Part shown: positions 1 to 64,000 of the stretch, piece after piece
How the letters are laid out: every line of letters begins with the position of its first letter
Numbering within the stretch: position 1 is the stretch's first letter
Assembly: GCF_001440475.1 (NCBI RefSeq)
Contig: NZ_LLYB01000123.1
Coordinates: forward strand, 148,125-212,124
DNA: 64,000 bases
Direction of reading: 5' to 3'
DNA from: Bradyrhizobium lablabi
Lineage (GTDB): Bacteria > Pseudomonadota > Alphaproteobacteria > Rhizobiales > Xanthobacteraceae
Position numbers and translations under genes: made by a program
The notes under the pieces: generated by a model
Databases searched by the model: none
Told to the model about the DNA's origin: nothing
What the model saw: the letters and a program-made list of their open reading frames with translations, nothing else

Positions 1-12
1 CCATCCTCACGG

Positions 13-336
13 TCAGTCGCGCTTGCGCGACGCCTTCTCCTCAAGCCCGGACATCGACGTCCGCTGCGCCAGCGCGGCCTCGACCTCCTCGAGCGTCACG
101 CCGCGCGACTTCAAAAGCACCAGCAGGTGAAATACGAGATCGGCGCTTTCGGCGATCAGATGGCCGCGGTCGTTCTCGATTGCCGCGATCACGGTCTCGA
201 CCGCCTCCTCGCCCAGCTTCTTGGCGCAGTGCTCCGCACCCTTGTCGAGCAGTTTGCGGGTGTAGGACGCCTCTCCTCCCGATGCGGCCCGTGCATCGAT
301 GGTGGCGGCCAGATCATGGATCGTGAAACGCGACAT
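13..336 (-). CDS. hisE: Phosphoribosyl-ATP pyrophosphatase HisE
   Basis: Second step of histidine synthesis: hydrolyses phosphoribosyl-ATP to phosphoribosyl-AMP in the cytoplasm. The 107-residue product has the compact all-alpha MazG-like form of HisE, with the metal-binding [10 protein letters not shown] segment near residue 40 and a downstream [10 protein letters not shown] helix. An in-frame TTG lies directly before the ATG at 336; I chose the ATG. It is the last gene seen in the minus-strand his operon, about 80 bases after hisF. HisI (cyclohydrolase) is not fused to it and is not in the window. Confidence 0.95.
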
Positions 337-419
337 CAACCGAACTCAACACTCGCACCTGGCCCAAGGCCGCGGCGCCGTCCCGAACAGGGACTTAGCA
401 CTTTTGTGACAGGGAGTCG

Positions 420-1196
420 TCAGGGATCGAGCCGCATCGGCAGGCCGGCGCGGATCATGTGCTCCTTGGCTTGGCGTATGGTAAATTCGCCGAAGTGGAA
501 TATCGAGGCGGCCAGCACCGCGGTGGCGTGGCCCTCGCGGATGCCGTCGACGAGGTGGTCGAGATTACCGACGCCGCCGGAGGCAATGACCGGTACGGGA
601 ACACTGTCGGCGATGGCCTGCGTCAGCGGCAGGTCGAACCCCTGCCGCGTACCGTCGCGGTCCATCGAGGTCAGAAGGATCTCGCCGGCGCCGAGCGACA
701 CCACTTCCTGGGCGTATTCAATGGCGTCGATCCCGGTGGAGTTGCGGCCGCCATGGGTGAAGATCTCCCAACGGTCCGAGCCGCCGCCGCGCTTGACCCG
801 CTTGGCGTCGATCGCGACCACGATGCACTGCTCGCCGAACTTTTCGGCCGCCTGCTTGACGAATTCGCGGTTGGAGACGGCGGCCGAGTTGATCGACACC
901 TTGTCGGCGCCGGAGCGCAACAGCGTCTTGATATCGTCGATGGTGCGCACCCCGCCGCCGACCGTCACCGGCATGAAGCAGGCCTCCGCCGTGCGCCGCA
1001 CGACATCGAGCATGGTGCCACGGTTTTCGTGGGTGGCGGTGATGTCGAGGAAGCACAATTCGTCGGCGCCGGCGGCGTCATATGCAATCGCCGCTTCGAC
1101 GGGATCGCCGGCGTCGCGCAGGTCGACGAAGTTGACGCCCTTGACCACGCGACCGTCCTTGACGTCGAGACAGGGGATCACGCGAACCTTGAACAT
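420..1196 (-). CDS. hisF: Imidazole glycerol phosphate synthase cyclase subunit HisF
   Basis: With HisH it forms IGP synthase, turning PRFAR plus ammonia into imidazole glycerol phosphate and AICAR. The 258-residue TIM barrel is full length. The first catalytic aspartate is in [14 protein letters not shown] and the second in VAIDAKR about residue 130. Both phosphate-binding halves ([12 protein letters not shown] and [13 protein letters not shown]) are intact. It lies about 90 bases downstream of hisA, and a short palindromic repeat sits in that gap. Start ATG at 1196 matches the family N-terminus [11 protein letters not shown]. Confidence 0.97.
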
Positions 1197-1210
1197 CGCA
1201 AATCTCCCAA

Positions 1211-1257
1211 AGCGTTTTCAAGCGAAGTGGGTACCGGTTTGCTTGAAGAAAACGCGT
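1211..1257. repeat. Short palindromic repeat, family A, copy 1
   Basis: A 47-base imperfect palindrome between hisF and hisA. It starts AGCGTTTTC, ends GAAAACGCGT, and has GAAGTGGGTACCGGTTT in the centre. A near-identical copy in the opposite orientation lies at 8438-8484. It matches my memory of the RPE-type palindromes of Bradyrhizobium and Rhodopseudomonas. It lies inside the his transcript, so it would form a stem-loop in the hisA-hisF intercistronic RNA. Confidence 0.8.
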
Positions 1258-1286
1258 CAAAACAAAAAAGAGGAAGAGCCATAGTT

Positions 1287-2039
1287 CTAACCATGGCTCT
1301 TCGTCGCGGCGCGCGCGTTGCGCATCAGCGTCAGCGCGGCGGCAGGATCGAGCCGACCGTCATAGAGCGCGCGGCCGGCAATGGCGCCGGCGAGTTTCTT
1401 GGCGCGCGGCTCCAGCAGCGCCTTGACGTCCTCGATGGACGCAAAACCGCCGGAGGCGATGACGGGGATCGAGATGCGCTCAGCGAGCGCAATGGTGGCA
1501 TCGAGGTTGAGGCCCTTCAACAGGCCGTCGCGGGCGATGTCGGTGAAGATGATCGCGGCGACGCCGGCGTCCTCAAACCGTTGCGCGATCTCGAGCGCAG
1601 TCACCTGCGAGGTTTCGGCCCAGCCTTCGACCGCGACCTTGCCGTCGCGCGCATCGAGCCCGACAGCGACGCGGCCGGGGAATTTTTTCGCGGTGCTCTT
1701 CACCAGCGCGGGATCACGCACCGCCGCGGTGCCGATGATGACGCGGGCGATGCCCTTGTCGAGCCAGGCTTCCACGGTTTTGAGATCGCGGATGCCGCCG
1801 CCGAGCTGCACCGGCATGGTGACGGCTTTCAGCATCGCCTCGACGGCGAGCGCATTCATCGGCTTGCCGGCAAAGGCGCCGTCGAGATCGACGACATGGA
1901 GATATTCGAATCCCTGCTCGGCGAACGAACGCGCCTGTGCCGCGGGATCGAGGTTGAACACGGTGGCGCGTGCCATGTCGCCCTGCTCGAGGCGCACGCA
2001 TTGGCCGTTTTTCAGGTCGACGGCGGGAAAGAGGATCAC
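1287..2039 (-). CDS. hisA: ProFAR isomerase HisA
   Basis: Isomerises ProFAR to PRFAR, the substrate of HisFH. The 250-residue half-barrel-repeat protein begins [16 protein letters not shown], with the catalytic aspartate in AVDLKNG and the second in the FTDIARDG loop near residue 130. The open frame extends far upstream, but the GTG at 2039 gives the family N-terminus and overlaps the hisH stop by four bases (GTGA), so translation is probably coupled. The C-terminus carries a short extra tail after LTLMRNAR. Confidence 0.96.
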
Positions 2040-2686
2040 GGCTTCCACTTCAGGAAATTCGAGATCAGGGCCAATCCAAACCGCTGGCTCTTCTCGGGGT
2101 GAAACTGCGTGCCGATGGCGGTGTCCTTGCCGACCATCGCCGTGACCGGCCCGCCGTAATCGGCGCGCGCCAGCACGTCGGCGTCGTTCGAGGCGTTGAG
2201 ATGGAACGAATGCACGAAATAGGCATGCAGGCCCTTCGGCCCGAGCGGCAGGCGTTCCAGCACCGGATGCTCGCGGAGCATGTCGAGCGTATTCCAGCCC
2301 ATGTGCGGGATCTTCAGGTTTTCCTCGCGCGGCGAGATCTTCTCGACGTCGCCCGCGATCCAGTTGAAGCCGTCGGTCGTGACATGCTCCTTGCCACGCG
2401 TCGCCATCAACTGCATGCCGACGCAGATGCCGAAGAACGGCCGCGCCTTGACACGCACCGCTTCGGTCATCGCTTCCAGCATGCCGTCCACGGCATCGAG
2501 GCCGCGGCGGCAATCGGCAAAGGCGCCGACGCCGGGCAGCACGATACGGTCGGCGCGAAACACCGCGTCCGGATCACGCGTCACCATGACCTTCTGCGGC
2601 TCTTCCATGCTCCGCGCGGCGCGCTCAAACGCCTTTGCCGCCGAGTGAAGATTGCCCGAGCCGTAATCGACGATCGCAACGGTCAT
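2036..2686 (-). CDS. hisH: Imidazole glycerol phosphate synthase glutaminase subunit HisH
   Basis: Class I glutamine amidotransferase that releases ammonia for HisF. At 216 residues it has the normal length. The nucleophile is the cysteine in [11 protein letters not shown] near residue 85, and the His-Glu pair is in [10 protein letters not shown] near the C-terminus. The start ATG at 2686, giving [12 protein letters not shown], overlaps the stop of the upstream DUF2628 gene by four bases (ATGA). Its stop overlaps the hisA start in the same way, so the three genes form a translationally coupled block. Confidence 0.97.
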
Positions 2687-3216
2687 CGCGGCCCTCCCGG
2701 CTCCGGAAACAGGCCGATGATCCCGCCTTGCGGCAGGGGCGGCGGTGGTTTGGAGAACGGCTGGCCAGGGACGTTGCGGGTCGGCGGCGGTCCGCCGCGA
2801 TCGACCGACCATTGGTCGTTGATCGGGCCGCGCGAACGGCCGGTCCAGCGTTCGAAGAAACGATGTTCGGCCGTCTCCTCATCCTCGGCGACGACGATAT
2901 CGAGCTGGCGCCATTTGCGCCGCGACAACGTCCAGCGCCGCAGGGTGGCCGCCTCGAATCCCATCAGGATGGAAAGCAGAACGTCGACGAGAAAGATCGT
3001 GCTGCGGCTCGCGCCCAGCGCCGACAGCCCGAACTGCACGGCGACCAGCAGGACAATCCAGCCGAGCAACGCCAGCCACAGCCGATGCCAGAGCAGCCAG
3101 ATCACGCCCGCGACCGCCGCCCAGAAATGGAAACCATCACGGACAAAGACGAACTTGTCGGTCGCCGAAGGATCGGCGCCGTTGGCCACGGGAGCATGCA
3201 CTGTGTAGACCGGCAT
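2683..3216 (-). CDS. DUF2628 membrane protein in the his operon
   Basis: A 177-residue protein beginning [13 protein letters not shown]. The central hydrophobic part (about residues 30-85) has three membrane segments in the typical DUF2628 pattern [20 protein letters not shown]. It is followed by a cytoplasmic-looking tail rich in proline and glycine. The function of DUF2628 proteins is unknown. It sits 38 bases after hisB and overlaps hisH by four bases, so it is co-translated with histidine enzymes although no step needs a membrane protein. The longer open frame to 3441 runs over hisB and is not used. Confidence 0.85.
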
Positions 3217-3254
3217 CGAACCTCTCCGCCGCGAACGAAAACGCGAACAAGAAA

Positions 3255-3848
3255 TCAGCCGCCGAGCTGACCCTTGGTGGAAGGCACTTCGCCTGCGTTG
3301 CGCGGATCGATCGCAACCGCGGCACGAAGCGCCCTCGCCAGACCCTTGAAACAGGATTCGGCGATATGATGGCTGTTCTCGCCATATAAGGTCTCGACGT
3401 GCAAAGTCACGCCGGCGTTGATGGTGAAGGCGTTGAACCATTCGCGTACCAGCTCGGTATCGAACTGGCCGACCTTGTCGCGCGGAAAATCGACCTTGAA
3501 TACCAGCACCGGCCGGCCCGAAATGTCGATCACGACGCGCGACAGCGTCTCGTCCATCGGCATGTGGATCGAGGCATAGCGGGTGATCCCGGCCATGGTG
3601 CCGAGCGCCTGCTTCACCGCCTGCCCGAGCGCGATGCCGACGTCCTCGGTGGTATGGTGGTGATCGACATGGAGGTCGCCGTCGGCCTTGACGGTGATGT
3701 CGATGCGGGAATGCCGGGCCAGCAGATCGAGCATATGGTCGAAAAAGCCGATACCGGTCGAAACCTTGGACACGCCTGACCCGTCGAGGTTCACCGCGAC
3801 CTCGACGTCGGTTTCCTTGGTCTTGCGCTTGATGGACGCTGTGCGCAT
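3255..3848 (-). CDS. hisB: Imidazoleglycerol-phosphate dehydratase HisB
   Basis: Dehydrates imidazole glycerol phosphate to imidazole acetol phosphate using two manganese ions. The 197-residue protein is the dehydratase alone; the phosphatase domain fused to it in enterobacteria is absent. Metal ligands are visible in [14 protein letters not shown] (about residue 70) and [16 protein letters not shown] (about residue 165). It is the first gene of the visible his operon, with 192 bases between its start and the divergent hslV. Confidence 0.97.
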
Positions 3849-4040
3849 GAAAACTGCTTCCCTTGGGCCGCTTGAGGGCCGAAAACGCGGCCCTTTTAAC
3901 AGGCCGATGTCACCTTCGCTACTGCGGGATGACGCTTACGGGACTGAACTTCGGCCTATGGTGACCGGAATCACGGTTGAAATGCCGCGATTGTAACCCT
4001 CCCCGCCAGCCCCTAAATCTGACGGGAACGAGGACAATCC

Positions 4041-4592
4041 ATGCAAGCATCTGAAAGCAACCTGCCGATCTGGCACGGCACCACGATTTTGACGGTCCGC
4101 AAGGGCGGCAAGGTGGTAATCGGCGGCGACGGCCAGGTCTCGATCGGCCAGACCGTCATCAAGGCCAACGCCAAAAAGGTCCGGAAAATCGGCAAGGGCG
4201 ACGTGATCGGCGGTTTCGCCGGGGCGACCGCCGACGCCTTCACCCTGTTCGAGCGGCTGGAAAGCAAGCTCGAGCAGTATCCGGGGCAATTGACCCGCGC
4301 AGCCGTCGAACTCGCCAAGGACTGGCGGACCGACCGTTACCTGCGCCGGCTGGAGGCGATGATGATCGTCGCCGACAAGGACGTGTCGCTGGTCCTGACC
4401 GGCACCGGCGACGTGCTGGAGCCGGAAGCGGGCGTGATGGCAATCGGCTCCGGCGGCAATTACGCGCTGGCCGCCGCCCGCGCCCTGGTCGAGACCGACA
4501 AGGACGCCGAGACCATCGTGCGCCGGGCGCTCGATATCGCCGCCGACATCTGCGTCTACACCAACCGGAACGTCACGATCGAAACGCTCTGA
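4041..4592 (+). CDS. hslV: ATP-dependent protease subunit HslV
   Basis: Proteolytic chamber of the HslUV (ClpQY) protease, a dodecamer with N-terminal threonine nucleophiles. The 183-residue protein has a propeptide of about 13 residues ([13 protein letters not shown]) before the Thr-Thr that becomes the mature N-terminus in [11 protein letters not shown]. The glycine-rich [14 protein letters not shown] segment is near residue 135. A GAGGA ribosome site precedes the ATG. It is the first gene of a plus-strand group ending in hslU, but two unrelated genes lie between the partners. Confidence 0.97.
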
Positions 4593-4606
4593 GGGAGCCG
4601 CCGGTC

Positions 4607-5092
4607 ATGGCGCCGGACTATGCCTTCCGCCCGATGACGATGGCCGACCTGCCGCTCATTCGACGCTGGCTGGCCGAACCGCATGTCGTGCAGTGGTGGG
4701 GCGATCCTGTCGAACAGTACGACCTGGTCAGCGGCGATCTGAACGAACCGGCGATGGATCAGTTCATCGTCTCGGCCGGCGGCAGCGATTTCGCCTATCT
4801 GCAGTGCTACGACCTGACCGCCTGGAATTCCGGTTTTGGTCAGCACCCGAAAGGCACCCGCGGCATCGACCAGTTCATTGGAGCGCCCGACATGGTCGGA
4901 CGCGGGCATGGTTCGGCGTTCATTCGCGCCTTCGTTGACGCGCGCCTGAGCAACGGCGCACCGCGCATCGTGACCGATCCCGATCCAGCCAACACCCGAG
5001 CCGTTCGTGCCTACGCGAAAGCGGGCTTTGAAAAAGCTGGTATGGTCGATACACCTGATGGCCCCGCTCTATTGATGGTCCGCAACGCATGA
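4607..5092 (+). CDS. GNAT family N-acetyltransferase
   Basis: A 161-residue acetyltransferase resembling the AAC(6')/RimJ-type GNAT subgroup: N-terminal [20 protein letters not shown], the WWGDP turn, and the acetyl-CoA motif [12 protein letters not shown] near residue 100. The C-terminal [13 protein letters not shown] is the usual GNAT alpha-4 motif. AAC(6') enzymes acetylate aminoglycosides, but chromosomal relatives often have other substrates, so resistance should not be assumed. It starts 14 bases after hslV and ends overlapping the next gene by four bases. Confidence 0.85.
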
Positions 5093-5697
5093 GCTCGACC
5101 AGCATCGACAAGGCATCCTTGCTCCGCAGCCTTTCAGGCTGGCAGTGGCTGTCAATCGCGATCGGCATCCTCGCGGCCCAGGCCGCGATCCTGTACGGGA
5201 TGGGACGCCTGCCGATCTGCGCCTGCGGCTATGTCAAGCTCTGGCACGGCGTGGTGCAGAGTTCGGAAAACTCCCAGCACATCGCCGACTGGTACACGCT
5301 GTCGCACATCCTGCACGGCATCCTGTTCTATGGCGCGGCCTTCCTTGCCTTCCCTCGCCTCGCCTGGCAGGGACGCCTGATCCTTGCCATGCTGGTGGAG
5401 GGCGGCTGGGAACTGGTCGAGAATTCCGACTGGATCATCAACCGCTACCGCGCCGCCACGATCTCGCTGGATTACTTTGGCGATACTATCGTCAACTCGA
5501 TCTCCGATTCACTTGCGATGATCGGCGGCTTCCTGCTGGCAAAAAAGCTGCCGGTGGCCGCCACCGTAGCGCTTGCACTGCTGTTCGAGCTCGTCATGGC
5601 GCTGCATATTCGCGATAATCTGACGCTCAACATCATTATGCTGATTCACCCCTTCGAGGCGATCAAGCTATGGCAAAGTGGGCCGCCGATCATCTGA
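5089..5697 (+). CDS. DUF2585 (UPF0314) membrane protein
   Basis: A 202-residue polytopic membrane protein with about five hydrophobic helices. Typical DUF2585 features are the [15 protein letters not shown] segment near residue 40, the HILHG pair and [18 protein letters not shown] near residue 105. The function is unknown. Its ATG overlaps the stop of the acetyltransferase (ATGA) and hslU follows 52 bases after its stop, so it is probably co-transcribed with the protease genes. Confidence 0.85.
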
Positions 5698-5749
5698 TCT
5701 GCCTCACCTCCGGCTTGTTCTCGCAACATTGGACGCTTACCTAGAACAT

Positions 5750-7051
5750 ATGACCGACTTTTCTCCCCGTGAAATCGTCTCCGAACTCGACCGCTTCATT
5801 GTCGGCCAGGCCGACGCCAAGCGCGCGGTATCGATCGCACTGCGGAACCGCTGGCGGCGGCTGCAACTCACCGGCTCGCTTCGCGAAGAAGTGCTGCCGA
5901 AGAACATCCTGATGATCGGGCCGACCGGCGTCGGCAAGACCGAGATCGCGCGACGGCTGGCGAAACTCGCCGGTGCGCCGTTCCTCAAGGTCGAGGCGAC
6001 AAAATTCACTGAGGTCGGCTATGTCGGCCGCGACGTCGAGCAGATCATCCGCGATCTCGTCGAGGTCGCGATCATCCAGGTGCGCGAGCGCAAGCGCAAG
6101 GACGTACAGGCCCGCGCGCAGCTCGCCGCCGAGGAACGCGTGCTGGATGCGCTGGTCGGACCGGCGTCGAGCCCTGCAACCCGCGACTCCTTCCGCAAGA
6201 AGCTGCGCGCCGGCGAGCTCAACGACAAGGAAATCGAGATCGAGACGCAATCCTCCGGAGGCATGCCGATGTTCGAAATTCCGGGCATGCCCGGCGCGCA
6301 GATGGGCGCGATTTCGATCGGCGATATCTTCGGCAAACTGGGCGGACGCACCAAGACCCGCCGCCTGACGGTGGAAGGCTCGCACGAGATTCTCGTCAAC
6401 GAGGAATCCGACAAGCTGCTCGACAACGACCAGCTCGTGCTGGAAGCGATCGCCGCGGTCGAGAACAACGGCATCGTGTTCCTCGACGAGATCGACAAGA
6501 TCTGCGTGCGGGAAAACCGCCTCGGCGGCGACGTCTCGCGCGAGGGCGTGCAGCGCGACCTGCTGCCGCTGATCGAAGGCACGACGGTCATGACCAAGCA
6601 CGGCGTGGTCAAGACCGACCACATCCTGTTCATCGCCTCGGGCGCGTTCCACATCGCAAAGCCCTCGGACCTGTTGCCGGAGTTACAGGGCCGCCTGCCG
6701 ATCCGCGTCGAGCTGGAGGCGCTGAGCCGCGACGACATGCGCCGCATCCTGACCGAGCCGGAGGCGTCGCTGATCAAGCAATACGTCGCGCTGATGCAGA
6801 CCGAGGGCGTCACGCTCGACATCACAGACGGCGCCATCGACGCGCTGGCGGACATCGCCGTCGCCGTCAATTCAACGGTCGAGAACATCGGCGCGCGGCG
6901 GCTGCAGACAGTGATGGAGCGCGTGCTCGACGAGATTTCCTTCGCGGCGCCGGATCGCCATGGCGAGACCATCAAGGTCGACGCCGACTATGTGCAGAAG
7001 CACATCGGCGACCTTGCCAAGAACTCGGATCTGAGCCGGTTTATCTTGTAG
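5750..7051 (+). CDS. hslU: HslU ATPase of the HslUV protease
   Basis: AAA+ unfoldase that feeds substrates to HslV. The 433-residue protein has Walker A GPTGVGKT at residues 57-64, Walker B in VFLDEIDKI near residue 245, and the C-terminal LSRFIL tail that docks into HslV. I chose the ATG at 5750 ([16 protein letters not shown]), the family N-terminus, over an earlier in-frame start inside the DUF2585 gene. A putative cytoplasmic substrate-binding I-domain occupies about residues 110-220. Confidence 0.97.
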
Positions 7052-7066
7052 CCGAGGACTAACGCC

Positions 7067-7172
7067 GTAGCCCGGATGGAGCCAACGGGTCGCGCGAATG
7101 CGCGCCCGATGACAGCTCCGCGAAATACGGGACGGTGATTATACGGATTACGCCTCGCTTCATCTGGGCTAC
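7067..7172. repeat. Inverted-end repeat, family D, copy 1
   Basis: About 106 bases bounded by GTAGCCCGGATGGAGC and its near reverse complement GCTTCATCTGGGCTAC. A second element with the same ends is at 56920-57009. The interior differs, so only the ends and stem are conserved. It follows hslU by 15 bases and could fold into a long hairpin. It resembles non-coding palindromic units common in Bradyrhizobium genomes. Confidence 0.75.
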
Positions 7173-7308
7173 ATTCCCCTGACCATAGGAATCTATTGTG
7201 GGCTTCGGCTGAGGCCGATATTCCGTTTGCGACCACTGCCGGTGGTTATGGGGGGCCCTGCGCCCGTGCGCAATTGCGCACCAGCCGGGGACAAGGGGCT
7301 GGGCGACT

Positions 7309-8433
7309 ATGAACCTGCGCATCCGGGAAAAGCCGTGGCGCTTGATGCTTGTCATCAATGCCGCCGTGCTATTCGGGGTATTCCTGCACAAGATCTCGCT
7401 GCCGCCTTACGTCCCCTATATCCATCTGCTGGTCGATTATCATTTCGGCTTCACCAAGCGCGCGCTGATCGGCGCGATCGTCTCGCTGTTTACGGCGAAG
7501 GTGCCGCTGTGGCTGGTGTTCGGGCTCGGCGGCGCGGTCTGGCTGGTCACGGCCGGACTGTTCGTTCATCTGTTCCGGAGGACGTTCGATTTTGATGAGA
7601 AGCATCTGCCGCTGTTCGTGTTCATGGCGGGCTCGCCGTTCTTCCTGAAGAATTTCATGCACACGCTCGGGCATTTCGACATCTATGGCTGCCTGTTCGC
7701 GATCTGCCTGCTCCTGCTACCGGCGCGTTCGCTGGCCTATGTGCTGCTCGCGGCGACGTTCTCGGCCATCCTCATTCTGATCCACCACATTCATCTTCTG
7801 ATGTATGTCCCGACCATCGCCGTCATCGTGGTGCTGCGCCACTATCTCGTTTACGGAACGCGCCGACAAAATGCGGCGGTTGGCATCGCTTCGCTGGCCG
7901 GCGTCGGTGCACTGTTCATCGCTGCGCAGTTCTACGGCACGATTCCGGTGCCGGAGGCTGAGTTCGTCGCGCATCTGCAGGACAGAATGGCCGACCCGTC
8001 GCAAACGAAGCTGCTGAGCTTTGGCTATATCTGGTACCAGCCGCTCGCGAAGGAGATTCTCGATACCTGGCAGCGCCTGCCGCACAATCTGCTCGGCATG
8101 CCGGTGTTTGCGCTCCTGATCTGGCTGCACACGCCGCTCTGGCGATATTTTCGCAATCTGATCGCCGTGCTTGCCGTCGACGCCCATCGCAACATTGTCA
8201 CCGCCGCAATTATCGTGGTCAGCTTCGGCTATCTCGTCATGTTCGCGATCGTGTTCGATTATTCCAGGTGGATTTCGAATTGGGCAGTGTGCCTGTTCCT
8301 GATCCTGCATGCAGTGAAAATGCTGCCGACTTCAAAGGACACGCCGCCGATATCGGCTGACGATCGGAAGGCGGCTGTGTTCGGCTGGATCGTGACGCTG
8401 ATCCCGCGCGTCGGCATCGTGCGGCCATTTTAA
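7309..8433 (+). CDS. Polytopic membrane protein of unknown function
   Basis: A 374-residue protein with about nine to ten hydrophobic helices spread over its whole length, starting with a short basic N-terminus (MNLRIREKPWR). I do not recognise a family. The alternation of long membrane helices with a polar loop near residues 205-250 recalls integral-membrane glycan or lipid-carrier enzymes, but no catalytic motif stands out. No neighbour suggests a role: it stands alone between hslU and a convergent smr gene. Confidence 0.7.
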   Translation: MNLRIREKPWRLMLVINAAVLFGVFLHKISLPPYVPYIHLLVDYHFGFTKRALIGAIVSLFTAKVPLWLVFGLGGAVWLVTAGLFVHLFRRTFDFDEKHLPLFVFMAGSPFFLKNFMHTLGHFDIYGCLFAICLLLLPARSLAYVLLAATFSAILILIHHIHLLMYVPTIAVIVVLRHYLVYGTRRQNAAVGIASLAGVGALFIAAQFYGTIPVPEAEFVAHLQDRMADPSQTKLLSFGYIWYQPLAKEILDTWQRLPHNLLGMPVFALLIWLHTPLWRYFRNLIAVLAVDAHRNIVTAAIIVVSFGYLVMFAIVFDYSRWISNWAVCLFLILHAVKMLPTSKDTPPISADDRKAAVFGWIVTLIPRVGIVRPF

Positions 8434-8437
8434 CTCG

Positions 8438-8484
8438 ACGCGTCTTCTTTACGCGAACCGGTATCCACTTCGCTCGAAAACGCT
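8438..8484. repeat. Short palindromic repeat, family A, copy 2
   Basis: Reverse-complement copy of the 1211-1257 element, with only a few differences, including the same central GGTATCCACTTCGCTCGAAA region read from the other strand. It lies in the 56-base gap between two convergent genes, where it may serve as a bidirectional transcription-end hairpin. Confidence 0.8.
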
Positions 8485-8489
8485 ACGGC

Positions 8490-9086
8490 TTAGAACCGCG
8501 CCCGCCGCACCCGGACGTACAAGGCGCCCTCGCCGCCATGGCCGATATGGGCTTCCTCGAAGCCGACCACCAGCGAGCGGAATTCCGGCAGGCCGAGCCA
8601 TTGCGGCACCTGGCGGCGAAGCACGCCGCGTTCGGATTCCGCGCCCATCTTGCCCTTGCCGGTAATGATCAGGACGAAGGTCAGCCCGTCATGATGGGCA
8701 CGCTGCAGAAAGCCGAGCAGCGCGCGATGCGCCCGCGTCTGCGTCATGCCATGCAAATCGAGCCTTGCATCGATCTCCTTGCGGCCGCGCGACAGATGCG
8801 ATCGCTCGCGGCGACCGATCGGCGCCAGCGGCGGTGGCTCCGGCTTTGCAGGCAGAACAATTCGCGCCGGCGCGACATGCTTTGGCGTCGCGGCGGGTTT
8901 GGGTGCGATTTTGGCATTGGCTTCGGTTGAAGCAACCGACGGCTTCGCGACGCGGTGGCGCTTGCGCAGCGGCTTGACCTGTTTGGCGACGCTCTCCCAC
9001 AGCACGCGCTCCTCTTCGCTGAGGCTGCGCTTGCGTCGTGGCGGCTCCGGCAGTTCGGGTATCAAGCTGGAAGAACGGCGCTTCAT
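8490..9086 (-). CDS. Smr-domain protein
   Basis: A 198-residue protein with a charged, proline/alanine-rich N-terminal half and a C-terminal Smr (small MutS-related) domain from about residue 105. Visible Smr motifs are LDLHGMTQTRAH and the ITGKGKMG loop. Smr domains bind or nick branched nucleic acids or, in other lineages, act on RNA; the substrate here is unknown. Its ATG overlaps the mltA stop by four bases, making it the third gene of a timA-mltA-smr transcript. Confidence 0.88.
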   Translation of the reverse strand: MKRRSSSLIPELPEPPRRKRSLSEEERVLWESVAKQVKPLRKRHRVAKPSVASTEANAKIAPKPAATPKHVAPARIVLPAKPEPPPLAPIGRRERSHLSRGRKEIDARLDLHGMTQTRAHRALLGFLQRAHHDGLTFVLIITGKGKMGAESERGVLRRQVPQWLGLPEFRSLVVGFEEAHIGHGGEGALYVRVRRARF

Positions 9087-10705
9087 CGACGGTGGCGATA
9101 TCGGCGCAGGTGACGCGGATGCGGTGAAACGGCTTCAACTTTCGGCCGCGGCTCGGGAAGCGGTACCGGCGTTGCCACCACAGCCTGGACCGCCGGCGCT
9201 GGCGCGGTTGCGGGCGGTGTCGCCGCCGGGGCCGCGGGCCTGGCGTTAGTCGCGGCGGTAACGTCCGGCTGCCTTGCAGGATTCTTCAACGGATCGGTTT
9301 GCGGGAACAGCTTTGCGATCTGCGCCGACGGCCGCGGGTCGGGCACCGGCATCTTGCGGCCCCGCTCGCCGGGATCGAGGCTCTTCGGCACCAGCATCAC
9401 AAAGCGCGCATTATGACGAAGACGGCCGGCAACCTTGCCGGCATCGAGACCGGCACCGAAATAAAGGTCCGCGCGTGCGGGACCGACGATGGCGGAGCCG
9501 GTGTCCTGCGCGATCATCAGCCGGCGGAACGGCGTCTTTGACAGCTCCGATTCGATCGGCAGCTCGCCTTCGATGAAGAACGGCGTGCCATAGACATGCA
9601 GCGCCTTGTCGACCGCAATCGACCGGCCCGGCGTCAATGGTACGCCCTGGGCGCCGACCGCCTCGTCCTTGTCGGAAAGCTGCACCTCGCGGAAAAAGAC
9701 GTAGGACTTGTTCTGCCGCCGCAGTTCGTCGGCCTCGTTCGGATTCTGCTCCATCCACTCCCGGATCTTCTGCATCGACATCTGATCCTTGGGGATGATG
9801 TTGCGCTCGATCAGGATGCGGCCGACCGCCGTATAGGGAAAGCCATTATGGGCATCGTAATTGATACGAACGGTGGAGCCGTCGTCGAGGCTGACCCGCG
9901 CGGAACCCTGGATCTGCGAGAACAGCAGGTCGGTCTGTTCCTTCAGAAAACAAATTTCAAGTCCGCGGCCGGCAATCGCACCGTCCTCGATTTCGGCGCG
10001 GTCGTAGTAGGGCACGAGCTTGCGGCGGCCGATCTTGCGGAACACCTGGCCCTTGTTTGGCAGGCCGACCGAACCCTGCGTGGTGCCGCGGACGAACAGG
10101 TTGGATGGCCGGCGATAGACCGGCACCTTGTAGACCTCGTTCTCCGTTCGTGAGCCGTCGACGATGGGTTCGTAATAACCGGTGACAAAACCCTCGCCTT
10201 CGCCAAGCCGCGAAATGCGCACGGGAAGAAAGTGCTCCTCGAAGAACGCCTTGGCCTTCGCTCCATCGGATAGTTCGAGGCCCTTCGCGACGCGGCAGGG
10301 ATCGCGCAGCGAGGCACCGAGCGCCTTCGGATCGGCCGGCGGCTTTTGCTGCGCCGCTATCGGCCTGCAGCTGATCCGAAATGCCTTGTAGGCGGCAAGA
10401 TGATCATCCTCGCTCCAGCCCGCGATCTCGGACCAGGCGACGGGCGCATACTGGCCGCCGCTGACCTGAAACGGCAATTCAAGCTCGGGATATGGCAGGT
10501 GACGAACGGGCGGCGACGGCGGCGAAGGCCTTTGCGAACGCGCATGACGCGCGGCCGCGGCATCCACCGAAGCAAGTGACCACGCCAAAGCGATTACGCC
10601 AAACGCGAGCCTTGCAAGGCCCGGCGAATTAGCCCGCGCTTCCGGTGCCAACCAGCTTCCAGTTCGGATCGCGAGAACTCGTGTCGCGGGCGAATGTCCA
10701 GACAT
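9083..10705 (-). CDS. mltA: Membrane-bound lytic transglycosylase MltA
   Basis: Cleaves peptidoglycan glycan strands in the periplasm with formation of 1,6-anhydromuramic acid. The MltA domain covers about residues 140-320, including GYYEPIVDGSR. It is followed by the 3D domain with AQDTGSAIVGPARADLYFG holding the catalytic aspartate. A proline/alanine-rich tail of about 90 residues follows and is not part of the usual family. The start is uncertain: ATGs at 10705 and 10738 both overlap the upstream gene, and the signal-like segment LAFGVIALAWSLASVDAAAA begins about 30 residues in. Confidence 0.88.
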   Translation of the reverse strand: MSGHSPATRVLAIRTGSWLAPEARANSPGLARLAFGVIALAWSLASVDAAAARHARSQRPSPPSPPVRHLPYPELELPFQVSGGQYAPVAWSEIAGWSEDDHLAAYKAFRISCRPIAAQQKPPADPKALGASLRDPCRVAKGLELSDGAKAKAFFEEHFLPVRISRLGEGEGFVTGYYEPIVDGSRTENEVYKVPVYRRPSNLFVRGTTQGSVGLPNKGQVFRKIGRRKLVPYYDRAEIEDGAIAGRGLEICFLKEQTDLLFSQIQGSARVSLDDGSTVRINYDAHNGFPYTAVGRILIERNIIPKDQMSMQKIREWMEQNPNEADELRRQNKSYVFFREVQLSDKDEAVGAQGVPLTPGRSIAVDKALHVYGTPFFIEGELPIESELSKTPFRRLMIAQDTGSAIVGPARADLYFGAGLDAGKVAGRLRHNARFVMLVPKSLDPGERGRKMPVPDPRPSAQIAKLFPQTDPLKNPARQPDVTAATNARPAAPAATPPATAPAPAVQAVVATPVPLPEPRPKVEAVSPHPRHLRRYRHRR

Positions 10706-11330
10706 CGGTGATATCGGCGACCTTATCGGGGTTGCCATCGACGATGGCGCCGGTCCTGTCGCGGGTGACCGAAATCATCTGCGACACGAAGCGAACCGTC
10801 AGCTGCGCCGCGCGGTCGCGGGCTTCCGCGTTCACCAGCTCGGCCTTGTCGATCGAAACAAACCGCGTTTCGGTCTTCTGCTCGTGCTTCTCGCGATCCT
10901 TGATCACGGCCTCGAAGCTCTCATAGACCTCGCTGGACAGGAGATCCTTCAGTGCACGGCGGTCGCCATTGGCAAAGGCCAGCACGATCATCTCGTAGGC
11001 GCTGCGGGCGCCGGAGAGGAAGTGTTTTGGATCGAACGAGGAGTCCTGGGCGGCGATACCGTCCAGACCTGCGGCGAGCGGCGTGCCCGGCTCAGCAATG
11101 TCCTTCCAGCGATCGGCCGGTGCGACATCGGCGTTCGGCGCTATCGGCGCCTGGTCAATGACGGTGCCCGGCATCGGAACGACGTTATTATTGTCCTGCG
11201 TCCGTTGCGCGACATTGGGCGCGGCGCGGTCATAGGGCCGCTCGCTCCCGGTGCGCTGGCCGAGGACGCTGCGCAGGCGCAGGAAGATAAAGACCGCCAG
11301 CGCCAGGAAAATGATGGTGTAGATATCCAC
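10629..11330 (-). CDS. Tim44-like (TimA) membrane protein
   Basis: A 233-residue protein with one N-terminal membrane helix (IYTIIFLALAVFIFLRLRSV), a variable linker, and a C-terminal Tim44-like domain from about residue 100. In other alphaproteobacteria TimA is an inner-membrane protein related to mitochondrial Tim44, with a role in the envelope. I chose the GTG at 11330, directly before the membrane helix; a TTG at 11363 is the alternative. Downstream, mltA begins inside its 3' end. Confidence 0.85.
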   Translation of the reverse strand: MDIYTIIFLALAVFIFLRLRSVLGQRTGSERPYDRAAPNVAQRTQDNNNVVPMPGTVIDQAPIAPNADVAPADRWKDIAEPGTPLAAGLDGIAAQDSSFDPKHFLSGARSAYEMIVLAFANGDRRALKDLLSSEVYESFEAVIKDREKHEQKTETRFVSIDKAELVNAEARDRAAQLTVRFVSQMISVTRDRTGAIVDGNPDKVADITDVWTFARDTSSRDPNWKLVGTGSAG

Positions 11331-11755
11331 GTCGTATTCGCTTTCTGGTTCTAGCGCCGGCAACGGGCCCGGCGGTCGAGCGTTCCCTGATGAGAGGTTC
11401 TCTTGCGAGTTTCCCCTGGGAACGGGAGATTACATCATCGATTGAGACTGCTGCATGTAGGCATGAAACTAAGCCCGGCCAATGGCGCGTTTTGGCGCGG
11501 GGTAATTGTAGCGCGTTTTGGCCGCGAGGGGAAACCCGATCGTGCCCGGAAATCACGCATCTTCAATAATTTAGGGCGCGTATTGAGCCTCGGCGAGGCG
11601 GTATTAGGCATATCCGCCACAATTGACGGCCGGGCAGCTCCGCCGGCGAAGCGTCGTCCTTGTGGAACGAGCCGGGGCTATGATAGCCACTCGCTCCGGA
11701 AAACGCATTCAGACGAACCCGGGCCGCGCTCGCGAGCGCTTCAGGAGAGATTTTC
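11331..11755. other. Divergent intergenic region timA/secB
   Basis: About 425 bases between the divergent timA and secB genes. No convincing gene is seen. A 12-base word GCGCGTTTTGGC occurs twice in direct orientation at 11485-11496 and 11511-11522. The promoters for both genes must lie here, but I could not place a confident -35/-10 pair. Confidence 0.5.
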
Positions 11756-12244
11756 ATGACCAACGGCAACGGCGCGCCTTCCGAGCAGGCCCCTCCCCAG
11801 CTCAATGTGCTGGCCCAATACACCAAGGACCTGTCGTTCGAGAATCCGAACGCGCCCTCCTCGCTCGCGCCGCAACAGCAGCAGCCGGCGATCAACATCC
11901 AGATCAACGTTGCGGCGAACAATCTCGCGCAAAACGAGTTCGAAGTGACGCTCTCGATTGAGGGCAAAGCTGAAAATGGCGGCAAGGTGATGTTCAGCTT
12001 CGAACTCGCCTATGCGGGCGTGTTCCGCATCGTCAACGTGCCGCAGGAACAGCTTCATCCGCTGGTCATGATCGAATGCCCGCGGCTGCTGTTCCCGTTC
12101 GCGCGCGAGATCATCGCAACCGCCGTGCGCGATGGCGGCTTCCCGCCCCTGATGCTCGATCCCGTCGATTTCGTCGGCCTGTACCGCCAGAACATGGAGC
12201 GGCAGGCTGCGGCGCAGGCCGCTTCCGGCGCGAAGCCGAGCTGA
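11756..12244 (+). CDS. secB: Protein-export chaperone SecB
   Basis: Tetrameric cytosolic chaperone that keeps precursors unfolded and passes them to SecA. The 162-residue protein matches SecB throughout: [16 protein letters not shown] near residue 20, the INVAANNL strand, and the C-terminal [12 protein letters not shown] and [13 protein letters not shown] segments. An N-terminal extension and an alanine-rich tail are normal in alphaproteobacteria. It stands alone on the plus strand between timA and the convergent dnaQ. Confidence 0.97.
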
Positions 12245-12347
12245 CCGGGCAAAGACGGCGCGCAAAACAAAATCGCGAAAACAACCCCATGCAAAGTAGG
12301 GTAAGCCCTGCTTTGCGGCGCTCGGGGATGCGAGATGGTCGCCTGAA

Positions 12348-13049
12348 TTAGCCGGCGGCCAGCAGAAAATCGTTCCAGATCGGCTTGTCGCCCAAGGTGG
12401 CGACAAAGGCGCGATGGGCCTCGCGGTCCGCGTCGGTGATTCGCGGCGCCAGCGGCACATCGCGCTGCCGGCGTGGCGTATCGCCTGCTCCGCTGGTAAT
12501 CGTGACGCGGGTTTCCGACGCCAGGATCAGCTGCGACTGCCGCGCCCCGATCAGGTCGATATAAACCTCGGCCAGGAGTTCGGCGTCCAGCAACGCGCCG
12601 TGCTTGGTGCGGCGGGAATTGTCGATCGAATAACGCGAACAGAGGTCGTCGAGCCGGTTCGACACGCCCGGATGCTTGCGCCGCGCCAGCAGCAGCGTAT
12701 CGACCAGCCGCTCCCGCAAGATCGGCTGCCGCTTGATGCGATCGAGCTCGGCATTGATGAAGCTGATGTCGAACGAGGCGTTGTGAATCACCAGCGGCGC
12801 ATCGCCGATGAATTCCAGGAACTCTTCAACCACCTCGGTGAACAGCGGCTTGCTGGCGAGGAACTCGGTGGACAGGCCGTGCACGTTGAATGCTTCGGCC
12901 GGCATGTCGCGCTCAGGATTGATGTAGCGGTGAAATGTCTGCCCCGTCGGCATGCGATTGAAGATTTCGATGCAGCCGATCTCGACCAGCCGGTCGCCGC
13001 GCAGCGGGTCGAGGCCTGTGGTTTCGGTATCGAGAACGATTTCACGCAT
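12348..13049 (-). CDS. dnaQ: DNA polymerase III epsilon subunit (3'-5' exonuclease)
   Basis: Proofreading exonuclease of the replicative polymerase. All three exonuclease motifs are visible in the 233-residue protein: DTETTGLD at residue 7, the NASFDISFINAEL segment near residue 97 and the HGALLDAELLAEVY segment near residue 150. It is the last gene of the minus-strand ppsR-maf-coaE-dnaQ set, 30 bases after coaE. The C-terminal tail that contacts the polymerase alpha subunit is present but short. Confidence 0.95.
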   Translation of the reverse strand: MREIVLDTETTGLDPLRGDRLVEIGCIEIFNRMPTGQTFHRYINPERDMPAEAFNVHGLSTEFLASKPLFTEVVEEFLEFIGDAPLVIHNASFDISFINAELDRIKRQPILRERLVDTLLLARRKHPGVSNRLDDLCSRYSIDNSRRTKHGALLDAELLAEVYIDLIGARQSQLILASETRVTITSGAGDTPRRQRDVPLAPRITDADREAHRAFVATLGDKPIWNDFLLAAG

Positions 13050-13079
13050 GGATTTCGGGAACCGCAGCTTTGAGGCGAA

Positions 13080-13679
13080 TCAAGCTCGCCGCTGCGGCAT
13101 CTTAACGACCTCGGCCAGAATGTCGCGGATGGCGGTCCGCACCGGGTCAAGTCCATGCGAGGTATCCACCACGAAATCCGCGCGCTTGCGCTTTTCGGCG
13201 TCGGGCAATTGCCGCGCCAGAATGGCGTCGAGCGCCTCATTGGTCATGGTGCCGCGCGCCAGGATCCGTTCGCGCTGGGTCGCCGCATCGGTGGACACCA
13301 CGACGACGGCATCGACGCGTTTCTCGCCACCGGTTTCGAACAACAGCGGGATGTCCATCACCACCACCGGCGCGCCGGCGCGTTCGGCCTCATCGAGAAA
13401 TTTCTGGCGGGATGCGCCGAGCATCGGGTGAACGATTCCCTCGAGCTGCTTGATGGCGGCGGGATCATGCACCACCTTGGCGGACAATTTGGCGCGGTCG
13501 ACCTTGCCGCCGACGGTCGTACCGGGAAATGCCGCCTCGATCGCCGGCGCCGCCTCGCCTTCATAGATTTTGTGAACGGCGGCATCGGCGTCGTAAACCG
13601 GCACGCCTGCCTCGACGAACAGCTTTGCGGTGGTGGATTTTCCCATCCCGATCGAGCCGGTCAGTCCGAGAATACGCAT
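13080..13679 (-). CDS. coaE: Dephospho-CoA kinase CoaE
   Basis: Last step of coenzyme A synthesis. The 199-residue protein starts [20 protein letters not shown], carrying the P-loop, followed by the [14 protein letters not shown] substrate motif near residue 30 and the [12 protein letters not shown] core. It lies 19 bases downstream of maf. In several relatives aroE separates these two genes; here it does not. Confidence 0.96.
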
Positions 13680-13698
13680 TCAGATCGCCGTTTCCGTT

Positions 13699-14307
13699 CT
13701 AGACATTGAGCAGGCCCTCGCCGCGCAGGAATGCCAGTAGCGGCAACAGCGGCAGGCCGAGAATGGTGAAATGGTCGCCCTCGATGCGTTCGAACAGATG
13801 CACGCCCAGCCCTTCGAGCTGATAGGCGCCGACACTGGTCGTGACCGCCTCACCCGCTTGATCAAGATAGTTTTCGATTTCGCTGTCGCTCAAACGCCGC
13901 ATCGTCATTCTGGCGACGCTGACATCGCAAAACCCTATCTTGCCGTTGTGGGCAACCGCAACGGCGGAATGCAGCTCGTGCGTATGGCCGGCCAGCAGGC
14001 GCAATTGATCGGCAGCCTGCGCGCGGCCCGCCGGCTTGCTCAACAGCCGGCTTCCCAAAGCCAGGGTCTGATCGGCGCCGACGACATAGCGGCCGGGATT
14101 TTTTGATGACACGAACTGCGCCTTTTCGCGTGCCAGCAGGCCCGCAATCTCGCCAGGCGACGAAAGGCCGGAATTGGTCTGCAGCGCTCGCTCGTCGATA
14201 TCGGCAGGAACGGCCTTGAACGGAATGCCGGCGTTGGCGAGCAGCGTTTGCCGTGCTCGGCTCTGCGAAGCCAGAATCAGCAGATCTTTTTCGCGCCAGA
14301 TCGTCAT
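13699..14307 (-). CDS. Maf-like nucleotide pyrophosphatase
   Basis: Maf-superfamily nucleoside-triphosphate pyrophosphatase acting on non-canonical or modified nucleotides. The 202-residue protein shows the Maf signature LASQSRARQTLLANAGI, the DERAL segment, and the VVGADQTLALG region near residue 78. The sequence alone does not settle whether it prefers m7GTP (YceF type) or dTTP/UTP. It follows ppsR by 10 bases. Confidence 0.92.
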   Translation of the reverse strand: MTIWREKDLLILASQSRARQTLLANAGIPFKAVPADIDERALQTNSGLSSPGEIAGLLAREKAQFVSSKNPGRYVVGADQTLALGSRLLSKPAGRAQAADQLRLLAGHTHELHSAVAVAHNGKIGFCDVSVARMTMRRLSDSEIENYLDQAGEAVTTSVGAYQLEGLGVHLFERIEGDHFTILGLPLLPLLAFLRGEGLLNV

Positions 14308-14317
14308 CGTATCAGCT

Positions 14318-15157
14318 TCATTCCGGCAGCCGCTGCCGCTGTCGATCGGTGAATAGCTTCAGCACTGCGGCGGCAGTCTCCTCGATCGAGCGTCGCGTGA
14401 CGTCGAGCTGCGCCCAACTGAATTTGGCACTCAGCTTCCGCGCATACGCCACTTCATCGGCCACGGACTGACGATCGATGTAATCATCATTGGGGGTATC
14501 GGCGCCCATGCTCAGCAGACGGTTTTGCCGGACCTGGATCAACCGCTCCGGCGTGGCATGCAGGCTGACGACCAATGGCTTCTTCAATGTCTCAAGCTGG
14601 TGCGGCAGCGGAATGCCCGGCACTAGCGGCACGTTCGCGGTACGCACCCCGCGGTTGGCGAGATAGATCGAGGTCGGCGTCTTAGAGGTGCGGGACACGC
14701 CGACCAGGACCACGTCGGCCTCCTCGAGGCCTTCGACGTGCTGTCCGTCATCGTGCATCATGGTGTAGTTCAACGCGTCGATGCGCTTGAAATATTCCGC
14801 GTTCAGAACGTGCTGGGCCCCTACCCTGCCCGTCGTTGCCGCGCCGAGATAAGCCTCGAACAGTTGCATCACCGGCCCAATGATTGAGAGGCTCGGGATG
14901 TTGATGTCCCTGCACTTGGCTTCGAGCCGGCCGACCAGATCTTTTTCCAGCAGCGTGAAGAGCACGATGCCCGGCGCCTCCTCGATCTCGTCGAGCACGC
15001 GGTCGAGCTGCTTCTGGCTGCGCACCAGCGGATAGACATGCTCGACTGCGGTCACGTTGGCGTACTGCGCAGCGACCGCGCGCGCCACTGTGATCAGCGT
15101 CTCGCCGGTCGAATCCGAGACCAGATGAAGATGAAAATAGTTGCCAGTCGTGGGCAC
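14318..15157 (-). CDS. ppsR: PPDK/PEP synthase regulatory kinase-phosphorylase (DUF299)
   Basis: Bifunctional serine/threonine kinase and pyrophosphorylase that switches pyruvate phosphate dikinase or PEP synthase off and on. The 279-residue protein begins [14 protein letters not shown] and has the P-loop-like [19 protein letters not shown] near residue 155, both hallmarks of the family. Whether the target is PPDK or PEP synthase cannot be told from this window. The start is GTG at 15157, right at the edge of the putative origin region. Confidence 0.93.
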
Positions 15158-15611
15158 CAGAACCCCTGTGTATTCCTGTGAATCCTGTGGAGCTTAACCC
15201 TGACATCAGGCCCTGGATCGTCGCCTCAGGGATAACCCTTGGTTTCTTCACAGGGCCTCACGCGAGGACAAGTCCCACCGCCTCGCGGCAATGATAGTGA
15301 GAAGATGTGGATTTGTCTCTTCATAAGCTGACCACAAAACATCGCAAGCGATTGATGCAAGTGGCGTTATCCGGACGATCCGGTGCCTGGCCAAAATTGG
15401 TGATGGATGTGAACAAGCCGCGCAAAAAGGCGGGACGGTTTTGTGTGAGTCCAAATCACCGTCACTTAGACTCAAACCTAAGATTCTAAAATTATTAGTT
15501 TAGAGAAGCGGAGCTTTGCGGATATGTCTTGCGTCCTCGGCTGGCAGAGCTTCTGCGGCAACGCCGGGATGATCCCAACGTTCCAGGGCGAGCAAGGTCG
15601 GGGCGACTGCA
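15158..15611. other. Candidate chromosomal replication origin (oriC)
   Basis: A 454-base gene-free gap between divergent ppsR and hemJ. Seen in the sequence: DnaA-box-like 9-mers TGTGAACAA at 15409-15417 (reverse TTGTTCACA, one mismatch to TTATNCACA), TTATCCGGA at 15367-15375, TGTGGATTT at 15306-15314 and TGTGAATCC at 15177-15185. There are three GANTC (CcrM methylation) sites at 15447, 15469 and 15482 plus one at 15180. An AT-rich stretch around 15474-15505 could unwind. The parAB-mnmG-rsmG cluster and parS sites follow within 8 kb, as near many origins. The individual boxes are weak; the sum is persuasive. Confidence 0.72.
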
Positions 15612-16058
15612 ATGTACGAGTTCACCATCCTCACGGCGTATCCCTGGATAAAGGCGCTGCATGTGATTGCCGTCATCTCGTGGATGGCCGGCATGCTCTA
15701 TCTGCCGCGGCTGTTCGTCTATCATTGCGAGGCCGAGGTCGGATCGAAGCAGTCCGAGACTTTCAAGGTGATGGAAAGGCGCTTGCTGAAGGCGATCATC
15801 AATCCCGCGATGATCGTCACCTGGCTGGCCGGGCTTTATCTGGTCTGGAGCGGAGATTGGTACCGGTACGGCTGGTTTCACGCCAAGCTGACGCTGGTGC
15901 TCATCCTGTCCGGCGTCCACGGGTTTTTTGTCCGCTGGGTCAAGGATTTCGCCGCCGACCGGAATACCAGAAGCCAGAAATTCTATCGTATTATCAATGA
16001 GGTGCCGACCGTCCTGATGATCTTCATCGTCATCCTGGTGATCGTCAAGCCGTTCTAG
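15612..16058 (+). CDS. hemJ: Protoporphyrinogen IX oxidase HemJ
   Basis: Membrane enzyme for the penultimate step of haem synthesis in bacteria lacking HemG and HemY. The 148-residue protein has four hydrophobic helices. The first carries the conserved histidine in KALHVIAVISWMAGMLYLPRL, and FVYH follows. WFHAKLTLVLILSGVHG near residue 95 is also typical. It lies directly after the presumed origin and before rho. Confidence 0.93.
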   Translation: MYEFTILTAYPWIKALHVIAVISWMAGMLYLPRLFVYHCEAEVGSKQSETFKVMERRLLKAIINPAMIVTWLAGLYLVWSGDWYRYGWFHAKLTLVLILSGVHGFFVRWVKDFAADRNTRSQKFYRIINEVPTVLMIFIVILVIVKPF

Positions 16059-16094
16059 GACAGCTTTTCGCAGGTTCGACCGTTTCTCATCTGC

Positions 16095-16123
16095 TTGCGA
16101 AGCGGCGGCCGATTTTCTATATT
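16095..16123 (+). promoter_or_regulatory. Predicted promoter of rho
   Basis: TTGCGA at 16095-16100 and TATATT at 16118-16123 with a 17-base spacer, a good sigma-70-type match. It would start a transcript near 16130 and give rho a leader of about 190 bases. Confidence 0.6.
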
Positions 16124-16162
16124 ATCGAAATCCCACCCCACGCAGGCGGATGTGGCTGCGTT

Positions 16163-16185
16163 CCGGTTTCTTCATTGGAGACCGG
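16163..16185 (+). other. Leader hairpin upstream of rho
   Basis: CCGGTTTC and GAGACCGG form an 8-bp stem (one G-U pair) around a 7-base loop in the long rho leader. Rho is autoregulated through its leader in other bacteria, so this stem is a candidate for such control here. There is no T-run after it. Confidence 0.45.
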
Positions 16186-16318
16186 CCGCCGCATCAGGTT
16201 TGAAGCCTCACCCGGCGCTTTCCTTGCTTAGACCTGCGGACCTTCCATTTTTCGTGTCCGCTTTTTTCTAAAGCCACCTCGCACCCCTTCTCAAAAGACA
16301 CTCCACAGGACCACCCCA

Positions 16319-17584
16319 ATGCGGGAAATGAAACTCCAAGACCTCAAATCGAAAACGCCGGCCGAGCTCGTCACGTTCGCCGAAGAGAGCGGGGTCGAGA
16401 ATGCCAGCACCATGCGCAAGCAGGAGCTGATGTTCGCCATTCTCAAGCAGCTCGCGATTCAGGAAATCGACATCATCGGCGAAGGCGTCGTCGAGGTTCT
16501 CTCCGACGGCTTCGGCTTTCTGCGCTCGCCTGATGCCAACTACCTGCCCGGCCCCGACGACATCTACGTCTCGCCATCGCAGATCCGCCGCTTCGGCCTT
16601 CGCACCGGCGACACCATCGAAGGCCACATCCGCAGCCCGAAGGAAGGCGAACGCTATTTCGCGCTGCTCAAGGTCAACACACTCAATTTCGAAGATCCGG
16701 AAAAGTCCAAGCACAAGGTCAATTTCGACAATCTGACGCCGCTGTTTCCGGACCAGCGCTTCCGCCTCGAACTCGAAGACCCGACGCGAAAAGACCTCTC
16801 TGCAAGAGTGATCGACATCGTCGCTCCCATCGGCAAAGGCCAGCGCGCGCTGATCGTCGCGCCGCCGCGCACCGGCAAGACGGTGCTGATGCAGAACATC
16901 GCGCACTCCATCACCGCCAATCATCCCGAATGCTATCTGATCGTGCTTCTGATCGACGAACGTCCGGAAGAAGTCACTGACATGCAGCGCTCGGTGAAGG
17001 GCGAGGTGGTGTCGTCGACCTTCGACGAACCCGCCGTGCGTCACGTCCAGGTCGCCGAGATGGTGATCGAGAAAGCCAAGCGCCTGGTCGAGCACGGCCG
17101 CGACGTCGTGATCCTCTTGGACTCGATCACGCGTCTGGGTCGCGCCTACAACACCGTGGTGCCGTCATCCGGCAAGGTGCTGACCGGCGGTGTCGACGCC
17201 AACGCGTTGCAGCGGCCGAAGCGATTCTTCGGCGCCGCGCGCAACATCGAGGAGGGCGGTTCGCTCACGATCATCGCGACTGCGCTGGTCGATACCGGCA
17301 GCCGAATGGACGAAGTCATCTTCGAAGAATTCAAGGGTACCGGTAACTCCGAACTGATCCTCGATCGCAAGGTCTCGGACAAGCGGACCTTCCCGGCGAT
17401 CGACATCTCGCGCTCCGGCACGCGCAAGGAAGAGCTGATCACCGATCCGCAGCTCCTGAAGAAGATGTACGTGCTGCGCCGGATCCTCAATCCGATGGGC
17501 ACGATGGATGCGATCGACTTCCTGCTCGACAAGCTCCGCAACACCAAGAACAACTCGGAGTTCTTCGACTCCATGAATACCTGA
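16319..17584 (+). CDS. rho: Transcription termination factor Rho
   Basis: Hexameric RNA helicase that ends transcription. The 421-residue protein has the N-terminal Rho domain, the RNA-binding [18 protein letters not shown] segment near residue 65, the P-loop [11 protein letters not shown] near residue 180, and [16 protein letters not shown]. The start is either ATG at 16319 or ATG at 16328 ([11 protein letters not shown]); the upstream CAGGA favours 16319. It is the usual short alphaproteobacterial form without large insertions. An intrinsic terminator follows. Confidence 0.97.
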
Positions 17585-17607
17585 GCCGCCAAAGTAAAGC
17601 TTAGGGG

Positions 17608-17638
17608 AGGGCGCCTCGCACCGCGGGGCGCCCTTTTT
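17608..17638 (+). terminator. Intrinsic terminator after rho
   Basis: Perfect 8-bp stem AGGGCGCC (17608-17615) with GGCGCCCT (17627-17634), an 11-base loop and a run of T at 17634-17638. It lies 24 bases after the rho stop. Confidence 0.88.
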
Positions 17639-17696
17639 CATGTTGCGGCGGCCGTTCCATTGCGGTGCAGCATGAAAAATCGGCTTTAGCGATTGG

Positions 17697-17704
17697 TTAA
17701 CCAT
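17697..17704 (+). promoter_or_regulatory. CtrA-type half site upstream of mnmE
   Basis: TTAACCAT in an AT-rich stretch between rho and mnmE, identical to the half-site form bound by the cell-cycle regulator CtrA in Caulobacter. A single 8-mer can occur by chance. The rest of the 230-base gap after the rho terminator shows nothing else. Confidence 0.3.
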
Positions 17705-17870
17705 ATAAGGTATTGAATTTTATACTATTTAGTTCTGCTCGGGGTTTGGGGCAGGGTACCTCGCTGGATTTCACAGCATTTTTGCCGCTTCTGCTAACGG
17801 TATCGCCAGTGCGTTCAGGCCTCGAGTTTGAATCGCGTTGCCTTTTCAAAACCTCCCGCGCAAATAGGCC

Positions 17871-19202
17871 ATGCATCCGCGGGATCAGACTATCTTTGCG
17901 TTGTCATCAGGCCGGCCACCGAGCGCGATCGCCTTGGTACGGGTTTCGGGTCCGCAGGCCGGAAGGATCGTAACGACCCTTGCCGGCAAATTGCCGCCAC
18001 CGCGAATGGCGACCCGCGCCTTGCTACGGGATGTCGGCCAGCGGCCGATCGACGATGCCGTGGTGCTTTGGTTTCCAGGTCCGGCCAACGCGACGGGCGA
18101 AGACGTCGCCGAGTTTCACGTCCACGGCGGACGTGCGGTGCTGGCCGCTTTGTTCGCGGCGCTGTCCGCATTCGCTGATGTTCGTAGCGCCGAGCCTGGC
18201 GAATTTACGCGCCGCGCTTTCGAGAACGGCAAGCTCGATCTCACCGAAGCCGAAGGCCTCGACGATCTCATCCACGCCGACACCGATCGGCAGCGGCACC
18301 AGGCGTTGCGTCAACTGAAGGGATTGCTTGGCGACCGGGCGCGCGACTGGCGTGCGCGGATCATCGAGGCGTCTGCCTTGATCGAGGCGGGCATCGATTT
18401 CTCGGATGAGGGCGACGTGCCGGCAGAGTTGATCGCGCCAGCGCTGGCAAAGGTCAAAGCACTTCTGTTCGAGATCGAGGAGGTCCTGGCGGGGCAGGGG
18501 CGGAGCGAGCGGCTTCGCGATGGCCTCGTCGTCGCGATCGCCGGCCCGCCGAATGTCGGCAAGTCGACGCTGATGAATCAGCTCGCGCGTCGCGAGGTCG
18601 CGATCGTGTCGCCGCATGCCGGCACCACGCGCGACGTCATCGAGGTGCAGCTCGATCTCGACGGCTATCCGGTGACCGTGATTGACACCGCAGGCATTCG
18701 TGAGACTGACGACCCGGTGGAGCAGGAGGGCGTTCGCCGCGCCCGGGCTCGTGCAGCGGATGCGGATCTCGTGCTGTGGCTCTCCGACTCTTCGCAGGCG
18801 GCGATCGATCACGACGGGAGCGCGCCAATCTGGAAGGTGCGAAACAAGATCGATCTTGGGGCGGCGGGTCGGCCATTGGCCGAGGGGCCGGGGCAGGGAA
18901 GCTTTCAGATTTCGGCGAGCCGGGGGGATGGCGTGCTGGAGCTGATCAGTGCCCTGGTCGAGTTCGCCCAAACCTACTTTGGTGGCAGCGAGAGCGGATT
19001 GATCGGCCGGACCCGGCAGCGGAAGTTATTGGAGGACGTCGCCGCCGGATTGCGCCGCTGCCTCACGGTAGTCGGGGAGGGCGAAGAATTGGCGGCAGAA
19101 GAATTGCGCACGGCGGCCCACTCGCTGGGTCGACTGTTGGGGCGCGTAGACGTCGAGGACATCCTGGACGTCATCTTCCGGGAGTTCTGTGTAGGTAAGT
19201 AA
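17871..19202 (+). CDS. mnmE: tRNA modification GTPase MnmE (TrmE)
   Basis: With MnmG it puts the (carboxymethyl)aminomethyl group on wobble U34 of certain tRNAs. The 443-residue protein has the N-terminal tetrahydrofolate-binding domain ([20 protein letters not shown]). The G domain carries GPPNVGKST near residue 228 and DTAGIRET near residue 275, and the C-terminal tail FCVGK carries the essential cysteine. It is the first gene of the mnmE-mnmG-rsmG-parA-parB run. Confidence 0.97.
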
Positions 19203-19216
19203 GACTTCCTTATCCA

Positions 19217-19232
19217 TGTTTCACGTGAAACA
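19217..19232. promoter_or_regulatory. parS: parS centromere site 1
   Basis: TGTTTCACGTGAAACA, a perfect 16-base palindrome identical to the classical ParB-binding parS consensus. It lies in the mnmE-mnmG gap, 33 bases from a second copy (start to start). Confidence 0.96.
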
Positions 19233-19249
19233 GATCGGGGCGTGGGCGA

Positions 19250-19265
19250 TGTTTCACGTGAAACA
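19250..19265. promoter_or_regulatory. parS: parS centromere site 2
   Basis: Second perfect TGTTTCACGTGAAACA palindrome, in the same gap and 57 bases before the mnmG start. ParB encoded 4 kb downstream is the expected partner. Confidence 0.96.
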
Positions 19266-19321
19266 AAGACTCCTCAAAACTTCACTTCCGGGTTTTCCAA
19301 CTCCGCGATAGAAGTCCCGGC

Positions 19322-21205
19322 ATGATTTCCGAAGCGGACTCCTTCGACGTCATCGTCATCGGTGGCGGCCACGCCGGCTGCGAGGCTGCGAGCGCGGCTG
19401 CGCGCATGGGCGCGAAGGCCGCTCTGCTGACCCATCGCTTTGCGACGATCGGGGCGATGTCCTGCAATCCCGCCATCGGCGGTCTCGGCAAGGGCCATCT
19501 GGTCCGCGAAGTCGATGCCCTGGACGGTCTGATGGGTCGGGTGGCCGATGCCGGCGGCATCCAGTTTCGGATGCTGAACGGTCGCAAGGGTCCGGCAGTC
19601 CGCGGTCCGCGCGCCCAGGCAGACCGAAAACTTTATGCTGCGGCGATGCAGACCGCGATCCGGGAGACTGCAAACCTCGGCGTGATCGAAGGCGAGGCGG
19701 ATGAGCTGATCGTTTCGAACGGCCGGGTGAGGGGTGTTCGACTGGGGGATGGGCGCGAGCTCGCGGCCGGCGCGGTCGTTATTACGACCGGCACTTTCCT
19801 GCGGGGTCTCATCCATCTCGGCGAAAAGAACTGGCCCGCCGGCCGCGTCGGCGAGGCGCCGGCGATGGGACTTTCGACGTCCTTTGAGCGTGCCGGATTT
19901 ACGCTGGGACGGTTGAAGACCGGTACGCCGCCACGGCTCGATGGCACGTCGATCGACTGGTCCGCCGTGGAGATGCAGCCCGGAGACGATCCGCCGGAGC
20001 CGTTCTCGGTCATGACGGACCGGATCACGACGCCGCAGATCCAGTGCGGCATCACGCGGACGACGCCGGCGACCCATGAGGTGATCCGGGCCAACGTCCA
20101 TCGCTCCCCGATGTATTCCGGTCAGATCAAGAGCAGCGGTCCGCGCTATTGTCCCTCGATCGAGGACAAGATCGTCCGCTTTGGCGATCGCGATGGGCAC
20201 CAGATCTTCCTGGAGCCCGAAGGGCTCGACGACTCCACGGTCTATCCCAACGGCATCTCGACCTCGCTGCCGGAGGAAGTCCAACTCGCGATCCTCGCCA
20301 CCATTCCCGGACTTGAGCGGGTGAAGATGGTCCGGCCGGGCTACGCCATCGAATACGACCATGTCGATCCGCGGGAGCTGGACCCGACCTTGCAGACCAA
20401 GCGTCTGCCGGGTCTCTTTCTGGCCGGGCAGATCAATGGCACGACCGGATACGAGGAGGCGGCGGCGCAAGGGATCGTCGCCGGCCTGAACGCCGCACTG
20501 ATGGCTGGCGGCGCCGAGCCGACCGTGTTCGATCGCGCCGACGGCTATCTCGGGGTGATGATCGACGACCTCGTGACCCGCGGGATCACCGAGCCGTACC
20601 GGATGTTCACCTCGCGGGCGGAGTACCGTCTGACTCTTCGGGCTGATAACGCCGACCAGCGTCTGACCGACAAGGGCATCGCTCTGGGCTGCGTAGGGCA
20701 GGCGCGTTCGCAGCGGCATCGCGAGAAGATGGCTGCGTTGGAAGCTGCCAAGGCTTTGGCCAGGTCGCTGGCCATCACTCCGAACGAAGCGGCCAAGTAT
20801 GGCCTCGCACTCAACCGCGACGGCCATCGCCGATCGGCATTCGAGCTGCTGGCCTATCCAGAAATCGAGTGGACGACCCTGCGAGGGATCTGGCCGGAGC
20901 TCTCGGTCATCGATCCGTCGATCGCCGTCCATCTTGAGATCGACGCCAAATACGATGTCTACCTCAAGCGCCAGACTGCCGACGTCGATGCCTTCCGTCG
21001 TGACGAGGGCCTGGTCCTGACCGGCATCGACTATGCCGATGTGCCCGGGCTTTCGAACGAGGCGCGGTCAAAGCTTCAGGCAGCGCAGCCACGGACCGTG
21101 GGGCAGGCGGGTCGGCTCGACGGATTGACGCCGGCGGCGCTGGGAATTCTGGCGGCCTATCTCCGGCGCGAAGCGCGGCGGAAGAACGCGAAGGTGACGA
21201 CTTAA
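19322..21205 (+). CDS. mnmG: tRNA uridine 5-carboxymethylaminomethyl enzyme MnmG (GidA)
   Basis: FAD-dependent partner of MnmE. The 627-residue protein has the FAD-binding [17 protein letters not shown] at about residue 14 and the signature [21 protein letters not shown] near residue 50 (read in two parts). [17 protein letters not shown] lies near residue 380, and the C-terminal MnmE-binding domain is complete. It sits between two parS sites upstream and one downstream, a placement common near origins. Confidence 0.97.
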
Positions 21206-21210
21206 GAATC

Positions 21211-21226
21211 TGTTTCACGTGAAACG
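21211..21226. promoter_or_regulatory. parS: parS centromere site 3
   Basis: TGTTTCACGTGAAACG, matching the parS consensus except the last base. It lies six bases after the mnmG stop and about 1.95 kb from the other two sites. Confidence 0.93.
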
Positions 21227-21324
21227 TTGATGTGGGATGGGTGGAGCGATAGCCATCTTCCGCACGCGAGCAATTGACGGGTATCGCTTCGCTTCACCCA
21301 TTCGAGCCGCCCAACGGGACCGCC

Positions 21325-22023
21325 ATGGCGAAAGCCGCCGCTCACACCCTCTCCTCGCCCCTGCTCTCCGACAAGGCCACTGGCCTAGCCCTCACCCCCG
21401 TTTCATCCGAAACGGAGGCGCGGCTCGATCGCTACGTCGCCTTGCTTCTGGAGTGGCAGATCAAAACGAATCTGGTGGCGCCATCGACGCTTCCGAATCT
21501 GTGGACGCGGCACGTCTCCGATTCGCTCCAGCTTTTGAGTCTGGTTCCATCGGCCAAGACCTGGGTCGATCTCGGCAGCGGCGGCGGTTTCCCTGGCGTG
21601 GTGCTGGCCTGCGCGCTGGCAGAAACACCCGGCGCCAATGTCCATTTGGTCGAGCGCAACGCCAAAAAAGCGGCCTTCCTGCGCGAGGCAGTTCGCGTAA
21701 CTTCTGCGTCTGCGACCGTGCATTTGGCGGGAATCGGGGATATTGTGGATAGAATTGGAAGTCGCGTTGATTGCGTCACTGCGCGAGCGCTGGCTCCATT
21801 ACATCAGCTCGTCGGCTTCGCGGAGCCGTTTGTGAGCAGCGGCGCGAAAGCGTTGTTCCTCAAGGGCCAAGATGTAGAGGCTGAATTGACCGAAGCCACT
21901 AAATATTGGAATATTCAACCGCGACTCCATTCCAGCCGCACGGGCGGGCACGGCTGGATCGTCGAACTCGATCGGATCGAGCGGCGCAACCCCTCCGCGA
22001 TCACACATGGCGATCGGGCATGA
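21325..22023 (+). CDS. rsmG: 16S rRNA (guanine-N7) methyltransferase RsmG (GidB)
   Basis: Methylates N7 of a guanine in the 530 loop of 16S rRNA (G527 in E. coli numbering). The 232-residue protein has the SAM motif WVDLGSGGGFPGVVLAC near residue 78 and LVERNAKKAAFLREA. I chose the ATG at 21325; an earlier in-frame start adds an unsupported 17 residues. Its stop overlaps the parA start (ATGA). Confidence 0.95.
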   Translation: MAKAAAHTLSSPLLSDKATGLALTPVSSETEARLDRYVALLLEWQIKTNLVAPSTLPNLWTRHVSDSLQLLSLVPSAKTWVDLGSGGGFPGVVLACALAETPGANVHLVERNAKKAAFLREAVRVTSASATVHLAGIGDIVDRIGSRVDCVTARALAPLHQLVGFAEPFVSSGAKALFLKGQDVEAELTEATKYWNIQPRLHSSRTGGHGWIVELDRIERRNPSAITHGDRA

Positions 22024-22868
22024 GCGAATTAGACCAGTTATATCAAGAAGATAGAGATCAAACCCCACCGCCCCATCCACGCATCCTATCGCTCGCGAAT
22101 CAGAAGGGCGGCGTGGGCAAAACGACCACGGCAATCAATCTGGGTACCGCGCTCGCGGCAATTGGCGAGCGCGTCCTGATCGTCGACCTCGATCCGCAGG
22201 GCAACGCCTCTACCGGTCTCGGCATCGATCGCCGCAACCGCAGCTGCTCGACCTATGACGTGCTGATCGGCGAAGCGCCGCTGCGTGATGCGGTGGTTGC
22301 CACCGCGGTGCCGCGGCTGCACATCGCCTCCTCGACCATGGATCTGTCGGGCCTCGAGCTCGAACTCGGCACGACGCCCGGCCGCGCCTTCCGCCTGCGC
22401 GACGCGATCGCGGCGTTGAACAAGAACGCCGCGCCGGACACCGACTACACCTATGTGCTGATCGATTGTCCGCCGTCGCTGAATCTTCTCACCGTCAACG
22501 CGATGGCGGCGTCGGATGCGATCCTGGTGCCGTTGCAATGTGAATTCTTCGCGCTCGAAGGTCTGTCGCAATTGCTGCAGACGGTGGAGCAGGTGCGCTC
22601 GACGCTCAATCCGAACCTGTCGATCCACGGCATCGTGCTGACCATGTTCGACTCGCGCAACAACCTGTCGAACCAGGTGGTCGCCGACGTCAGGCAGTTC
22701 ATGGGCGGCAAGGTCTATGACACCATGATTCCCCGTAACGTGCGCATCTCCGAGGCGCCGTCCTACGGCAAGCCGGTGCTGGTCTACGATCTCAAATGCG
22801 TCGGCAGTGAAGCGTACCTGAAGCTGGCAACGGAAGTGATCCAGCGCGAGCGCGAGCTGAGGCATTAG
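22020..22868 (+). CDS. parA: Chromosome partitioning ATPase ParA
   Basis: Deviant Walker-A ATPase that moves ParB-parS complexes to the daughter poles. The 282-residue protein begins with a short linker, then SLANQKGGVGKTTTAINL (P-loop with the signature lysine) near residue 27 and the YVLIDCPPSLNLLTVNA Walker B region near residue 145. The start ATG at 22020 overlaps the rsmG stop by four bases, suggesting coupled translation. Confidence 0.97.
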   Translation: MSELDQLYQEDRDQTPPPHPRILSLANQKGGVGKTTTAINLGTALAAIGERVLIVDLDPQGNASTGLGIDRRNRSCSTYDVLIGEAPLRDAVVATAVPRLHIASSTMDLSGLELELGTTPGRAFRLRDAIAALNKNAAPDTDYTYVLIDCPPSLNLLTVNAMAASDAILVPLQCEFFALEGLSQLLQTVEQVRSTLNPNLSIHGIVLTMFDSRNNLSNQVVADVRQFMGGKVYDTMIPRNVRISEAPSYGKPVLVYDLKCVGSEAYLKLATEVIQRERELRH

Positions 22869-22879
22869 TCAGGAATCGC

Positions 22880-22961
22880 AGGGTGGGCAAAGGCGTCTTC
22901 GCCGTGCCCACCATTGTTTGTCGCGACAATCGGTGGGCACGCTTCGCTTTGCCCACCCTAC
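22880..22961. repeat. Palindromic repeat, family C, copy 1
   Basis: About 82 bases with ends AGGGTGGGCAAAGGCG and CGCTTTGCCCACCCTA forming a long inverted repeat, plus internal GTGCCCACC and GGTGGGCAC arms. A related element lies at 35024-35114. It occupies most of the parA-parB gap and would fold in the parAB transcript. Confidence 0.8.
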
Positions 22962-23017
22962 AAGTAACCGAATTCAGTTCCGGAGTAGCTTAAGTGAATC
23001 CTAGGGAGTTGGCGGCG

Positions 23018-23899
23018 ATGGCCGACAAAACAGGTTCGCGACTGGGCCGTGGCCTCGCAAGTCTGATCGGGGATGTCGGTGGCGAGGCCGCGCACGCCGA
23101 ACGGCCACGCAACCAGCGCAAGGTGCCGATCGAGTTTCTGAAACCGAATCCGCGCAACCCGCGCCGGACCTTTTCCGATGCCGAGCTCGGCGAGCTTGCG
23201 GCCTCCGTCAAGCAGCATGGCGTGATCCAGCCGATCGTGGTCCGCCCGGTGAAGGGCGCGCAGGACCGCTACGAGATCATCGCCGGCGAACGGCGCTGGC
23301 GCGCCGCGCAACTCGCCAGCCTGCACGAGGTGCCGATCGTCCCGATCGAAGTCAGCGACTCTGACGCGCTCGAGATCATGATCATCGAGAACGTGCAGCG
23401 TGAAGACCTCAATGCGATGGAAGAGGCGCAGGGCTATCACGCGCTGGCCGACGAATTCAAACGCAGCCAGGAAGACATCGCCAAGGAAGTCGGCAAGAGC
23501 CGCAGCCACGTCGCCAACATGATGCGGCTGACGAAACTGCCGACGGAAGTGCAGGCCCTTATCTCAAGCGGCGAATTGTCGGCCGGTCACGCTCGCGCGC
23601 TGATCGGCGTGCCCGATCCGCTGGCCGCGGCGAAGCGCATCGTCGCCGAAGGCCTCAACGTGCGGCAGACCGAGGCGCTTGCCCATGAAGAAGGCGTGCC
23701 GGAGCGCAAGCCGCAAAAGGCGAGGGGCGGCGGCAAGACGAAGGACCCCGACACGATCGCACTGGAGAAGCGCGTCAGCGATGCGCTCGGCCTCACCGTC
23801 ACCGTCAACCACCGCGACCCCGGCGGCTCGGTTCAGATCAGCTACCGCAACCTCGAGCAACTCGACGAGGTGATGCGGCGGCTGGAGAAGGGGAAGTGA
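23018..23899 (+). CDS. parB: Chromosome partitioning protein ParB
   Basis: CTP-dependent clamp that loads at parS and spreads. The 293-residue protein has the N-terminal RLGRGLASLIGD ParA-contact motif and the CTP-binding AGERRWRAAQLA and ENVQREDLN segments around residues 87-135. A helix-turn-helix follows (DIAKEVGKSRSHVANMMRL), then the C-terminal dimer domain. I chose the ATG at 23018, with AGGGAG 10 bases upstream, over the GTG at 22994. The linker at about 220-240 is lysine-rich. Confidence 0.97.
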   Translation: MADKTGSRLGRGLASLIGDVGGEAAHAERPRNQRKVPIEFLKPNPRNPRRTFSDAELGELAASVKQHGVIQPIVVRPVKGAQDRYEIIAGERRWRAAQLASLHEVPIVPIEVSDSDALEIMIIENVQREDLNAMEEAQGYHALADEFKRSQEDIAKEVGKSRSHVANMMRLTKLPTEVQALISSGELSAGHARALIGVPDPLAAAKRIVAEGLNVRQTEALAHEEGVPERKPQKARGGGKTKDPDTIALEKRVSDALGLTVTVNHRDPGGSVQISYRNLEQLDEVMRRLEKGK

Positions 23900-23910
23900 C
23901 AAGCCTCTCC

Positions 23911-24023
23911 GCGTCATTGCCTGCGACAAACGCGAAGCGTTTGCGCAAGGGAGCGACAGCGACGAAGCATTCCATTCCTCCGCTTGGGGCGCGATGGATT
24001 GCTTCGCTTCGCTCGCAATGACG
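23911..24023. repeat. Palindromic repeat, family B, copy 1
   Basis: 113 bases with inverted ends GCGTCATTGC and GCAATGACG and the characteristic GGATTGCTTCGCTTCGCTCG arm. Related elements are at 31224-31310 and 48521-48606. It separates parB from the convergent gene at 24043 and may act as a transcription-end hairpin for both. Confidence 0.8.
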
Positions 24024-24042
24024 GAAGACGGACAGCGCGGCC

Positions 24043-24399
24043 TCAGCGAAATTCGTGGATGACTTCGATCTCGCCCACGATCGCCTCGTTGAAAGCGGCC
24101 ATTTCCTCAGCCGGAATCCAATACTCCAGATGGGCTGAGCCGCCGGCTTCCTGAACGCCGTATTTATCCAAAAAATCCCGACGTACCTCAAAGCGTGTGA
24201 CGTAACCGGAGCCGCTGGCCGGGACGTTCCAGTCGCGGGCGATCTTCACCGCGTATTCTTCTGAGAGCACCGGGTAGAAGATGGGCTGCTCCGGAAGCCG
24301 TGGCGGGAACGCCCGCATTCCACTCTTTCGGATCAATTCCAACTCGGCCGGTCCGACCGGGCGCCATAGCGTTGCGGCGTCTTCTGCCCCTTTCGACAT
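24043..24399 (-). CDS. Small conserved hypothetical protein
   Basis: A 118-residue soluble protein beginning MSKGAEDAATLWRPVGP with the distinctive FPPRLPEQPIFYPVLSEEYA segment near residue 30. I recall similar proteins annotated loosely as ADP-ribosylation/crystallin J1, but no catalytic evidence is visible. I chose the ATG at 24399, preceded by GGGGGTGAC, over one inside holA at 24429. It is the last gene of the leuS-lptE-holA transcript, one base after holA. Confidence 0.7.
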   Translation of the reverse strand: MSKGAEDAATLWRPVGPAELELIRKSGMRAFPPRLPEQPIFYPVLSEEYAVKIARDWNVPASGSGYVTRFEVRRDFLDKYGVQEAGGSAHLEYWIPAEEMAAFNEAIVGEIEVIHEFR

Positions 24400-24400
24400 G

Positions 24401-25429
24401 TCACCCCCGCCGCTTCGCATTCGCGGCAATCGAGAGCAGTGTCCGCAGCCCGATGGCCGATGCCAGCGAGGCCTGCTTGCGCATGTCGAGGGCGGCCGTC
24501 CCGAGCTGATCGATGATGGCGGCCAGTCGCGCCGCGCTGAAATTACGCAGCGCGATTTCGACGGCGCCCTTCCGCGAAAAGTGCAGGCGCGGATATCCGC
24601 TTTCCAGCAGGGTCGAGACGGGCGTGCCTTCAGCCACCGCGAGCGCCGATTTGTGCAGCCACGCCGCCTGGCGCTGTGCGGCGGAGATGATCACGCCGGG
24701 ATAGGTGCCGGCGATCATCGCCTTGGCAAATTCGCCTTCGACCAGGTCCGGCTTGCCGGCAAAGGCGCCGTCCACGATTGGGTCGAGTTTCAGCTCGGAG
24801 GCGTCGGACACGACGGTCATGACATCGTCGAGCCCGATCTCGCCCTTGCCGTGGGAATAGAGCGCGAGCTTGCGCAGTTCATTGCGCGAGGCCTGGCGGT
24901 CGCCGCCGAGCAACGACATCAGGACCGCACGCGCATCGGCGGCGATGCGCAAATTCGAAGTCCGCAATTCCTCGTCGATCAGTCTCGCAAGGTCGCGCTC
25001 GGTGTCGGGATAGCAGGCGATGGCGACCGCGGTCTTGGCGCGCTCGCAGGCCTTGCGCAGCGGCGATTCCGGCCGCAGGTCACCGGCCTCGATCACGATG
25101 CGGCAATCCTTCACCGGCGAATCGGCCAGCGTGTCGACGCCGCTGGCGAAACTGCGGGAGCCGGCGCGCACGCGGATCGCCCGCCGGCCGCCGAACATCG
25201 GAATCGTCATGGCCTCGTCGACCAGCCGCGACGGCTCGGCCGCCAGCTCGTCGCCGTCGAGCCGCACCAGCGAGAAGGGATCGTTGGGGTCGTCGACCGC
25301 CGACGCAATCAACGCATCGGCGCGTTCGCGCACCAGACCGGCGTCGGGACCGTAAAGCAGGATGATGGGGCGGCCGGCATCAGGCCGGGCGAGAAAAGCG
25401 TCGATGTCTTTTCCGCGGAGCGCGACCAA
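24401..25429 (-). CDS. holA: DNA polymerase III delta subunit HolA
   Basis: Delta subunit of the clamp loader that opens the sliding clamp. The 342-residue protein has the N-terminal IILLYGPDAGLVRERADAL and FSLVRLDGDEL features of the family and a degenerate AAA+ fold with no true P-loop. SLLGGDRQASRNELRKLALY lies near residue 215. It follows lptE by six bases, the order leuS-lptE-holA being standard in proteobacteria. Confidence 0.94.
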   Translation of the reverse strand: MVALRGKDIDAFLARPDAGRPIILLYGPDAGLVRERADALIASAVDDPNDPFSLVRLDGDELAAEPSRLVDEAMTIPMFGGRRAIRVRAGSRSFASGVDTLADSPVKDCRIVIEAGDLRPESPLRKACERAKTAVAIACYPDTERDLARLIDEELRTSNLRIAADARAVLMSLLGGDRQASRNELRKLALYSHGKGEIGLDDVMTVVSDASELKLDPIVDGAFAGKPDLVEGEFAKAMIAGTYPGVIISAAQRQAAWLHKSALAVAEGTPVSTLLESGYPRLHFSRKGAVEIALRNFSAARLAAIIDQLGTAALDMRKQASLASAIGLRTLLSIAANAKRRG

Positions 25430-25435
25430 TGGCGG

Positions 25436-25987
25436 TCAGGTGCCGGCGTAGAAGAACGAGGCCAGCCGGGTCTGAATGTTTTCCGCGATCTCGTTGGCGG
25501 CGCGATCCTCGGCGTCGCGAAAGGCGCGGGCGCGAGCGAAGCGCTGCAGATTGCCCGGAATGTCGTAGGACACGCGCGAGAAGGTCGTGCCGGTCATGAC
25601 CGACTTGTTGGTGGCAAGGTCGATCAGATTGTACTGCGCGTCGATGCCATAGTTTTCGCTCGAGGGCAGGGCGGTGGTGGGATCGATCATCAGCGAGTTG
25701 CGGGTGGTAGTGAAGCGCAGCACCAGGCGATGGGTCGGCGGCATGCCGGTAGCGTTGCCGTAAAGCTTGAACGCCAGCGCATTGCGGATCTCCACCTGGA
25801 TTCGGGCTTCACGCGACGCGTTCGGCTTATCGACCGGCGGGACTTCCACGCCCATCAGCTTTTCGCGCAAGCCGGGCGTGCCGTCGGTACGTTCGGCATA
25901 CATCGGCTGGAAGCAGCCGGCCGTGAGCGCCGCCAGAGCGGCGACGGCGATGAGCCGAACGGCGATCCGGGTCTTAGCCAACGACAT
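25436..25987 (-). CDS. lptE: LPS-assembly lipoprotein LptE
   Basis: Outer-membrane lipoprotein that plugs LptD during lipopolysaccharide insertion. The 183-residue precursor has a signal peptide and the lipobox LTAGC with the modified cysteine at residue 25, followed by [14 protein letters not shown]. It overlaps the end of leuS by 14 bases. Sequence similarity within this family is low, so position between leuS and holA is an important part of the assignment. Confidence 0.9.
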
Positions 25988-28601
25988 TCACGATCCTCAT
26001 GGGAACTACGATTACCTTGCGAACGGCCTTGCCGCCGAGAGCGAGTTTTACCGCATCGAGCGCCAAAACGGCAGCCTCAATTTCCGGATTTTGGGCGACC
26101 CGTGGCACGGTAACATCACCCCGTTTCTTGCCGTTGACCTGGACTACCAGCGTCACGGAGTCTTCAACCAGCAAATCGCGTTCGATTTGGGGCCAGTTGG
26201 CCTCCGAAATCAGCCCGGATTGCCCCAGGACCTGCCAGCATTCCTCGGCCAGATGCGGCATCATGGGCGAAACCAGTTGAACAAGGATGACGGCGGCCTC
26301 CCGGATCGCCCAGGCGACGTCGGGCGCCGGCTGGACGCCTTTGGCCAGCACCTCGGCCAGGGCATTGGTGAATTCGCGGATATGGGCGAGGCAGACATTG
26401 AAGTGAATCCGCTCAATCCCGGTAGAGACCTTGTCGAGTGCACCGTGGGCGGCCTTGCGCAGGGCGAGCGCTCCCGGGCCGAATGACGCCGGCCGCGAAG
26501 CGGGGGCGGATTTTGCGATCTCGGCCGATTCGTTGATCAGCCGCCACAGCCGCTGCACGAAGCGCGAGGCGCCCTGCACGCGCTCGTCGCTCCAGATCAC
26601 GTCGCGGTCGGGTGGCGAATCCGACAGCATGAACCAGCGCGCGACGTCGGCGCCATAGGTGGCGATGATGTCGTCGGGGTCGACCGTGTTGCGCTTTGAC
26701 TTCGACATTTTTTCAATCGAGCCGATTGTAACTTCTTCGCCGGTGTCGATCAGAACGGCGTGGCGGTGGCCATTCGGGTCGTTCTCGATCTTCACTTCAG
26801 CCGGAGCAGCCCAGCCGCCATCCGCTTTCCGGTAGGTTTCGTGCACGACCATGCCTTGGGCGTACTGACCGGCAAACGGCTCGTCGAATGCGATGTGGCC
26901 GGTGGCCTTCATCGCGCGGGTGAAAAAGCGGGCGTACAGCAGGTGCAGGATCGCGTGCTCGATACCGCCGATGTACTGGTCGACCGGCATCAACCGATCG
27001 ACGACGGCACGCGTGGTCGGGGCCGCCTCGTTCCAGGGGTCGGTGAAGCGTGCAAAATACCATGCCGAATCGACAAAGGTATCCATCGTGTCGGTTTCGC
27101 GCTGCGCCTTGCCGCCGCATTTCGGGCAGGTGACGTGCTTCCAGGTCGGATGATGGTCGAGTGCGTTGCCGGGTTTGTCGAAGGTCACGTCCTCCGGCAG
27201 CACCACCGGCAGGTCGCTATCCGGGACAGGCACGACATCGCATTTCGGGCAGTGGATCACCGGGATCGGGCAGCCCCAGTAGCGCTGGCGCGAAATGCCC
27301 CAGTCCCGCAGGCGGAAATTCACCTTGCGTTCGCCGACCGGCGCATTGCCGCGGACCTCGGTTTCCAGCCGCTTCGCCACCTCTTCCTTCGCCTGCTCGA
27401 TGGTCATGCCGTCGAGGAAGCGGGAATTGATCATGCGGCCTTCACCGTCATAGGCGGTATTGGTGATCACAAAGCTGTTGGGGTCCTGGCCTTCGGGACA
27501 GACCACCGGGGTGTTGCCGAGCCCGTATTTGTTGACGAAGTCGAGGTCGCGCTGGTCGTGTGCCGGGCAGCCGAAGATCGCGCCGGTGCCGTACTCCATC
27601 AGCACGAAGTTGGCGACGTAGACCGGCAGCTTCCAGTTGGAATCGAACGGATGGACTGCGCGGATGCCGGTGTCAAAACCCTGCTTCTCGGCGGTATCGA
27701 TAATTTCCTGCGCGGTGCCGATCCGTTTGACCTCGGCAATGAATTCCGCAAGCTTCGGGTTCTTCGCAGCCGCGGCCTGCGCCAGCGGATGATCTGCTGC
27801 AATCGCCATGAATTTGGCGCCGAACAGCGTATCATGTCGCGTGGTGAAAACTTTCAGCTCGTTCTCGCCATTCGGCGCAGTTGCCGGATCGAGCGCGAAA
27901 CGCACCAGCATGCCTTCGCTGCGGCCGATCCAGTTGCGCTGCATGACGCGCACCCGGTCGGGCCAGCGGTCCAGCGTGTCCAGCGCGTCTAGTAATTCCT
28001 GCGAGTACTTCGTGATCTTGAAGACCCACTGGCTCATTTCGCGCTGCTCGACAACAGCGCCCGAGCGCCAGCCGCGGCCGTCGATCACCTGCTCGTTGGC
28101 GAGCACGGTCATGTCGACCGGATCCCAGTTGAGCTTGCGCTTCTCGCGCTCGGCGAGGCCCGCGCGCAGCATGTCTAAAAACATCTTCTGTTGATGCTTG
28201 TAGTAGCTGGGATCGCAGGTCGCGAATTCGCGTGACCAGTCGAGCGACAGCCCGATCGACCGCAACTGCTTCTTCATCGCTGCGATGTTGTCATAGGTCC
28301 ACGCCTTCGGCGCAACCTTGCGCTCGATCGCGGCATTCTCCGCCGGCAGGCCGAAAGCGTCCCAGCCCATCGGGTGCAGCACGTTAAAGCCCTTGGCGCG
28401 CATGAACCGCGCCAGCACGTCGCCGAGCGTATAGTTCCGGACATGCCCGATATGGATGCGCCCCGACGGGTAAGGGAACATCTCGAGCACGTAGTATTTC
28501 GGCCGCGGATCGTCGTTTTTCGAGGCGAAGATCGCCTTTTCGTCCCACTGGCGCTGCCAGCGAGGCTCGGAATCACGGGCGTTGTAACGTTCGGAGGTCA
28601 T
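25974..28601 (-). CDS. leuS: Leucyl-tRNA synthetase LeuS
   Basis: Charges tRNA-Leu with leucine. The 875-residue class I synthetase has the HIGH-type motif [14 protein letters not shown] near residue 45, a CP1 editing domain with zinc-ribbon-like CPKCDVV and CPKCGG, and the KMSKS motif [16 protein letters not shown] near residue 635. It is the first gene of the leuS-lptE-holA transcript. Confidence 0.98.
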
Positions 28602-28732
28602 GGAATCGCAGGGTTTTTTGTGGATTCGGGTCCCGTCCAGAGGACGGCGGACTAGGCCACAAAAGCGGCTGCGGGGTCAACGGGTTGGGGAGGGGCAGAA
28701 CGGTCATTTGGCCGGCGGCGTGGCGCGTCGGC

Positions 28733-30424
28733 TCACCCCGCCATCGCCATCCCGGCCTCGTCGACCAGCTTGGCAAAGCCGTGCTCGACCACGGTGTTGC
28801 GGCCGCGGTGTTTGGCGGCGTAGAGGGCGGCGTCCGCGGCCTCGATCAGGTCGCCGGGGGTTTGGGTGTCGCTGGGTAGCGTGGCGGCGACGCCGACGCT
28901 CACGGTGACGGTGAGATGGTTGGAGGTGATGTGGGGCAAAGCGAGGCCTTGAACGGTTGCGCGCACCGTTTCACCGATCTCGAGCGCCTTTTGCGGGCTG
29001 GTGTTCGGCAGCAACAGACAGAATTCCTCGCCGCCATAGCGGCCGGCAAAGCCCATGGTGTCGGCGGCGATCCCGGCCAGCGTTTCGCCGATCCGGGTCA
29101 GGCAGGCGTCGCCTTCCGGGTGGCCATAGGTGTCGTTGTAGAGCTTGAAGTGATCGACATCGATCATCAGGAGCGACAGCTCGCTATGATATTGCTGCGC
29201 CTTCAGCCATTCGAAATCGAGCCGGCTCTGGAAGCCGCGGCGGTTGGCGAGACCCGACAGCATGTCGATCGAGGCCATCACGGTGAGCCGGTCGTTGGTG
29301 GCAACCAGCTCGCGCTCGCGCTGGCTGAGCTGGGCCGCCATCGCGTTGAAGGCGCGGGCCAGCGGCATGAATTCCGAAGGCAGGCGGCTGCGCGCGACGC
29401 GGGCCGTCCAGTCGCCTTCGCCGAAGCGCCTGGCCATGCCGGTCATGACCTCGATCGGCTTGATGATGAGTTTCTCGGCGCCGATCAGCGCGCCGAGTAG
29501 CACGAACAGGCAGACGAATCCGAGTTGCAGATAGGCGGTGCGGATCTCGCGATTGATCGCTGCCGTCACCTTGGCCTCGTCGACGCTGACGATCAGGCGC
29601 GATTGCGTGCCGGGAATGCGCGCGAAACTGACGGCGCGCTTGGAGCCGTCGGTCGCGGCAAAGGAAAGCGAGCCGGTATCGGAGTTGGAGCTGAGCGCCT
29701 TGTAGGTGATGGCCGACAACAGCGGCACGTTGTCGAGTGGCTGGCCGATCATGCTGGCCTGGTCCGGCGGCGCCGCCAGCACCACGCCGGTGCTGTCGAT
29801 CAGCAGCGCCGAGATGCCCGGCCGTCCGCCGAAATTGGCCATGATCTTCGAGAGCCAGTCGAGATTGATGCCGGCGACCGCCACCGATTCCTCTTCCCGG
29901 TTGATCGCGGCGACCGGATAGGCCGCCATCATGATTGGCCGGTTGTTGGTCTTGCCGAACAAATAGTCGCTGAAGACGAAATCGCGCGTCTCCTGCGCCT
30001 TCCTGAAATATTCGCGATCGCTGATGTTGAGGCCGACCTGGATGTTCAGCGTCGAGCACTGCACCGTGCCTTCCTTGCTCACGAGCATGATGCTGCGGAT
30101 CCAGGGCAGGTTGGCAGGCAGGCTGGCGCGCAGGATTTCACAGCTGCGCCCGATGCCGCTGGAGGCACGGATATAGGCCGCCGATTTCAGCATGGTCTCG
30201 ACGGAGGAGATTACCTCGCGCTGGGTCTCGGCGCTGTGATGGGTGATGTTGGCGTATTCTTCCGAAGCGGTCGCGATCTGCCTGGCGCGGGTGTCTTCGA
30301 GCGAGCGGACCCGCTCCAGCATCAAGGGCGCCACCAGCAGCACGGCCAGCATCGCAAGCCGCGCGCGGATTCCGAGCAGCTTCTTGAGTTTGACCCGCTT
30401 GCGGTTGAAAGTAACGCCAGACAT
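28733..30424 (-). CDS. Membrane diguanylate cyclase (sensor-HAMP-GGDEF)
   Basis: Makes cyclic di-GMP from two GTP. The 563-residue protein has an N-terminal membrane helix (LAMLAVLLVAPLML), a periplasmic sensor region of about 250 residues that looks like a double Cache domain (SDREYFRKAQETRDF), and a second helix near residue 305. A HAMP segment follows, then a GGDEF domain with active-site RYGGEEF near residue 475. I see no RxxD inhibitory site just before it. There is no EAL domain. I chose the ATG at 30424 (MSGVTFNRKR). Confidence 0.9.
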   Translation of the reverse strand: MSGVTFNRKRVKLKKLLGIRARLAMLAVLLVAPLMLERVRSLEDTRARQIATASEEYANITHHSAETQREVISSVETMLKSAAYIRASSGIGRSCEILRASLPANLPWIRSIMLVSKEGTVQCSTLNIQVGLNISDREYFRKAQETRDFVFSDYLFGKTNNRPIMMAAYPVAAINREEESVAVAGINLDWLSKIMANFGGRPGISALLIDSTGVVLAAPPDQASMIGQPLDNVPLLSAITYKALSSNSDTGSLSFAATDGSKRAVSFARIPGTQSRLIVSVDEAKVTAAINREIRTAYLQLGFVCLFVLLGALIGAEKLIIKPIEVMTGMARRFGEGDWTARVARSRLPSEFMPLARAFNAMAAQLSQRERELVATNDRLTVMASIDMLSGLANRRGFQSRLDFEWLKAQQYHSELSLLMIDVDHFKLYNDTYGHPEGDACLTRIGETLAGIAADTMGFAGRYGGEEFCLLLPNTSPQKALEIGETVRATVQGLALPHITSNHLTVTVSVGVAATLPSDTQTPGDLIEAADAALYAAKHRGRNTVVEHGFAKLVDEAGMAMAG

Positions 30425-30541
30425 CCTGCCCCCCACACCACAGGGTAGAGCGAAGGGTTCAAAAAGCCTTTCCCGAACTTGGTAAAATTCGAGGAAATGC
30501 CGTAAAATCTCCTCGCAGGAATCCGATACGATGCGAGAGAG

Positions 30542-31219
30542 ATGACGACGCCGCTAACCAAGTCTTTACCAATTGGCCTGGCTCAAGTTGAGCAGGACAT
30601 CGCGCGCGCGTGCAAGGAAGCGCGCCGCGAGCGTGCATCGGTGACGCTGATCGCGGTGTCGAAGACGTTCGACGCAACTGCCATTTCACCGGTCATCGAT
30701 GCCGGCCAGCGCGTGTTCGGCGAAAACCGCGTGCAGGAGGCCAAGGCAAAATGGCCGGCGCTGGTGTCGTCCCATCCCGGGCTTGCCCTGCATCTGATCG
30801 GGCCGCTGCAATCCAACAAGGCGAAGGAGGCCGTGGCGCTGTTCGACGGCATCCATTCGGTCGACCGCCCCAGCATCTGCGAAGCGCTGGCCAAGGAAAT
30901 CAATTCGCAGAACAAACGGCCGGAATTGTTCGTTCAGATCAACACTGGCGAGGAGCCGCAAAAGGCCGGCATCGCGCCCGGCGAGGCCGATGCCTTCATC
31001 GCGAGCTGCCGCGACAAATACGGTCTGGTCATTTCCGGCCTGATGTGCATCCCGCCGGTCAACGACGCACCGGCGCCGCATTTCGCGCTGACAGCCAAGA
31101 TCGCCGCGCGGAACGGGCTGAAGAATCTATCGATGGGCATGAGCGCCGATTTCGCGGTCGCGATCCAGATGGGCGCGACGCATGTGCGCGTCGGCTCGGC
31201 GATTTTCGGGGCGCGGTAG
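30542..31219 (+). CDS. YggS-family PLP-binding protein (PLPBP)
   Basis: Single-domain PLP carrier involved in vitamin B6 homeostasis; not known to catalyse a reaction. The 225-residue alanine-racemase-like barrel has the PLP lysine in LIAVSKTFDATAI near residue 40, the family signature HLIGPLQSNKAKEAV near residue 85, and LSMGMSADFAVAIQMGATHV at the C-terminus. It is divergent from the diguanylate cyclase with a gap of 117 bases. Confidence 0.94.
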   Translation: MTTPLTKSLPIGLAQVEQDIARACKEARRERASVTLIAVSKTFDATAISPVIDAGQRVFGENRVQEAKAKWPALVSSHPGLALHLIGPLQSNKAKEAVALFDGIHSVDRPSICEALAKEINSQNKRPELFVQINTGEEPQKAGIAPGEADAFIASCRDKYGLVISGLMCIPPVNDAPAPHFALTAKIAARNGLKNLSMGMSADFAVAIQMGATHVRVGSAIFGAR

Positions 31220-31223
31220 ATTT

Positions 31224-31310
31224 CCGTCATTGCGAGCGAAGCGAAGCAATCCATACCTCAACACGGGGATAGATGGATTGCTTCGTCGCTATCGCTCCTC
31301 GCAATGACGG
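31224..31310. repeat. Palindromic repeat, family B, copy 2
   Basis: 87 bases with inverted ends CCGTCATTGCGAG and CTCGCAATGACGG and internal GAAGCAATCCAT / ATGGATTGCTTC arms. It fills the gap between convergent yggS and the hydratase gene. Confidence 0.82.
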
Positions 31311-31319
31311 CGGAGAGAG

Positions 31320-32105
31320 CTACTCGAACCCAACCGAAACCTTTCCAAGCGCTCCAAAATCAACCGCGAAAAAATCGCCCGATTGAATCGGCAGCGGCGG
31401 ATGGCAGGTGCCCGTCGTCACGATACGGCCGGCTTTCAGCGTCACGCCAAGCTGGCGCAATTCATTGGCTAGCCATGTCAGTGCAACGCGGGGATCGCCA
31501 AGCACGTTCTTGCCGTGGCCAACGAATTTTTCGCCGCGCATCGTCATGACCGGCCGTTCCTCGACGAGGTCCATCGAACGCCAGTCGGCTGTTGCGGCAG
31601 GACCCAGCACGAACAGATGCGCGCAGGCGTTGTCGGCGATGAGCTGCGCTTCGCCGGCGGCGGCGAAATCGGCAAAGCGCGAGTCGGGAATCTCGATCGC
31701 GGGATGCAGCGTGTCGACGGCATCGAGCACCTGCTGGACCGTATAGGGTGTCGGTCGCGCCGGCAGATCGACACGCATGTGAAAAGCGAATTCGGGCTCG
31801 GCGACGCGCATGTCGTTGCCTGCCATCGAAGCCGTTCCGCCATCTGGAATGACGGTCTCGGCCAGAATGCGCCCGGCCATCGGCCCATCGACATTGATGT
31901 GCCTTTGTCCGGCTTCGCTGGTAGCTGCGATCTTCCAGCCGAACAGGCTTGCGGACGTATACTTTTCGATTGCCGCCTGGATCGCGTAGGCCTCGATCCG
32001 GTCGCGTGGCCGCAGCTTTTCGTCGAGGCCGGAAAGTTTGGTGCCGGCGCGCCAGTGGTCGTGCAGCGTCTTTGATGCGGAGGCTATTGCGTTCTTGTCG
32101 AGCAT
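31320..32105 (-). CDS. 2-keto-4-pentenoate hydratase family protein (MhpD-like)
   Basis: A 261-residue member of the fumarylacetoacetase-like hydratase/decarboxylase group, which adds water to 2-hydroxy-dienoates in meta-cleavage of aromatics. Recognisable segments are GWKIAATSEAGQ, a metal-binding EPEFAFHM near residue 105, LHPAIEIPDSRF and the C-terminal VTTGTCHPPLPIQSGD. No other aromatic-degradation gene is nearby, so the physiological substrate is not known. Confidence 0.85.
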   Translation of the reverse strand: MLDKNAIASASKTLHDHWRAGTKLSGLDEKLRPRDRIEAYAIQAAIEKYTSASLFGWKIAATSEAGQRHINVDGPMAGRILAETVIPDGGTASMAGNDMRVAEPEFAFHMRVDLPARPTPYTVQQVLDAVDTLHPAIEIPDSRFADFAAAGEAQLIADNACAHLFVLGPAATADWRSMDLVEERPVMTMRGEKFVGHGKNVLGDPRVALTWLANELRQLGVTLKAGRIVTTGTCHPPLPIQSGDFFAVDFGALGKVSVGFE

Positions 32106-32120
32106 CGCGTGTGATTCCCG

Positions 32121-32690
32121 TCAGCCGATCATGATTTTGGTCTGCGGCCCCAGGCGCCGCAACAGCCGCAGCATGGCAGATTTCGTCATCGAGACGCATC
32201 CGGCCGTCGGCGAGAAATTGGTGCGCGCCAGATGCAGGAACACGGCGCTGCCGCGGCCGGCAATGCGCGGCGCGCTGTTGTGATCGATCTCGACGATGAA
32301 GTCGTAGAGATGGTCTTCGCGCGTCAGCCGGTCGCCGGGCTGATCGCGGACCAGGCGGATCGGCTGATTGTAATGGCGGTCGCGCGGGTCTTCGCACCAG
32401 GCGTCCTCGGGCCGGATCGGCCGGGCCGGCAGATAGGTCCGGGGTCGAGTATGGCGGTCGGCGCGCCACCACAATTGCAGCGGGTAATACGTGCCCCGTG
32501 GGGTGCCGCCGTCGCCCTCCCGCTTGTTGGCGAGGATGCCGCCGCGGCCAAGTGCCACCGGAACAGACCAGCCGTCTGCGCTCAGCCACCCCCGGCGCGG
32601 GTCGCCAGCGGCCCGTTGGACCCGGATCGCCGCAAGCGGCCGATCACGCGTAGCTGTCTTATAAGTGATTGAAATTGGGTTGTTTTCCAT
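32121..32690 (-). CDS. L,D-transpeptidase (YkuD domain) family protein
   Basis: YkuD enzymes make 3-3 crosslinks in peptidoglycan or attach proteins to it. In this 189-residue protein the domain fills almost the whole length. The catalytic region is VFLHLARTNFSPTAGCVSM near residue 165, with the histidine and the cysteine in the expected order. It has no signal peptide or membrane helix that I can see, which is odd for a periplasmic enzyme. I chose the ATG at 32690. It follows the hydratase in reverse order, 15 bases away. Confidence 0.82.
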   Translation of the reverse strand: MENNPISITYKTATRDRPLAAIRVQRAAGDPRRGWLSADGWSVPVALGRGGILANKREGDGGTPRGTYYPLQLWWRADRHTRPRTYLPARPIRPEDAWCEDPRDRHYNQPIRLVRDQPGDRLTREDHLYDFIVEIDHNSAPRIAGRGSAVFLHLARTNFSPTAGCVSMTKSAMLRLLRRLGPQTKIMIG

Positions 32691-32960
32691 GCCAATGCCC
32701 AAATCCGGGGATTGCCTGCCCGGCCGCTGCTAATCTAATTGACGCCATTACAGGACATTCATCCAGACGTTCCTCAAATTTGGGATAGACTGTGCTCGGC
32801 TTGTGAATCTGTAACAATCTCTTACCTCAATACGAATCAGTGCCCTGATGACCCGGCTTGCTAGCGAAATTTGCCCGCGAATCAGGTTTGTCATCGACCA
32901 AGACCCGGCTTGAGACGCTCCCGCCTGTGTCCGCCGCCTGCCTCAAGAGGATCGTATCCT

Positions 32961-33647
32961 ATGCCCAATGCCCGCAAGATCCTGATCGTGGATGACGATA
33001 CCGATCTCCGCGATACGCTGGTGGAGCAATTGTCGCTGCATGAGGAGTTCGAAGCCTCCGCAGTCGATACCGGTGCCAAGGGCGCCAGCGCCGCCAAGGC
33101 TAACTCCCCCGATCTGGTGCTGATGGATGTCGGCTTGCCGGACACCGACGGACGTGAAGTCGTGCGCAGCCTCCGCAAGGGCGGCTTCAAGGCGCCGATC
33201 ATCATGCTCACCGGCCACGATACCGATTCCGACACCATTCTGGGCCTCGAATCCGGCGCCAATGACTACGTCGCAAAGCCGTTCCGGTTCGCCGTCCTGC
33301 TCGCGCGGATCAGGGCGCAGCTCCGCCAGCATGAGGCCAGCGAGGACGCGGTGTTCTCCGTCGGTCCCTACAGCTTTCGGCCCGGCTCGAAGATGCTGAC
33401 CGCCGCCAATGCCCGAAAGGTGCGGCTGACCGAGAAGGAAACCGCGATCCTGCGCTTCCTCTACCGCGCCGGCCAGTTGCCGGTATCGCGCGAGACGCTG
33501 CTGCAGGAAGTCTGGGGCTACAATTCGGGTGTTACCACGCACACGCTGGAAACCCATATCTACCGGCTGCGGCAGAAGATCGAGAAGGATGCGGCCAACC
33601 CGGAAATCCTGGTGACGGAAGCCGGTGGCTACAAGCTGGTTCCGTGA
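32961..33647 (+). CDS. OmpR-family response regulator, CenR-like
   Basis: Two-domain regulator of 228 residues: receiver with DDD at about residues 12-14, phospho-aspartate in LVLMDVGLPDTDG near residue 58 and lysine in YVAKPFRF, then a winged-helix DNA-binding domain (LLQEVWGYNSGVTTHTLETH). The whole sequence resembles the alphaproteobacterial CenR envelope regulator as I remember it. No histidine kinase is next to it, also usual for CenR. The start ATG at 32961 follows a leader of more than 250 bases. The CenR name is inference. Confidence 0.85.
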   Translation: MPNARKILIVDDDTDLRDTLVEQLSLHEEFEASAVDTGAKGASAAKANSPDLVLMDVGLPDTDGREVVRSLRKGGFKAPIIMLTGHDTDSDTILGLESGANDYVAKPFRFAVLLARIRAQLRQHEASEDAVFSVGPYSFRPGSKMLTAANARKVRLTEKETAILRFLYRAGQLPVSRETLLQEVWGYNSGVTTHTLETHIYRLRQKIEKDAANPEILVTEAGGYKLVP

Positions 33648-33700
33648 TACGATCTCGCAGCCACGATTGGTAATTTTCCGCGCGTTCCGGTCACCGGTCC

Positions 33701-34141
33701 ATGTCGATCGAAGATGATGTAGCCCTGCTCGAGCGGGTCCCGACATTGCGCCTGTTGGGGACGGCGGCGCTGCGCATGCTGGCGATCGGCTCGGAGCAGC
33801 GCGATTTCTCCCCCGGCGATTATCTGTTCAACTCCGGCGACGATGCGGATGCCGGCTATATCGTGCAGCGCGGTTCGTTCCGCGTCGAGGATGGCGGCGC
33901 TGAAGTCGTCGCCGGCCCCGGCTCCCTGATCGGCGAACTGGCACTGATCGTTGCGATGAAACGGCCGTCGAGCGCGGTCGCGCTCGATCATTCCTCGGTC
34001 ATCCGGGTGGCGCGCAGCCTGTTTCAGCGCGTGCTCGAAAGCGATCCTGCCGCCGCGCGTCGCCTGCGCGACGAACTCGCCACACGCACCAGCCAGCTCG
34101 CCAGCGATATTCTGATGGCCGGCGCCAAGCTGAGTATCTGA
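33701..34141 (+). CDS. Cyclic-nucleotide-binding domain protein without a DNA-binding domain
   Basis: A 146-residue protein made of a single Crp-type beta-roll domain: FSPGDYLFNSGDDADAGYIV near residue 37 and the phosphate-binding-cassette-like SLIGELALIVAMKRPSSAVA near residue 76. The helix-turn-helix of Crp/Fnr proteins is absent, so it is not a classical transcription factor. It starts 53 bases after the CenR-like regulator on the same strand and may modulate a partner protein. Confidence 0.82.
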   Translation: MSIEDDVALLERVPTLRLLGTAALRMLAIGSEQRDFSPGDYLFNSGDDADAGYIVQRGSFRVEDGGAEVVAGPGSLIGELALIVAMKRPSSAVALDHSSVIRVARSLFQRVLESDPAAARRLRDELATRTSQLASDILMAGAKLSI

Positions 34142-34144
34142 TCG

Positions 34145-34960
34145 CTACACCTCCAGCGTGACCGTCACCGGCACGTGGTCGGACGGGCGCTGCCAGCCGC
34201 GGGCGTCGCGGCTGATCCTGAAATCGCTGACACCGTCCTTCAGCGCGCGCGACACCCAGATGTGGTCGAGCCGACGGCCGCGGTCGCCGACCGTCCAGTC
34301 GGCGGCGCGGTAGCTCCACCACGTGTAGACCTTTTCCGACAGTGGAATCCGCTCGCGCGCGACGTCGAACCACTCGCCATGGGCCTGTGCCGCCAGGAGC
34401 TTCTCGCATTCGATCGGCGTATGCGAGACCACCTTCAGAAGCTGCTTGTGCGACCACACGTCGTTTTCATGCGGCGCCACGTTGAGGTCGCCGACCAGGA
34501 TATGCCGGTCGTCACCGCGCGGGTGCAGCGGTTCGCAGGCCTTCATCTCGTCGAGGAATTTCAGCTTGTGATCGAACTTCGGATTGAGCGCGGGATCGGG
34601 AATGTCGCCGCCGGCCGGAACGTAGAAATTGTGCAGCACCAGCGGTTTTGCAAGCTGCGCCTTTTCGCCGAACGATACTGAAATGTGACGCGAATCGATC
34701 TTGTCGCAGAAGGTCCTGATATCGGTGGCCTCGAACGGCAGTTTCGAGACGATGGCGACACCGTGATAGCCCTTCTGCCCGTTCAGCGCGACGTGCTCAT
34801 AGCCGAGACGCTTGAATCGCTTCAGCGGAAACGCGTCGTCGATGCACTTGGTCTCCTGCAGGCACAGCACATCCGGCCGCGCCGATTTAAGGAATTTGGC
34901 GACGATGTCGATGCGTAGCCGCACCGAATTGATATTCCACGTTGTCAGGGAGAAACGCAT
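34145..34960 (-). CDS. xth: Exodeoxyribonuclease III
   Basis: AP endonuclease and 3'-5' exonuclease of base-excision repair. The 271-residue protein shows FSLTTWNINSVRLRI at the N-terminus, LCLQETKCIDDAFP near residue 32, the catalytic HILVGDLNVAPHENDV near residue 152 and the C-terminal PSDHVPVTVTLEV. It converges on the preceding gene with a gap of only three bases. Confidence 0.95.
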   Translation of the reverse strand: MRFSLTTWNINSVRLRIDIVAKFLKSARPDVLCLQETKCIDDAFPLKRFKRLGYEHVALNGQKGYHGVAIVSKLPFEATDIRTFCDKIDSRHISVSFGEKAQLAKPLVLHNFYVPAGGDIPDPALNPKFDHKLKFLDEMKACEPLHPRGDDRHILVGDLNVAPHENDVWSHKQLLKVVSHTPIECEKLLAAQAHGEWFDVARERIPLSEKVYTWWSYRAADWTVGDRGRRLDHIWVSRALKDGVSDFRISRDARGWQRPSDHVPVTVTLEV

Positions 34961-35023
34961 GAGGGCCGTGTATTACCACGGTTCCTGACGACGTCCTGCT
35001 GTTTGTCCACAGGCTGAATTTCG

Positions 35024-35114
35024 CAGGATGAGCAAAGGCGCACCTGCGCCGTGCCCAACATGCATCCCGATCTCGGTGAGGATGGTGGGCACGCTTGCGC
35101 TTTGCCCACCCTAC
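35024..35114. repeat. Palindromic repeat, family C, copy 2
   Basis: 91 bases related to the 22880-22961 element: left end GCAGGATGAGCAAAGGCG, right end CGCTTTGCCCACCCTAC, and the shared GTGCCCAACA / GGTGGGCACG inner arms. It lies between lolA and xth on the minus strand and could attenuate or end the lolA transcript. Confidence 0.78.
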
Positions 35115-35136
35115 GGCTCCGAGAAATGCGCGCCGC

Positions 35137-35943
35137 TCAGTTCGCGGGCGTGATGTAGTTGGTGAAGTCGATCTTGAACAGGCCGGGATCGACCTTCTTG
35201 GACGAGTCCAGATTGTAGACCGCAACCGTGGTGTCGTAGCCCTGCGGGTCGGTCACCGTCCACTGCTTGAGCTGGCCGTCCTTGGTGCCGACCATCAGCA
35301 TCAGCCGGCTGGTGCCGATCAGGGCCTGCTTCTCCTCGATGGTGACGCTGATGAAGACGTCATCGGCCGTGACGCTGACGACATTGGTGTCCTTCAACAG
35401 ATCGATCCTATCAGACAGCAGGAAACGCAGCGGCGTTTGCGACAGCGGATAGATGTCCTGGGTCGCGAGCTTGCGGTCACGCACCGCCAGCGACGAGCCG
35501 TCGGCGACGATCGCGATCGGGCTCGGGTCGTCATATTCGAAGCGCACCTTGCCCGGCTTCTGGATGTAGAAATCGCCCTTGGTCTTGCTGCCATCGGGCC
35601 CGACCTGGACGAAATTGCCGACCAACGTCTGCAGCGAAGACAGATACGAACTCACCCGGGCAGCCTGTGCCTTCTGGTTGGCATCGAAGGTGGCAAACAC
35701 ATTGGCCGGGACATTGCGGTTCGGGTTCGGGATCACCGGATTCGGCGGTGCCTGGGTGGCGCCCGTGGTCATCGGAACCTTGTCCTGCGCGCTCATCTGC
35801 ACGCCGCCCTCGCGCGCCTTGGGCGCGGGCTTAGGAACCGGCACGTTCTGCGCAGACGTCGGCGTCGCGAAGCCGGCGATGGAGGTGGCGATCAAAAGGG
35901 CCAGTCCGGAGCGCAGCCCGCGATGGGTAGATTGTTCTGTCAT
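35137..35943 (-). CDS. lolA: Outer-membrane lipoprotein carrier protein LolA-like
   Basis: Periplasmic chaperone that ferries lipoproteins to the outer membrane. The 268-residue precursor has a signal peptide (LALLIATSIAGFATPTSAQ), a proline-rich spacer to about residue 90, and a LolA-like domain with VQVGPDGSKTKGDFYIQKPG and VRFEYDDPSPIAIVADG. The spacer is longer than in E. coli LolA. It follows ftsK by 126 bases on the same strand, as in many proteobacteria. Confidence 0.9.
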   Translation of the reverse strand: MTEQSTHRGLRSGLALLIATSIAGFATPTSAQNVPVPKPAPKAREGGVQMSAQDKVPMTTGATQAPPNPVIPNPNRNVPANVFATFDANQKAQAARVSSYLSSLQTLVGNFVQVGPDGSKTKGDFYIQKPGKVRFEYDDPSPIAIVADGSSLAVRDRKLATQDIYPLSQTPLRFLLSDRIDLLKDTNVVSVTADDVFISVTIEEKQALIGTSRLMLMVGTKDGQLKQWTVTDPQGYDTTVAVYNLDSSKKVDPGLFKIDFTNYITPAN

Positions 35944-36069
35944 CAGGTATTCGGATCTCTATTCGACGAGGCGTCCCGCTGGGGGCCAGTTTATCGTGCT
36001 TTCGACCAAAGGAGATATCGTTTTTCCGTGAAAATAGTTGCGCCAAATCCCCCCATTCGGCGCCCTGAT

Positions 36070-38517
36070 CTAGAATCCGCCCTCTTCCTCCTCGACCAGA
36101 ATTTCGCGTTTGCCGGCGTGATTCGCCTGTCCGACGATGCCTTCCTGTTCCATTCGTTCCATCAGCGAGGCGGCACGGTTATAGCCGATTTGCAGCCGGC
36201 GCTGAATGTAGGAAGTCGAGGCCTTGCGGTCGCGTTTGACGATCGCAACCGCCTGCGCGAACAGGTCGCCGCCGCCATCGGCGCCCATGCCGGTAGAATC
36301 GAATACCGCGCCGTCTTCCTCGGTCGGTTCCTCCGCGGTAACAGCTTCCAGATATTCGGGCGCGCCTTGCGTCTTCAGGTGACGTACCACCTTCTCGACC
36401 TCCTCGTCGGAGGCAAAGGGACCGTGCACGCGGCTGATGCGGCCGCCGCCGGCCATATAGAGCATGTCGCCCTGGCCGAGCAGTTGCTCGGCACCCATCT
36501 CGCCGAGAATGGTGCGGCTGTCGATCTTCGACGTGACCTGGAAGGCGATGCGGGTCGGGAAGTTCGCCTTGATGGTGCCGGTGATGACGTCGACCGACGG
36601 ACGCTGCGTGGCGAGGATGACGTGGAGACCGGCGGCGCGCGCCATCTGCGCCAGACGCTGCACCGCGCCTTCGATGTCCTTGCCGGCCACCATCATCAGG
36701 TCGGCCATTTCGTCGACGATGATGACGATATAGGGCAGCGGCTCGAGCTCAAGCTTTTCTTCCTCGTAGATCGCCTTGCCGGTTTCCTTGTCGAAGCCGG
36801 TATGCACCGTGCGCGTCAGCTCCTCGCCCTTGCCCTTGGCTTCGACGAGGCGCTGGTTGTAACCGTCGATGTTGCGCACACCGAGCTTGGCCATCTTCTT
36901 GTAGCGCTCTTCCATTTCGCGCACGGCCCATTTCAGCGCGACAACCGCCTTCTTCGGATCGGTCACGACCGGCGTCAGCAGATGCGGGATGCCATCATAG
37001 ACGGAGAGTTCGAGCATCTTGGGATCGACCATGATCAGGCGGCACTGATCCGGCCGCAGGCGGTAGACCAGGCTGAGGATCATGGTGTTGATGGCGACCG
37101 ATTTGCCGGAGCCGGTGGTACCGGCTATCAGCATATGCGGCGTGCGCGCGAGATCGATGATGATGGATTCGCCGCCGATGTTCTTGCCAAGGCAGAGCGG
37201 AAGTTTTGCGTGCGACTCGTCCTTCGTGGTCAGCAATTCGCGAAGATAAACCTTTTCGCGATGCACGTTCGGCAGTTCGATGCCGATGGCGTTGCGGCCG
37301 GCGACCACGGCAACGCGGGCCGAGAGCGCGCTCATCGAGCGGGCGATATCGTCGGCGAGACCGATGACGCGCGAGGATTTGATGCCGGGCGCCGGTTCGA
37401 GTTCGTAGAGCGTCACGACCGGGCCGGGGTTGGCCTTGACGATCTCGCCGCGGACGCCGAAATCGCCGAGCACGCCTTCCAGCGCGCGCGAATTGGCTTC
37501 CAGCTCGGCCTTGCTGAGCGGCTGCCGGTCCGACGCCTTGGGCGCCGTCAGCATCGAGACCGAAGGCAGTTCGAACTTGTCCGATTTGCGCGCCGAGGCA
37601 CGCGGCGCGGGTTTCTTGCGTGGGGTACGGGCGGCGGGAGCCTCTTCCTCCTCCTCCTCGTCTTCCTCTTCTTCCTCGTCCTCGAAGTCCTCTTCCTGTG
37701 GAGCCAGTTTTGGCGCGGCGCGACCGCTGAGGCTTGGTTCCTGACGTTCGAACGAGGCCTTGCGAGGCGGCGGCGAACTCGACACCAGTGATCGGTAGGC
37801 CGCGCTCATCAGCCAACCGAGCCGCGCCTTCAAGCTCATCAGCGCATGATACACCCATCCGAGCGAGACCGAACTGCGATCCCCTTCTTCCTCGAAGGGC
37901 GTGTCATCGTCTTCGATCGGCGTCAGCTCTTCATCGCGCGGGCGCGAGCCCCAGCCGCTGGCAAACAGAAAGGTTATGCACATCGCCGCAAACAGGATGA
38001 TGCCGAGCACGAGACGATAGGTGAAGCCGGCCGGACCGAATACCACCGCGGGCGCGCGTACCAGCGCGTCACCGACGACGCCGCCAAGACCGGTCGGCAG
38101 CGCCCAGGCTCCGCCATGCGGCCAGCAGCTTGCAAAGCCGGCCGCGATCACCGTGCAGAGGATCCAGCATCCAAGGCGCAGCGCTTCGCGGTCGAAGGTG
38201 CGATGGGTCAGCATGCGCCAACCCCACACCGCGACCGTGAGGGTCAGCATGATCGCGCCGAGACCGAGAATCTGCATCAAGAGATCGGCGCCGATTGCAC
38301 CGGGATAGCCGAGAACGTTGCGGATCGGGCGCGACGTCGCATGGCTCAGGCTCGGGTCCTGCACCGACCACGTCATCAACGCCGCCGCCGCCACGCCGGA
38401 CAGCGCGATCAGGCAGACGCCGGCGAGCTCGCGCAGGCGCCGCGCCAGCGCCTCGCGGATCGAGACCGGCAGATGGCCGACCAGGGGAATAACACGTTCG
38501 ATCGCTGGCATGCTCAT
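36070..38517 (-). CDS. ftsK: DNA translocase FtsK
   Basis: Pumps the chromosome terminus through the closing septum and activates dimer resolution. The 815-residue protein has four to five N-terminal membrane helices (to about residue 190) and a linker with a strongly acidic glutamate run near residues 272-291. The RecA-like motor carries Walker A GTTGSGKS near residue 467, and the C-terminal gamma winged helix ([20 protein letters not shown]) reads KOPS. It starts 12 bases after the aminotransferase gene, so the two probably share a promoter that may respond to CtrA. Confidence 0.97.
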
Positions 38518-38529
38518 GAGGCCCTGCGA

Positions 38530-39756
38530 TTAATCCAGAATTTCGACCAGCCGGTGCAGCGCCTCGGCCGTTGATTCGCTATCAGAGACCAGCGCGAGAC
38601 GGATGTAGCCCGCGCCGGGATTGAAGCCGTCGTTCTGCAACCGCGACAGATAACTTCCCGGTATCACACGAACCCCTGCATCTCTGTAAAGCTTCACCGC
38701 CGTCGCCTCATCACCGCCGCGATCGGAGACGTCGAGCCAGACGCAAAAGCCGCCGGCCGGCCGCACATAGCCGTAGCGGCTGCCGAGAATCTGGTCGGCA
38801 AGATCGAACTTGATGCGGTAGAGCCTGCGGTTCTCTTCGACATGGGTTTCGTCGCTATAGGCGGCAACCGCGACATGCTGCAGCGGCACCGGCACCTGAG
38901 GGGCGGCGACATTGCGCAATTCGTGAAAGGCCGCAAGGAATTTCCGGTCACCGGCGGCAAAACCGACGCGCATGCCCGGCAGGTTCGAGCGCTTCGACAG
39001 TGACTGGAACGCAACGACGTTGGTGAAATCGGGCCCGGCGCATTCCAGCGCGCTGCCCGGCGCCTGCCTGGTGTAGATTTCCGAATAGCACTCGTCGCTC
39101 AGGATCATGAAGCCGTAGCGGTCGGCGAGGCCCTTCAGCCGCGTGAAGTAGTCGCGCGAGGCGACCGAGCCCTGCGGATTGGCGGGTGAGGCGATGAACA
39201 TCGCAACGGTTCGGGCCAGCGTCGCCTCATCGAGCGAATCGAGATCCGGCAAGAAGCCGTTGGCGAGCGTCGTCGGCAGGTAGATCAGTTCGCAACCGGC
39301 CGCGCGCGCGCCCGCACCATAAGCCGGATAAAACGGGTTGGGCATCAGGATCGCGGGCCTGCCCTTGCGCGGGCCGACATAACGGGCGGCAGTGATCGCC
39401 GCGAAAAACAGCCCCTCGCGGCTGCCGCTCAGCACCAGGATTTCGCTCTCGGGGTCGACCGGGCGGGGAAGCTGGAACCGGGTCGAAAGCCAGTTGGCGG
39501 CGGCGCGGCGGAACGGCTCGATGCCCTTGGCAAGCGGATAGCGGCCGAATTCGGCAATGTGTTTGGCCAGGACCGGCCCGACGAAATCGGGCACCGGGTG
39601 CTGCGGCTCGCCTAAGGACAGCGTAATCAATGGTTTGGCAGGCTGATAGGGTGCCAGCAGCTCGGTCGTGCGCAAGAACGGTGAGCGCTCGGCCTGGCCG
39701 GCAGGGCTTGCACTGCCGGCGCCCTGCGCCACGCCGGAAGAGGCGGTCATTGCCAT
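38530..39756 (-). CDS. PLP-dependent aminotransferase class I/II
   Basis: A 408-residue fold-type I aminotransferase with LITLSLGEPQHPVPDF near the N-terminus, SGSREGLFFAAITAARYVG, the aspartate/tyrosine region ILSDECYSEIYT and the PLP lysine in FQSLSKRSNLPGMRVGF near residue 250. It resembles the succinyldiaminopimelate/alanine-type group, but the substrate cannot be fixed from sequence. ATGs at 39756 and 39750 are both possible. It is the first gene of the pair with ftsK. Confidence 0.88.
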   Translation of the reverse strand: MAMTASSGVAQGAGSASPAGQAERSPFLRTTELLAPYQPAKPLITLSLGEPQHPVPDFVGPVLAKHIAEFGRYPLAKGIEPFRRAAANWLSTRFQLPRPVDPESEILVLSGSREGLFFAAITAARYVGPRKGRPAILMPNPFYPAYGAGARAAGCELIYLPTTLANGFLPDLDSLDEATLARTVAMFIASPANPQGSVASRDYFTRLKGLADRYGFMILSDECYSEIYTRQAPGSALECAGPDFTNVVAFQSLSKRSNLPGMRVGFAAGDRKFLAAFHELRNVAAPQVPVPLQHVAVAAYSDETHVEENRRLYRIKFDLADQILGSRYGYVRPAGGFCVWLDVSDRGGDEATAVKLYRDAGVRVIPGSYLSRLQNDGFNPGAGYIRLALVSDSESTAEALHRLVEILD

Positions 39757-39841
39757 GTCTGAAACGCCAGTACTCTCAAAAGCGGTCAAGGGGCTGAAGC
39801 GAGCCCCGGAAACCCATCAAATCACCATAGATACGGCGGGG

Positions 39842-39857
39842 TTAAGACGCGATTAAC
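39842..39857 (-). promoter_or_regulatory. Full CtrA-type box upstream of the aminotransferase-ftsK operon
   Basis: TTAA-GACGCGA-TTAAC: two TTAA halves with exactly seven bases between, the full consensus bound by CtrA in Caulobacter and its relatives, about 86 bases upstream of the aminotransferase start. The rest of the gap 39757-40023 shows nothing else I can support. Confidence 0.6.
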
Positions 39858-40023
39858 CATCGGTGCCGCCAGCGATTTTACAGCCTTCTCACCAGTGGAC
39901 GGCATTTTCGCTTGGGATCGTCCGGGATGGCCGAATGATGGTTCCAGGCGAGGCCGTGGCCTGGGCAACTGGATCCGGCGCGGCGCAAGGGCACCGCGCC
40001 AATTTCCGGACGTGACGGCTTCG

Positions 40024-40428
40024 CTACCGCTGCGGCAACCGTTCAAAACTCGGCATGCCCTCGGGCACATGGTGGAAGGCCTGCTTGTCGCAGGTGTAGA
40101 TCGCCAATTGCGGATTGAAGAGCGCGGGATCGTCGAAGGTTCCGACCTTCAGGACCACGGCGGGCAGGCCGGGGACCTTGGTCACCATGTGGGTCCCGCA
40201 TTCCGGGCAGAATTCGCGCGTTACCGCGCGCTCAAGGTCGCTGCGGGTGAACTGCTTCGGCTGGCTTGCGGTGTATTTGAAGCCGTTGACCGGCATCGCC
40301 ACGAACATGTTCGGTCCGCCGCCCGAGATATATTGGCACTCGCGGCAGTGACACTGCGCCTTCATCATCGGCTCGCCCTCGGCCTCATAGCGCACCTTGC
40401 CGCAATAGCATCCGCCTTCGAGTTTCAT
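40024..40428 (-). CDS. GFA-domain zinc-binding protein
   Basis: A 134-residue member of the glutathione-dependent formaldehyde-activating (GFA/CENP-V) fold. Zinc ligands are visible as CYC at residue 7, CHCREC at residue 26 and CPECG at residue 74. Most such proteins have no proven formaldehyde activity, so the substrate is unknown. I chose the ATG at 40428 with GGGAGG just upstream. Confidence 0.88.
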   Translation of the reverse strand: MKLEGGCYCGKVRYEAEGEPMMKAQCHCRECQYISGGGPNMFVAMPVNGFKYTASQPKQFTRSDLERAVTREFCPECGTHMVTKVPGLPAVVLKVGTFDDPALFNPQLAIYTCDKQAFHHVPEGMPSFERLPQR

Positions 40429-40612
40429 GACGTCCTCCCGGTTGTGTTGCCCCATTCCGCCGCCGCGGCCACGCTTTGGCAATCTTTTTTTGACCGGTCG
40501 CCCGTTTTGACATCGATCCGACGTTTCCTGGGTTAGGGTGCTGGTTCTACCGAAGGGTGAGACGAAGAAAGATCCAATCAAAGGGCGAGGCATGCCGCGG
40601 GGAGAACATGTG

Positions 40613-41119
40613 ATGGACGAAACCGGTTTCTGGAAAATCGTTCAGGATGCGAACGACGCTGCAGGCGGCGACATGGCTCGCAAATGCAACGTGCTGAAGC
40701 AAAAAATCGCGGCGCTGCCTGCGGCTGATGCGATTGAATTTGCGCAACTGTTCGACGCCATGATGGGCAAGGCCTATAGCCACACGCTGTGGGGCGCGGC
40801 TTACGTCATCAACGGCGGATGCAGCGACGATACTTTCGACGATTTTTGTGCCTCGTTGATTTCCCGGGGCCGTCAGGCATTCGAGCGTGCCTTGTCAGAC
40901 CCCGATTCGCTCGCCGACGAACCTGACGACGAGGAGGATTGGTTCTACGAAGGTTATCAATACGCCGTAACCGACGGCGTCGTCGCGGCCGCCGGCGATC
41001 GGCCGCAACGGAGAATGCCGGATCAACCCGAGGGGACCGAGCAGGACGAGGACGAGCTGGACGTCCTGTTTCCGAAACTCAGCGCGAAATATGGATGGCT
41101 CTCGGGTAAACCGGCGTGA
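40613..41119 (+). CDS. DUF4240 protein
   Basis: A 168-residue acidic soluble protein with the DUF4240 pattern: MDETGFWKIVQDANDAAGG, LWGAAYVINGGCSDDTFDDF near residue 63 and RGRQAFERALSDPDSLAD. The function is unknown. The C-terminal third is rich in aspartate and glutamate. I chose the ATG at 40613; an earlier frame start adds an unsupported basic extension. Confidence 0.8.
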   Translation: MDETGFWKIVQDANDAAGGDMARKCNVLKQKIAALPAADAIEFAQLFDAMMGKAYSHTLWGAAYVINGGCSDDTFDDFCASLISRGRQAFERALSDPDSLADEPDDEEDWFYEGYQYAVTDGVVAAAGDRPQRRMPDQPEGTEQDEDELDVLFPKLSAKYGWLSGKPA

Positions 41120-41138
41120 TGGCGTTTTGCCTCTCTGG

Positions 41139-41175
41139 CAAAAAGAAAGGGGCCCCAGCTTGCGCTGGAGCCCCT
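41139..41175 (-). terminator. Intrinsic terminator of the glnK-amtB operon
   Basis: Read on the minus strand: AGGGGCTCCAGC, short loop, GCTGGGGCCCCT (one mismatch), then TTTCTTTTTG. It lies 81 bases after the stop of the first amtB. On the plus strand the stem has no T-run, so it serves mainly the minus strand. Confidence 0.85.
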
Positions 41176-41256
41176 CAACGGTCAGGGCATTGCCGGGTAT
41201 GTGCCCGAACCGGAGTTGTGGATGCGACCCCTTAAAGGATCGCATCCCGGGAGAAC

Positions 41257-42705
41257 TTACATGTTGTAGGCGCGTTCGGTGTGCTCGGTGACGTCGAGGC
41301 CCTCACGCTCGGTCTCGACGTTGACGCGCAGACCGACGATTACGTCGACCACCTTGTAGATGATCGCCGAACCGATGCCCGACCACACCAGCGTGGTGCA
41401 GACGCCCCAGACCTGCGAGGTCATCTGGGCAACGAAGTCGTAGTCGGCGACCTTCGGCGGAATGGCGGTGTAGTCGATGACGCCGGCACCACCGAGGGCC
41501 GGATTCACCAGGATGCCGGTGCCAATCGCGCCGACGATGCCGCCGATGCAGTGGACGCCGAACACGTCGAGCGAGTCGTCATAGCCGAGCGAGTTCTTCA
41601 CCACGGTGCAGAAGAACAGGCAGACGACGCCGACCACGAGACCGAGCACGATCGCGCCCATCGGACCGGAGTAGCCGGCTGCCGGCGTGACCGCCACGAG
41701 GCCGGCCACCGCGCCCGACAATGCGCCGAGCACGGAAGGATGGCCCTTGACGATCCACTCCGCGAACATCCAGGCCATCGCCGCCGCTGCGGTTGCAACG
41801 AAGGAGTTGGTCATGGCGAGCGCGGCGCCGCCGGAGGCTTCGAGGTTCGATCCGGCGTTGAAGCCGAACCAGCCGACCCAGAGCAGCGAAGCGCCGATCA
41901 TGGTCATGGTCAGCGAGTGCGGGGCCATCAGCTCCTTGCCGTAGCCGACGCGCTTGCCGATCAGGAGCGCACCGACGAGACCGGCGATACCGGCGTTGAT
42001 GTGCACCACGGTGCCGCCGGCGAAGTCGATCGCGCCCTTCTTGAAGATCCAGCCGGCATCGGCGTTGATCTCGTCGAGTTTGGCCTGCGCCGCGGTCTTG
42101 GCCGCACCGTCAGCCGCCGCGGCAAGCGCCTTGGCCGCATCCTGGATCGCGTCCGGGCCGGGCCAGTACCAGACCATGTGCGCGATCGGGAAATAGATCA
42201 GCGTGACCCAGAGCGGGATGAACAGCGCGATCGCCGCGAATTTCATGCGCTCGGCGAAGGCGCCGACGATGAGGGCCGGGGTGATTGCCGCGAAGGTCAT
42301 CTGGAAGCAGATGTAGACCAGCTCGGAAATGTTGGCGTCGACGCTGAAGGTCGCCACCTTCGAATCGGTGGTCACGCCCATCAGGAAGGCCTTCGAGAAG
42401 CCGCCGATGAAGTCGGAGCCGCCGGTGAAGGCGAGGCTGTAGCCGTAGAGCGCCCAGAGCACGACGACGATGCAGACGGTGTAGAAGACCTGCATCAGCA
42501 CCGAGAGCATGTTCTTGGAGCGGACGAGACCGCCATAGAACAGCGCCAGGCCCGGGATGGTCATCAACAGCACCAGCACTGTCGATGTCAGCATCCAGGC
42601 ATTGTCGCCCTTGTTGACGGTTGGCTCGGCGTAAGCCGCGGTCGCGGCGAACATGCCGACTGCGAGGGCCGCCAGTCCCGCGCTATAGGGACGTTTAAAC
42701 GTCAT
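41257..42705 (-). CDS. amtB: Ammonium transporter AmtB, first copy
   Basis: Trimeric inner-membrane ammonium channel. The 482-residue precursor has a signal peptide ending TAAYAEPTVNKG, eleven membrane helices, the conserved pore histidines in VVHINAGIAGL and DVFGVHCIGGIVGAIGTGIL, and the TIPGLALFYGGLVRSKN segment. A hydrophilic, alanine-rich loop of about 30 residues (near 195-225) is an insertion compared with E. coli AmtB. It lies 37 bases after glnK and ends in a terminator. Confidence 0.96.
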   Translation of the reverse strand: MTFKRPYSAGLAALAVGMFAATAAYAEPTVNKGDNAWMLTSTVLVLLMTIPGLALFYGGLVRSKNMLSVLMQVFYTVCIVVVLWALYGYSLAFTGGSDFIGGFSKAFLMGVTTDSKVATFSVDANISELVYICFQMTFAAITPALIVGAFAERMKFAAIALFIPLWVTLIYFPIAHMVWYWPGPDAIQDAAKALAAAADGAAKTAAQAKLDEINADAGWIFKKGAIDFAGGTVVHINAGIAGLVGALLIGKRVGYGKELMAPHSLTMTMIGASLLWVGWFGFNAGSNLEASGGAALAMTNSFVATAAAAMAWMFAEWIVKGHPSVLGALSGAVAGLVAVTPAAGYSGPMGAIVLGLVVGVVCLFFCTVVKNSLGYDDSLDVFGVHCIGGIVGAIGTGILVNPALGGAGVIDYTAIPPKVADYDFVAQMTSQVWGVCTTLVWSGIGSAIIYKVVDVIVGLRVNVETEREGLDVTEHTERAYNM

Positions 42706-42742
42706 TGATTTTACTCCTGAATGGTAAGGTTTGAGCGCGAAA

Positions 42743-43081
42743 TCAGAGGGCCGCGGCATCCGCCTCACCGGTGCGGATGCGAACCGCATGGTCGAGGTTG
42801 ATGACGAAGATCTTGCCGTCGCCGATCTGTCCGGTTTTGGCGGCTGACGTGATGGCGTCGATGGTCTTGTCGACCTGATCCGAGGCCACTGCGACCTCGA
42901 TCTTGATCTTGGGCAGGAAGCTCACGGCGTATTCAGCGCCGCGATAGATTTCGGTGTGGCCCTTCTGCCGGCCGTAGCCTTTGACTTCCGTCACCGTGAG
43001 GCCATGAACGCCGATGGCGGTCAGGGCGTCGCGGACTTCTTCCAGTTTGAATGGCTTGATGATCGCCATAACAATTTTCAT
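42743..43081 (-). CDS. glnK: PII signalling protein GlnK, first copy
   Basis: Trimeric nitrogen-status sensor that blocks AmtB when nitrogen is plentiful. The 112-residue protein has the T-loop [20 protein letters not shown] with the tyrosine that is uridylylated (about residue 51) and the C-terminal DHAVRIRTGEADAAAL. It is the first gene of a glnK-amtB pair preceded by sigma-54- and NtrC-like sequences. Confidence 0.97.
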   Translation of the reverse strand: MKIVMAIIKPFKLEEVRDALTAIGVHGLTVTEVKGYGRQKGHTEIYRGAEYAVSFLPKIKIEVAVASDQVDKTIDAITSAAKTGQIGDGKIFVINLDHAVRIRTGEADAAAL

Positions 43082-43185
43082 GGGTATTGGTCCCCGCTTG
43101 GGCCCGGCTCGGTGGGACCGGGCGTTCTAGACTGAGATCACCACGCGGAGATGTTCACTACGCGGGCACAGCCGGGACCCTTAGA

Positions 43186-43201
43186 ATCAAATGCCGTGCC
43201 A
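43186..43201 (-). promoter_or_regulatory. Possible sigma-54 promoter of glnK (first copy)
   Basis: On the minus strand TGGCACG-GCAT-TTGAT, a perfect -24 element with correct spacing; the -12 element has GA instead of the usual GC. It lies about 105 bases before the glnK start, in keeping with nitrogen-regulated glnK promoters elsewhere. Confidence 0.5.
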
Positions 43202-43297
43202 GATCGGGACCGCTCCCTAACAGATTATGAATCCGGCCCTTTTCGCATTGTGCGGGGATTGCACCTTCCTGCGCCATTCCGTCGCGCCCAAAGTGTA

Positions 43298-43330
43298 ATC
43301 AGACATGCTCAAAACGTGAGCATGTCTGAT
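43298..43330. promoter_or_regulatory. Perfect 14-bp inverted repeat, NtrC-like enhancer
   Basis: Arms ATCAGACATGCTCA and TGAGCATGTCTGAT with a 5-base loop. Its centre has the form TGC-N11-GCA, the spacing of NtrC sites, and it lies about 100 bases upstream of the possible sigma-54 element. It could alternatively be an end-of-transcript hairpin for the second amtB, but there is no T-run on the minus strand. Confidence 0.55.
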
Positions 43331-43386
43331 GGCCGACACAATCCTGCTTAGCGGCAGGGCAAGAAAACGGTAACGGGATGGGCAGT

Positions 43387-44694
43387 CTATTGCAGCGCTT
43401 CGCCGTGCTGCGAGATGTCGAGCCCTTCCAGCTCCTGCTGCAGCGACACCCGCAGCGGTGCGAACACGCCCACCAGCTTTAGCAGCACGAAAGTGATGCC
43501 GCCGGACCACACCAGGGTGGCGACGATCCCGTAGAGCTGGGTCACGACCTGTTGCGGATTGCCCTCGATCAGGCCCGCGGTGCCACCGATCGCGTTTACG
43601 GCAAAGACGCCGGCGAGCAGCGTGCCGGTCAATCCGCCAATGCCGTGGACGCCGAACACGTCGAGCGAGTCGTCATATTTGAGGCGCTGCTTGAGCCAGG
43701 TGCAGGCCCAGAAGCAGAGCGTTCCCGCGACAACACCGATCACGACGCCATGCCACGGCGCCACGAAGCCGGAGGCCGGCGTGATGGTGCCAAGCCCCGC
43801 CACCGCGCCCGAGATCATGCCGAGCACCGACGGCTTGCGCCGCGTCGCCCATTCGATCGCGGCCCAGGTCAGCGCGCCGGCGCAGGCGGCCAGATGCGTC
43901 GCGGTGATCGCCATGACCGCGCGCGAATTCGCCGCCAGCGCCGATCCGCCATTGAAGCCGAACCAGCCGACCCACAACAAGCCGGTGCCGATCACGGCAA
44001 GCGACAGGTCGAACGGCGCAAGGTTCTCGCTGCCATAGCCGTGACGCCGGCCCATCACGGTCGCCGCAACCAGTCCGCCGATGCCGGCGGAAAGGTGCAC
44101 GACGAGACCGCCGGCGAAATCGATAACGCCCGCGGTTGCCAGGAAGCCACCGCCCCATACCCAGTGCGCGAGCGGCACATAGACGAACATGAACCAGCCG
44201 ACGGAGAACAGCAGATAGGCCGAAAACCGCATCCGGTCCGCCACCGCGCCCGCCACCAGCGCCACCGTGATGATCGCAAACGTCATCTGGTACAGCATGA
44301 AAAGCGCTTCCGGGATCGTCTTGGCCGCGGGGTTGACGCTCTCCATCGTCATTCCGATGAGGAACCAGCGGTCGAGGGTGCCGATCCAGGCGCCATCGCC
44401 GACGAAGGCCAGCGAATAGCCGAACGCCACCCAGAGTATCGAGATGAGCGCAACGGCAGCGAGGCTCTGCGCCATCGTCGCCAGTACGTTCTTCTTGCGC
44501 ACCATGCCGGAATAGAACAGCGCCAGACCCGGTATCGTCATCATCAGTACAAGGGCGGTGGCGACGATCACCCACGCGGTGTCGGCGGCATTGATGGTGG
44601 AGGTCTCGGCGAAGGCCGGCGTGGCGAGCGTGAAACTCGCTGCAAGCGTGATGAGCGCAGCATGACCTGCTGCACGATACGATGGTGCCCCCAT
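43387..44694 (-). CDS. amtB: Ammonium transporter AmtB, second copy
   Basis: A 435-residue ammonium channel precursor: signal peptide ending ATPAFAETST, the TIPGLALFYSGMVRKKN segment, pore histidines in VVHLSAGIGGL and DVFGVHGIGGLTGTLLAG. It lacks the extra hydrophilic loop of the first copy and is clearly diverged from it, so this is an old duplication rather than a recent one. It follows its own glnK by 90 bases. Confidence 0.95.
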   Translation of the reverse strand: MGAPSYRAAGHAALITLAASFTLATPAFAETSTINAADTAWVIVATALVLMMTIPGLALFYSGMVRKKNVLATMAQSLAAVALISILWVAFGYSLAFVGDGAWIGTLDRWFLIGMTMESVNPAAKTIPEALFMLYQMTFAIITVALVAGAVADRMRFSAYLLFSVGWFMFVYVPLAHWVWGGGFLATAGVIDFAGGLVVHLSAGIGGLVAATVMGRRHGYGSENLAPFDLSLAVIGTGLLWVGWFGFNGGSALAANSRAVMAITATHLAACAGALTWAAIEWATRRKPSVLGMISGAVAGLGTITPASGFVAPWHGVVIGVVAGTLCFWACTWLKQRLKYDDSLDVFGVHGIGGLTGTLLAGVFAVNAIGGTAGLIEGNPQQVVTQLYGIVATLVWSGGITFVLLKLVGVFAPLRVSLQQELEGLDISQHGEALQ

Positions 44695-44784
44695 GGAATC
44701 CCCCGGCGTGTTGTCGTGTCGTTGTCGTTTCTTGGCTTCGCGCGTCCGGCGTTGGTGCCGCCGCGCCTTGAATTCAGCGATGTC

Positions 44785-45183
<399 letters not shown>

Positions 45184-45371
45184 TCACCGCCAATACAAAT
45201 CTGGCATCTTTCTAGGCAAATGGCACAAAAAAGTTGCAGGTAGAAGGGGAAAACATTTCAAGCTGGTGACGTCAATCACTGTACAGGCGGCAGGATCGTC
45301 CGCCAAAATGCTCTCTCCCTCAGCCGCCCGCCGGCTATCTCCATTATTTTTCCACGGCTCAAGGAAATAAA

Positions 45372-46259
45372 ATGTCGAACCGATCGTGGTTTTATGCCGC
45401 CAATGGCCAGCAACAGGGCCCTTATCCAGAGGCCCAGCTTCGTGATCTCATTACCCGGGGGGCGGTTGGAGCGGATACGCTGGTCTGGACCGAGGGGATG
45501 TCGGGCTGGCAGCGGGCCGGAGAAATCCCGGGGCTGATGCCCGGCGGATCGGGCCCGCCCGCTTACGCGCAGGCCGGTGGCCCACCTCCGGTTACAGCCG
45601 GAGGCTACGCCGGCGGTGCGCTCTCGATCGACGTCAGCATTTGGGAACTGCTCTGGCGCAGCATCGTGTTCATCATCGGCATGGTGCTGGTGATTCCGGC
45701 GCCTTGGGTTGCGACCTGGTTCTATCGCTGGATCTTTTCCCGGCTTTACGTGCCGGGCCGGCCGAACCTCGCCTTCACCGGTCAGCCCCTCGACATCTGG
45801 TACGTCTTCATTGCGATCGGCGTTCTGACTTATGTGGGCTCGGCCGACCTCTACTACCTGCAATACCTCTCGATTCCGATTCAGGCCGTGCTGGCCTGGA
45901 TGGTAATCCGCTGGATCGTTGCGAATCTGAGCTCCAACGGCCAGCAGCTTCCGATCGCCTTCAACGGCAGCGCGCTGGGCTATGTCGGCTGGCAAGTGCT
46001 GCTGTATGTGTCGTTCATTACCATCGTCGGCTGGGCTTGGGTGATCACGGCCTGGATGCGCTGGGTCTGCCGCAACATCGATGGCACGCGTCGCGAGGTC
46101 ATCTTCACCGCGTCCGGACTGGAAGTGCTGTGGCGAACCATCGTGTTTGTGATCGCCTGCTTCTTCATCATTCCGATTCCGTGGATGCTGGGCTGGTACG
46201 CGCGCTGGTATGCGTCGCAATTCGCGCTCGCCGAACGCGGCACGATGGCGAACGCCTGA
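45372..46259 (+). CDS. GYF_2 (DUF4339) / DUF898 membrane protein
   Basis: A 295-residue protein with an N-terminal GYF-like domain (WFYAANGQQQGPYPEAQL, ending WQRAGEIPGL near residue 55) that binds proline-rich partners in other proteins, a glycine/proline linker, and two similar membrane halves. Each half contains an ELLWRSIVF or EVLWRTIVF motif and an IPAPWVATWFYRW or IPIPWMLGWYARW helix, pointing to an internal duplication of a DUF898-like unit. Function unknown. An AAGGA ribosome site precedes the ATG. Confidence 0.8.
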   Translation: MSNRSWFYAANGQQQGPYPEAQLRDLITRGAVGADTLVWTEGMSGWQRAGEIPGLMPGGSGPPAYAQAGGPPPVTAGGYAGGALSIDVSIWELLWRSIVFIIGMVLVIPAPWVATWFYRWIFSRLYVPGRPNLAFTGQPLDIWYVFIAIGVLTYVGSADLYYLQYLSIPIQAVLAWMVIRWIVANLSSNGQQLPIAFNGSALGYVGWQVLLYVSFITIVGWAWVITAWMRWVCRNIDGTRREVIFTASGLEVLWRTIVFVIACFFIIPIPWMLGWYARWYASQFALAERGTMANA

Positions 46260-46321
46260 GGAGGAGCGCGGCCTGGACAACAGCGCACTCCTTCTCCTCG
46301 TAGGGCAGGAGGAGCCAGCGC

Positions 46322-47182
46322 TCACTTGCGCTGGCGCACCGAGCCTTCCTGGGCGACCGACGCCACCAGCGTGCCGTCGGGCTTGAAGATCAGGCCGCGG
46401 GTCAAACCGCGGCCGTCCTGCGCGCTCGGCGAGTCCTGCGCGTAGAGCAGCCATTCGTCGGCGCGGAATGGCCGATGAAACCACATCGCGTGGTCGAGGC
46501 TCGCCGGCATCATCCGCTTGTCGAACAGCGTGCGGCCATAGCGCGCCATCACCGCATCCAGCAGCGAGAAATCCGACGCATAGGCCAGCGCGCACAAATG
46601 CAGCGCCGGATCGTCGGGCAATTTGGCCGCGGTGCGAATCCAGACATGGATGCGGCCGTCGTCGATCTTCTGGCCGAAATAGCGGCCGAGCTCGACCGGA
46701 CGCAGCTCGATCGGCCGGTCAGATTCGTAATAGCGGCGAATGAATTCCGGCATCTCGCGGAACATCGGCTGCTTTGCCACTTCCTCCGCGGTGAGCTTTT
46801 CCGGCGGCGGCACGTCGGGCATCTTGTCCTGATGGTTGAAGGCGCCTTCTTCCTCGGCGTGAAACGACACCATGATGGAGAAGATCGCGTTGCCGTGCTG
46901 GATCGCGGTGACGCGGCGGGTCGAGTAGCTCTTGCCGTCGCGCAAGCGCTCGACCTGATAGATGATCGGAATCTGCGGATCGCCCGGCAGGATGAAATAG
47001 CAATGGATCGAGTGCGGCAGGCGGCCCTCGACCGTGCGGCACGCCGCCACCATGGCCTGCCCGATCACCTGTCCGCCGAACACCCGCTGCCAGCTCGTCT
47101 TCGGGCTGTTGCCGCGGAACAGATTCACCTCCAGCGGCTCCAGATCGAGAATGGAAATCAGGTCAATCAGGCCTTTGGACAT
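46322..47182 (-). CDS. tesB: Acyl-CoA thioesterase II (TesB)
   Basis: Hydrolyses medium- to long-chain acyl-CoA. The 286-residue double-hotdog protein has VFGGQVIGQAMVAACRTV near residue 35, SIHCYFILPGDPQIPIIYQV, and the catalytic second-hotdog segment SLDHAMWFHRPFRADEWLLY near residue 238. The open frame extends upstream to 47689, but MSKGLIDLISILDLEPL at 47182 is the family start. It is divergent from the hydroxylase gene. Confidence 0.95.
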   Translation of the reverse strand: MSKGLIDLISILDLEPLEVNLFRGNSPKTSWQRVFGGQVIGQAMVAACRTVEGRLPHSIHCYFILPGDPQIPIIYQVERLRDGKSYSTRRVTAIQHGNAIFSIMVSFHAEEEGAFNHQDKMPDVPPPEKLTAEEVAKQPMFREMPEFIRRYYESDRPIELRPVELGRYFGQKIDDGRIHVWIRTAAKLPDDPALHLCALAYASDFSLLDAVMARYGRTLFDKRMMPASLDHAMWFHRPFRADEWLLYAQDSPSAQDGRGLTRGLIFKPDGTLVASVAQEGSVRQRK

Positions 47183-47288
47183 GGTCGTGCTTTCGGTTGG
47201 GTGACATAACCCTTGTTTCGGGCCCTGTTTCGCCCAGCTAATATGAGGTAGCAAGCGTAGTCTGACGCAGGAACCGGGTAAGGATCGC

Positions 47289-48506
47289 ATGGCGACACAG
47301 CGAAGCATTGTCATTTGCGGCGGCGCCTTTGCCGGACTGGCGCTGGCGCTGGCGTTTCGCCAGGGCCTTGGCGCCGACATTCCCGTTGTCGTGGCCGATC
47401 CGGCCCTTGCCGCGCGGCCAAGCCGGGACCCGCGGGCGACCGCGATCGTGGCCGCCTGCCGGCGATTGTTCGAGACGCTGGGCGTCTGGGAGAAGGTTTC
47501 GGATTCGCAAGCCATCCTCGACATGGTCGTCACCGATTCCAGGCTGGAGGACGCCACCCGTCCGGTATTCCTGACCTTTGCAGGCGAAGTAGAGCCCGGC
47601 GAACCTTTTGCGCACATGGTTGAAAACCGGCGCCTGATCGACGCGCTGGTCGAGCGCGCCGAGGCTGAAGGCATCGATCTCCGCGCCACGGCGGTTTCGA
47701 CCTATGATTCGCGCGCCGATGGCGTCACCGTGACGCTCGCCGACGGCGGCGTCATCGAAGCAAGCCTGCTGGTTGCCGCCGACGGCGCGCGCTCAAAGCT
47801 GCGCGAGCGCGCCGGCATCGCCACCCATGGCTGGGACTATGATCAGTCCGGCATCGTCGTCACCGTCGGCCACGAGCGCGATCATCACGGGCGCGCCGAG
47901 GAGCATTTTCTTCCCGCAGGGCCATTCGCGATCCTGCCGCTGACCGGAAAACGCTCGTCGCTGGTGTGGACCGAGACGCGCGTCGAGGCCGCGCGCATCA
48001 CCGCACTTGGCGAGGCGGAATTCCACGGGGAGCTCGAGAAGCGCTTCGGACTGCACCTCGGCGAGATCAAGGCGCTCGACAAGCCGCGCGCCTTTCCGCT
48101 CGGCTATTTCGTCGCGCGCTCGTTCATCGCCGAGCGGCTGGCGCTGGTCGGCGACGCCGCGCATGTGATTCATCCGATCGCAGGTCAGGGCCTCAACATG
48201 GGCCTGAAGGACGTCGCGGCGCTGGCTGAAGTCGTGGTCGATGCAGCCCGGCTCGGCATCGATCCCGGGCAGGCCGACGTGCTCGACCGCTACCAGCGCT
48301 GGCGGCGCTTCGACACCATGGCGATGGGCGTTGCCACCAACTCGCTGAACTTTCTGTTCTCCAACGAATCGACGCTGCTGCGCACCGTGCGCGACATCGG
48401 CCTCGGCCTGGTCGATCGCGCGCCGCCGCTGAAGAACCTGTTCATCCGCCAGGCGGCGGGATTGTCGGGCGAAGTGCCGCGGTTGCTGAAGGGCGAGGCG
48501 TTGTAA
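47289..48506 (+). CDS. UbiH/UbiF-type FAD-dependent hydroxylase
   Basis: Flavin monooxygenase of the ubiquinone-ring hydroxylation family. The 405-residue protein has an N-terminal Rossmann motif in the form GGAFAGLALALAF (GGGPAG is more usual), the NADPH/FAD segment AADGARSKLRERAG near residue 165, and the second FAD motif ALVGDAAHVIHPIAGQGLNMG near residue 285. Alphaproteobacteria divide ring hydroxylation among several such enzymes (UbiL, UbiM, UbiH types); which position this one oxidises is not evident. Confidence 0.88.
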   Translation: MATQRSIVICGGAFAGLALALAFRQGLGADIPVVVADPALAARPSRDPRATAIVAACRRLFETLGVWEKVSDSQAILDMVVTDSRLEDATRPVFLTFAGEVEPGEPFAHMVENRRLIDALVERAEAEGIDLRATAVSTYDSRADGVTVTLADGGVIEASLLVAADGARSKLRERAGIATHGWDYDQSGIVVTVGHERDHHGRAEEHFLPAGPFAILPLTGKRSSLVWTETRVEAARITALGEAEFHGELEKRFGLHLGEIKALDKPRAFPLGYFVARSFIAERLALVGDAAHVIHPIAGQGLNMGLKDVAALAEVVVDAARLGIDPGQADVLDRYQRWRRFDTMAMGVATNSLNFLFSNESTLLRTVRDIGLGLVDRAPPLKNLFIRQAAGLSGEVPRLLKGEAL

Positions 48507-48520
48507 GGCGCTATCTATCG

Positions 48521-48606
48521 GCGTCATTGCGAGGAGCAAAGCGACGAAGCAATCCATCTTTCCCCGAGTGGAGAGGTGGATTGCTTCGCTTCGCTCGCAA
48601 TGACGC
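48521..48606. repeat. Palindromic repeat, family B, copy 3
   Basis: 86 bases with ends GCGTCATTGCGAGGAGC and CGCTCGCAATGACGC and the shared GAAGCAATCCAT / GGATTGCTTCGC arms. It lies between the convergent hydroxylase and Trm112-like genes. Confidence 0.82.
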
Positions 48607-48627
48607 GGAGGGGGCCGGTGTGGCCTC

Positions 48628-48825
48628 TCACTCGATCTTCCGCGCCTCTTCCGGCAGCATGATCGGAATGCCGTCGCGAATGGGGTAGGCGAGTTTCGCC
48701 GAACGCGAGATCAGCTCCTGTCGGCTTGAATCGAATTCGAGCGGACCCTTGGTCACCGGACAGACCAGGATCTCCAGCAATTTCGGATCGACGGTGCTGT
48801 CGAGGCGTTCGGACGGGGCGTTCAT
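48628..48825 (-). CDS. Trm112-family protein
   Basis: A 65-residue zinc-ribbon-like protein with [18 protein letters not shown] and [22 protein letters not shown], the typical Trm112/YcaR pattern. Only one cysteine is kept, so it is unlikely to bind zinc. Eukaryotic Trm112 activates methyltransferases; the bacterial role is not established. I chose the ATG at 48825 ([12 protein letters not shown]). Confidence 0.88.
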
Positions 48826-48873
48826 GTATCGTCTCCGGATTGCGTGGTCCTTAGCATACAAGATCGCGCGATG

Positions 48874-49410
48874 TCATGACGCCGACATCCGCACCAGTTC
48901 GTCGACCACGGCCTGTTGTCGCGCCTTCGGCAACGGTTGATCCGATAGCGCAAAGCCGAGAAACGCCCAATAGAGAATTTGGGCGCGGGTACGGGCAATT
49001 TCCGCCGGCAATCCGGACTGCGCCAGAAGGCCCTCCACATAATTCAGCCGGCGCCGGTCGATGGCCTGCACCGCGGTGCGGGCGGCGGGATCGACGCTGG
49101 CCCAGGTGCGGACCGCCCGTTCCAGCATCAGCCGCTCGCCGAACACGCGGCGCAGCAGCAGCGCCAGCGGGTTCTCGTCCCTGGAGGCCGCCTCGACATT
49201 GGCGATGATCTGCTCGGCGGCGACTTCGTGCCAGCGCGACAGGATCGCAGCATGAAACGCGGCGATATCGGCAAAGTGCCAGTAGAAACTGCCGCGCGAC
49301 ACGCGCAGCGCCTTCGCCAGCGGTTCCGCCTTCAGCGCGGTGAAGCCGCGGCTCGCCAGCGCTTTCAGGCCCTGGTCGACCCAGTCCATTGCCGAGAGTT
49401 GATCGCTCAT
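48874..49410 (-). CDS. TetR-family transcriptional regulator
   Basis: A 178-residue repressor with the N-terminal helix-turn-helix at about residues 25-46 (LKAEPLAKALRVSRGSFYWH) and an all-helical ligand domain. The frame runs on to 49713, but the ATG at 49410 places the HTH correctly. Two copies of a 15-base operator in inverted orientation lie between it and the divergent membrane gene, so it probably represses both. Confidence 0.9.
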   Translation of the reverse strand: MSDQLSAMDWVDQGLKALASRGFTALKAEPLAKALRVSRGSFYWHFADIAAFHAAILSRWHEVAAEQIIANVEAASRDENPLALLLRRVFGERLMLERAVRTWASVDPAARTAVQAIDRRRLNYVEGLLAQSGLPAEIARTRAQILYWAFLGFALSDQPLPKARQQAVVDELVRMSAS

Positions 49411-49420
49411 GTTCCCGCCA

Positions 49421-49436
49421 CCATACACTACTGTAT
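49421..49436. promoter_or_regulatory. Operator O1 of the TetR divergon
   Basis: CCATACACTACTGTAT, whose first 15 bases are the exact reverse complement of the second site's TACAGTAGTGTATGG. It ends just before a plus-strand TTGACA (49436-49441) that could be the -35 of the divergent membrane gene. Confidence 0.75.
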
Positions 49437-49462
49437 TGACAGGCGCCAGAATGCGGCGCATA

Positions 49463-49481
49463 ACCATACAGTAGTGTATGG
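49463..49481. promoter_or_regulatory. Operator O2 of the TetR divergon
   Basis: ACCATACAGTAGTGTATGG, 19 bases, 11 bases upstream of the start of the divergent membrane gene. Together with O1 it frames the presumed promoters, the arrangement expected of a self-regulated TetR pair. Confidence 0.75.
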
Positions 49482-49491
49482 AGACGTTCCG

Positions 49492-49842
49492 ATGCGCGAT
49501 CTCATTCTGCAGTGTGCCGGTGTCGCCGGCATAATAGTGGCCCTGATCCACGGGGTGCTGGGAGAAACCAAGGTGTTCGCCAAGGCGACGATCCAGCCGG
49601 AGAGCCTGCGAACACTGATCCGGCTGGTCTGGCAGGCCGGTACCGTGGCGTGGATCGGCGGCGGCGTGTTGCTGATCGCCGCGCCGTCGATGGGGTCGGA
49701 GAGCGCGCGGCACTGGATCGTGGTGACGATCGTCGCGGTCTATGCTTTCGCCGCCGCGGCCAATGCCTGGTGGTCGCGCGGCCGCGGCTTCGGCTGGAAA
49801 GCGCTCGGCGCCGTCGTCGTGCTGGCGGTCGCGGGGTACTGA
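49492..49842 (+). CDS. Small membrane protein controlled by the TetR regulator
   Basis: A 116-residue protein with four hydrophobic helices (CAGVAGIIVALIHGV, AGTVAWIGGGVLLIAA, WIVVTIVAVYAFAAAANAWW, ALGAVVVLAVAG) and short loops. I do not recognise a specific family. It is the only gene divergent from the TetR gene and shares its operators, so it is the likely target of that regulator, perhaps an export or stress-related membrane protein. Confidence 0.78.
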   Translation: MRDLILQCAGVAGIIVALIHGVLGETKVFAKATIQPESLRTLIRLVWQAGTVAWIGGGVLLIAAPSMGSESARHWIVVTIVAVYAFAAAANAWWSRGRGFGWKALGAVVVLAVAGY

Positions 49843-49846
49843 AGCG

Positions 49847-50521
49847 CTACTGCAGCCCGGTGTCGCCGCTGGTGCGCTTCTTGGCGAGGTCCATTTCGGT
49901 TACCGCGATCAGGATTTCGGCGCGGGTTTTAAGGTCAGGCGCTTCCAGCATCGCCTGCTTCTCCGCCGGGCCGTAAGGCGACATCATCGCCAGCGCGTTG
50001 ACCAGCGCCTCGTTCGGTGCGCTCTCGATACCCTCCCAATCCACCTTCAGGTTGTTGGCGTTGAGAAAATCGGTCAGCACGTCGAGCAAGGCCGTTCGGT
50101 CCACGGCCTCCTCGCCCTTGCGCGCGACGAAATCGTCGACATAGGGGAAGAAATCCACCTTGCACTGCCGGTAGGTGGTAAGGGCCCTGATTTCCTCCAC
50201 GACCTTGAAGCGGGCGACGCCGGTCAATTCGAGGATGTAGCGCCCGTCGCCGGATTCGGCGAGCTGGGTGATACGGCCGACGCAGCCGACCCGGAACAGC
50301 TCCGGCCTTGCCTCGTCTCTGCTGTGGGAAATATCCGGCTGGATCATCCCGATCAGCCGGTGGCCGTCGCGCAGCGCGTCGTCCACCATGGCCAGATAGC
50401 GCGGCTCGAAAATATTGAGCGGCATCTGGCCACGCGGCAGCAGCAACGCGCCCGGCAACGGAAACACCGGAATGATCTCGGGAAGCTCGCCGGGTCCGCG
50501 GTATTCGGCATTGATCGGCAT
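49847..50521 (-). CDS. LON substrate-binding domain protein
   Basis: A 224-residue protein with the N-terminal LON domain only (IIPVFPLPGALLLPRGQMPL, then LNIFEPRYLAMVDDAL). It has neither the ATPase nor the protease domain of Lon, so it cannot be a protease by itself. Such stand-alone LON proteins are widespread and mostly uncharacterised. It is 73 bases downstream of the thioredoxin gene on the same strand, an order often conserved in Hyphomicrobiales. Confidence 0.9.
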   Translation of the reverse strand: MPINAEYRGPGELPEIIPVFPLPGALLLPRGQMPLNIFEPRYLAMVDDALRDGHRLIGMIQPDISHSRDEARPELFRVGCVGRITQLAESGDGRYILELTGVARFKVVEEIRALTTYRQCKVDFFPYVDDFVARKGEEAVDRTALLDVLTDFLNANNLKVDWEGIESAPNEALVNALAMMSPYGPAEKQAMLEAPDLKTRAEILIAVTEMDLAKKRTSGDTGLQ

Positions 50522-50594
50522 CGGCGGTTCCGGTCAGTTTCGTGGTTTGGTGCGTATGCTCTTCACAAACCAGTTCCCACGCTTATGGATGCGC

Positions 50595-51518
50595 TTACGA
50601 GAAAAGAATCGTCGATAGCCGCTTTCGTCCCTCGACGGTCGCCTCGTCGGTACCGCCCCACGCCTCGAAGAACTGCACGAGCTGCTTGCGCGCGCCGTCA
50701 TCGTTCCATTTCCGGTCGCGCTTGACTATCTCCAGCAACTGGTTGGTCGCCTCGCTGCGCTTGCCGAGCGCATTGAGCGCGGTGGCGAGATCAAACCGCG
50801 CCTGGTGGTCGAGCGGGTTTGCAGCGACCTTCTGCTCCAGTTCAGTCACCGGGCCGACCGACTGCGCCTGCTCGGCGAGGTCGATCGAGGCCTGCACCGC
50901 CTTGACTGCGGCGTCATTGCGCTTCGATTCCGGAACCATCGCCAGGGTCTGCTTGGCCTGTTCGATCGCGCCCGTCGTCACGTAGCACTTCGCCAATCCC
51001 GCCAGCGCCGCGATATTGGTGGCGTCAAAGCCCAGCACCTCGGCATAGATCTGGGCTGCGGCGGCTGCATCGCCCTCCGCCAGCACGGCCTCGGCCTCTT
51101 GCAGGATTTCCGCAATGTTCGGCTCGCCCGGCGCAGTCATGCCCTTGGTCAGCTTGTCGATGAAGGCGTTGACCTGGCTCTCCGGCACCGCGCCCATGAA
51201 CCCGTCCGCGGGCTGGCCGTTGACGAACGCGATCACAGCCGGAATCGACTGAATGCCCATCTGGCCGGGAATGGCCGGATGGTGGTCGATGTTCATCTTG
51301 ACCAGCTTGACCTTGCCCTTGGCGGCGCGGACTGCCTTTTCGAGAACAGGCGTAAGCTGGCGACAGGGACCGCACCATTCCGCCCAGAAGTCGATCAGCA
51401 CTGGCTGGCGCTTCGATTCCTCGATGACGTCCTTCACGAAGGCCTGGGTGGTCGTCTCCTTGATCAGATCGGGTGCTGCCTGCGGTGCCGGGCCGCCGCC
51501 CTGCTCAACTATCGTCAC
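50595..51518 (-). CDS. Thioredoxin-TPR protein (CnoX/YbbN-like)
   Basis: A 307-residue fusion of an N-terminal thioredoxin domain with active site FWAEWCGPCRQLTPVLEK near residue 50, and a C-terminal tetratricopeptide region (about 155-300) with typical AQIYAEVLGFDATNIAALAG repeats. In other bacteria such proteins act as holdases and redox chaperones that pass clients to GroEL; both active-site cysteines are present here. The upstream 511-base gap contains an odd terminator. Confidence 0.92.
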   Translation of the reverse strand: MTIVEQGGGPAPQAAPDLIKETTTQAFVKDVIEESKRQPVLIDFWAEWCGPCRQLTPVLEKAVRAAKGKVKLVKMNIDHHPAIPGQMGIQSIPAVIAFVNGQPADGFMGAVPESQVNAFIDKLTKGMTAPGEPNIAEILQEAEAVLAEGDAAAAAQIYAEVLGFDATNIAALAGLAKCYVTTGAIEQAKQTLAMVPESKRNDAAVKAVQASIDLAEQAQSVGPVTELEQKVAANPLDHQARFDLATALNALGKRSEATNQLLEIVKRDRKWNDDGARKQLVQFFEAWGGTDEATVEGRKRLSTILFS

Positions 51519-51676
51519 GGTATCCTCGCCTGATGTGCTTTGCGCTGGTCGGAAACGGGGCCCGTTCTAGCACGTCCCGGAACCAAGTTCTCATCCGCTA
51601 GATGGCGGCTTGGCTACAAAATTCAATTGGTCGCAGGGGCACTCCGCCACCGCCGGCCCGAGCGGAGATCGGGGAC

Positions 51677-51727
51677 AAAAAAGCCTCTGCGCCCCGTTAT
51701 GTGGTTACCGGGCGGCGCTGGAGGCTT
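51677..51727 (-). terminator. Orphan intrinsic terminator, minus strand
   Basis: On the minus strand: AAGCCTC, small internal loop, GCGCC, apical loop, GGCGC, GAGGCTT, then six T. It lies 159 bases upstream of the thioredoxin gene with no gene before it on that strand, so it must end an unannotated transcript or act as an attenuator in a long leader. Confidence 0.72.
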
Positions 51728-52029
51728 GCGCCGGTGGTAACCGGTAATTGTCGATTGCCGTTCGGGACGCGGGCCGCACCTGTCGGAACCCTCGTGTTTG
51801 TGCTTGCGTCAGAATCGCCCACAGGCCGATAGCGACCCGGTCCGGGGTCCGAATCGCGCCCTCTGACCCCGGTCAAGCCGATCAGGCGTGGTTTCGAGCT
51901 GATTCGAGCCGGTTTGTTGATGAAATCGGCCAATCAGGTGTCATTAGATTGCGTTCGGACTGTTGCATTCCCAGCCCGCATTTGGCATAGGTCTGCCGCT
52001 GACGGCGAGCGATCGCCGCCATCTCGGAT
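51728..52029. other. Gene-free region upstream of tRNA-Gly
   Basis: About 300 bases without a convincing gene. On the minus strand it is the only room for a transcript ending at the 51677-51727 terminator. I could not find a clear minus-strand -35/-10 pair. The promoter of the tRNA must also lie here, on the plus strand. Confidence 0.45.
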
Positions 52030-52104
<75 letters not shown>

Positions 52105-52140
52105 GATTTTCTCAGATCGGCAACGCCATGATCCAACGAC

Positions 52141-52170
52141 AGGCCGCCCTTTGGCGGCCTTGTTGTTTTT
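52141..52170 (+). terminator. Intrinsic terminator of tRNA-Gly
   Basis: Perfect 8-bp stem AGGCCGCC / GGCGGCCT with a 4-base loop, followed by TGTTGTTTTTT. It starts 36 bases after the tRNA. Confidence 0.88.
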
Positions 52171-52272
52171 TGATTACCCGGTGTGATCCAGCTCTCTCTT
52201 CGTTCAATGAGAGCGTGCAATGCTCTTGGACCAGAGATTGTGGAGTCGCATTGTACTCGGCGGGGCAATTTC

Positions 52273-54537
52273 ATGGGCCGAAACATTGTTTTGCTGTCCG
52301 ACGGCACCGGCAATTCAGCGGCCAAGGTCTGGCGCACCAATGTCTGGCGCACTTTTGAGGCACTGGATCTTTCTGGAAACGATCAGGTCGCCTTCTATGA
52401 TGACGGCGTCGGCACGTCGACGTTCAAGCCTTTGGCGGTCCTTGGGGGCGCGTTCGGCTTCGGACTGAAGCGGAACGTCATCGACATCTATAAATTTGCA
52501 TGTCGCAACTACAAGGATGAAGACGACGATCTCTACGGCTTCGGCTTCAGCCGCGGCGCGTTTACGATCCGTGTCGTCATCGGTCTGATTCTCAACCAGG
52601 GGCTTGTGTCCGCCGATAGCGAAAGCGAACTCCACAAGAAGGCCATAGCAGCGTACCGGCAGTACCGCAGCGAGCGCTACCACACTTCGTGGCCCTGGCA
52701 TCCCGAGGACGCGTACCGGGCCATTCGCAACTTCCTCTTCCCGATCAAGTACGACAAGCGCGACAATCGCAAGGTCAAGTGCATCCGCTTCGTGGGTGTG
52801 TGGGATACCGTGGCCGCCTATGGCCTGCCGATGGATGAGATGACGCGCGGCGTCAGCCGGTGGATCGTTCCACTCGAGCTTCCCAATCACACGCTGGATC
52901 GCAAGCGCGTCCAGCGTGCGTGTCAGGCGCTTTCGCTCGATGAAGAGCGAACCACCTTTCATCCCGAACTCTGGGATGAAAAAGTCGTTCCGCCGTCGGA
53001 GTTCGATCCAAACCAGAAGCGCAACATCGCCGACGAACAGATCAGCCAGGTCTGGTTCGCAGGCGTGCATTCCAATGTAGGCGGCGGCTATCCCGACGAT
53101 GCGCTGGCCTACATTCCGTTGGTCTGGATGCTCAACGAGGCGCGGCGCTGCGGTCTGAAATTCAAATCGGAAACCGGCGATCCGCCTGCCTATCCGGATG
53201 CGTTCAAGAATGCCATGTCGAGAGCGGACAAGGATGGCCGAATCTACGATCCGCGGGCGGGCCTCGGCGCCTATTATCGTTACGGCCCGCGCAAGCTCGT
53301 TCAACTCTGCAACTACCGATACTCGAAAAAGGAAGACGACGAAGTCACGATCGACCGTCCGAAAATCCACGAATCCGTGTTCAGGCGGATCAGGAACCAT
53401 GCGCACGCCTATGCGCCCATCGGCCTGCCCCCGGTCTATGACGTCGTGAAGGCCGATGGCGAGATCGTCACACCAGATCAATTCGGCTGCGAGACCATCG
53501 ATGCGGCCAAAACGCGCGCGGATGCTCAGGAACATGTCTGGAACGAAATCTGGAAACGGCGCGTCGTCTATTTCGCGGCCGTCGGCGCGACCGCCTGGCT
53601 GCTGGCTTTTCCGCTGATCAGCGGCGCCACGCGCTCCGACGAGTTCACGAGCCGGATCCGATGGGTCTCGGACATCATCCGCTTCGTTGGAGCGTTTCTG
53701 CCGGGTTTCGCGTCCACGTGGATCGACGGCTATGCCCGCGCGCCGTTTTCTTTCCTGCTGCTTGCCGGACTGGTCGTGTTCTTCAATCTTTGGGGAGTGC
53801 GAATCGCGTCTCGCATCGACGACCGCATGGGGGCGATCTGGCGAAAAACGCCTTCTGCACCGACGGGCTTGCCCGATGATTTCATCTATCGGCTTCGCAG
53901 CAATAGATTCTACATCGCGCTGCATGAGGGCCTGAAGCGCAAATGGGCACCTGCGCTCTTTGCCCTGTTGTTCGCCTATATCGGTCTGGCCCTCGTTAAC
54001 CGGCTGCTCTACAACGTCCAGGACGTTGCCGGTCTTACCTGCACGCCGAGCGCGGAGACGAAGGGTCTCGCCAGGGGCGAGGCGGTCGCGGAGCCGATCG
54101 TGTTCAAGACATCGGACCTGTGTAAGCCGACGGGTATTCACCTCGACGGCGGCGGAGCCAGATATCTGGTGAAGGTCGAGCCGGTGCCATCGGAGCCCTG
54201 GCATGATGCCAGCATCAGCGTCCCGTTCGGCGGCTTTTCACCCACTGAGCAGCCGACCTGGAAACAGCGAATCCTGCTTGGACTCGGAGTGCCGTTGCGC
54301 CGCGAATTGACCCAGGACTGGTTTCGGATCGTTCTACGCTATGGCGACATCGGCGGCGAGGAGGCCTTTCTCGATCCCGATCCCTCTGATTCCGTGATCG
54401 AAGCCACCATCAGGCCAACCCGCGAAGGCGAGCTGTTCATCTTCGTCAACGACTCCGTGCTCGGTGTTCCGGGCCTCTATGATCTCTTTTATCGAAATAA
54501 CAAAGGCGCGGCGAAACTGACGGTGAAGCGGAGATAA
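52273..54537 (+). CDS. DUF2235 alpha/beta-hydrolase membrane protein
   Basis: A 754-residue protein. The first 430 residues are a DUF2235 hydrolase domain starting IVLLSDGTGNS, with the nucleophile serine 93 in GFSRGA (the GxSxG variant of this family), VGVWDTVAAYGLP, and HSNVGGGYPDDALAY near residue 275. It is followed by three membrane helices (about 430-580) and a periplasmic-looking C-terminal beta-rich part. Some DUF2235 proteins are Tle1-type phospholipase effectors of type VI secretion, but no vgrG or immunity gene is next to it. Start ATG at 52273. Confidence 0.85.
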   Translation: MGRNIVLLSDGTGNSAAKVWRTNVWRTFEALDLSGNDQVAFYDDGVGTSTFKPLAVLGGAFGFGLKRNVIDIYKFACRNYKDEDDDLYGFGFSRGAFTIRVVIGLILNQGLVSADSESELHKKAIAAYRQYRSERYHTSWPWHPEDAYRAIRNFLFPIKYDKRDNRKVKCIRFVGVWDTVAAYGLPMDEMTRGVSRWIVPLELPNHTLDRKRVQRACQALSLDEERTTFHPELWDEKVVPPSEFDPNQKRNIADEQISQVWFAGVHSNVGGGYPDDALAYIPLVWMLNEARRCGLKFKSETGDPPAYPDAFKNAMSRADKDGRIYDPRAGLGAYYRYGPRKLVQLCNYRYSKKEDDEVTIDRPKIHESVFRRIRNHAHAYAPIGLPPVYDVVKADGEIVTPDQFGCETIDAAKTRADAQEHVWNEIWKRRVVYFAAVGATAWLLAFPLISGATRSDEFTSRIRWVSDIIRFVGAFLPGFASTWIDGYARAPFSFLLLAGLVVFFNLWGVRIASRIDDRMGAIWRKTPSAPTGLPDDFIYRLRSNRFYIALHEGLKRKWAPALFALLFAYIGLALVNRLLYNVQDVAGLTCTPSAETKGLARGEAVAEPIVFKTSDLCKPTGIHLDGGGARYLVKVEPVPSEPWHDASISVPFGGFSPTEQPTWKQRILLGLGVPLRRELTQDWFRIVLRYGDIGGEEAFLDPDPSDSVIEATIRPTREGELFIFVNDSVLGVPGLYDLFYRNNKGAAKLTVKRR

Positions 54538-54984
54538 CGCGATCGCGTTGTGTCAGCCCGGCTTCAACTTCGCCGCCGTTGCACAGGATCGTGCCAGGCC
54601 CAACAATTCGTGGCCTGCGCAAAGCGGTTCTGGCATCGAGGCAGAACGGATCGAATCTGTCCCACCGAGCATGAGGACACGCACACTCGACTTCCTCTGT
54701 GGAAGCTCGCCCATCTGAGCCACTCAAATGCGCATCGCAGGCGTTGGCCTCGCGAGAATATTGCGGTGCAACGGGCGAACCGGCAAATGCGGATCGACTG
54801 CGAGTTATCAATCCGTCTCACAATCTGCTTTCGTCCGACGGAGCCGGGCTACCTGCGCTTCTCACCGAGAGGGGATGTGCTACCATTTCCCGGTCTGTTT
54901 CACTTCATCAGACCAAGTTCGTCTCTCGAACGTTCCCAAATAAATAACATACGCAGCCGCCAGGCTGCATAGGGGAGTGACGCG
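54538..54984. other. Long leader region before the sugar dehydrogenase
   Basis: About 450 bases with no convincing gene. A small hairpin GCAGCC / GGCTGC lies at 54953-54968, just before the ribosome site (GGGGAG) of the next gene, and an AT-rich AAATAAATAACATA segment precedes it. No riboswitch family was recognised. Confidence 0.45.
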
Positions 54985-56244
54985 ATGAAATCGGCTTTCA
55001 ATCGATCTATTCTTGCGCTCGCAGCCTTCCTCGTTGTCGCGGGGGCCAGTCAGGCCGACGCGCAGCAGAAGGCCCTGAAGAAGTACGAATCCGGCACCAA
55101 GGATTTCTGGACCAACCCGCCGCCGGACTGGTTCCTTGGTGACGAGACCGAAGCCCAGAAAGGTCAGGCGCCGCCTTCAGGCCCACCGACCGGTGCCTCG
55201 GACGCCGAACTGGCGGCAATGATGAAGAAGATCAAGCTGCCGGACGGCTTCAGTATCGAAGTCTACGCCTCCAACGTGCTGGAGGCGCGGCAGATGGCCT
55301 GGGGCGACAAGGGCACGCTGTTTGTCGGCTCTTTCAGCCTCGGCAACGTCTACGCGATCAAGGACAATGGCGGAAAGAGGGAGGTCAAGACCGTCCTCAA
55401 GGGCCTCAACATGCCCACCGGTCTGGCCTTCCAGGACGGCGCGCTCTACGTCGTCGCGATCAACAGGCTGATCAAGTACGAAAACGCCGAAGCCAATCTC
55501 GACAATCTCGGCGCCGGCAAGGTGGTGTATGACGACATGCCGACCTACGTCGCGCATGGCTGGAAATATATCGCCGTCGACAAGGATGGCTGGTTCTATC
55601 TGCCGTTCGGACCGCCCTTCAACATCGGCATTCCGCCGACCAGCGTCTCGCAGGTCCGCCGCGTCGATCCCAAGACCGGCAATGCCGAGATCTGGGCGCT
55701 CGGCGTCCGCAACAGCGTCGGCGGCGACGTCGATCCGCGCTCGGGGCGATACTGGTTCACAGAAAATGCGCGCGACTGGATCAGCGACGACATGCCGAGC
55801 GACAAGCTCAACATGATCTCGAAGATCGGCGAGCATTTCGGCTATCCGTATTGTCATCAGGGAGACATGCCGGATCCGAAATTCGCGATGGGGCACAAGT
55901 GTGATGAATTCACGCCGCCTGTCGTCAAGCTCGGCGCCCACGTTGCACCGCTCGGCATGAAGTTCTATACCGGCGATCAGTTCCCGCCCGAGTACAAGAA
56001 CAACATCCTGATCGCCGAGCACGGCTCCTGGAACCGGTACAAGTACCAGGGCGCCCGCATCAAGCGCGTGATCGTCGATGCCGACGGCAAGAACGCCAAG
56101 TCGGAGATATTCGCTTCCGGCTGGCTCGATGGTGACACCAACTATCTCGGTCGCCCGAACGATATCATCCTCGCCAAGGACGGTTCGATACTGGTGGCCG
56201 ACGACTGGGCCGGCGCCATCTATCGCATCAGCTACAAGAAGTAG
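54985..56244 (+). CDS. PQQ-dependent sugar dehydrogenase (sorbosone dehydrogenase family)
   Basis: Periplasmic six-bladed propeller enzyme of the soluble glucose/sorbosone dehydrogenase group, which oxidises sugars or aldehydes with PQQ. The 419-residue precursor has a signal peptide ending ASQADAQ and segments typical of the fold: GLNMPTGLAFQDGALYVV, GVRNSVGGDVDPRSG, WFTENARDW, and ILIAEHGSW. Substrate and even PQQ dependence are inference. A dihaem cytochrome c gene follows and may take its electrons. Confidence 0.88.
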   Translation: MKSAFNRSILALAAFLVVAGASQADAQQKALKKYESGTKDFWTNPPPDWFLGDETEAQKGQAPPSGPPTGASDAELAAMMKKIKLPDGFSIEVYASNVLEARQMAWGDKGTLFVGSFSLGNVYAIKDNGGKREVKTVLKGLNMPTGLAFQDGALYVVAINRLIKYENAEANLDNLGAGKVVYDDMPTYVAHGWKYIAVDKDGWFYLPFGPPFNIGIPPTSVSQVRRVDPKTGNAEIWALGVRNSVGGDVDPRSGRYWFTENARDWISDDMPSDKLNMISKIGEHFGYPYCHQGDMPDPKFAMGHKCDEFTPPVVKLGAHVAPLGMKFYTGDQFPPEYKNNILIAEHGSWNRYKYQGARIKRVIVDADGKNAKSEIFASGWLDGDTNYLGRPNDIILAKDGSILVADDWAGAIYRISYKK

Positions 56245-56259
56245 GACGTGAAAAATCGG

Positions 56260-56298
56260 AGGCTGCGGTTACTCGGGAACGAGGGGCCGCAGCCTTTG
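56260..56298 (+). terminator. Hairpin between sugar dehydrogenase and cytochrome c genes
   Basis: 9-bp stem AGGCTGCGG / CCGCAGCCT with an inner CTCG / CGAG stem, followed by TTGTTGTTT. It sits 16 bases after the dehydrogenase stop and 33 before the cytochrome start, so it probably acts as a partial terminator lowering cytochrome expression. Confidence 0.72.
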
Positions 56299-56330
56299 TT
56301 GTTTGAAGCGCATTGCGGAGAGTAGTTGAA

Positions 56331-56912
56331 ATGCGAAAGGCATTCGTCGGAGCGCTGGTGTTTTTGATGTCTTGCGGTTCGTTCGCCCGCGCCGCCGATA
56401 TCACCGCCGGCAAGGAAAAGGCCGAGCTGTGCGTCGGCTGCCACGGCGAGAACGGCATTTCGCAGATGGAAAACATGCCCTCGCTGGCGGCACAGCCGGA
56501 TCTGTTCATCCAGTGGCAGCTCGTGTTTTTTCGTGCCGGCACCCGCAAGAACGAGCAGATGCAGCCGATCGTCGAACAGCTCAACAATGAGGATATCCGC
56601 AACCTCGGCGCCTATTTTGCCTCACTGCCACCACCGAAGGAACCGAAGCCGGATGACGACCCCGATCTATCGAAGAAGGGTGCACAGGCGGCCGCCGGCC
56701 GACGCTGCGCCTCATGCCACTTGGATACCTATGCCGGCACCAAGGCCGTCGCCCGCGTTGCCGGCCAGCGCGAGGACTATCTCGTGAAGGCGCTGCGCGA
56801 CTACAAGACGGGCGTACGGGCCGGCGGCGCGATGGCGGCGATGGCCGATGTCGCCTTTCCGCTGAGCGAAGAGGAGATCGAGGCGCTGGCACATTATCTC
56901 GCGCACCTTTGA
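56331..56912 (+). CDS. Periplasmic dihaem cytochrome c (c4/c553-like)
   Basis: A 193-residue precursor with a signal peptide ending SFARAAD and two haem motifs, CVGCH at 34-38 and CASCH at 126-130. Methionine ligands are likely in ENMPSLAAQP and in the tail near AMAAMAD. Two similar halves are the layout of cytochrome c4. A GGAGA ribosome site and ATG at 56331 are preferred over an in-frame ATG at 56313. It is the likely electron acceptor of the upstream dehydrogenase. Confidence 0.9.
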   Translation: MRKAFVGALVFLMSCGSFARAADITAGKEKAELCVGCHGENGISQMENMPSLAAQPDLFIQWQLVFFRAGTRKNEQMQPIVEQLNNEDIRNLGAYFASLPPPKEPKPDDDPDLSKKGAQAAAGRRCASCHLDTYAGTKAVARVAGQREDYLVKALRDYKTGVRAGGAMAAMADVAFPLSEEEIEALAHYLAHL

Positions 56913-56919
56913 GGGTGGC

Positions 56920-57009
56920 GTAGCCCAGGTGAAGCGAAGCGCAACCCGGGATGAACCCGACCAATGCGAATGAATGTCCCCGGATTGCGCTGCGCTTCAT
57001 CCGGGCTAC
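56920..57009. repeat. Inverted-end repeat, family D, copy 2
   Basis: 90 bases with ends GTAGCCCAGGTGAAGCG and CGCTTCATCCGGGCTAC, inner arms GCGCAACCCGGG and CCCCGGATTGCGC. It has the same ends as 7067-7172 and separates the convergent cytochrome and panE genes. Confidence 0.8.
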
Positions 57010-57017
57010 GGGACCAA

Positions 57018-57938
57018 TTAGCCCCGCTGCTTCTCGTACGCCTTGAGATGGGTGTAGGCGATCCGCAGCTTTGGCACCGGGATCTTGGCGGCGTCGGCGC
57101 GCGCGACGAGATCGCCGATCACGTGATCGGCCTCAACCGGCAGGCCCGCTTTGATGTCGCGGAACATCGAGGCCGTCATCGGCGAGCCCTCGGTCGTCAA
57201 CAGACCGGCCGTGCGCTGGAAGAACGGGCCGGCCGGGTCAAAGCCCGAGGCCTTTGCAATCGCGGCGCATTCATCGAGCATGCCGAGCAGAAAATCCTTG
57301 CCGCCGGGAACTGCCAGGATGTTGCCGACCGAGGTGCGCATCAGGCAGGTGGAGGCCGCGAGCGAAGCCAGGAAAACCCACTTCTCCCACATGTCCTGCA
57401 TGATGTGTTCGCTGGCGACCGCGCCGACCTTGCCGCTGTCGAACACTTTCGCAATCGCGCGCACCCGCTCCGACATCGCGCCGTCGCGTTCGCCGAAATT
57501 GAGCGATTGCATCGGCGCAAGCTGCACCACTTCGCGGGCTTCGTTGAGCGTCGCCGCGATGGCGCAAAGGCCACCCAGCACGCGGTCGGCGCCGAATTTC
57601 TTGTCCAGCACGTTGAGGTGTAGCAGGCCGTTGAGCAGCGGGATGATCGCGGTGTTCGGCCCGACCGCCGGAGCAAAGGACTTGATGGCGTCTTCGAGGT
57701 CGAACGCCTTGCAGCTCAACAGCACCACGTCAAACGGCTCGGCGAGCTTGTCGGCCTGCACCGTCGGCGGGTTCTTGAGCGTGACATCGCCAGCCGGACT
57801 TTTGATGACAAGTCCTGCGCTGGCGAGCTCCGAAGCGCGCTTCGGCCGGACCAGGAAGGTCACGTCGTTTCCGGCCTGAAGCAGCCTGCCGCCGAAATAG
57901 CCACCGATGGCGCCGGCGCCGACCACGAGAATGCGCAT
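57018..57938 (-). CDS. Ketopantoate reductase-like enzyme (PanE/ApbA family)
   Basis: A 306-residue NADP-binding oxidoreductase with the Rossmann motif VVGAGAIGGYFGGRLLQAG at the N-terminus, LLSCKAFDLEDAI near residue 73 (the conserved lysine) and PLLNGLLHLNVLDKKFG. Most bacteria of this group carry several paralogues, so it may reduce another 2-oxo acid rather than ketopantoate; I therefore leave the symbol empty. Confidence 0.88.
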   Translation of the reverse strand: MRILVVGAGAIGGYFGGRLLQAGNDVTFLVRPKRASELASAGLVIKSPAGDVTLKNPPTVQADKLAEPFDVVLLSCKAFDLEDAIKSFAPAVGPNTAIIPLLNGLLHLNVLDKKFGADRVLGGLCAIAATLNEAREVVQLAPMQSLNFGERDGAMSERVRAIAKVFDSGKVGAVASEHIMQDMWEKWVFLASLAASTCLMRTSVGNILAVPGGKDFLLGMLDECAAIAKASGFDPAGPFFQRTAGLLTTEGSPMTASMFRDIKAGLPVEADHVIGDLVARADAAKIPVPKLRIAYTHLKAYEKQRG

Positions 57939-57987
57939 GGATCAACTTCCTTTTGTTATTGGTCTTGGAATGGCCAAATGGCGGGCA

Positions 57988-58037
57988 GCGAATGGCGAAT
58001 AGGGAGCCCACGCATCTTCCCGCCACTCGCCATTCGC
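57988..58037. repeat. Inverted repeat upstream of panE-like gene
   Basis: Perfect 11-base arms GCGAATGGCGA (57988-57998) and TCGCCATTCGC (58027-58037) with 28 bases between, including CGAATAGGGAGC. It resembles yet another small repeat family seen in Bradyrhizobium, but only this copy is in the window. Confidence 0.65.
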
Positions 58038-58076
58038 TTCTTTACCACTTCCCGCCGAACAGTCGAATCGGAGCGG

Positions 58077-58682
58077 CTATTTCCCCGAGACCATCTCCTC
58101 GACTTCGCGAAGCTGCTCCTTGCCGAAAAACATTTCCTTGCCGACGAAGAAGGTCGGCGAGCCGAACGCGCCGCGCTCGACCGCATTTTGCGTATTCTCG
58201 ATCAGCTTGGCTTTTACATCCGCGTCCTGCGAGCGCGCCAGCAACTTGGCGGCATCGAGGCCGGAGGAGGCCAGCGCCTTGGCTGCTACTTCGGGATCAT
58301 CCATTTTCTTCGGCTCGACCCACATGTGATGGAAGGCGGCCTCGACGTATTTTTCGAATACGCCCTCGAACTGGGCTGCGATCGCCGCGCGCATCAGATG
58401 CAGCGTATTGACAGGGAAGAACGGGTTCCAGACGTAGGGCTTGACCCCGAACCGCTTCAGAAAGCGTTCGGTCTCCAGCGCGTGGAATTCGCGCTTGTTC
58501 TTGATGCCGGCGAAGGCCTCGGCGGGCGACCTGTTGTTGGTGGCCTTGAAGATGCCGCCGAGCAGGATCGGCAGATATTCGAACTTCACGCCGGTGCGTT
58601 GTTCGATCGCCGGGATCGCCTCGTGGCTGAGGAAGGCGTTGGGGCTGCCGAAGTCGAACAGGAATTGCGGGTTTGAGCTCAC
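58077..58682 (-). CDS. 2-Hydroxychromene-2-carboxylate isomerase / DsbA-like protein
   Basis: A 201-residue DsbA/kappa-GST-fold protein with FLFDFGSPNAFLSHEAIP at the N-terminus (the catalytic serine is in FGSPN), NPFFPVNTLHLMRAAI near residue 95 and the cis-proline region FGSPTFFVGKEMFFGKEQL at the C-terminus. NahD-type enzymes isomerise 2-hydroxychromene-2-carboxylate in naphthalene degradation and use glutathione; no other such gene is adjacent. I chose the GTG at 58682 because GGGAG lies just upstream; a GTG at 58706 is the alternative. Confidence 0.87.
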   Translation of the reverse strand: MSSNPQFLFDFGSPNAFLSHEAIPAIEQRTGVKFEYLPILLGGIFKATNNRSPAEAFAGIKNKREFHALETERFLKRFGVKPYVWNPFFPVNTLHLMRAAIAAQFEGVFEKYVEAAFHHMWVEPKKMDDPEVAAKALASSGLDAAKLLARSQDADVKAKLIENTQNAVERGAFGSPTFFVGKEMFFGKEQLREVEEMVSGK

Positions 58683-58787
58683 GGCAGTCTCCCTGATTGT
58701 TTTCACGCATTGTGGCGCATGGCGATCGGCGCGTCCACAGTATTATGACGAGCGTAATATTGTAAGAACGCGCGAGCTGTTCCGTCG

Positions 58788-60137
58788 CTAAACCAGCCGT
58801 TGAAGCGGATGGCGACGCCAGACCAGCGCGTAATAGCCGAACTGCAGGGCGAACATGGCGCAGAACACGATAGGGTAGGCGGCCCAGACCCCTTCCAGCC
58901 CAATGGTCCGGCTCAGGATCACGGCGGCGGGGATTTCAATCGCGGCGATGGCGAAGATCGACAGCAGCATCGGAGCCAGGGCAACGCCGCCCGCGCGCAT
59001 CGCGCCGGAAAATACGGTCGCCATGCCGAACGGCACCGAACTCCACAAGGCGATGGCGAGCAGATCCCTTGCGAGATCAAGCACGGCGGCGTCGGTAATG
59101 AAGATGCCCAGCACGGCGCGGGGAAACAGACTGATGAGCGCTACCAGACCGCCGGTCATGATCAGATTGAAGAGCAGACCGGTCCGGACGATGACGTCCA
59201 GCCGGTCGCTCTGGCCGGCGCCGATCGCCTGCGCACCGAGGATCGACACCGTGATCGAAATAGAGATCGCGGTGAACTGCGCATAGCCCATAATCTGGTT
59301 GACGGCGCCATACGCGGCGGTCGCATCGGAGCCGAAGCCGTTGACGAGGCCGAGCAGCACGAGTTCAGCGATTGCCATCACCACCATCCCGACCGCACTC
59401 GGGACTCCGATGCCCAGGATCTTGCCGAGCAGGACGCCGTCCAGTCGCAGCCTGCGCAGGAATTCGGCGTCCGGCGCCAGCGGGCTCTTCCTGCGCCGCA
59501 GATACAAGCCGAGCACGAGCAGCGTCAGCGCATTGGAAACAGCCGACGCCCACGCCGGGGCCGTCACGCCGGCGGTGGGCAATCCGAACCAGCCGCGCAT
59601 CAGCAGCGGCGTCAGGATCAGGCCGATCGCGGTTGACAACGCCAGCGACAGCAGCGGCGTCAGCGTATCGCCAATCCCGCGCAGCATTGCTGTCATCAGC
59701 AGGAAGGCGAAGCCAAGCGGCATCGTCAGCAGTACGACGCGTGCGTAGGCGCTGGCCTGATCGAGGATGTCGGGCGGCGTCGCGAGTGCGATCATCAATT
59801 GCCGGCTGAACAGCCCGCCGAGCACCGCAATGGCGACGGCGAGCAGCAGCCCGACCGCCAGCGTCGCGCCGGCAACCGCCTTCACCCTGTCCCGTTCGCC
59901 GGCGCCCCAGGCCTGTCCGATCAGGACGGTGGCGCCGGTGCTGAGGCCCATGACGAAGGCGAACAGGAAAAACATCACAGGGAAAAACACCGACACCGCG
60001 GCCAGCGCGTCGACCCCGATCATCTGGCCGAGCAGCGCGTTGCTCACGGTGCCGAACAGCGATTGCAGCGCGTTGCTCAGCATCAAAGGTGCGAGGAAGA
60101 CGAGGAACGTCCTCCAGAGAGACGGCGTTTTCGACAC
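58788..60137 (-). CDS. MATE-family multidrug exporter
   Basis: A 449-residue exporter with twelve membrane helices in two halves, beginning WRTFLVFLAPLMLSNALQSL and with the family's GLSTGATVLIGQAWGAGERD segment near residue 65. MATE proteins expel cationic drugs and other compounds using Na+ or H+. The start is GTG at 60137 with AGGA upstream. It is 96 bases downstream of the DUF2239 gene on the same strand, so co-transcription is possible. Confidence 0.92.
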   Translation of the reverse strand: MSKTPSLWRTFLVFLAPLMLSNALQSLFGTVSNALLGQMIGVDALAAVSVFFPVMFFLFAFVMGLSTGATVLIGQAWGAGERDRVKAVAGATLAVGLLLAVAIAVLGGLFSRQLMIALATPPDILDQASAYARVVLLTMPLGFAFLLMTAMLRGIGDTLTPLLSLALSTAIGLILTPLLMRGWFGLPTAGVTAPAWASAVSNALTLLVLGLYLRRRKSPLAPDAEFLRRLRLDGVLLGKILGIGVPSAVGMVVMAIAELVLLGLVNGFGSDATAAYGAVNQIMGYAQFTAISISITVSILGAQAIGAGQSDRLDVIVRTGLLFNLIMTGGLVALISLFPRAVLGIFITDAAVLDLARDLLAIALWSSVPFGMATVFSGAMRAGGVALAPMLLSIFAIAAIEIPAAVILSRTIGLEGVWAAYPIVFCAMFALQFGYYALVWRRHPLQRLV

Positions 60138-60233
60138 GGCGGTTTTCCTGCTGAAGACGTGACAGATCGTTGCCGCGCACCGGAGCGGTGGCGGATGAGA
60201 GGAGTTGGAAATTCGGCTAGCGAGCGATCGCGC

Positions 60234-60839
60234 CTATGGCTCGGCGCGATCGCTGAAGGCGAGCTTGACGACGTGGTCGCGGATATCGTCGGGCCAGCCG
60301 GCAACGAGACCGACGAATCGCCGCCGGTCATCGGCGAACAGCGCCCGCGAGGCTTCCTCGAAGCCCGCGAGGCTGCCGGCCATCACGGACATGAAGCGAT
60401 AGGCGGCATCCCTGGCGGCGCGCGCGCGATCGAGGTCGCCATTGGCGCGGCGCGCTTCTTCCACGAGCTTGCGCAGCGCGACCGACGCCCCGCCCGGCTG
60501 CGCGCCCAGCCACTCCCAATGGCGCGGCAGCAGCGTCACCTCGCGCGCGACGACGCCGAGCTTGGGCCGTCCGCGCCCGCGCGGTGCCTCCGCCGACTCA
60601 TCACTCGCGGTTTCCGGATCGGGAGCCGGTTGCGGCAGACGCGCGATGACGTCGCGTTCGGTGCCACGCAGGTCGAGATCGATCGGCTGGCCAGTGGCGT
60701 CGCTGAATATGATGATTGGCGGCGCGACGGGCTTTCGGGCGGCCTGCATCACTGCCAGGGCGACCTCGGCCAGCGGACCCGCTGCCAGGCGCTGCGGGCC
60801 GATGAAGGCGGTGAATTGGGGGCGGGTCTTGTCGGCCAT
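60234..60839 (-). CDS. DUF2239 protein, possible ribbon-helix-helix regulator
   Basis: A 201-residue soluble protein. The N-terminal half (FTAFIGPQRLAAGPLAEVAL) and IDLDLRGTERDVIARL are DUF2239 features. After a charged linker with RGRGRPKLG, the segment REVTLLPRHWEWL-x6-ASVALRKLVEEARR near residues 115-145 has the strand-helix-helix look of ribbon-helix-helix DNA-binding proteins. That reading is mine and unproved. The paired operator-like palindromes directly upstream would suit a self-regulating protein. Confidence 0.8.
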   Translation of the reverse strand: MADKTRPQFTAFIGPQRLAAGPLAEVALAVMQAARKPVAPPIIIFSDATGQPIDLDLRGTERDVIARLPQPAPDPETASDESAEAPRGRGRPKLGVVAREVTLLPRHWEWLGAQPGGASVALRKLVEEARRANGDLDRARAARDAAYRFMSVMAGSLAGFEEASRALFADDRRRFVGLVAGWPDDIRDHVVKLAFSDRAEP

Positions 60840-60867
60840 TGGAAATACGTCCGGATTTTCGCTAGCC

Positions 60868-60916
60868 TATATTTACCCGGATAAATTACGATGTCAATAT
60901 CACCCGGGTAAATATA
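60868..60916. promoter_or_regulatory. Paired operator-like palindromes of the DUF2239/GST divergon
   Basis: Perfect 13-base arms TATATTTACCCGG (60868-60880) and CCGGGTAAATATA (60904-60916), 23 bases apart. Each arm is itself half of a CCGG-centred palindrome: ATTTACCCGGATAAAT and ATCACCCGGGTAAATAT. The pair lies 28 bases from the DUF2239 start and 73 bases from the GST start, the usual place for a shared repressor. Confidence 0.75.
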
Positions 60917-60989
60917 TTGCTCCGCCGGCCGTCTCGACTTTCCGTTCCCCGGCTGGCACCAACGCGACGCCAACTTCAGGGGAGCGCCA

Positions 60990-61655
60990 ATGCTGACGGT
61001 TCATCATCTCAACAACTCACGCTCCCAACGCGTGCTCTGGCTGCTCGAAGAGCTCGGCGTCGCTTACGAGATCGTGCGCTACCAGCGCCAGCCGGACATG
61101 CGCGCCCCGAAGGAGCTGCGCGCCATTCATCCGCTCGGCAAATCGCCCGTCATCACCGACAACGGCAATACCATCGCCGAGTCCGGCGCGATCTGCGAAT
61201 ACATCATCGGCACCTATGGCAATGGCCGCCTGATCCCGCCACCGAACACGCCGGAGCGGCTGCGCTACACCTATTGGCTGCACTACGCGGAGGGATCCGC
61301 GATGTCGCCGCTGCTGTTGAAGCTGCTGTTCACCTTGATGCCGAAGCGCGCGCCGGCCTTGCTGCGACCGCTGGTGCGCAAGGTCTCCAACACGGCGCTG
61401 ACCACGCTGGTCAACCCGCAACTCAAGCAGCACATGGACTACTGGGAGAGCGAGCTCGGAAAAACCGAATGGTTCGCCGGCAATGAATTTTCGGGCGCCG
61501 ATATCCAGATGAGCTTTCCGCTCGAAGCCGCCGCGGCGCGCGGCGGCCTGGAGCAGGGCCATCCCAAGGCGATGGCGTTCCTCGAACGCATTCACGCCCG
61601 CCCGGCCTATGCGCGCGCGCTGGAAAAGGGCGGGCCGTATGTGATCGGGCGATAA
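60990..61655 (+). CDS. Glutathione S-transferase
   Basis: A 221-residue GST with the thioredoxin-like N-domain (LTVHHLNNSRSQRVLWLLEE, with serine 12 as likely catalytic residue) and HPLGKSPVITDNGNTIAESG, the glutathione-binding loop with Glu-Ser. The C-domain is all-helical, ending WFAGNEFSGADIQM. It conjugates or reduces electrophiles with glutathione; the substrate is unknown. It is divergent from the DUF2239 gene across the paired palindromes. Confidence 0.93.
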   Translation: MLTVHHLNNSRSQRVLWLLEELGVAYEIVRYQRQPDMRAPKELRAIHPLGKSPVITDNGNTIAESGAICEYIIGTYGNGRLIPPPNTPERLRYTYWLHYAEGSAMSPLLLKLLFTLMPKRAPALLRPLVRKVSNTALTTLVNPQLKQHMDYWESELGKTEWFAGNEFSGADIQMSFPLEAAAARGGLEQGHPKAMAFLERIHARPAYARALEKGGPYVIGR

Positions 61656-61660
61656 CCGTC

Positions 61661-63043
61661 TCACGGCTGCACCGCCGCAATCACTTCCTTCACCAGCCGC
61701 GCCGCGCCTCTGATATCGCCGGTCGGATCGACGCTGTCGCCGAGACGTACCACGACGAGGCGCTGAGACGGGATGATAAAGATGCGCTGGCCGAGGTCGC
61801 CGGAGGCAAAGAAGGCATCGCGGGGTACGCCGAGCCGCACCCGGCCTTTGGCGTTGGAGTGCTCGCTGCGGTTGGTCCAGAAGCCGGCGGCGTAATCGGT
61901 ATCAAGCGTCGCCGCCGCGCAGAAATCGACCCAGTCCGGATGCAGAATGCGCTTGTCCCCAACAACGCCATCATTGAGATAGAGCAGGCCGAACTTCGCC
62001 CAGTCGCGCGCGCTGGCCAGCATGTAGGTCGAGCCCTGCAGCGTGCCTGATCCGTCGAACTCCAGCGTGACGCTGCGCATGCCGAGCGGATTGAACAGTT
62101 CGCGCCAGGCAAATGCGAGCGTCTGTTCCGGTCCGCCGACCGCGTCGCGCACGATGCGCGCCAGGATCTGCGTGGTCGGGCTCGAATACGCCCATCGCAT
62201 GCCGGGTGGCGCGATCATTTTTGCGCTTACCGCGTAAGCGGCGCTGTCATCCTGCAGGAAGATCCGGCTGGACGGATCGAAGCCGGAATTGGTTTCGTCG
62301 AGATCGAGACCGCTGGTCATGCGCATGAGATGCTCGACCTCGATCTCGCGCCTGGGATCGCCGGCGCCGCGCCATTCCGGTATCGGCGCGGGCATCGAGG
62401 GTGTGACCAGGCCCTGCTGCGTCAAAATGCCGATCAGTGCGTTGACCACCGACTTGGTCATGGAGAAGCCGAGCAGCGGCGTCTCGACGCCGATGCCGGG
62501 AGCGTAGCGTTCGGCGATCACCTTGCCGTCGTGTACCACGACCACCGCCTTGGTCCTGCGGAACGGCGGCGCGGCCGGCTCCTCGAAGGCATGATCGAGT
62601 GCCGCCTTCAGCGCCGGGTCCGACGGCTCGACGACGGCGGCGCCGGCGATCTCGGGAAGCGCCGGCGGCGTCTTCGCCTTCAGCGCCTCGACGTCGCTCT
62701 TCAGCAGATAGGGTTCTTTTGCTCCATGCTGATCGACGCAGCCGAACCCGTCGTGAAAGGCCGCGCGGCTGCGGAACAGCCCGAGTGTCGAGGCATCGAC
62801 GGTGCGCGCGCTTCGATCGAGGGTGAACTGAAGCACATGGCGCAGCCGCCGAATCCCGGCGCGGTCGGAAACCTCCGTGAATACCGCCTGCGGATCGAGT
62901 CCCGAGACGAAGGTCTTCGAGCAGATGTTATGGGCGACATAGCCGGTCGCGACGCGGATGGCGCGGTCGGGCCGCAAGTGGACGCTTGCGCCTGCCAGCG
63001 CAGCGATGAGGATGGCGAAGGCGATGGCAATCCACTTTTGCAA
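61661..63043 (-). CDS. Beta-lactamase-fold serine hydrolase
   Basis: A 460-residue protein with an N-terminal membrane helix or signal (WIAIAFAILIAALAGASVHL) and a class C beta-lactamase/DD-peptidase fold: SxxK as SMTK near residue 192, the tyrosine motif YSS in MRWAYSSPTTQI, and a domain to the C-terminus. Such proteins are mostly esterases or peptidases; resistance is not implied. Only a TTG start at 63043 (GGGAG upstream) fits, since the frame before it runs into the SDR gene. Confidence 0.86.
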   Translation of the reverse strand: MQKWIAIAFAILIAALAGASVHLRPDRAIRVATGYVAHNICSKTFVSGLDPQAVFTEVSDRAGIRRLRHVLQFTLDRSARTVDASTLGLFRSRAAFHDGFGCVDQHGAKEPYLLKSDVEALKAKTPPALPEIAGAAVVEPSDPALKAALDHAFEEPAAPPFRRTKAVVVVHDGKVIAERYAPGIGVETPLLGFSMTKSVVNALIGILTQQGLVTPSMPAPIPEWRGAGDPRREIEVEHLMRMTSGLDLDETNSGFDPSSRIFLQDDSAAYAVSAKMIAPPGMRWAYSSPTTQILARIVRDAVGGPEQTLAFAWRELFNPLGMRSVTLEFDGSGTLQGSTYMLASARDWAKFGLLYLNDGVVGDKRILHPDWVDFCAAATLDTDYAAGFWTNRSEHSNAKGRVRLGVPRDAFFASGDLGQRIFIIPSQRLVVVRLGDSVDPTGDIRGAARLVKEVIAAVQP

Positions 63044-63066
63044 AGCAAGCGTGCTCCCGCAGTCTC

Positions 63067-63963
63067 TTAACGCGACGTCTGCGCCGCGCCCACCGATGGC
63101 AACGCCTGCACGGTGACGCCGGGCGGCGGCGCGTCGTCGTCGGGGACGAAGAAGTCCGACATCAACGGCACGGAGCGGTCGACGCGATAGGGTTCGAAAT
63201 CCCTGACGCCGGCGGCATAGAGCACCTTGTCGTCGATGCAGAACTGCCCGGTGAATTCCCGCGACGGTTTTGTCAGGATGGCGTGCGCGGCGTCGCCCAT
63301 GATCTCCGGCGTCCGGCTCGCGCGCATCATTGCCTCGCCGCCGAGCAGGTTGCCGACGGCGGCGGTGGCGATGGTAGTGCGCGGCCACAGCGCATTGACC
63401 GCAACGCCTGACGATTTCAGTTCGCCTGACAATCCCAGCACGCACATGCTCATCCCGAACTTCGCCATGGTGTAGGCGGTCGAGTGCTCGAACCATTTGG
63501 TCTTCATGTCGAGCGGCGGCGACAGCATCAGGATGTGCGGGTTGGCGGCCTTCTTCAGATGCGGGATGCAGTATTTCGACACCATGAAGGTGCCGCGGGT
63601 GTTGATGCCCATCATCAGGTCGAACCGCTTCATGTCGGTCCCTTGCGAGTTGGTCAGGCTGATGGCGCTGGCGTTGTTGACGCAGATATCGATGCCGCCG
63701 AATTCGGCGACGGTCTGCTCGATCGCCGCGATCACCTGCGCCTCGTCGCGGATGTCGCACAGGACCGGTAGCGACTTGCCGCCGGCGGCGCGAATTTCAT
63801 CCGCCGCGGTATAGATGGTGCCCTTGAGTTTCGGATGCGGCTCCGCCGTCTTCGCCGCAATCGCGACATTGGCGCCGTCACGCGCGGCGCGGAGCGCAAT
63901 CGCCAGACCAATGCCGCGGCTGGCGCCCGAGATGAACAGCGTCTTGCCTTTGAGAGATGTCAT
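63067..63963 (-). CDS. Short-chain dehydrogenase/reductase (HSDL2-like)
   Basis: A 298-residue SDR with the nucleotide motif LFISGASRGIGLAIALRAA, VNNASAISLTN near residue 95, a long substrate segment and the catalytic pair in STAYTMAKFGMSM (Tyr and Lys). The size and the KTAEPHPKLKGTIY motif point to the HSDL2-type branch, whose substrates are lipid-like. It is 23 bases upstream of the serine hydrolase on the same strand, so the two may share a transcript. Confidence 0.9.
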   Translation of the reverse strand: MTSLKGKTLFISGASRGIGLAIALRAARDGANVAIAAKTAEPHPKLKGTIYTAADEIRAAGGKSLPVLCDIRDEAQVIAAIEQTVAEFGGIDICVNNASAISLTNSQGTDMKRFDLMMGINTRGTFMVSKYCIPHLKKAANPHILMLSPPLDMKTKWFEHSTAYTMAKFGMSMCVLGLSGELKSSGVAVNALWPRTTIATAAVGNLLGGEAMMRASRTPEIMGDAAHAILTKPSREFTGQFCIDDKVLYAAGVRDFEPYRVDRSVPLMSDFFVPDDDAPPPGVTVQALPSVGAAQTSR

Positions 63964-64000
63964 CTGAAACTCTCCTTTGATGGATGCAATGCGACGTTAC

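Follow-up and report, generated by a model that had tools for sequence, protein, structure and literature searches.

A putative chromosomal replication origin between ppsR and hemJ in Bradyrhizobium lablabi, with GANTC sites in its AT-rich block

Background

Where does replication of the Bradyrhizobium lablabi chromosome begin? In Caulobacter crescentus the neighbourhood of the origin, Cori, adjoins ppsR, and in B. lablabi the start of ppsR (15157, minus strand) is separated from the start of the divergent gene hemJ (15612, plus strand) by 454 bp. The DNA analysed here (the window) is a stretch of 64,000 nucleotides, positions 148,125–212,124 of the 284-kb contig C123 in a draft genome of 8.8 Mb and 135 contigs. 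An initial annotation of the window, made from the sequence and its open reading frames, had proposed the space at 15158–15611 as a gene-free gap that could be the chromosomal origin, and the gene calls agree with the first half of that proposal. Based on these calls and on the comparison with 78 orthologous gaps, we regard the whole intergenic gap (15158–15611) as the putative chromosomal oriC of Bradyrhizobium, located at the Caulobacter position beside ppsR, with hemJ replacing an ancestral hemE. We assign this reading a probability of roughly 95%. Four lines of evidence agree: the minimum of the GC skew, a dif-like site at the antipode in the complete genome of strain BTAi1, a cluster of DnaA boxes, and parS-like sites nearby. 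Published predictions point the same way.

Sequence sets

The close orthologs are 78 of 80 loci, namely those in which hemJ was found; their gaps are 390–484 bp long and all 78 were aligned with the gap of the window. Their records bear the name Bradyrhizobium or Tardiphaga, except for four metagenome-assembled genomes under broader names (L020, L024, L033, L036). At the level of the order (the name Hyphomicrobiales is inferred from Bradyrhizobium) a ppsR match was found in 127 of 150 genomes, and the best 30 of these 127 loci comprise 4 within the genus and 26 outside it (L151–L176); one of the 26, L167, belongs to the same family and was left out of the count of GANTC sites in AT-rich segments, which leaves 25. 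The family set holds 70 loci from 41 genera, out of 119 family genomes. For the set with one gap per genus we excluded gaps shorter than 300 bp and any locus for which no neighbour was found, and so retained 39 of the 41 genera.

Results

Gene content of the locus

The minus strand to the left of the gap carries dnaQ-coaE-maf-ppsR (dnaQ was called by reading the translation) and the plus strand to the right carries hemJ-rho-mnmE-mnmG-rsmG-parA-parB, with transcription on both sides directed away from the gap. Scores above the cut-offs were obtained for ppsR, the PPDK/PEP synthase regulator (14318–15157, minus; NCBIfam NF003742), hemJ, protoporphyrinogen oxidase (15612–16058, plus; TIGR00701), rho (16319–17584, plus; TIGR00767) and parB (22994–23899, plus; TIGR00180). 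PpsR shares 100% identity with its counterpart in Bradyrhizobium jicamae PAC68 over 279 residues, which suggests a close kinship with B. jicamae. Among the neighbours named in the initial annotation, mnmG, rsmG and parB are all present near the gap, while parA can be kept in a weaker form: the top matches of the gene at 22020–22868 (plus) are ParA-type ATPases, but the scores fall under the curated cut-offs, and we call it parA-like. ARAGORN reports a tRNA-Arg (tcg) of 94 bases at 19841–19934, inside mnmG, which is probably a false call. No structured RNA, such as CcnA in Caulobacter, was matched in Rfam at the gathering score between positions 14000 and 20000.

Position of the gap on the chromosome

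In the 252 of 284 kb of the contig that were read, the cumulative GC skew reaches its minimum 2.0 kb to the right of the gap, and the skew is -0.018 to the left of the gap and +0.012 to its right. The best change point, near 166,000, was equalled by none of 5000 block permutations. For the complete BTAi1 genome (locus L050) the skew data comprise 400 contiguous kb and 40 sampled tiles, and the minimum of the contiguous part lies 2.4 kb to the right of the orthologous gap. A skew minimum far from the window had been named as an observation that would speak against the origin; the minima of the two genomes are instead close to the gap, as anticipated for a DnaA-dependent oriC, if not exactly at it. 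Among 60 BTAi1 tiles of 20 kb, with the arms split at the gap and at the dif-like site, G exceeds C in 26 of 30 on the right arm versus 4 of 30 on the left. The strand bias of GGGNAGGG, the KOPS motif of E. coli, switches as the skew does: the counts are 3/16 to the left of the gap and 9/0 to the right on the B. lablabi contig, and 18/56 on the left arm and 63/20 on the right arm in the BTAi1 tiles.

A search with a dif pattern at three mismatches yielded one dif-like site per genome in each of three genomes. The BTAi1 site, at 4,292,339, is opposite the gap and divides the chromosome into arms of 4.127 and 4.138 Mb, equal to 0.3%. One result counts against the proposed origin: if the 8.65-Mb contig of B. 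erythrophlei GAS478 (L031; contig G002:C4) is a complete circle, the origin block and the dif-like site would split it into very unequal arms of 5.9 and 2.8 Mb, an asymmetry that suggests a rearrangement, an insertion or a matter of assembly. In each of the three genomes searched, every parS-like site with up to one mismatch falls within 6 kb of the gap. The window has two exact sites, TGTTTCACGTGAAACA at 19217–19232 and a second at 19250–19265, both in the mnmE-mnmG gap, and one site with a single mismatch at 21211–21226.

As in many other bacteria, the origin might be expected to adjoin dnaA. The BTAi1 record has dnaA about 1 kb from its start, which was probably set at that gene, and the dnaA locus of B. 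lablabi, on a different contig from the gap, has one exact TTATCCACA. Against such a placement, 164 kb separate BTAi1 dnaA from the gap, with a similar distance to the skew minimum and to the dif antipode, the skew between 1 and 160 kb of BTAi1 is still negative (-0.019), and DnaA boxes with at most one mismatch are few around dnaA (0 in 2955 bp in BTAi1, 2 in 3489 bp in B. lablabi, 3 in 3489 bp in GAS478). We consider the chance of an origin beside dnaA to be negligible.

GC skew was rejected as a fine locator, as it points 2 kb off. The mean skew profile of 68–78 relatives shows no clean switch at the gap within 6 kb, and an excess of C across the hemJ-rho gap and the beginning of rho (mean skew in 75 loci -0.10 and -0.08, respectively) can push the minimum rightward. 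A single change point fitted to the 400 kb of BTAi1 comes out best at 270 kb, away from the gap, because the statistic is drawn off by a second local fall of the skew at about 230–270 kb (G001:C1), 65–105 kb to the right of the origin, perhaps an inversion or inserted DNA; the skew therefore locates the origin only coarsely.

The skew minima of the two genomes lie in the rho-mnmE gap (17585–17870), and a rival reading would put the origin there and make the ppsR-hemJ gap a mere divergent regulatory region. No 40-bp stretch of the window is richer in AT or less stable than the one at 17697 (80% AT), which also lies in the rho-mnmE gap. However, in 69 orthologs this gap exhibits no enrichment of DnaA boxes (4 versus 9.7 expected) or of GANTC sites (51 versus 61.9 expected), an origin located there would leave hemJ and rho to be read against the fork, and the published predictions point to a gap of the ppsR-hemJ type and not to rho-mnmE. 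This placement is in our opinion very improbable. The rho-mnmE spacing in the 69 relatives measured is 155–412 bp between matches.

DnaA boxes

With TTATNCACA as the consensus, the ppsR-hemJ gap contains no exact box, two boxes with one mismatch (15244, plus; 15408, minus) and seven with two mismatches, which bears out the report of DnaA-box-like 9-mers in both orientations. At the rate of the window 0.07 one-mismatch boxes would be expected, and the probability of at least two is 0.0016, uncorrected for the number of gaps. Both sites are putative weak boxes conserved among the 78 orthologs: TTCTTCACA (15244–15252, plus) differs from TTATNCACA by no more than one letter in 77, and TTGTTCACA (15408–15416, minus) in 75. 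The suggestion that the alphaproteobacterial DnaA consensus may differ from that of E. coli is borne out in part, in that the two retained boxes deviate at the third letter. Secondary box-like sites are AAATCCACA (15306–15314, minus; two mismatches or fewer in 48 of 78 orthologs, one or fewer in none) and ATATCCGCA (15517–15525, minus; 63 and 3 of 78, respectively), the latter adjoining the AT-rich block. Three TGTG elements (15167, 15177 and 15186, within 15167–15194, minus), spaced by 9–10 bp, are possible very weak boxes judging from the sequence and the alignment; at these columns none of the 78 orthologs has a box within one mismatch, and 3 have one at column 15176.

Boxes with at most one mismatch number 178 versus 19 expected in the 78 close orthologous gaps (9.4-fold over dinucleotide shuffles; these gaps are related, not independent) and 43 versus 5.4 expected in the 26 order-level gaps (8-fold). 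The hemJ-rho gap shows no such enrichment (5 versus 5.9 expected, 75 loci). In BTAi1, where 1.2 of 8.3 Mb were scanned and 106 boxes found, the densest 450 bp are this very gap, with 5 boxes, followed by 2 in the next. The enrichment in both sets of gaps and the BTAi1 scan constitute the box cluster of a DnaA-dependent oriC.

The module of a DnaA box and DnaA-trios, coded here from the available part of PMC8287927 as a box, a spacer of 0–16 and at least three NAN triplets, has no match in the gap of the window, and the basal unwinding system was thus not recognised there in the form given by that part of the source. By the same rule the module is present in 29% of 79 gaps versus 1% and 7% in two neighbouring gaps, and the mean best trio run is 0.99 versus 0.50 in shuffled sequences (79 gaps) and 0.85 versus 0.40 in the 26 order-level gaps. 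As for IHF, the exact consensus occurs in 1 of 78 close gaps (2.0 shuffled) and in 5 of 26 order-level gaps (0.8), and the consensus with one mismatch in 60 of 78 (25.4 shuffled) and 18 of 26 (10.4); the gap of the window has one such one-mismatch site, at 15345.

The box-like site at 15306 is inside a promoter-like element, a candidate promoter of ppsR (15291–15319, minus; GAGACA-17-TATCAT), which is well kept in the alignment, and ppsR transcription might respond to DnaA. A scan for promoter-like consensus elements found 2 such sites in a 1-kb region versus 0.5 in shuffles.

The AT-rich block and its GANTC sites

The AT-rich stretch of the initial annotation corresponds to 15466–15505, which with 75% AT is the second of the window and likely the DNA unwinding element. 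It shows 89% mean identity to the 78 orthologs, the highest of 13 blocks into which the gap was cut by eye, and the least stable 50-mer of the gap begins 1–20 bp ahead of AGACTC in 78 of 79 sequences. By composition, stability and conservation the block has the properties of the AT-rich unwinding element of a DnaA-dependent oriC, its melting being predicted. The 28-base core of the block has one exact copy in the B. lablabi genome and one in GAS478; in BTAi1 it has no match within three mismatches, because the BTAi1 copy has an extra T.

Four GANTC sites, the last three within 40 bp, are present in the gap as first described, and the alignment separates them. GAATC at 15180–15184 is not conserved (9 of 78 orthologs), unlike GAGTC at 15447–15451, just ahead of the AT-rich block (61 of 78), and GACTC at 15469–15473 and GATTC at 15482–15486, both within the block and 13 bp apart (76 of 78 each). 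The run of three in 40 bp is the sole one in the window (the next best has two) and arose in 81 of 5000 simulations from the dinucleotide make-up of the gap. The window holds 150 GANTC sites where a first-order Markov model gives 344 on average, and this scarcity makes the origin cluster stand out more. Yet 191 of 200 Markov windows, from a model richer in GANTC than the window, have a run of three somewhere, and the cluster alone is therefore not decisive. Since the boxes and the GANTC run are modest signals in a single sequence, the case rests on comparison.

In the family set with one gap per genus, a total of 84 GANTC sites fall in the AT-richest 60 bp ±4 bp, and 34 of the 39 genera have one or more there; in the 25 other order-level gaps the same segment has 37 sites, with one or more in 18 of the gaps. 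Seven other palindromes of equal make-up give 3–33 in the family and 2–11 at order level, and the top two family controls, AGNCT and CTNAG, fit the contexts A-GANTC-T and CTAAGANTC. As a further control, 82 AT-rich 60-mers elsewhere in BTAi1, drawn from 40 of the 60 tiles, hold 0.22 GANTC each. The pair with a 13-bp step, which in the window forms two tandem 13-mers led by GANTC, recurs in 9 of 10 hemJ-type genera (the step is 14 bp in g110 and BTAi1), while among hemE-type genera a 13-bp step is found only in g117 and the other close pairs are 7–20 bp apart. The B. lablabi genome encodes a CcrM-like protein, with a RAMA domain and a DPPY motif in the translation; among 14 control genomes, a RAMA domain was found in Caulobacter only.

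Could the conserved blocks simply serve the expression of ppsR and hemJ, as promoters and leader elements that CcrM/GcrA may control, and have no origin function? Promoters under CcrM/GcrA control carry GANTC sites, and the promoter-like element at 15291–15319 coincides with one of the conserved blocks. Such a reading leaves unexplained the switch of the skew, the dif antipode, the box cluster and parS; moreover, the AT-rich block with GANTC is seen whether hemE or hemJ stands to the right of the gap, and a simple consensus scan found no promoter-like site on the plus strand of the gap. We consider a purely regulatory role even less probable than an origin between rho and mnmE, and the promoter and origin readings are compatible, as origins may contain promoters.

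Probable loss of hemE and of exact CtrA boxes

The origin of Caulobacter is bordered by hemE, and the absence of this gene from the window had been noted. The only hemE match of the genome is indeed on another contig (C131), and hemJ adjoins the gap. The comparison accounts for this: among the best 30 of 127 order-level loci, hemJ is at the gap in 4 of 4 within the genus and hemE in 26 of 26 outside it, and hemE is gone from this spot in this lineage; in 3 of the 26 the start of hemJ is visible beyond hemE. The 70 family loci comprise 35 with hemJ, 33 with hemE (30 of these with a hemJ match also in the stretch that was read) and 2 with neither found; by genus, 10 have hemJ only, 30 have hemE (g122 having both kinds) and 1 is undetermined. 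This distribution makes ppsR-origin-hemE-hemJ the most likely ancestral order, from which hemE was probably lost at the origin flank several times. A single loss was not supported, as the ppsR tree (101 columns, 19 of 63 inner branches open) needs 5 hemE/hemJ changes, 3 of them forced by well-supported branches.

The exact CtrA box (TTAA-N7-TTAA) is present in none of the 78 close orthologs, and with one mismatch in 12 of the 78 versus 9 shuffled; degenerate CtrA sites may still occur there. It does occur in 11 of 26 order-level gaps, where other spacers of 3–13 give 0 or 1 of 26, so the order-level box is a real signal. In the family the exact box was found in 0 of 35 hemJ-type and 8 of 33 hemE-type loci. 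The B. lablabi genome nevertheless has CtrA, with a receiver domain 91% identical over 127 residues. We rejected a link between the loss of CtrA boxes and that of hemE: in the nearest hemE-bearing relatives (g119, g122, g124) an exact box is found in 0 of 5 loci, and for this reason the CtrA boxes appear to have been lost before, or apart from, hemE. Some CtrA boxes in origin gaps of other Hyphomicrobiales overlap GANTC, e.g. TTAAGATTCACTTAA in L234.

Discussion

Proposed mechanism

The location signals, the box enrichment, the conservation and the nearby parS sites are features of the sequences themselves; from them we infer DnaA binding, melting, helicase loading and any effect of GANTC methylation. 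DnaA would bind the two conserved weak boxes at 15244 (plus) and 15408 (minus), and also the degenerate boxes at 15306 and 15517 and perhaps the TGTG elements at 15167–15194. Its oligomerisation would melt the AT-rich block at 15466–15505, the helicase would be loaded, and two forks would proceed toward the opposite dif site, while parS, 4–6 kb to the right, together with ParAB would separate the copied origins.

A more tentative idea concerns the GANTC sites. Selection in Hyphomicrobiales may have built CcrM sites into the unwinding element, such that its methylation state, full before initiation and hemimethylated after it, tunes melting or the access of DnaA; the arrangement would have evolved independently of the E. 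coli 13-mers with their Dam/GATC sites and, in Bradyrhizobium, would operate at an origin with neither exact CtrA boxes nor hemE. We regard this as a rather unlikely scenario. A placement of GANTC inside the unwinding element was not found in the literature searched, as far as the available text of those sources goes, which is no proof of absence.

In a genus of legume symbionts, the analysis locates the origin on several kinds of evidence and identifies the few positions that are truly conserved. It also sharpens the notion of GANTC clustering: averaged over the genera of the family, the 60 bp of the origin richest in AT contain two CcrM sites. It further suggests that hemE and CtrA boxes are unreliable marks of alphaproteobacterial origins.

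Comparison with known systems

The E. coli oriC has an AT-rich unwinding element with 13-mers led by GATC. Both there and in the gap described here, units spaced by 13 bp begin with an adenine-methylation site (GATC and GANTC, respectively); unlike in E. coli, there are two GANTC-led units here and the methylase is different, and we know of no counterpart of SeqA for the GANTC system. The resemblance is a likeness, not homology.

With Cori of Caulobacter crescentus the gap shares its place beside ppsR with parAB nearby, but hemJ and not hemE adjoins the origin here. Both have weak DnaA boxes (for Cori, PMC4468827), an AT-rich region and GANTC sites (for Cori, PMC8959179, PMC3973325), and several GANTC motifs are reported in the origins of Caulobacter and its close relatives (PMC3973325). 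Cori has five full CtrA boxes (PMC8959179), in contrast to the lack of an exact box in the close orthologs.

An origin prediction for Oligotropha carboxidovorans (PMC3091675) names tgtttcacg as a "DnaA box". These are the first nine letters of the parS-like site TGTTTCACGTGAAACA, and the prediction may have taken a parS cluster for the origin. Automatic predictions, this suggests, can mistake parS for DnaA boxes.

The closest precedents are the predicted origins of Bradyrhizobium USDA110, USDA6T and DOA9. PMC3927601 places the origin of USDA110 between bll0636 and blr0637, with 82% identity over 391 bp to USDA6T, on the evidence of a GC-skew shift and dif opposite, and for DOA9 PMC4339197 gives orthologs of 846 and 510 bp, separated by 385 bp. 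By strand and size this is the same kind of divergent gene pair, predicted from the same type of evidence; bll0636/blr0637 would correspond to ppsR/hemJ by these two properties, not by sequence. Those papers, in their available text, give the position of the gap and its conservation, while the boxes, the AT-rich block and the GANTC sites are resolved here in three partly overlapping sets of loci, with 78 close orthologs, 70 from the family and 26 at order level. The place of the origin in Bradyrhizobium had thus been predicted, and the present locus is a well-supported further case. What is apparently new, as read from the compared sequences, is that hemE once stood beside this origin and was then lost, probably repeatedly, that exact CtrA boxes are absent from it, and that CcrM sites are located in the AT-richest part of the origin in most genera of the family.
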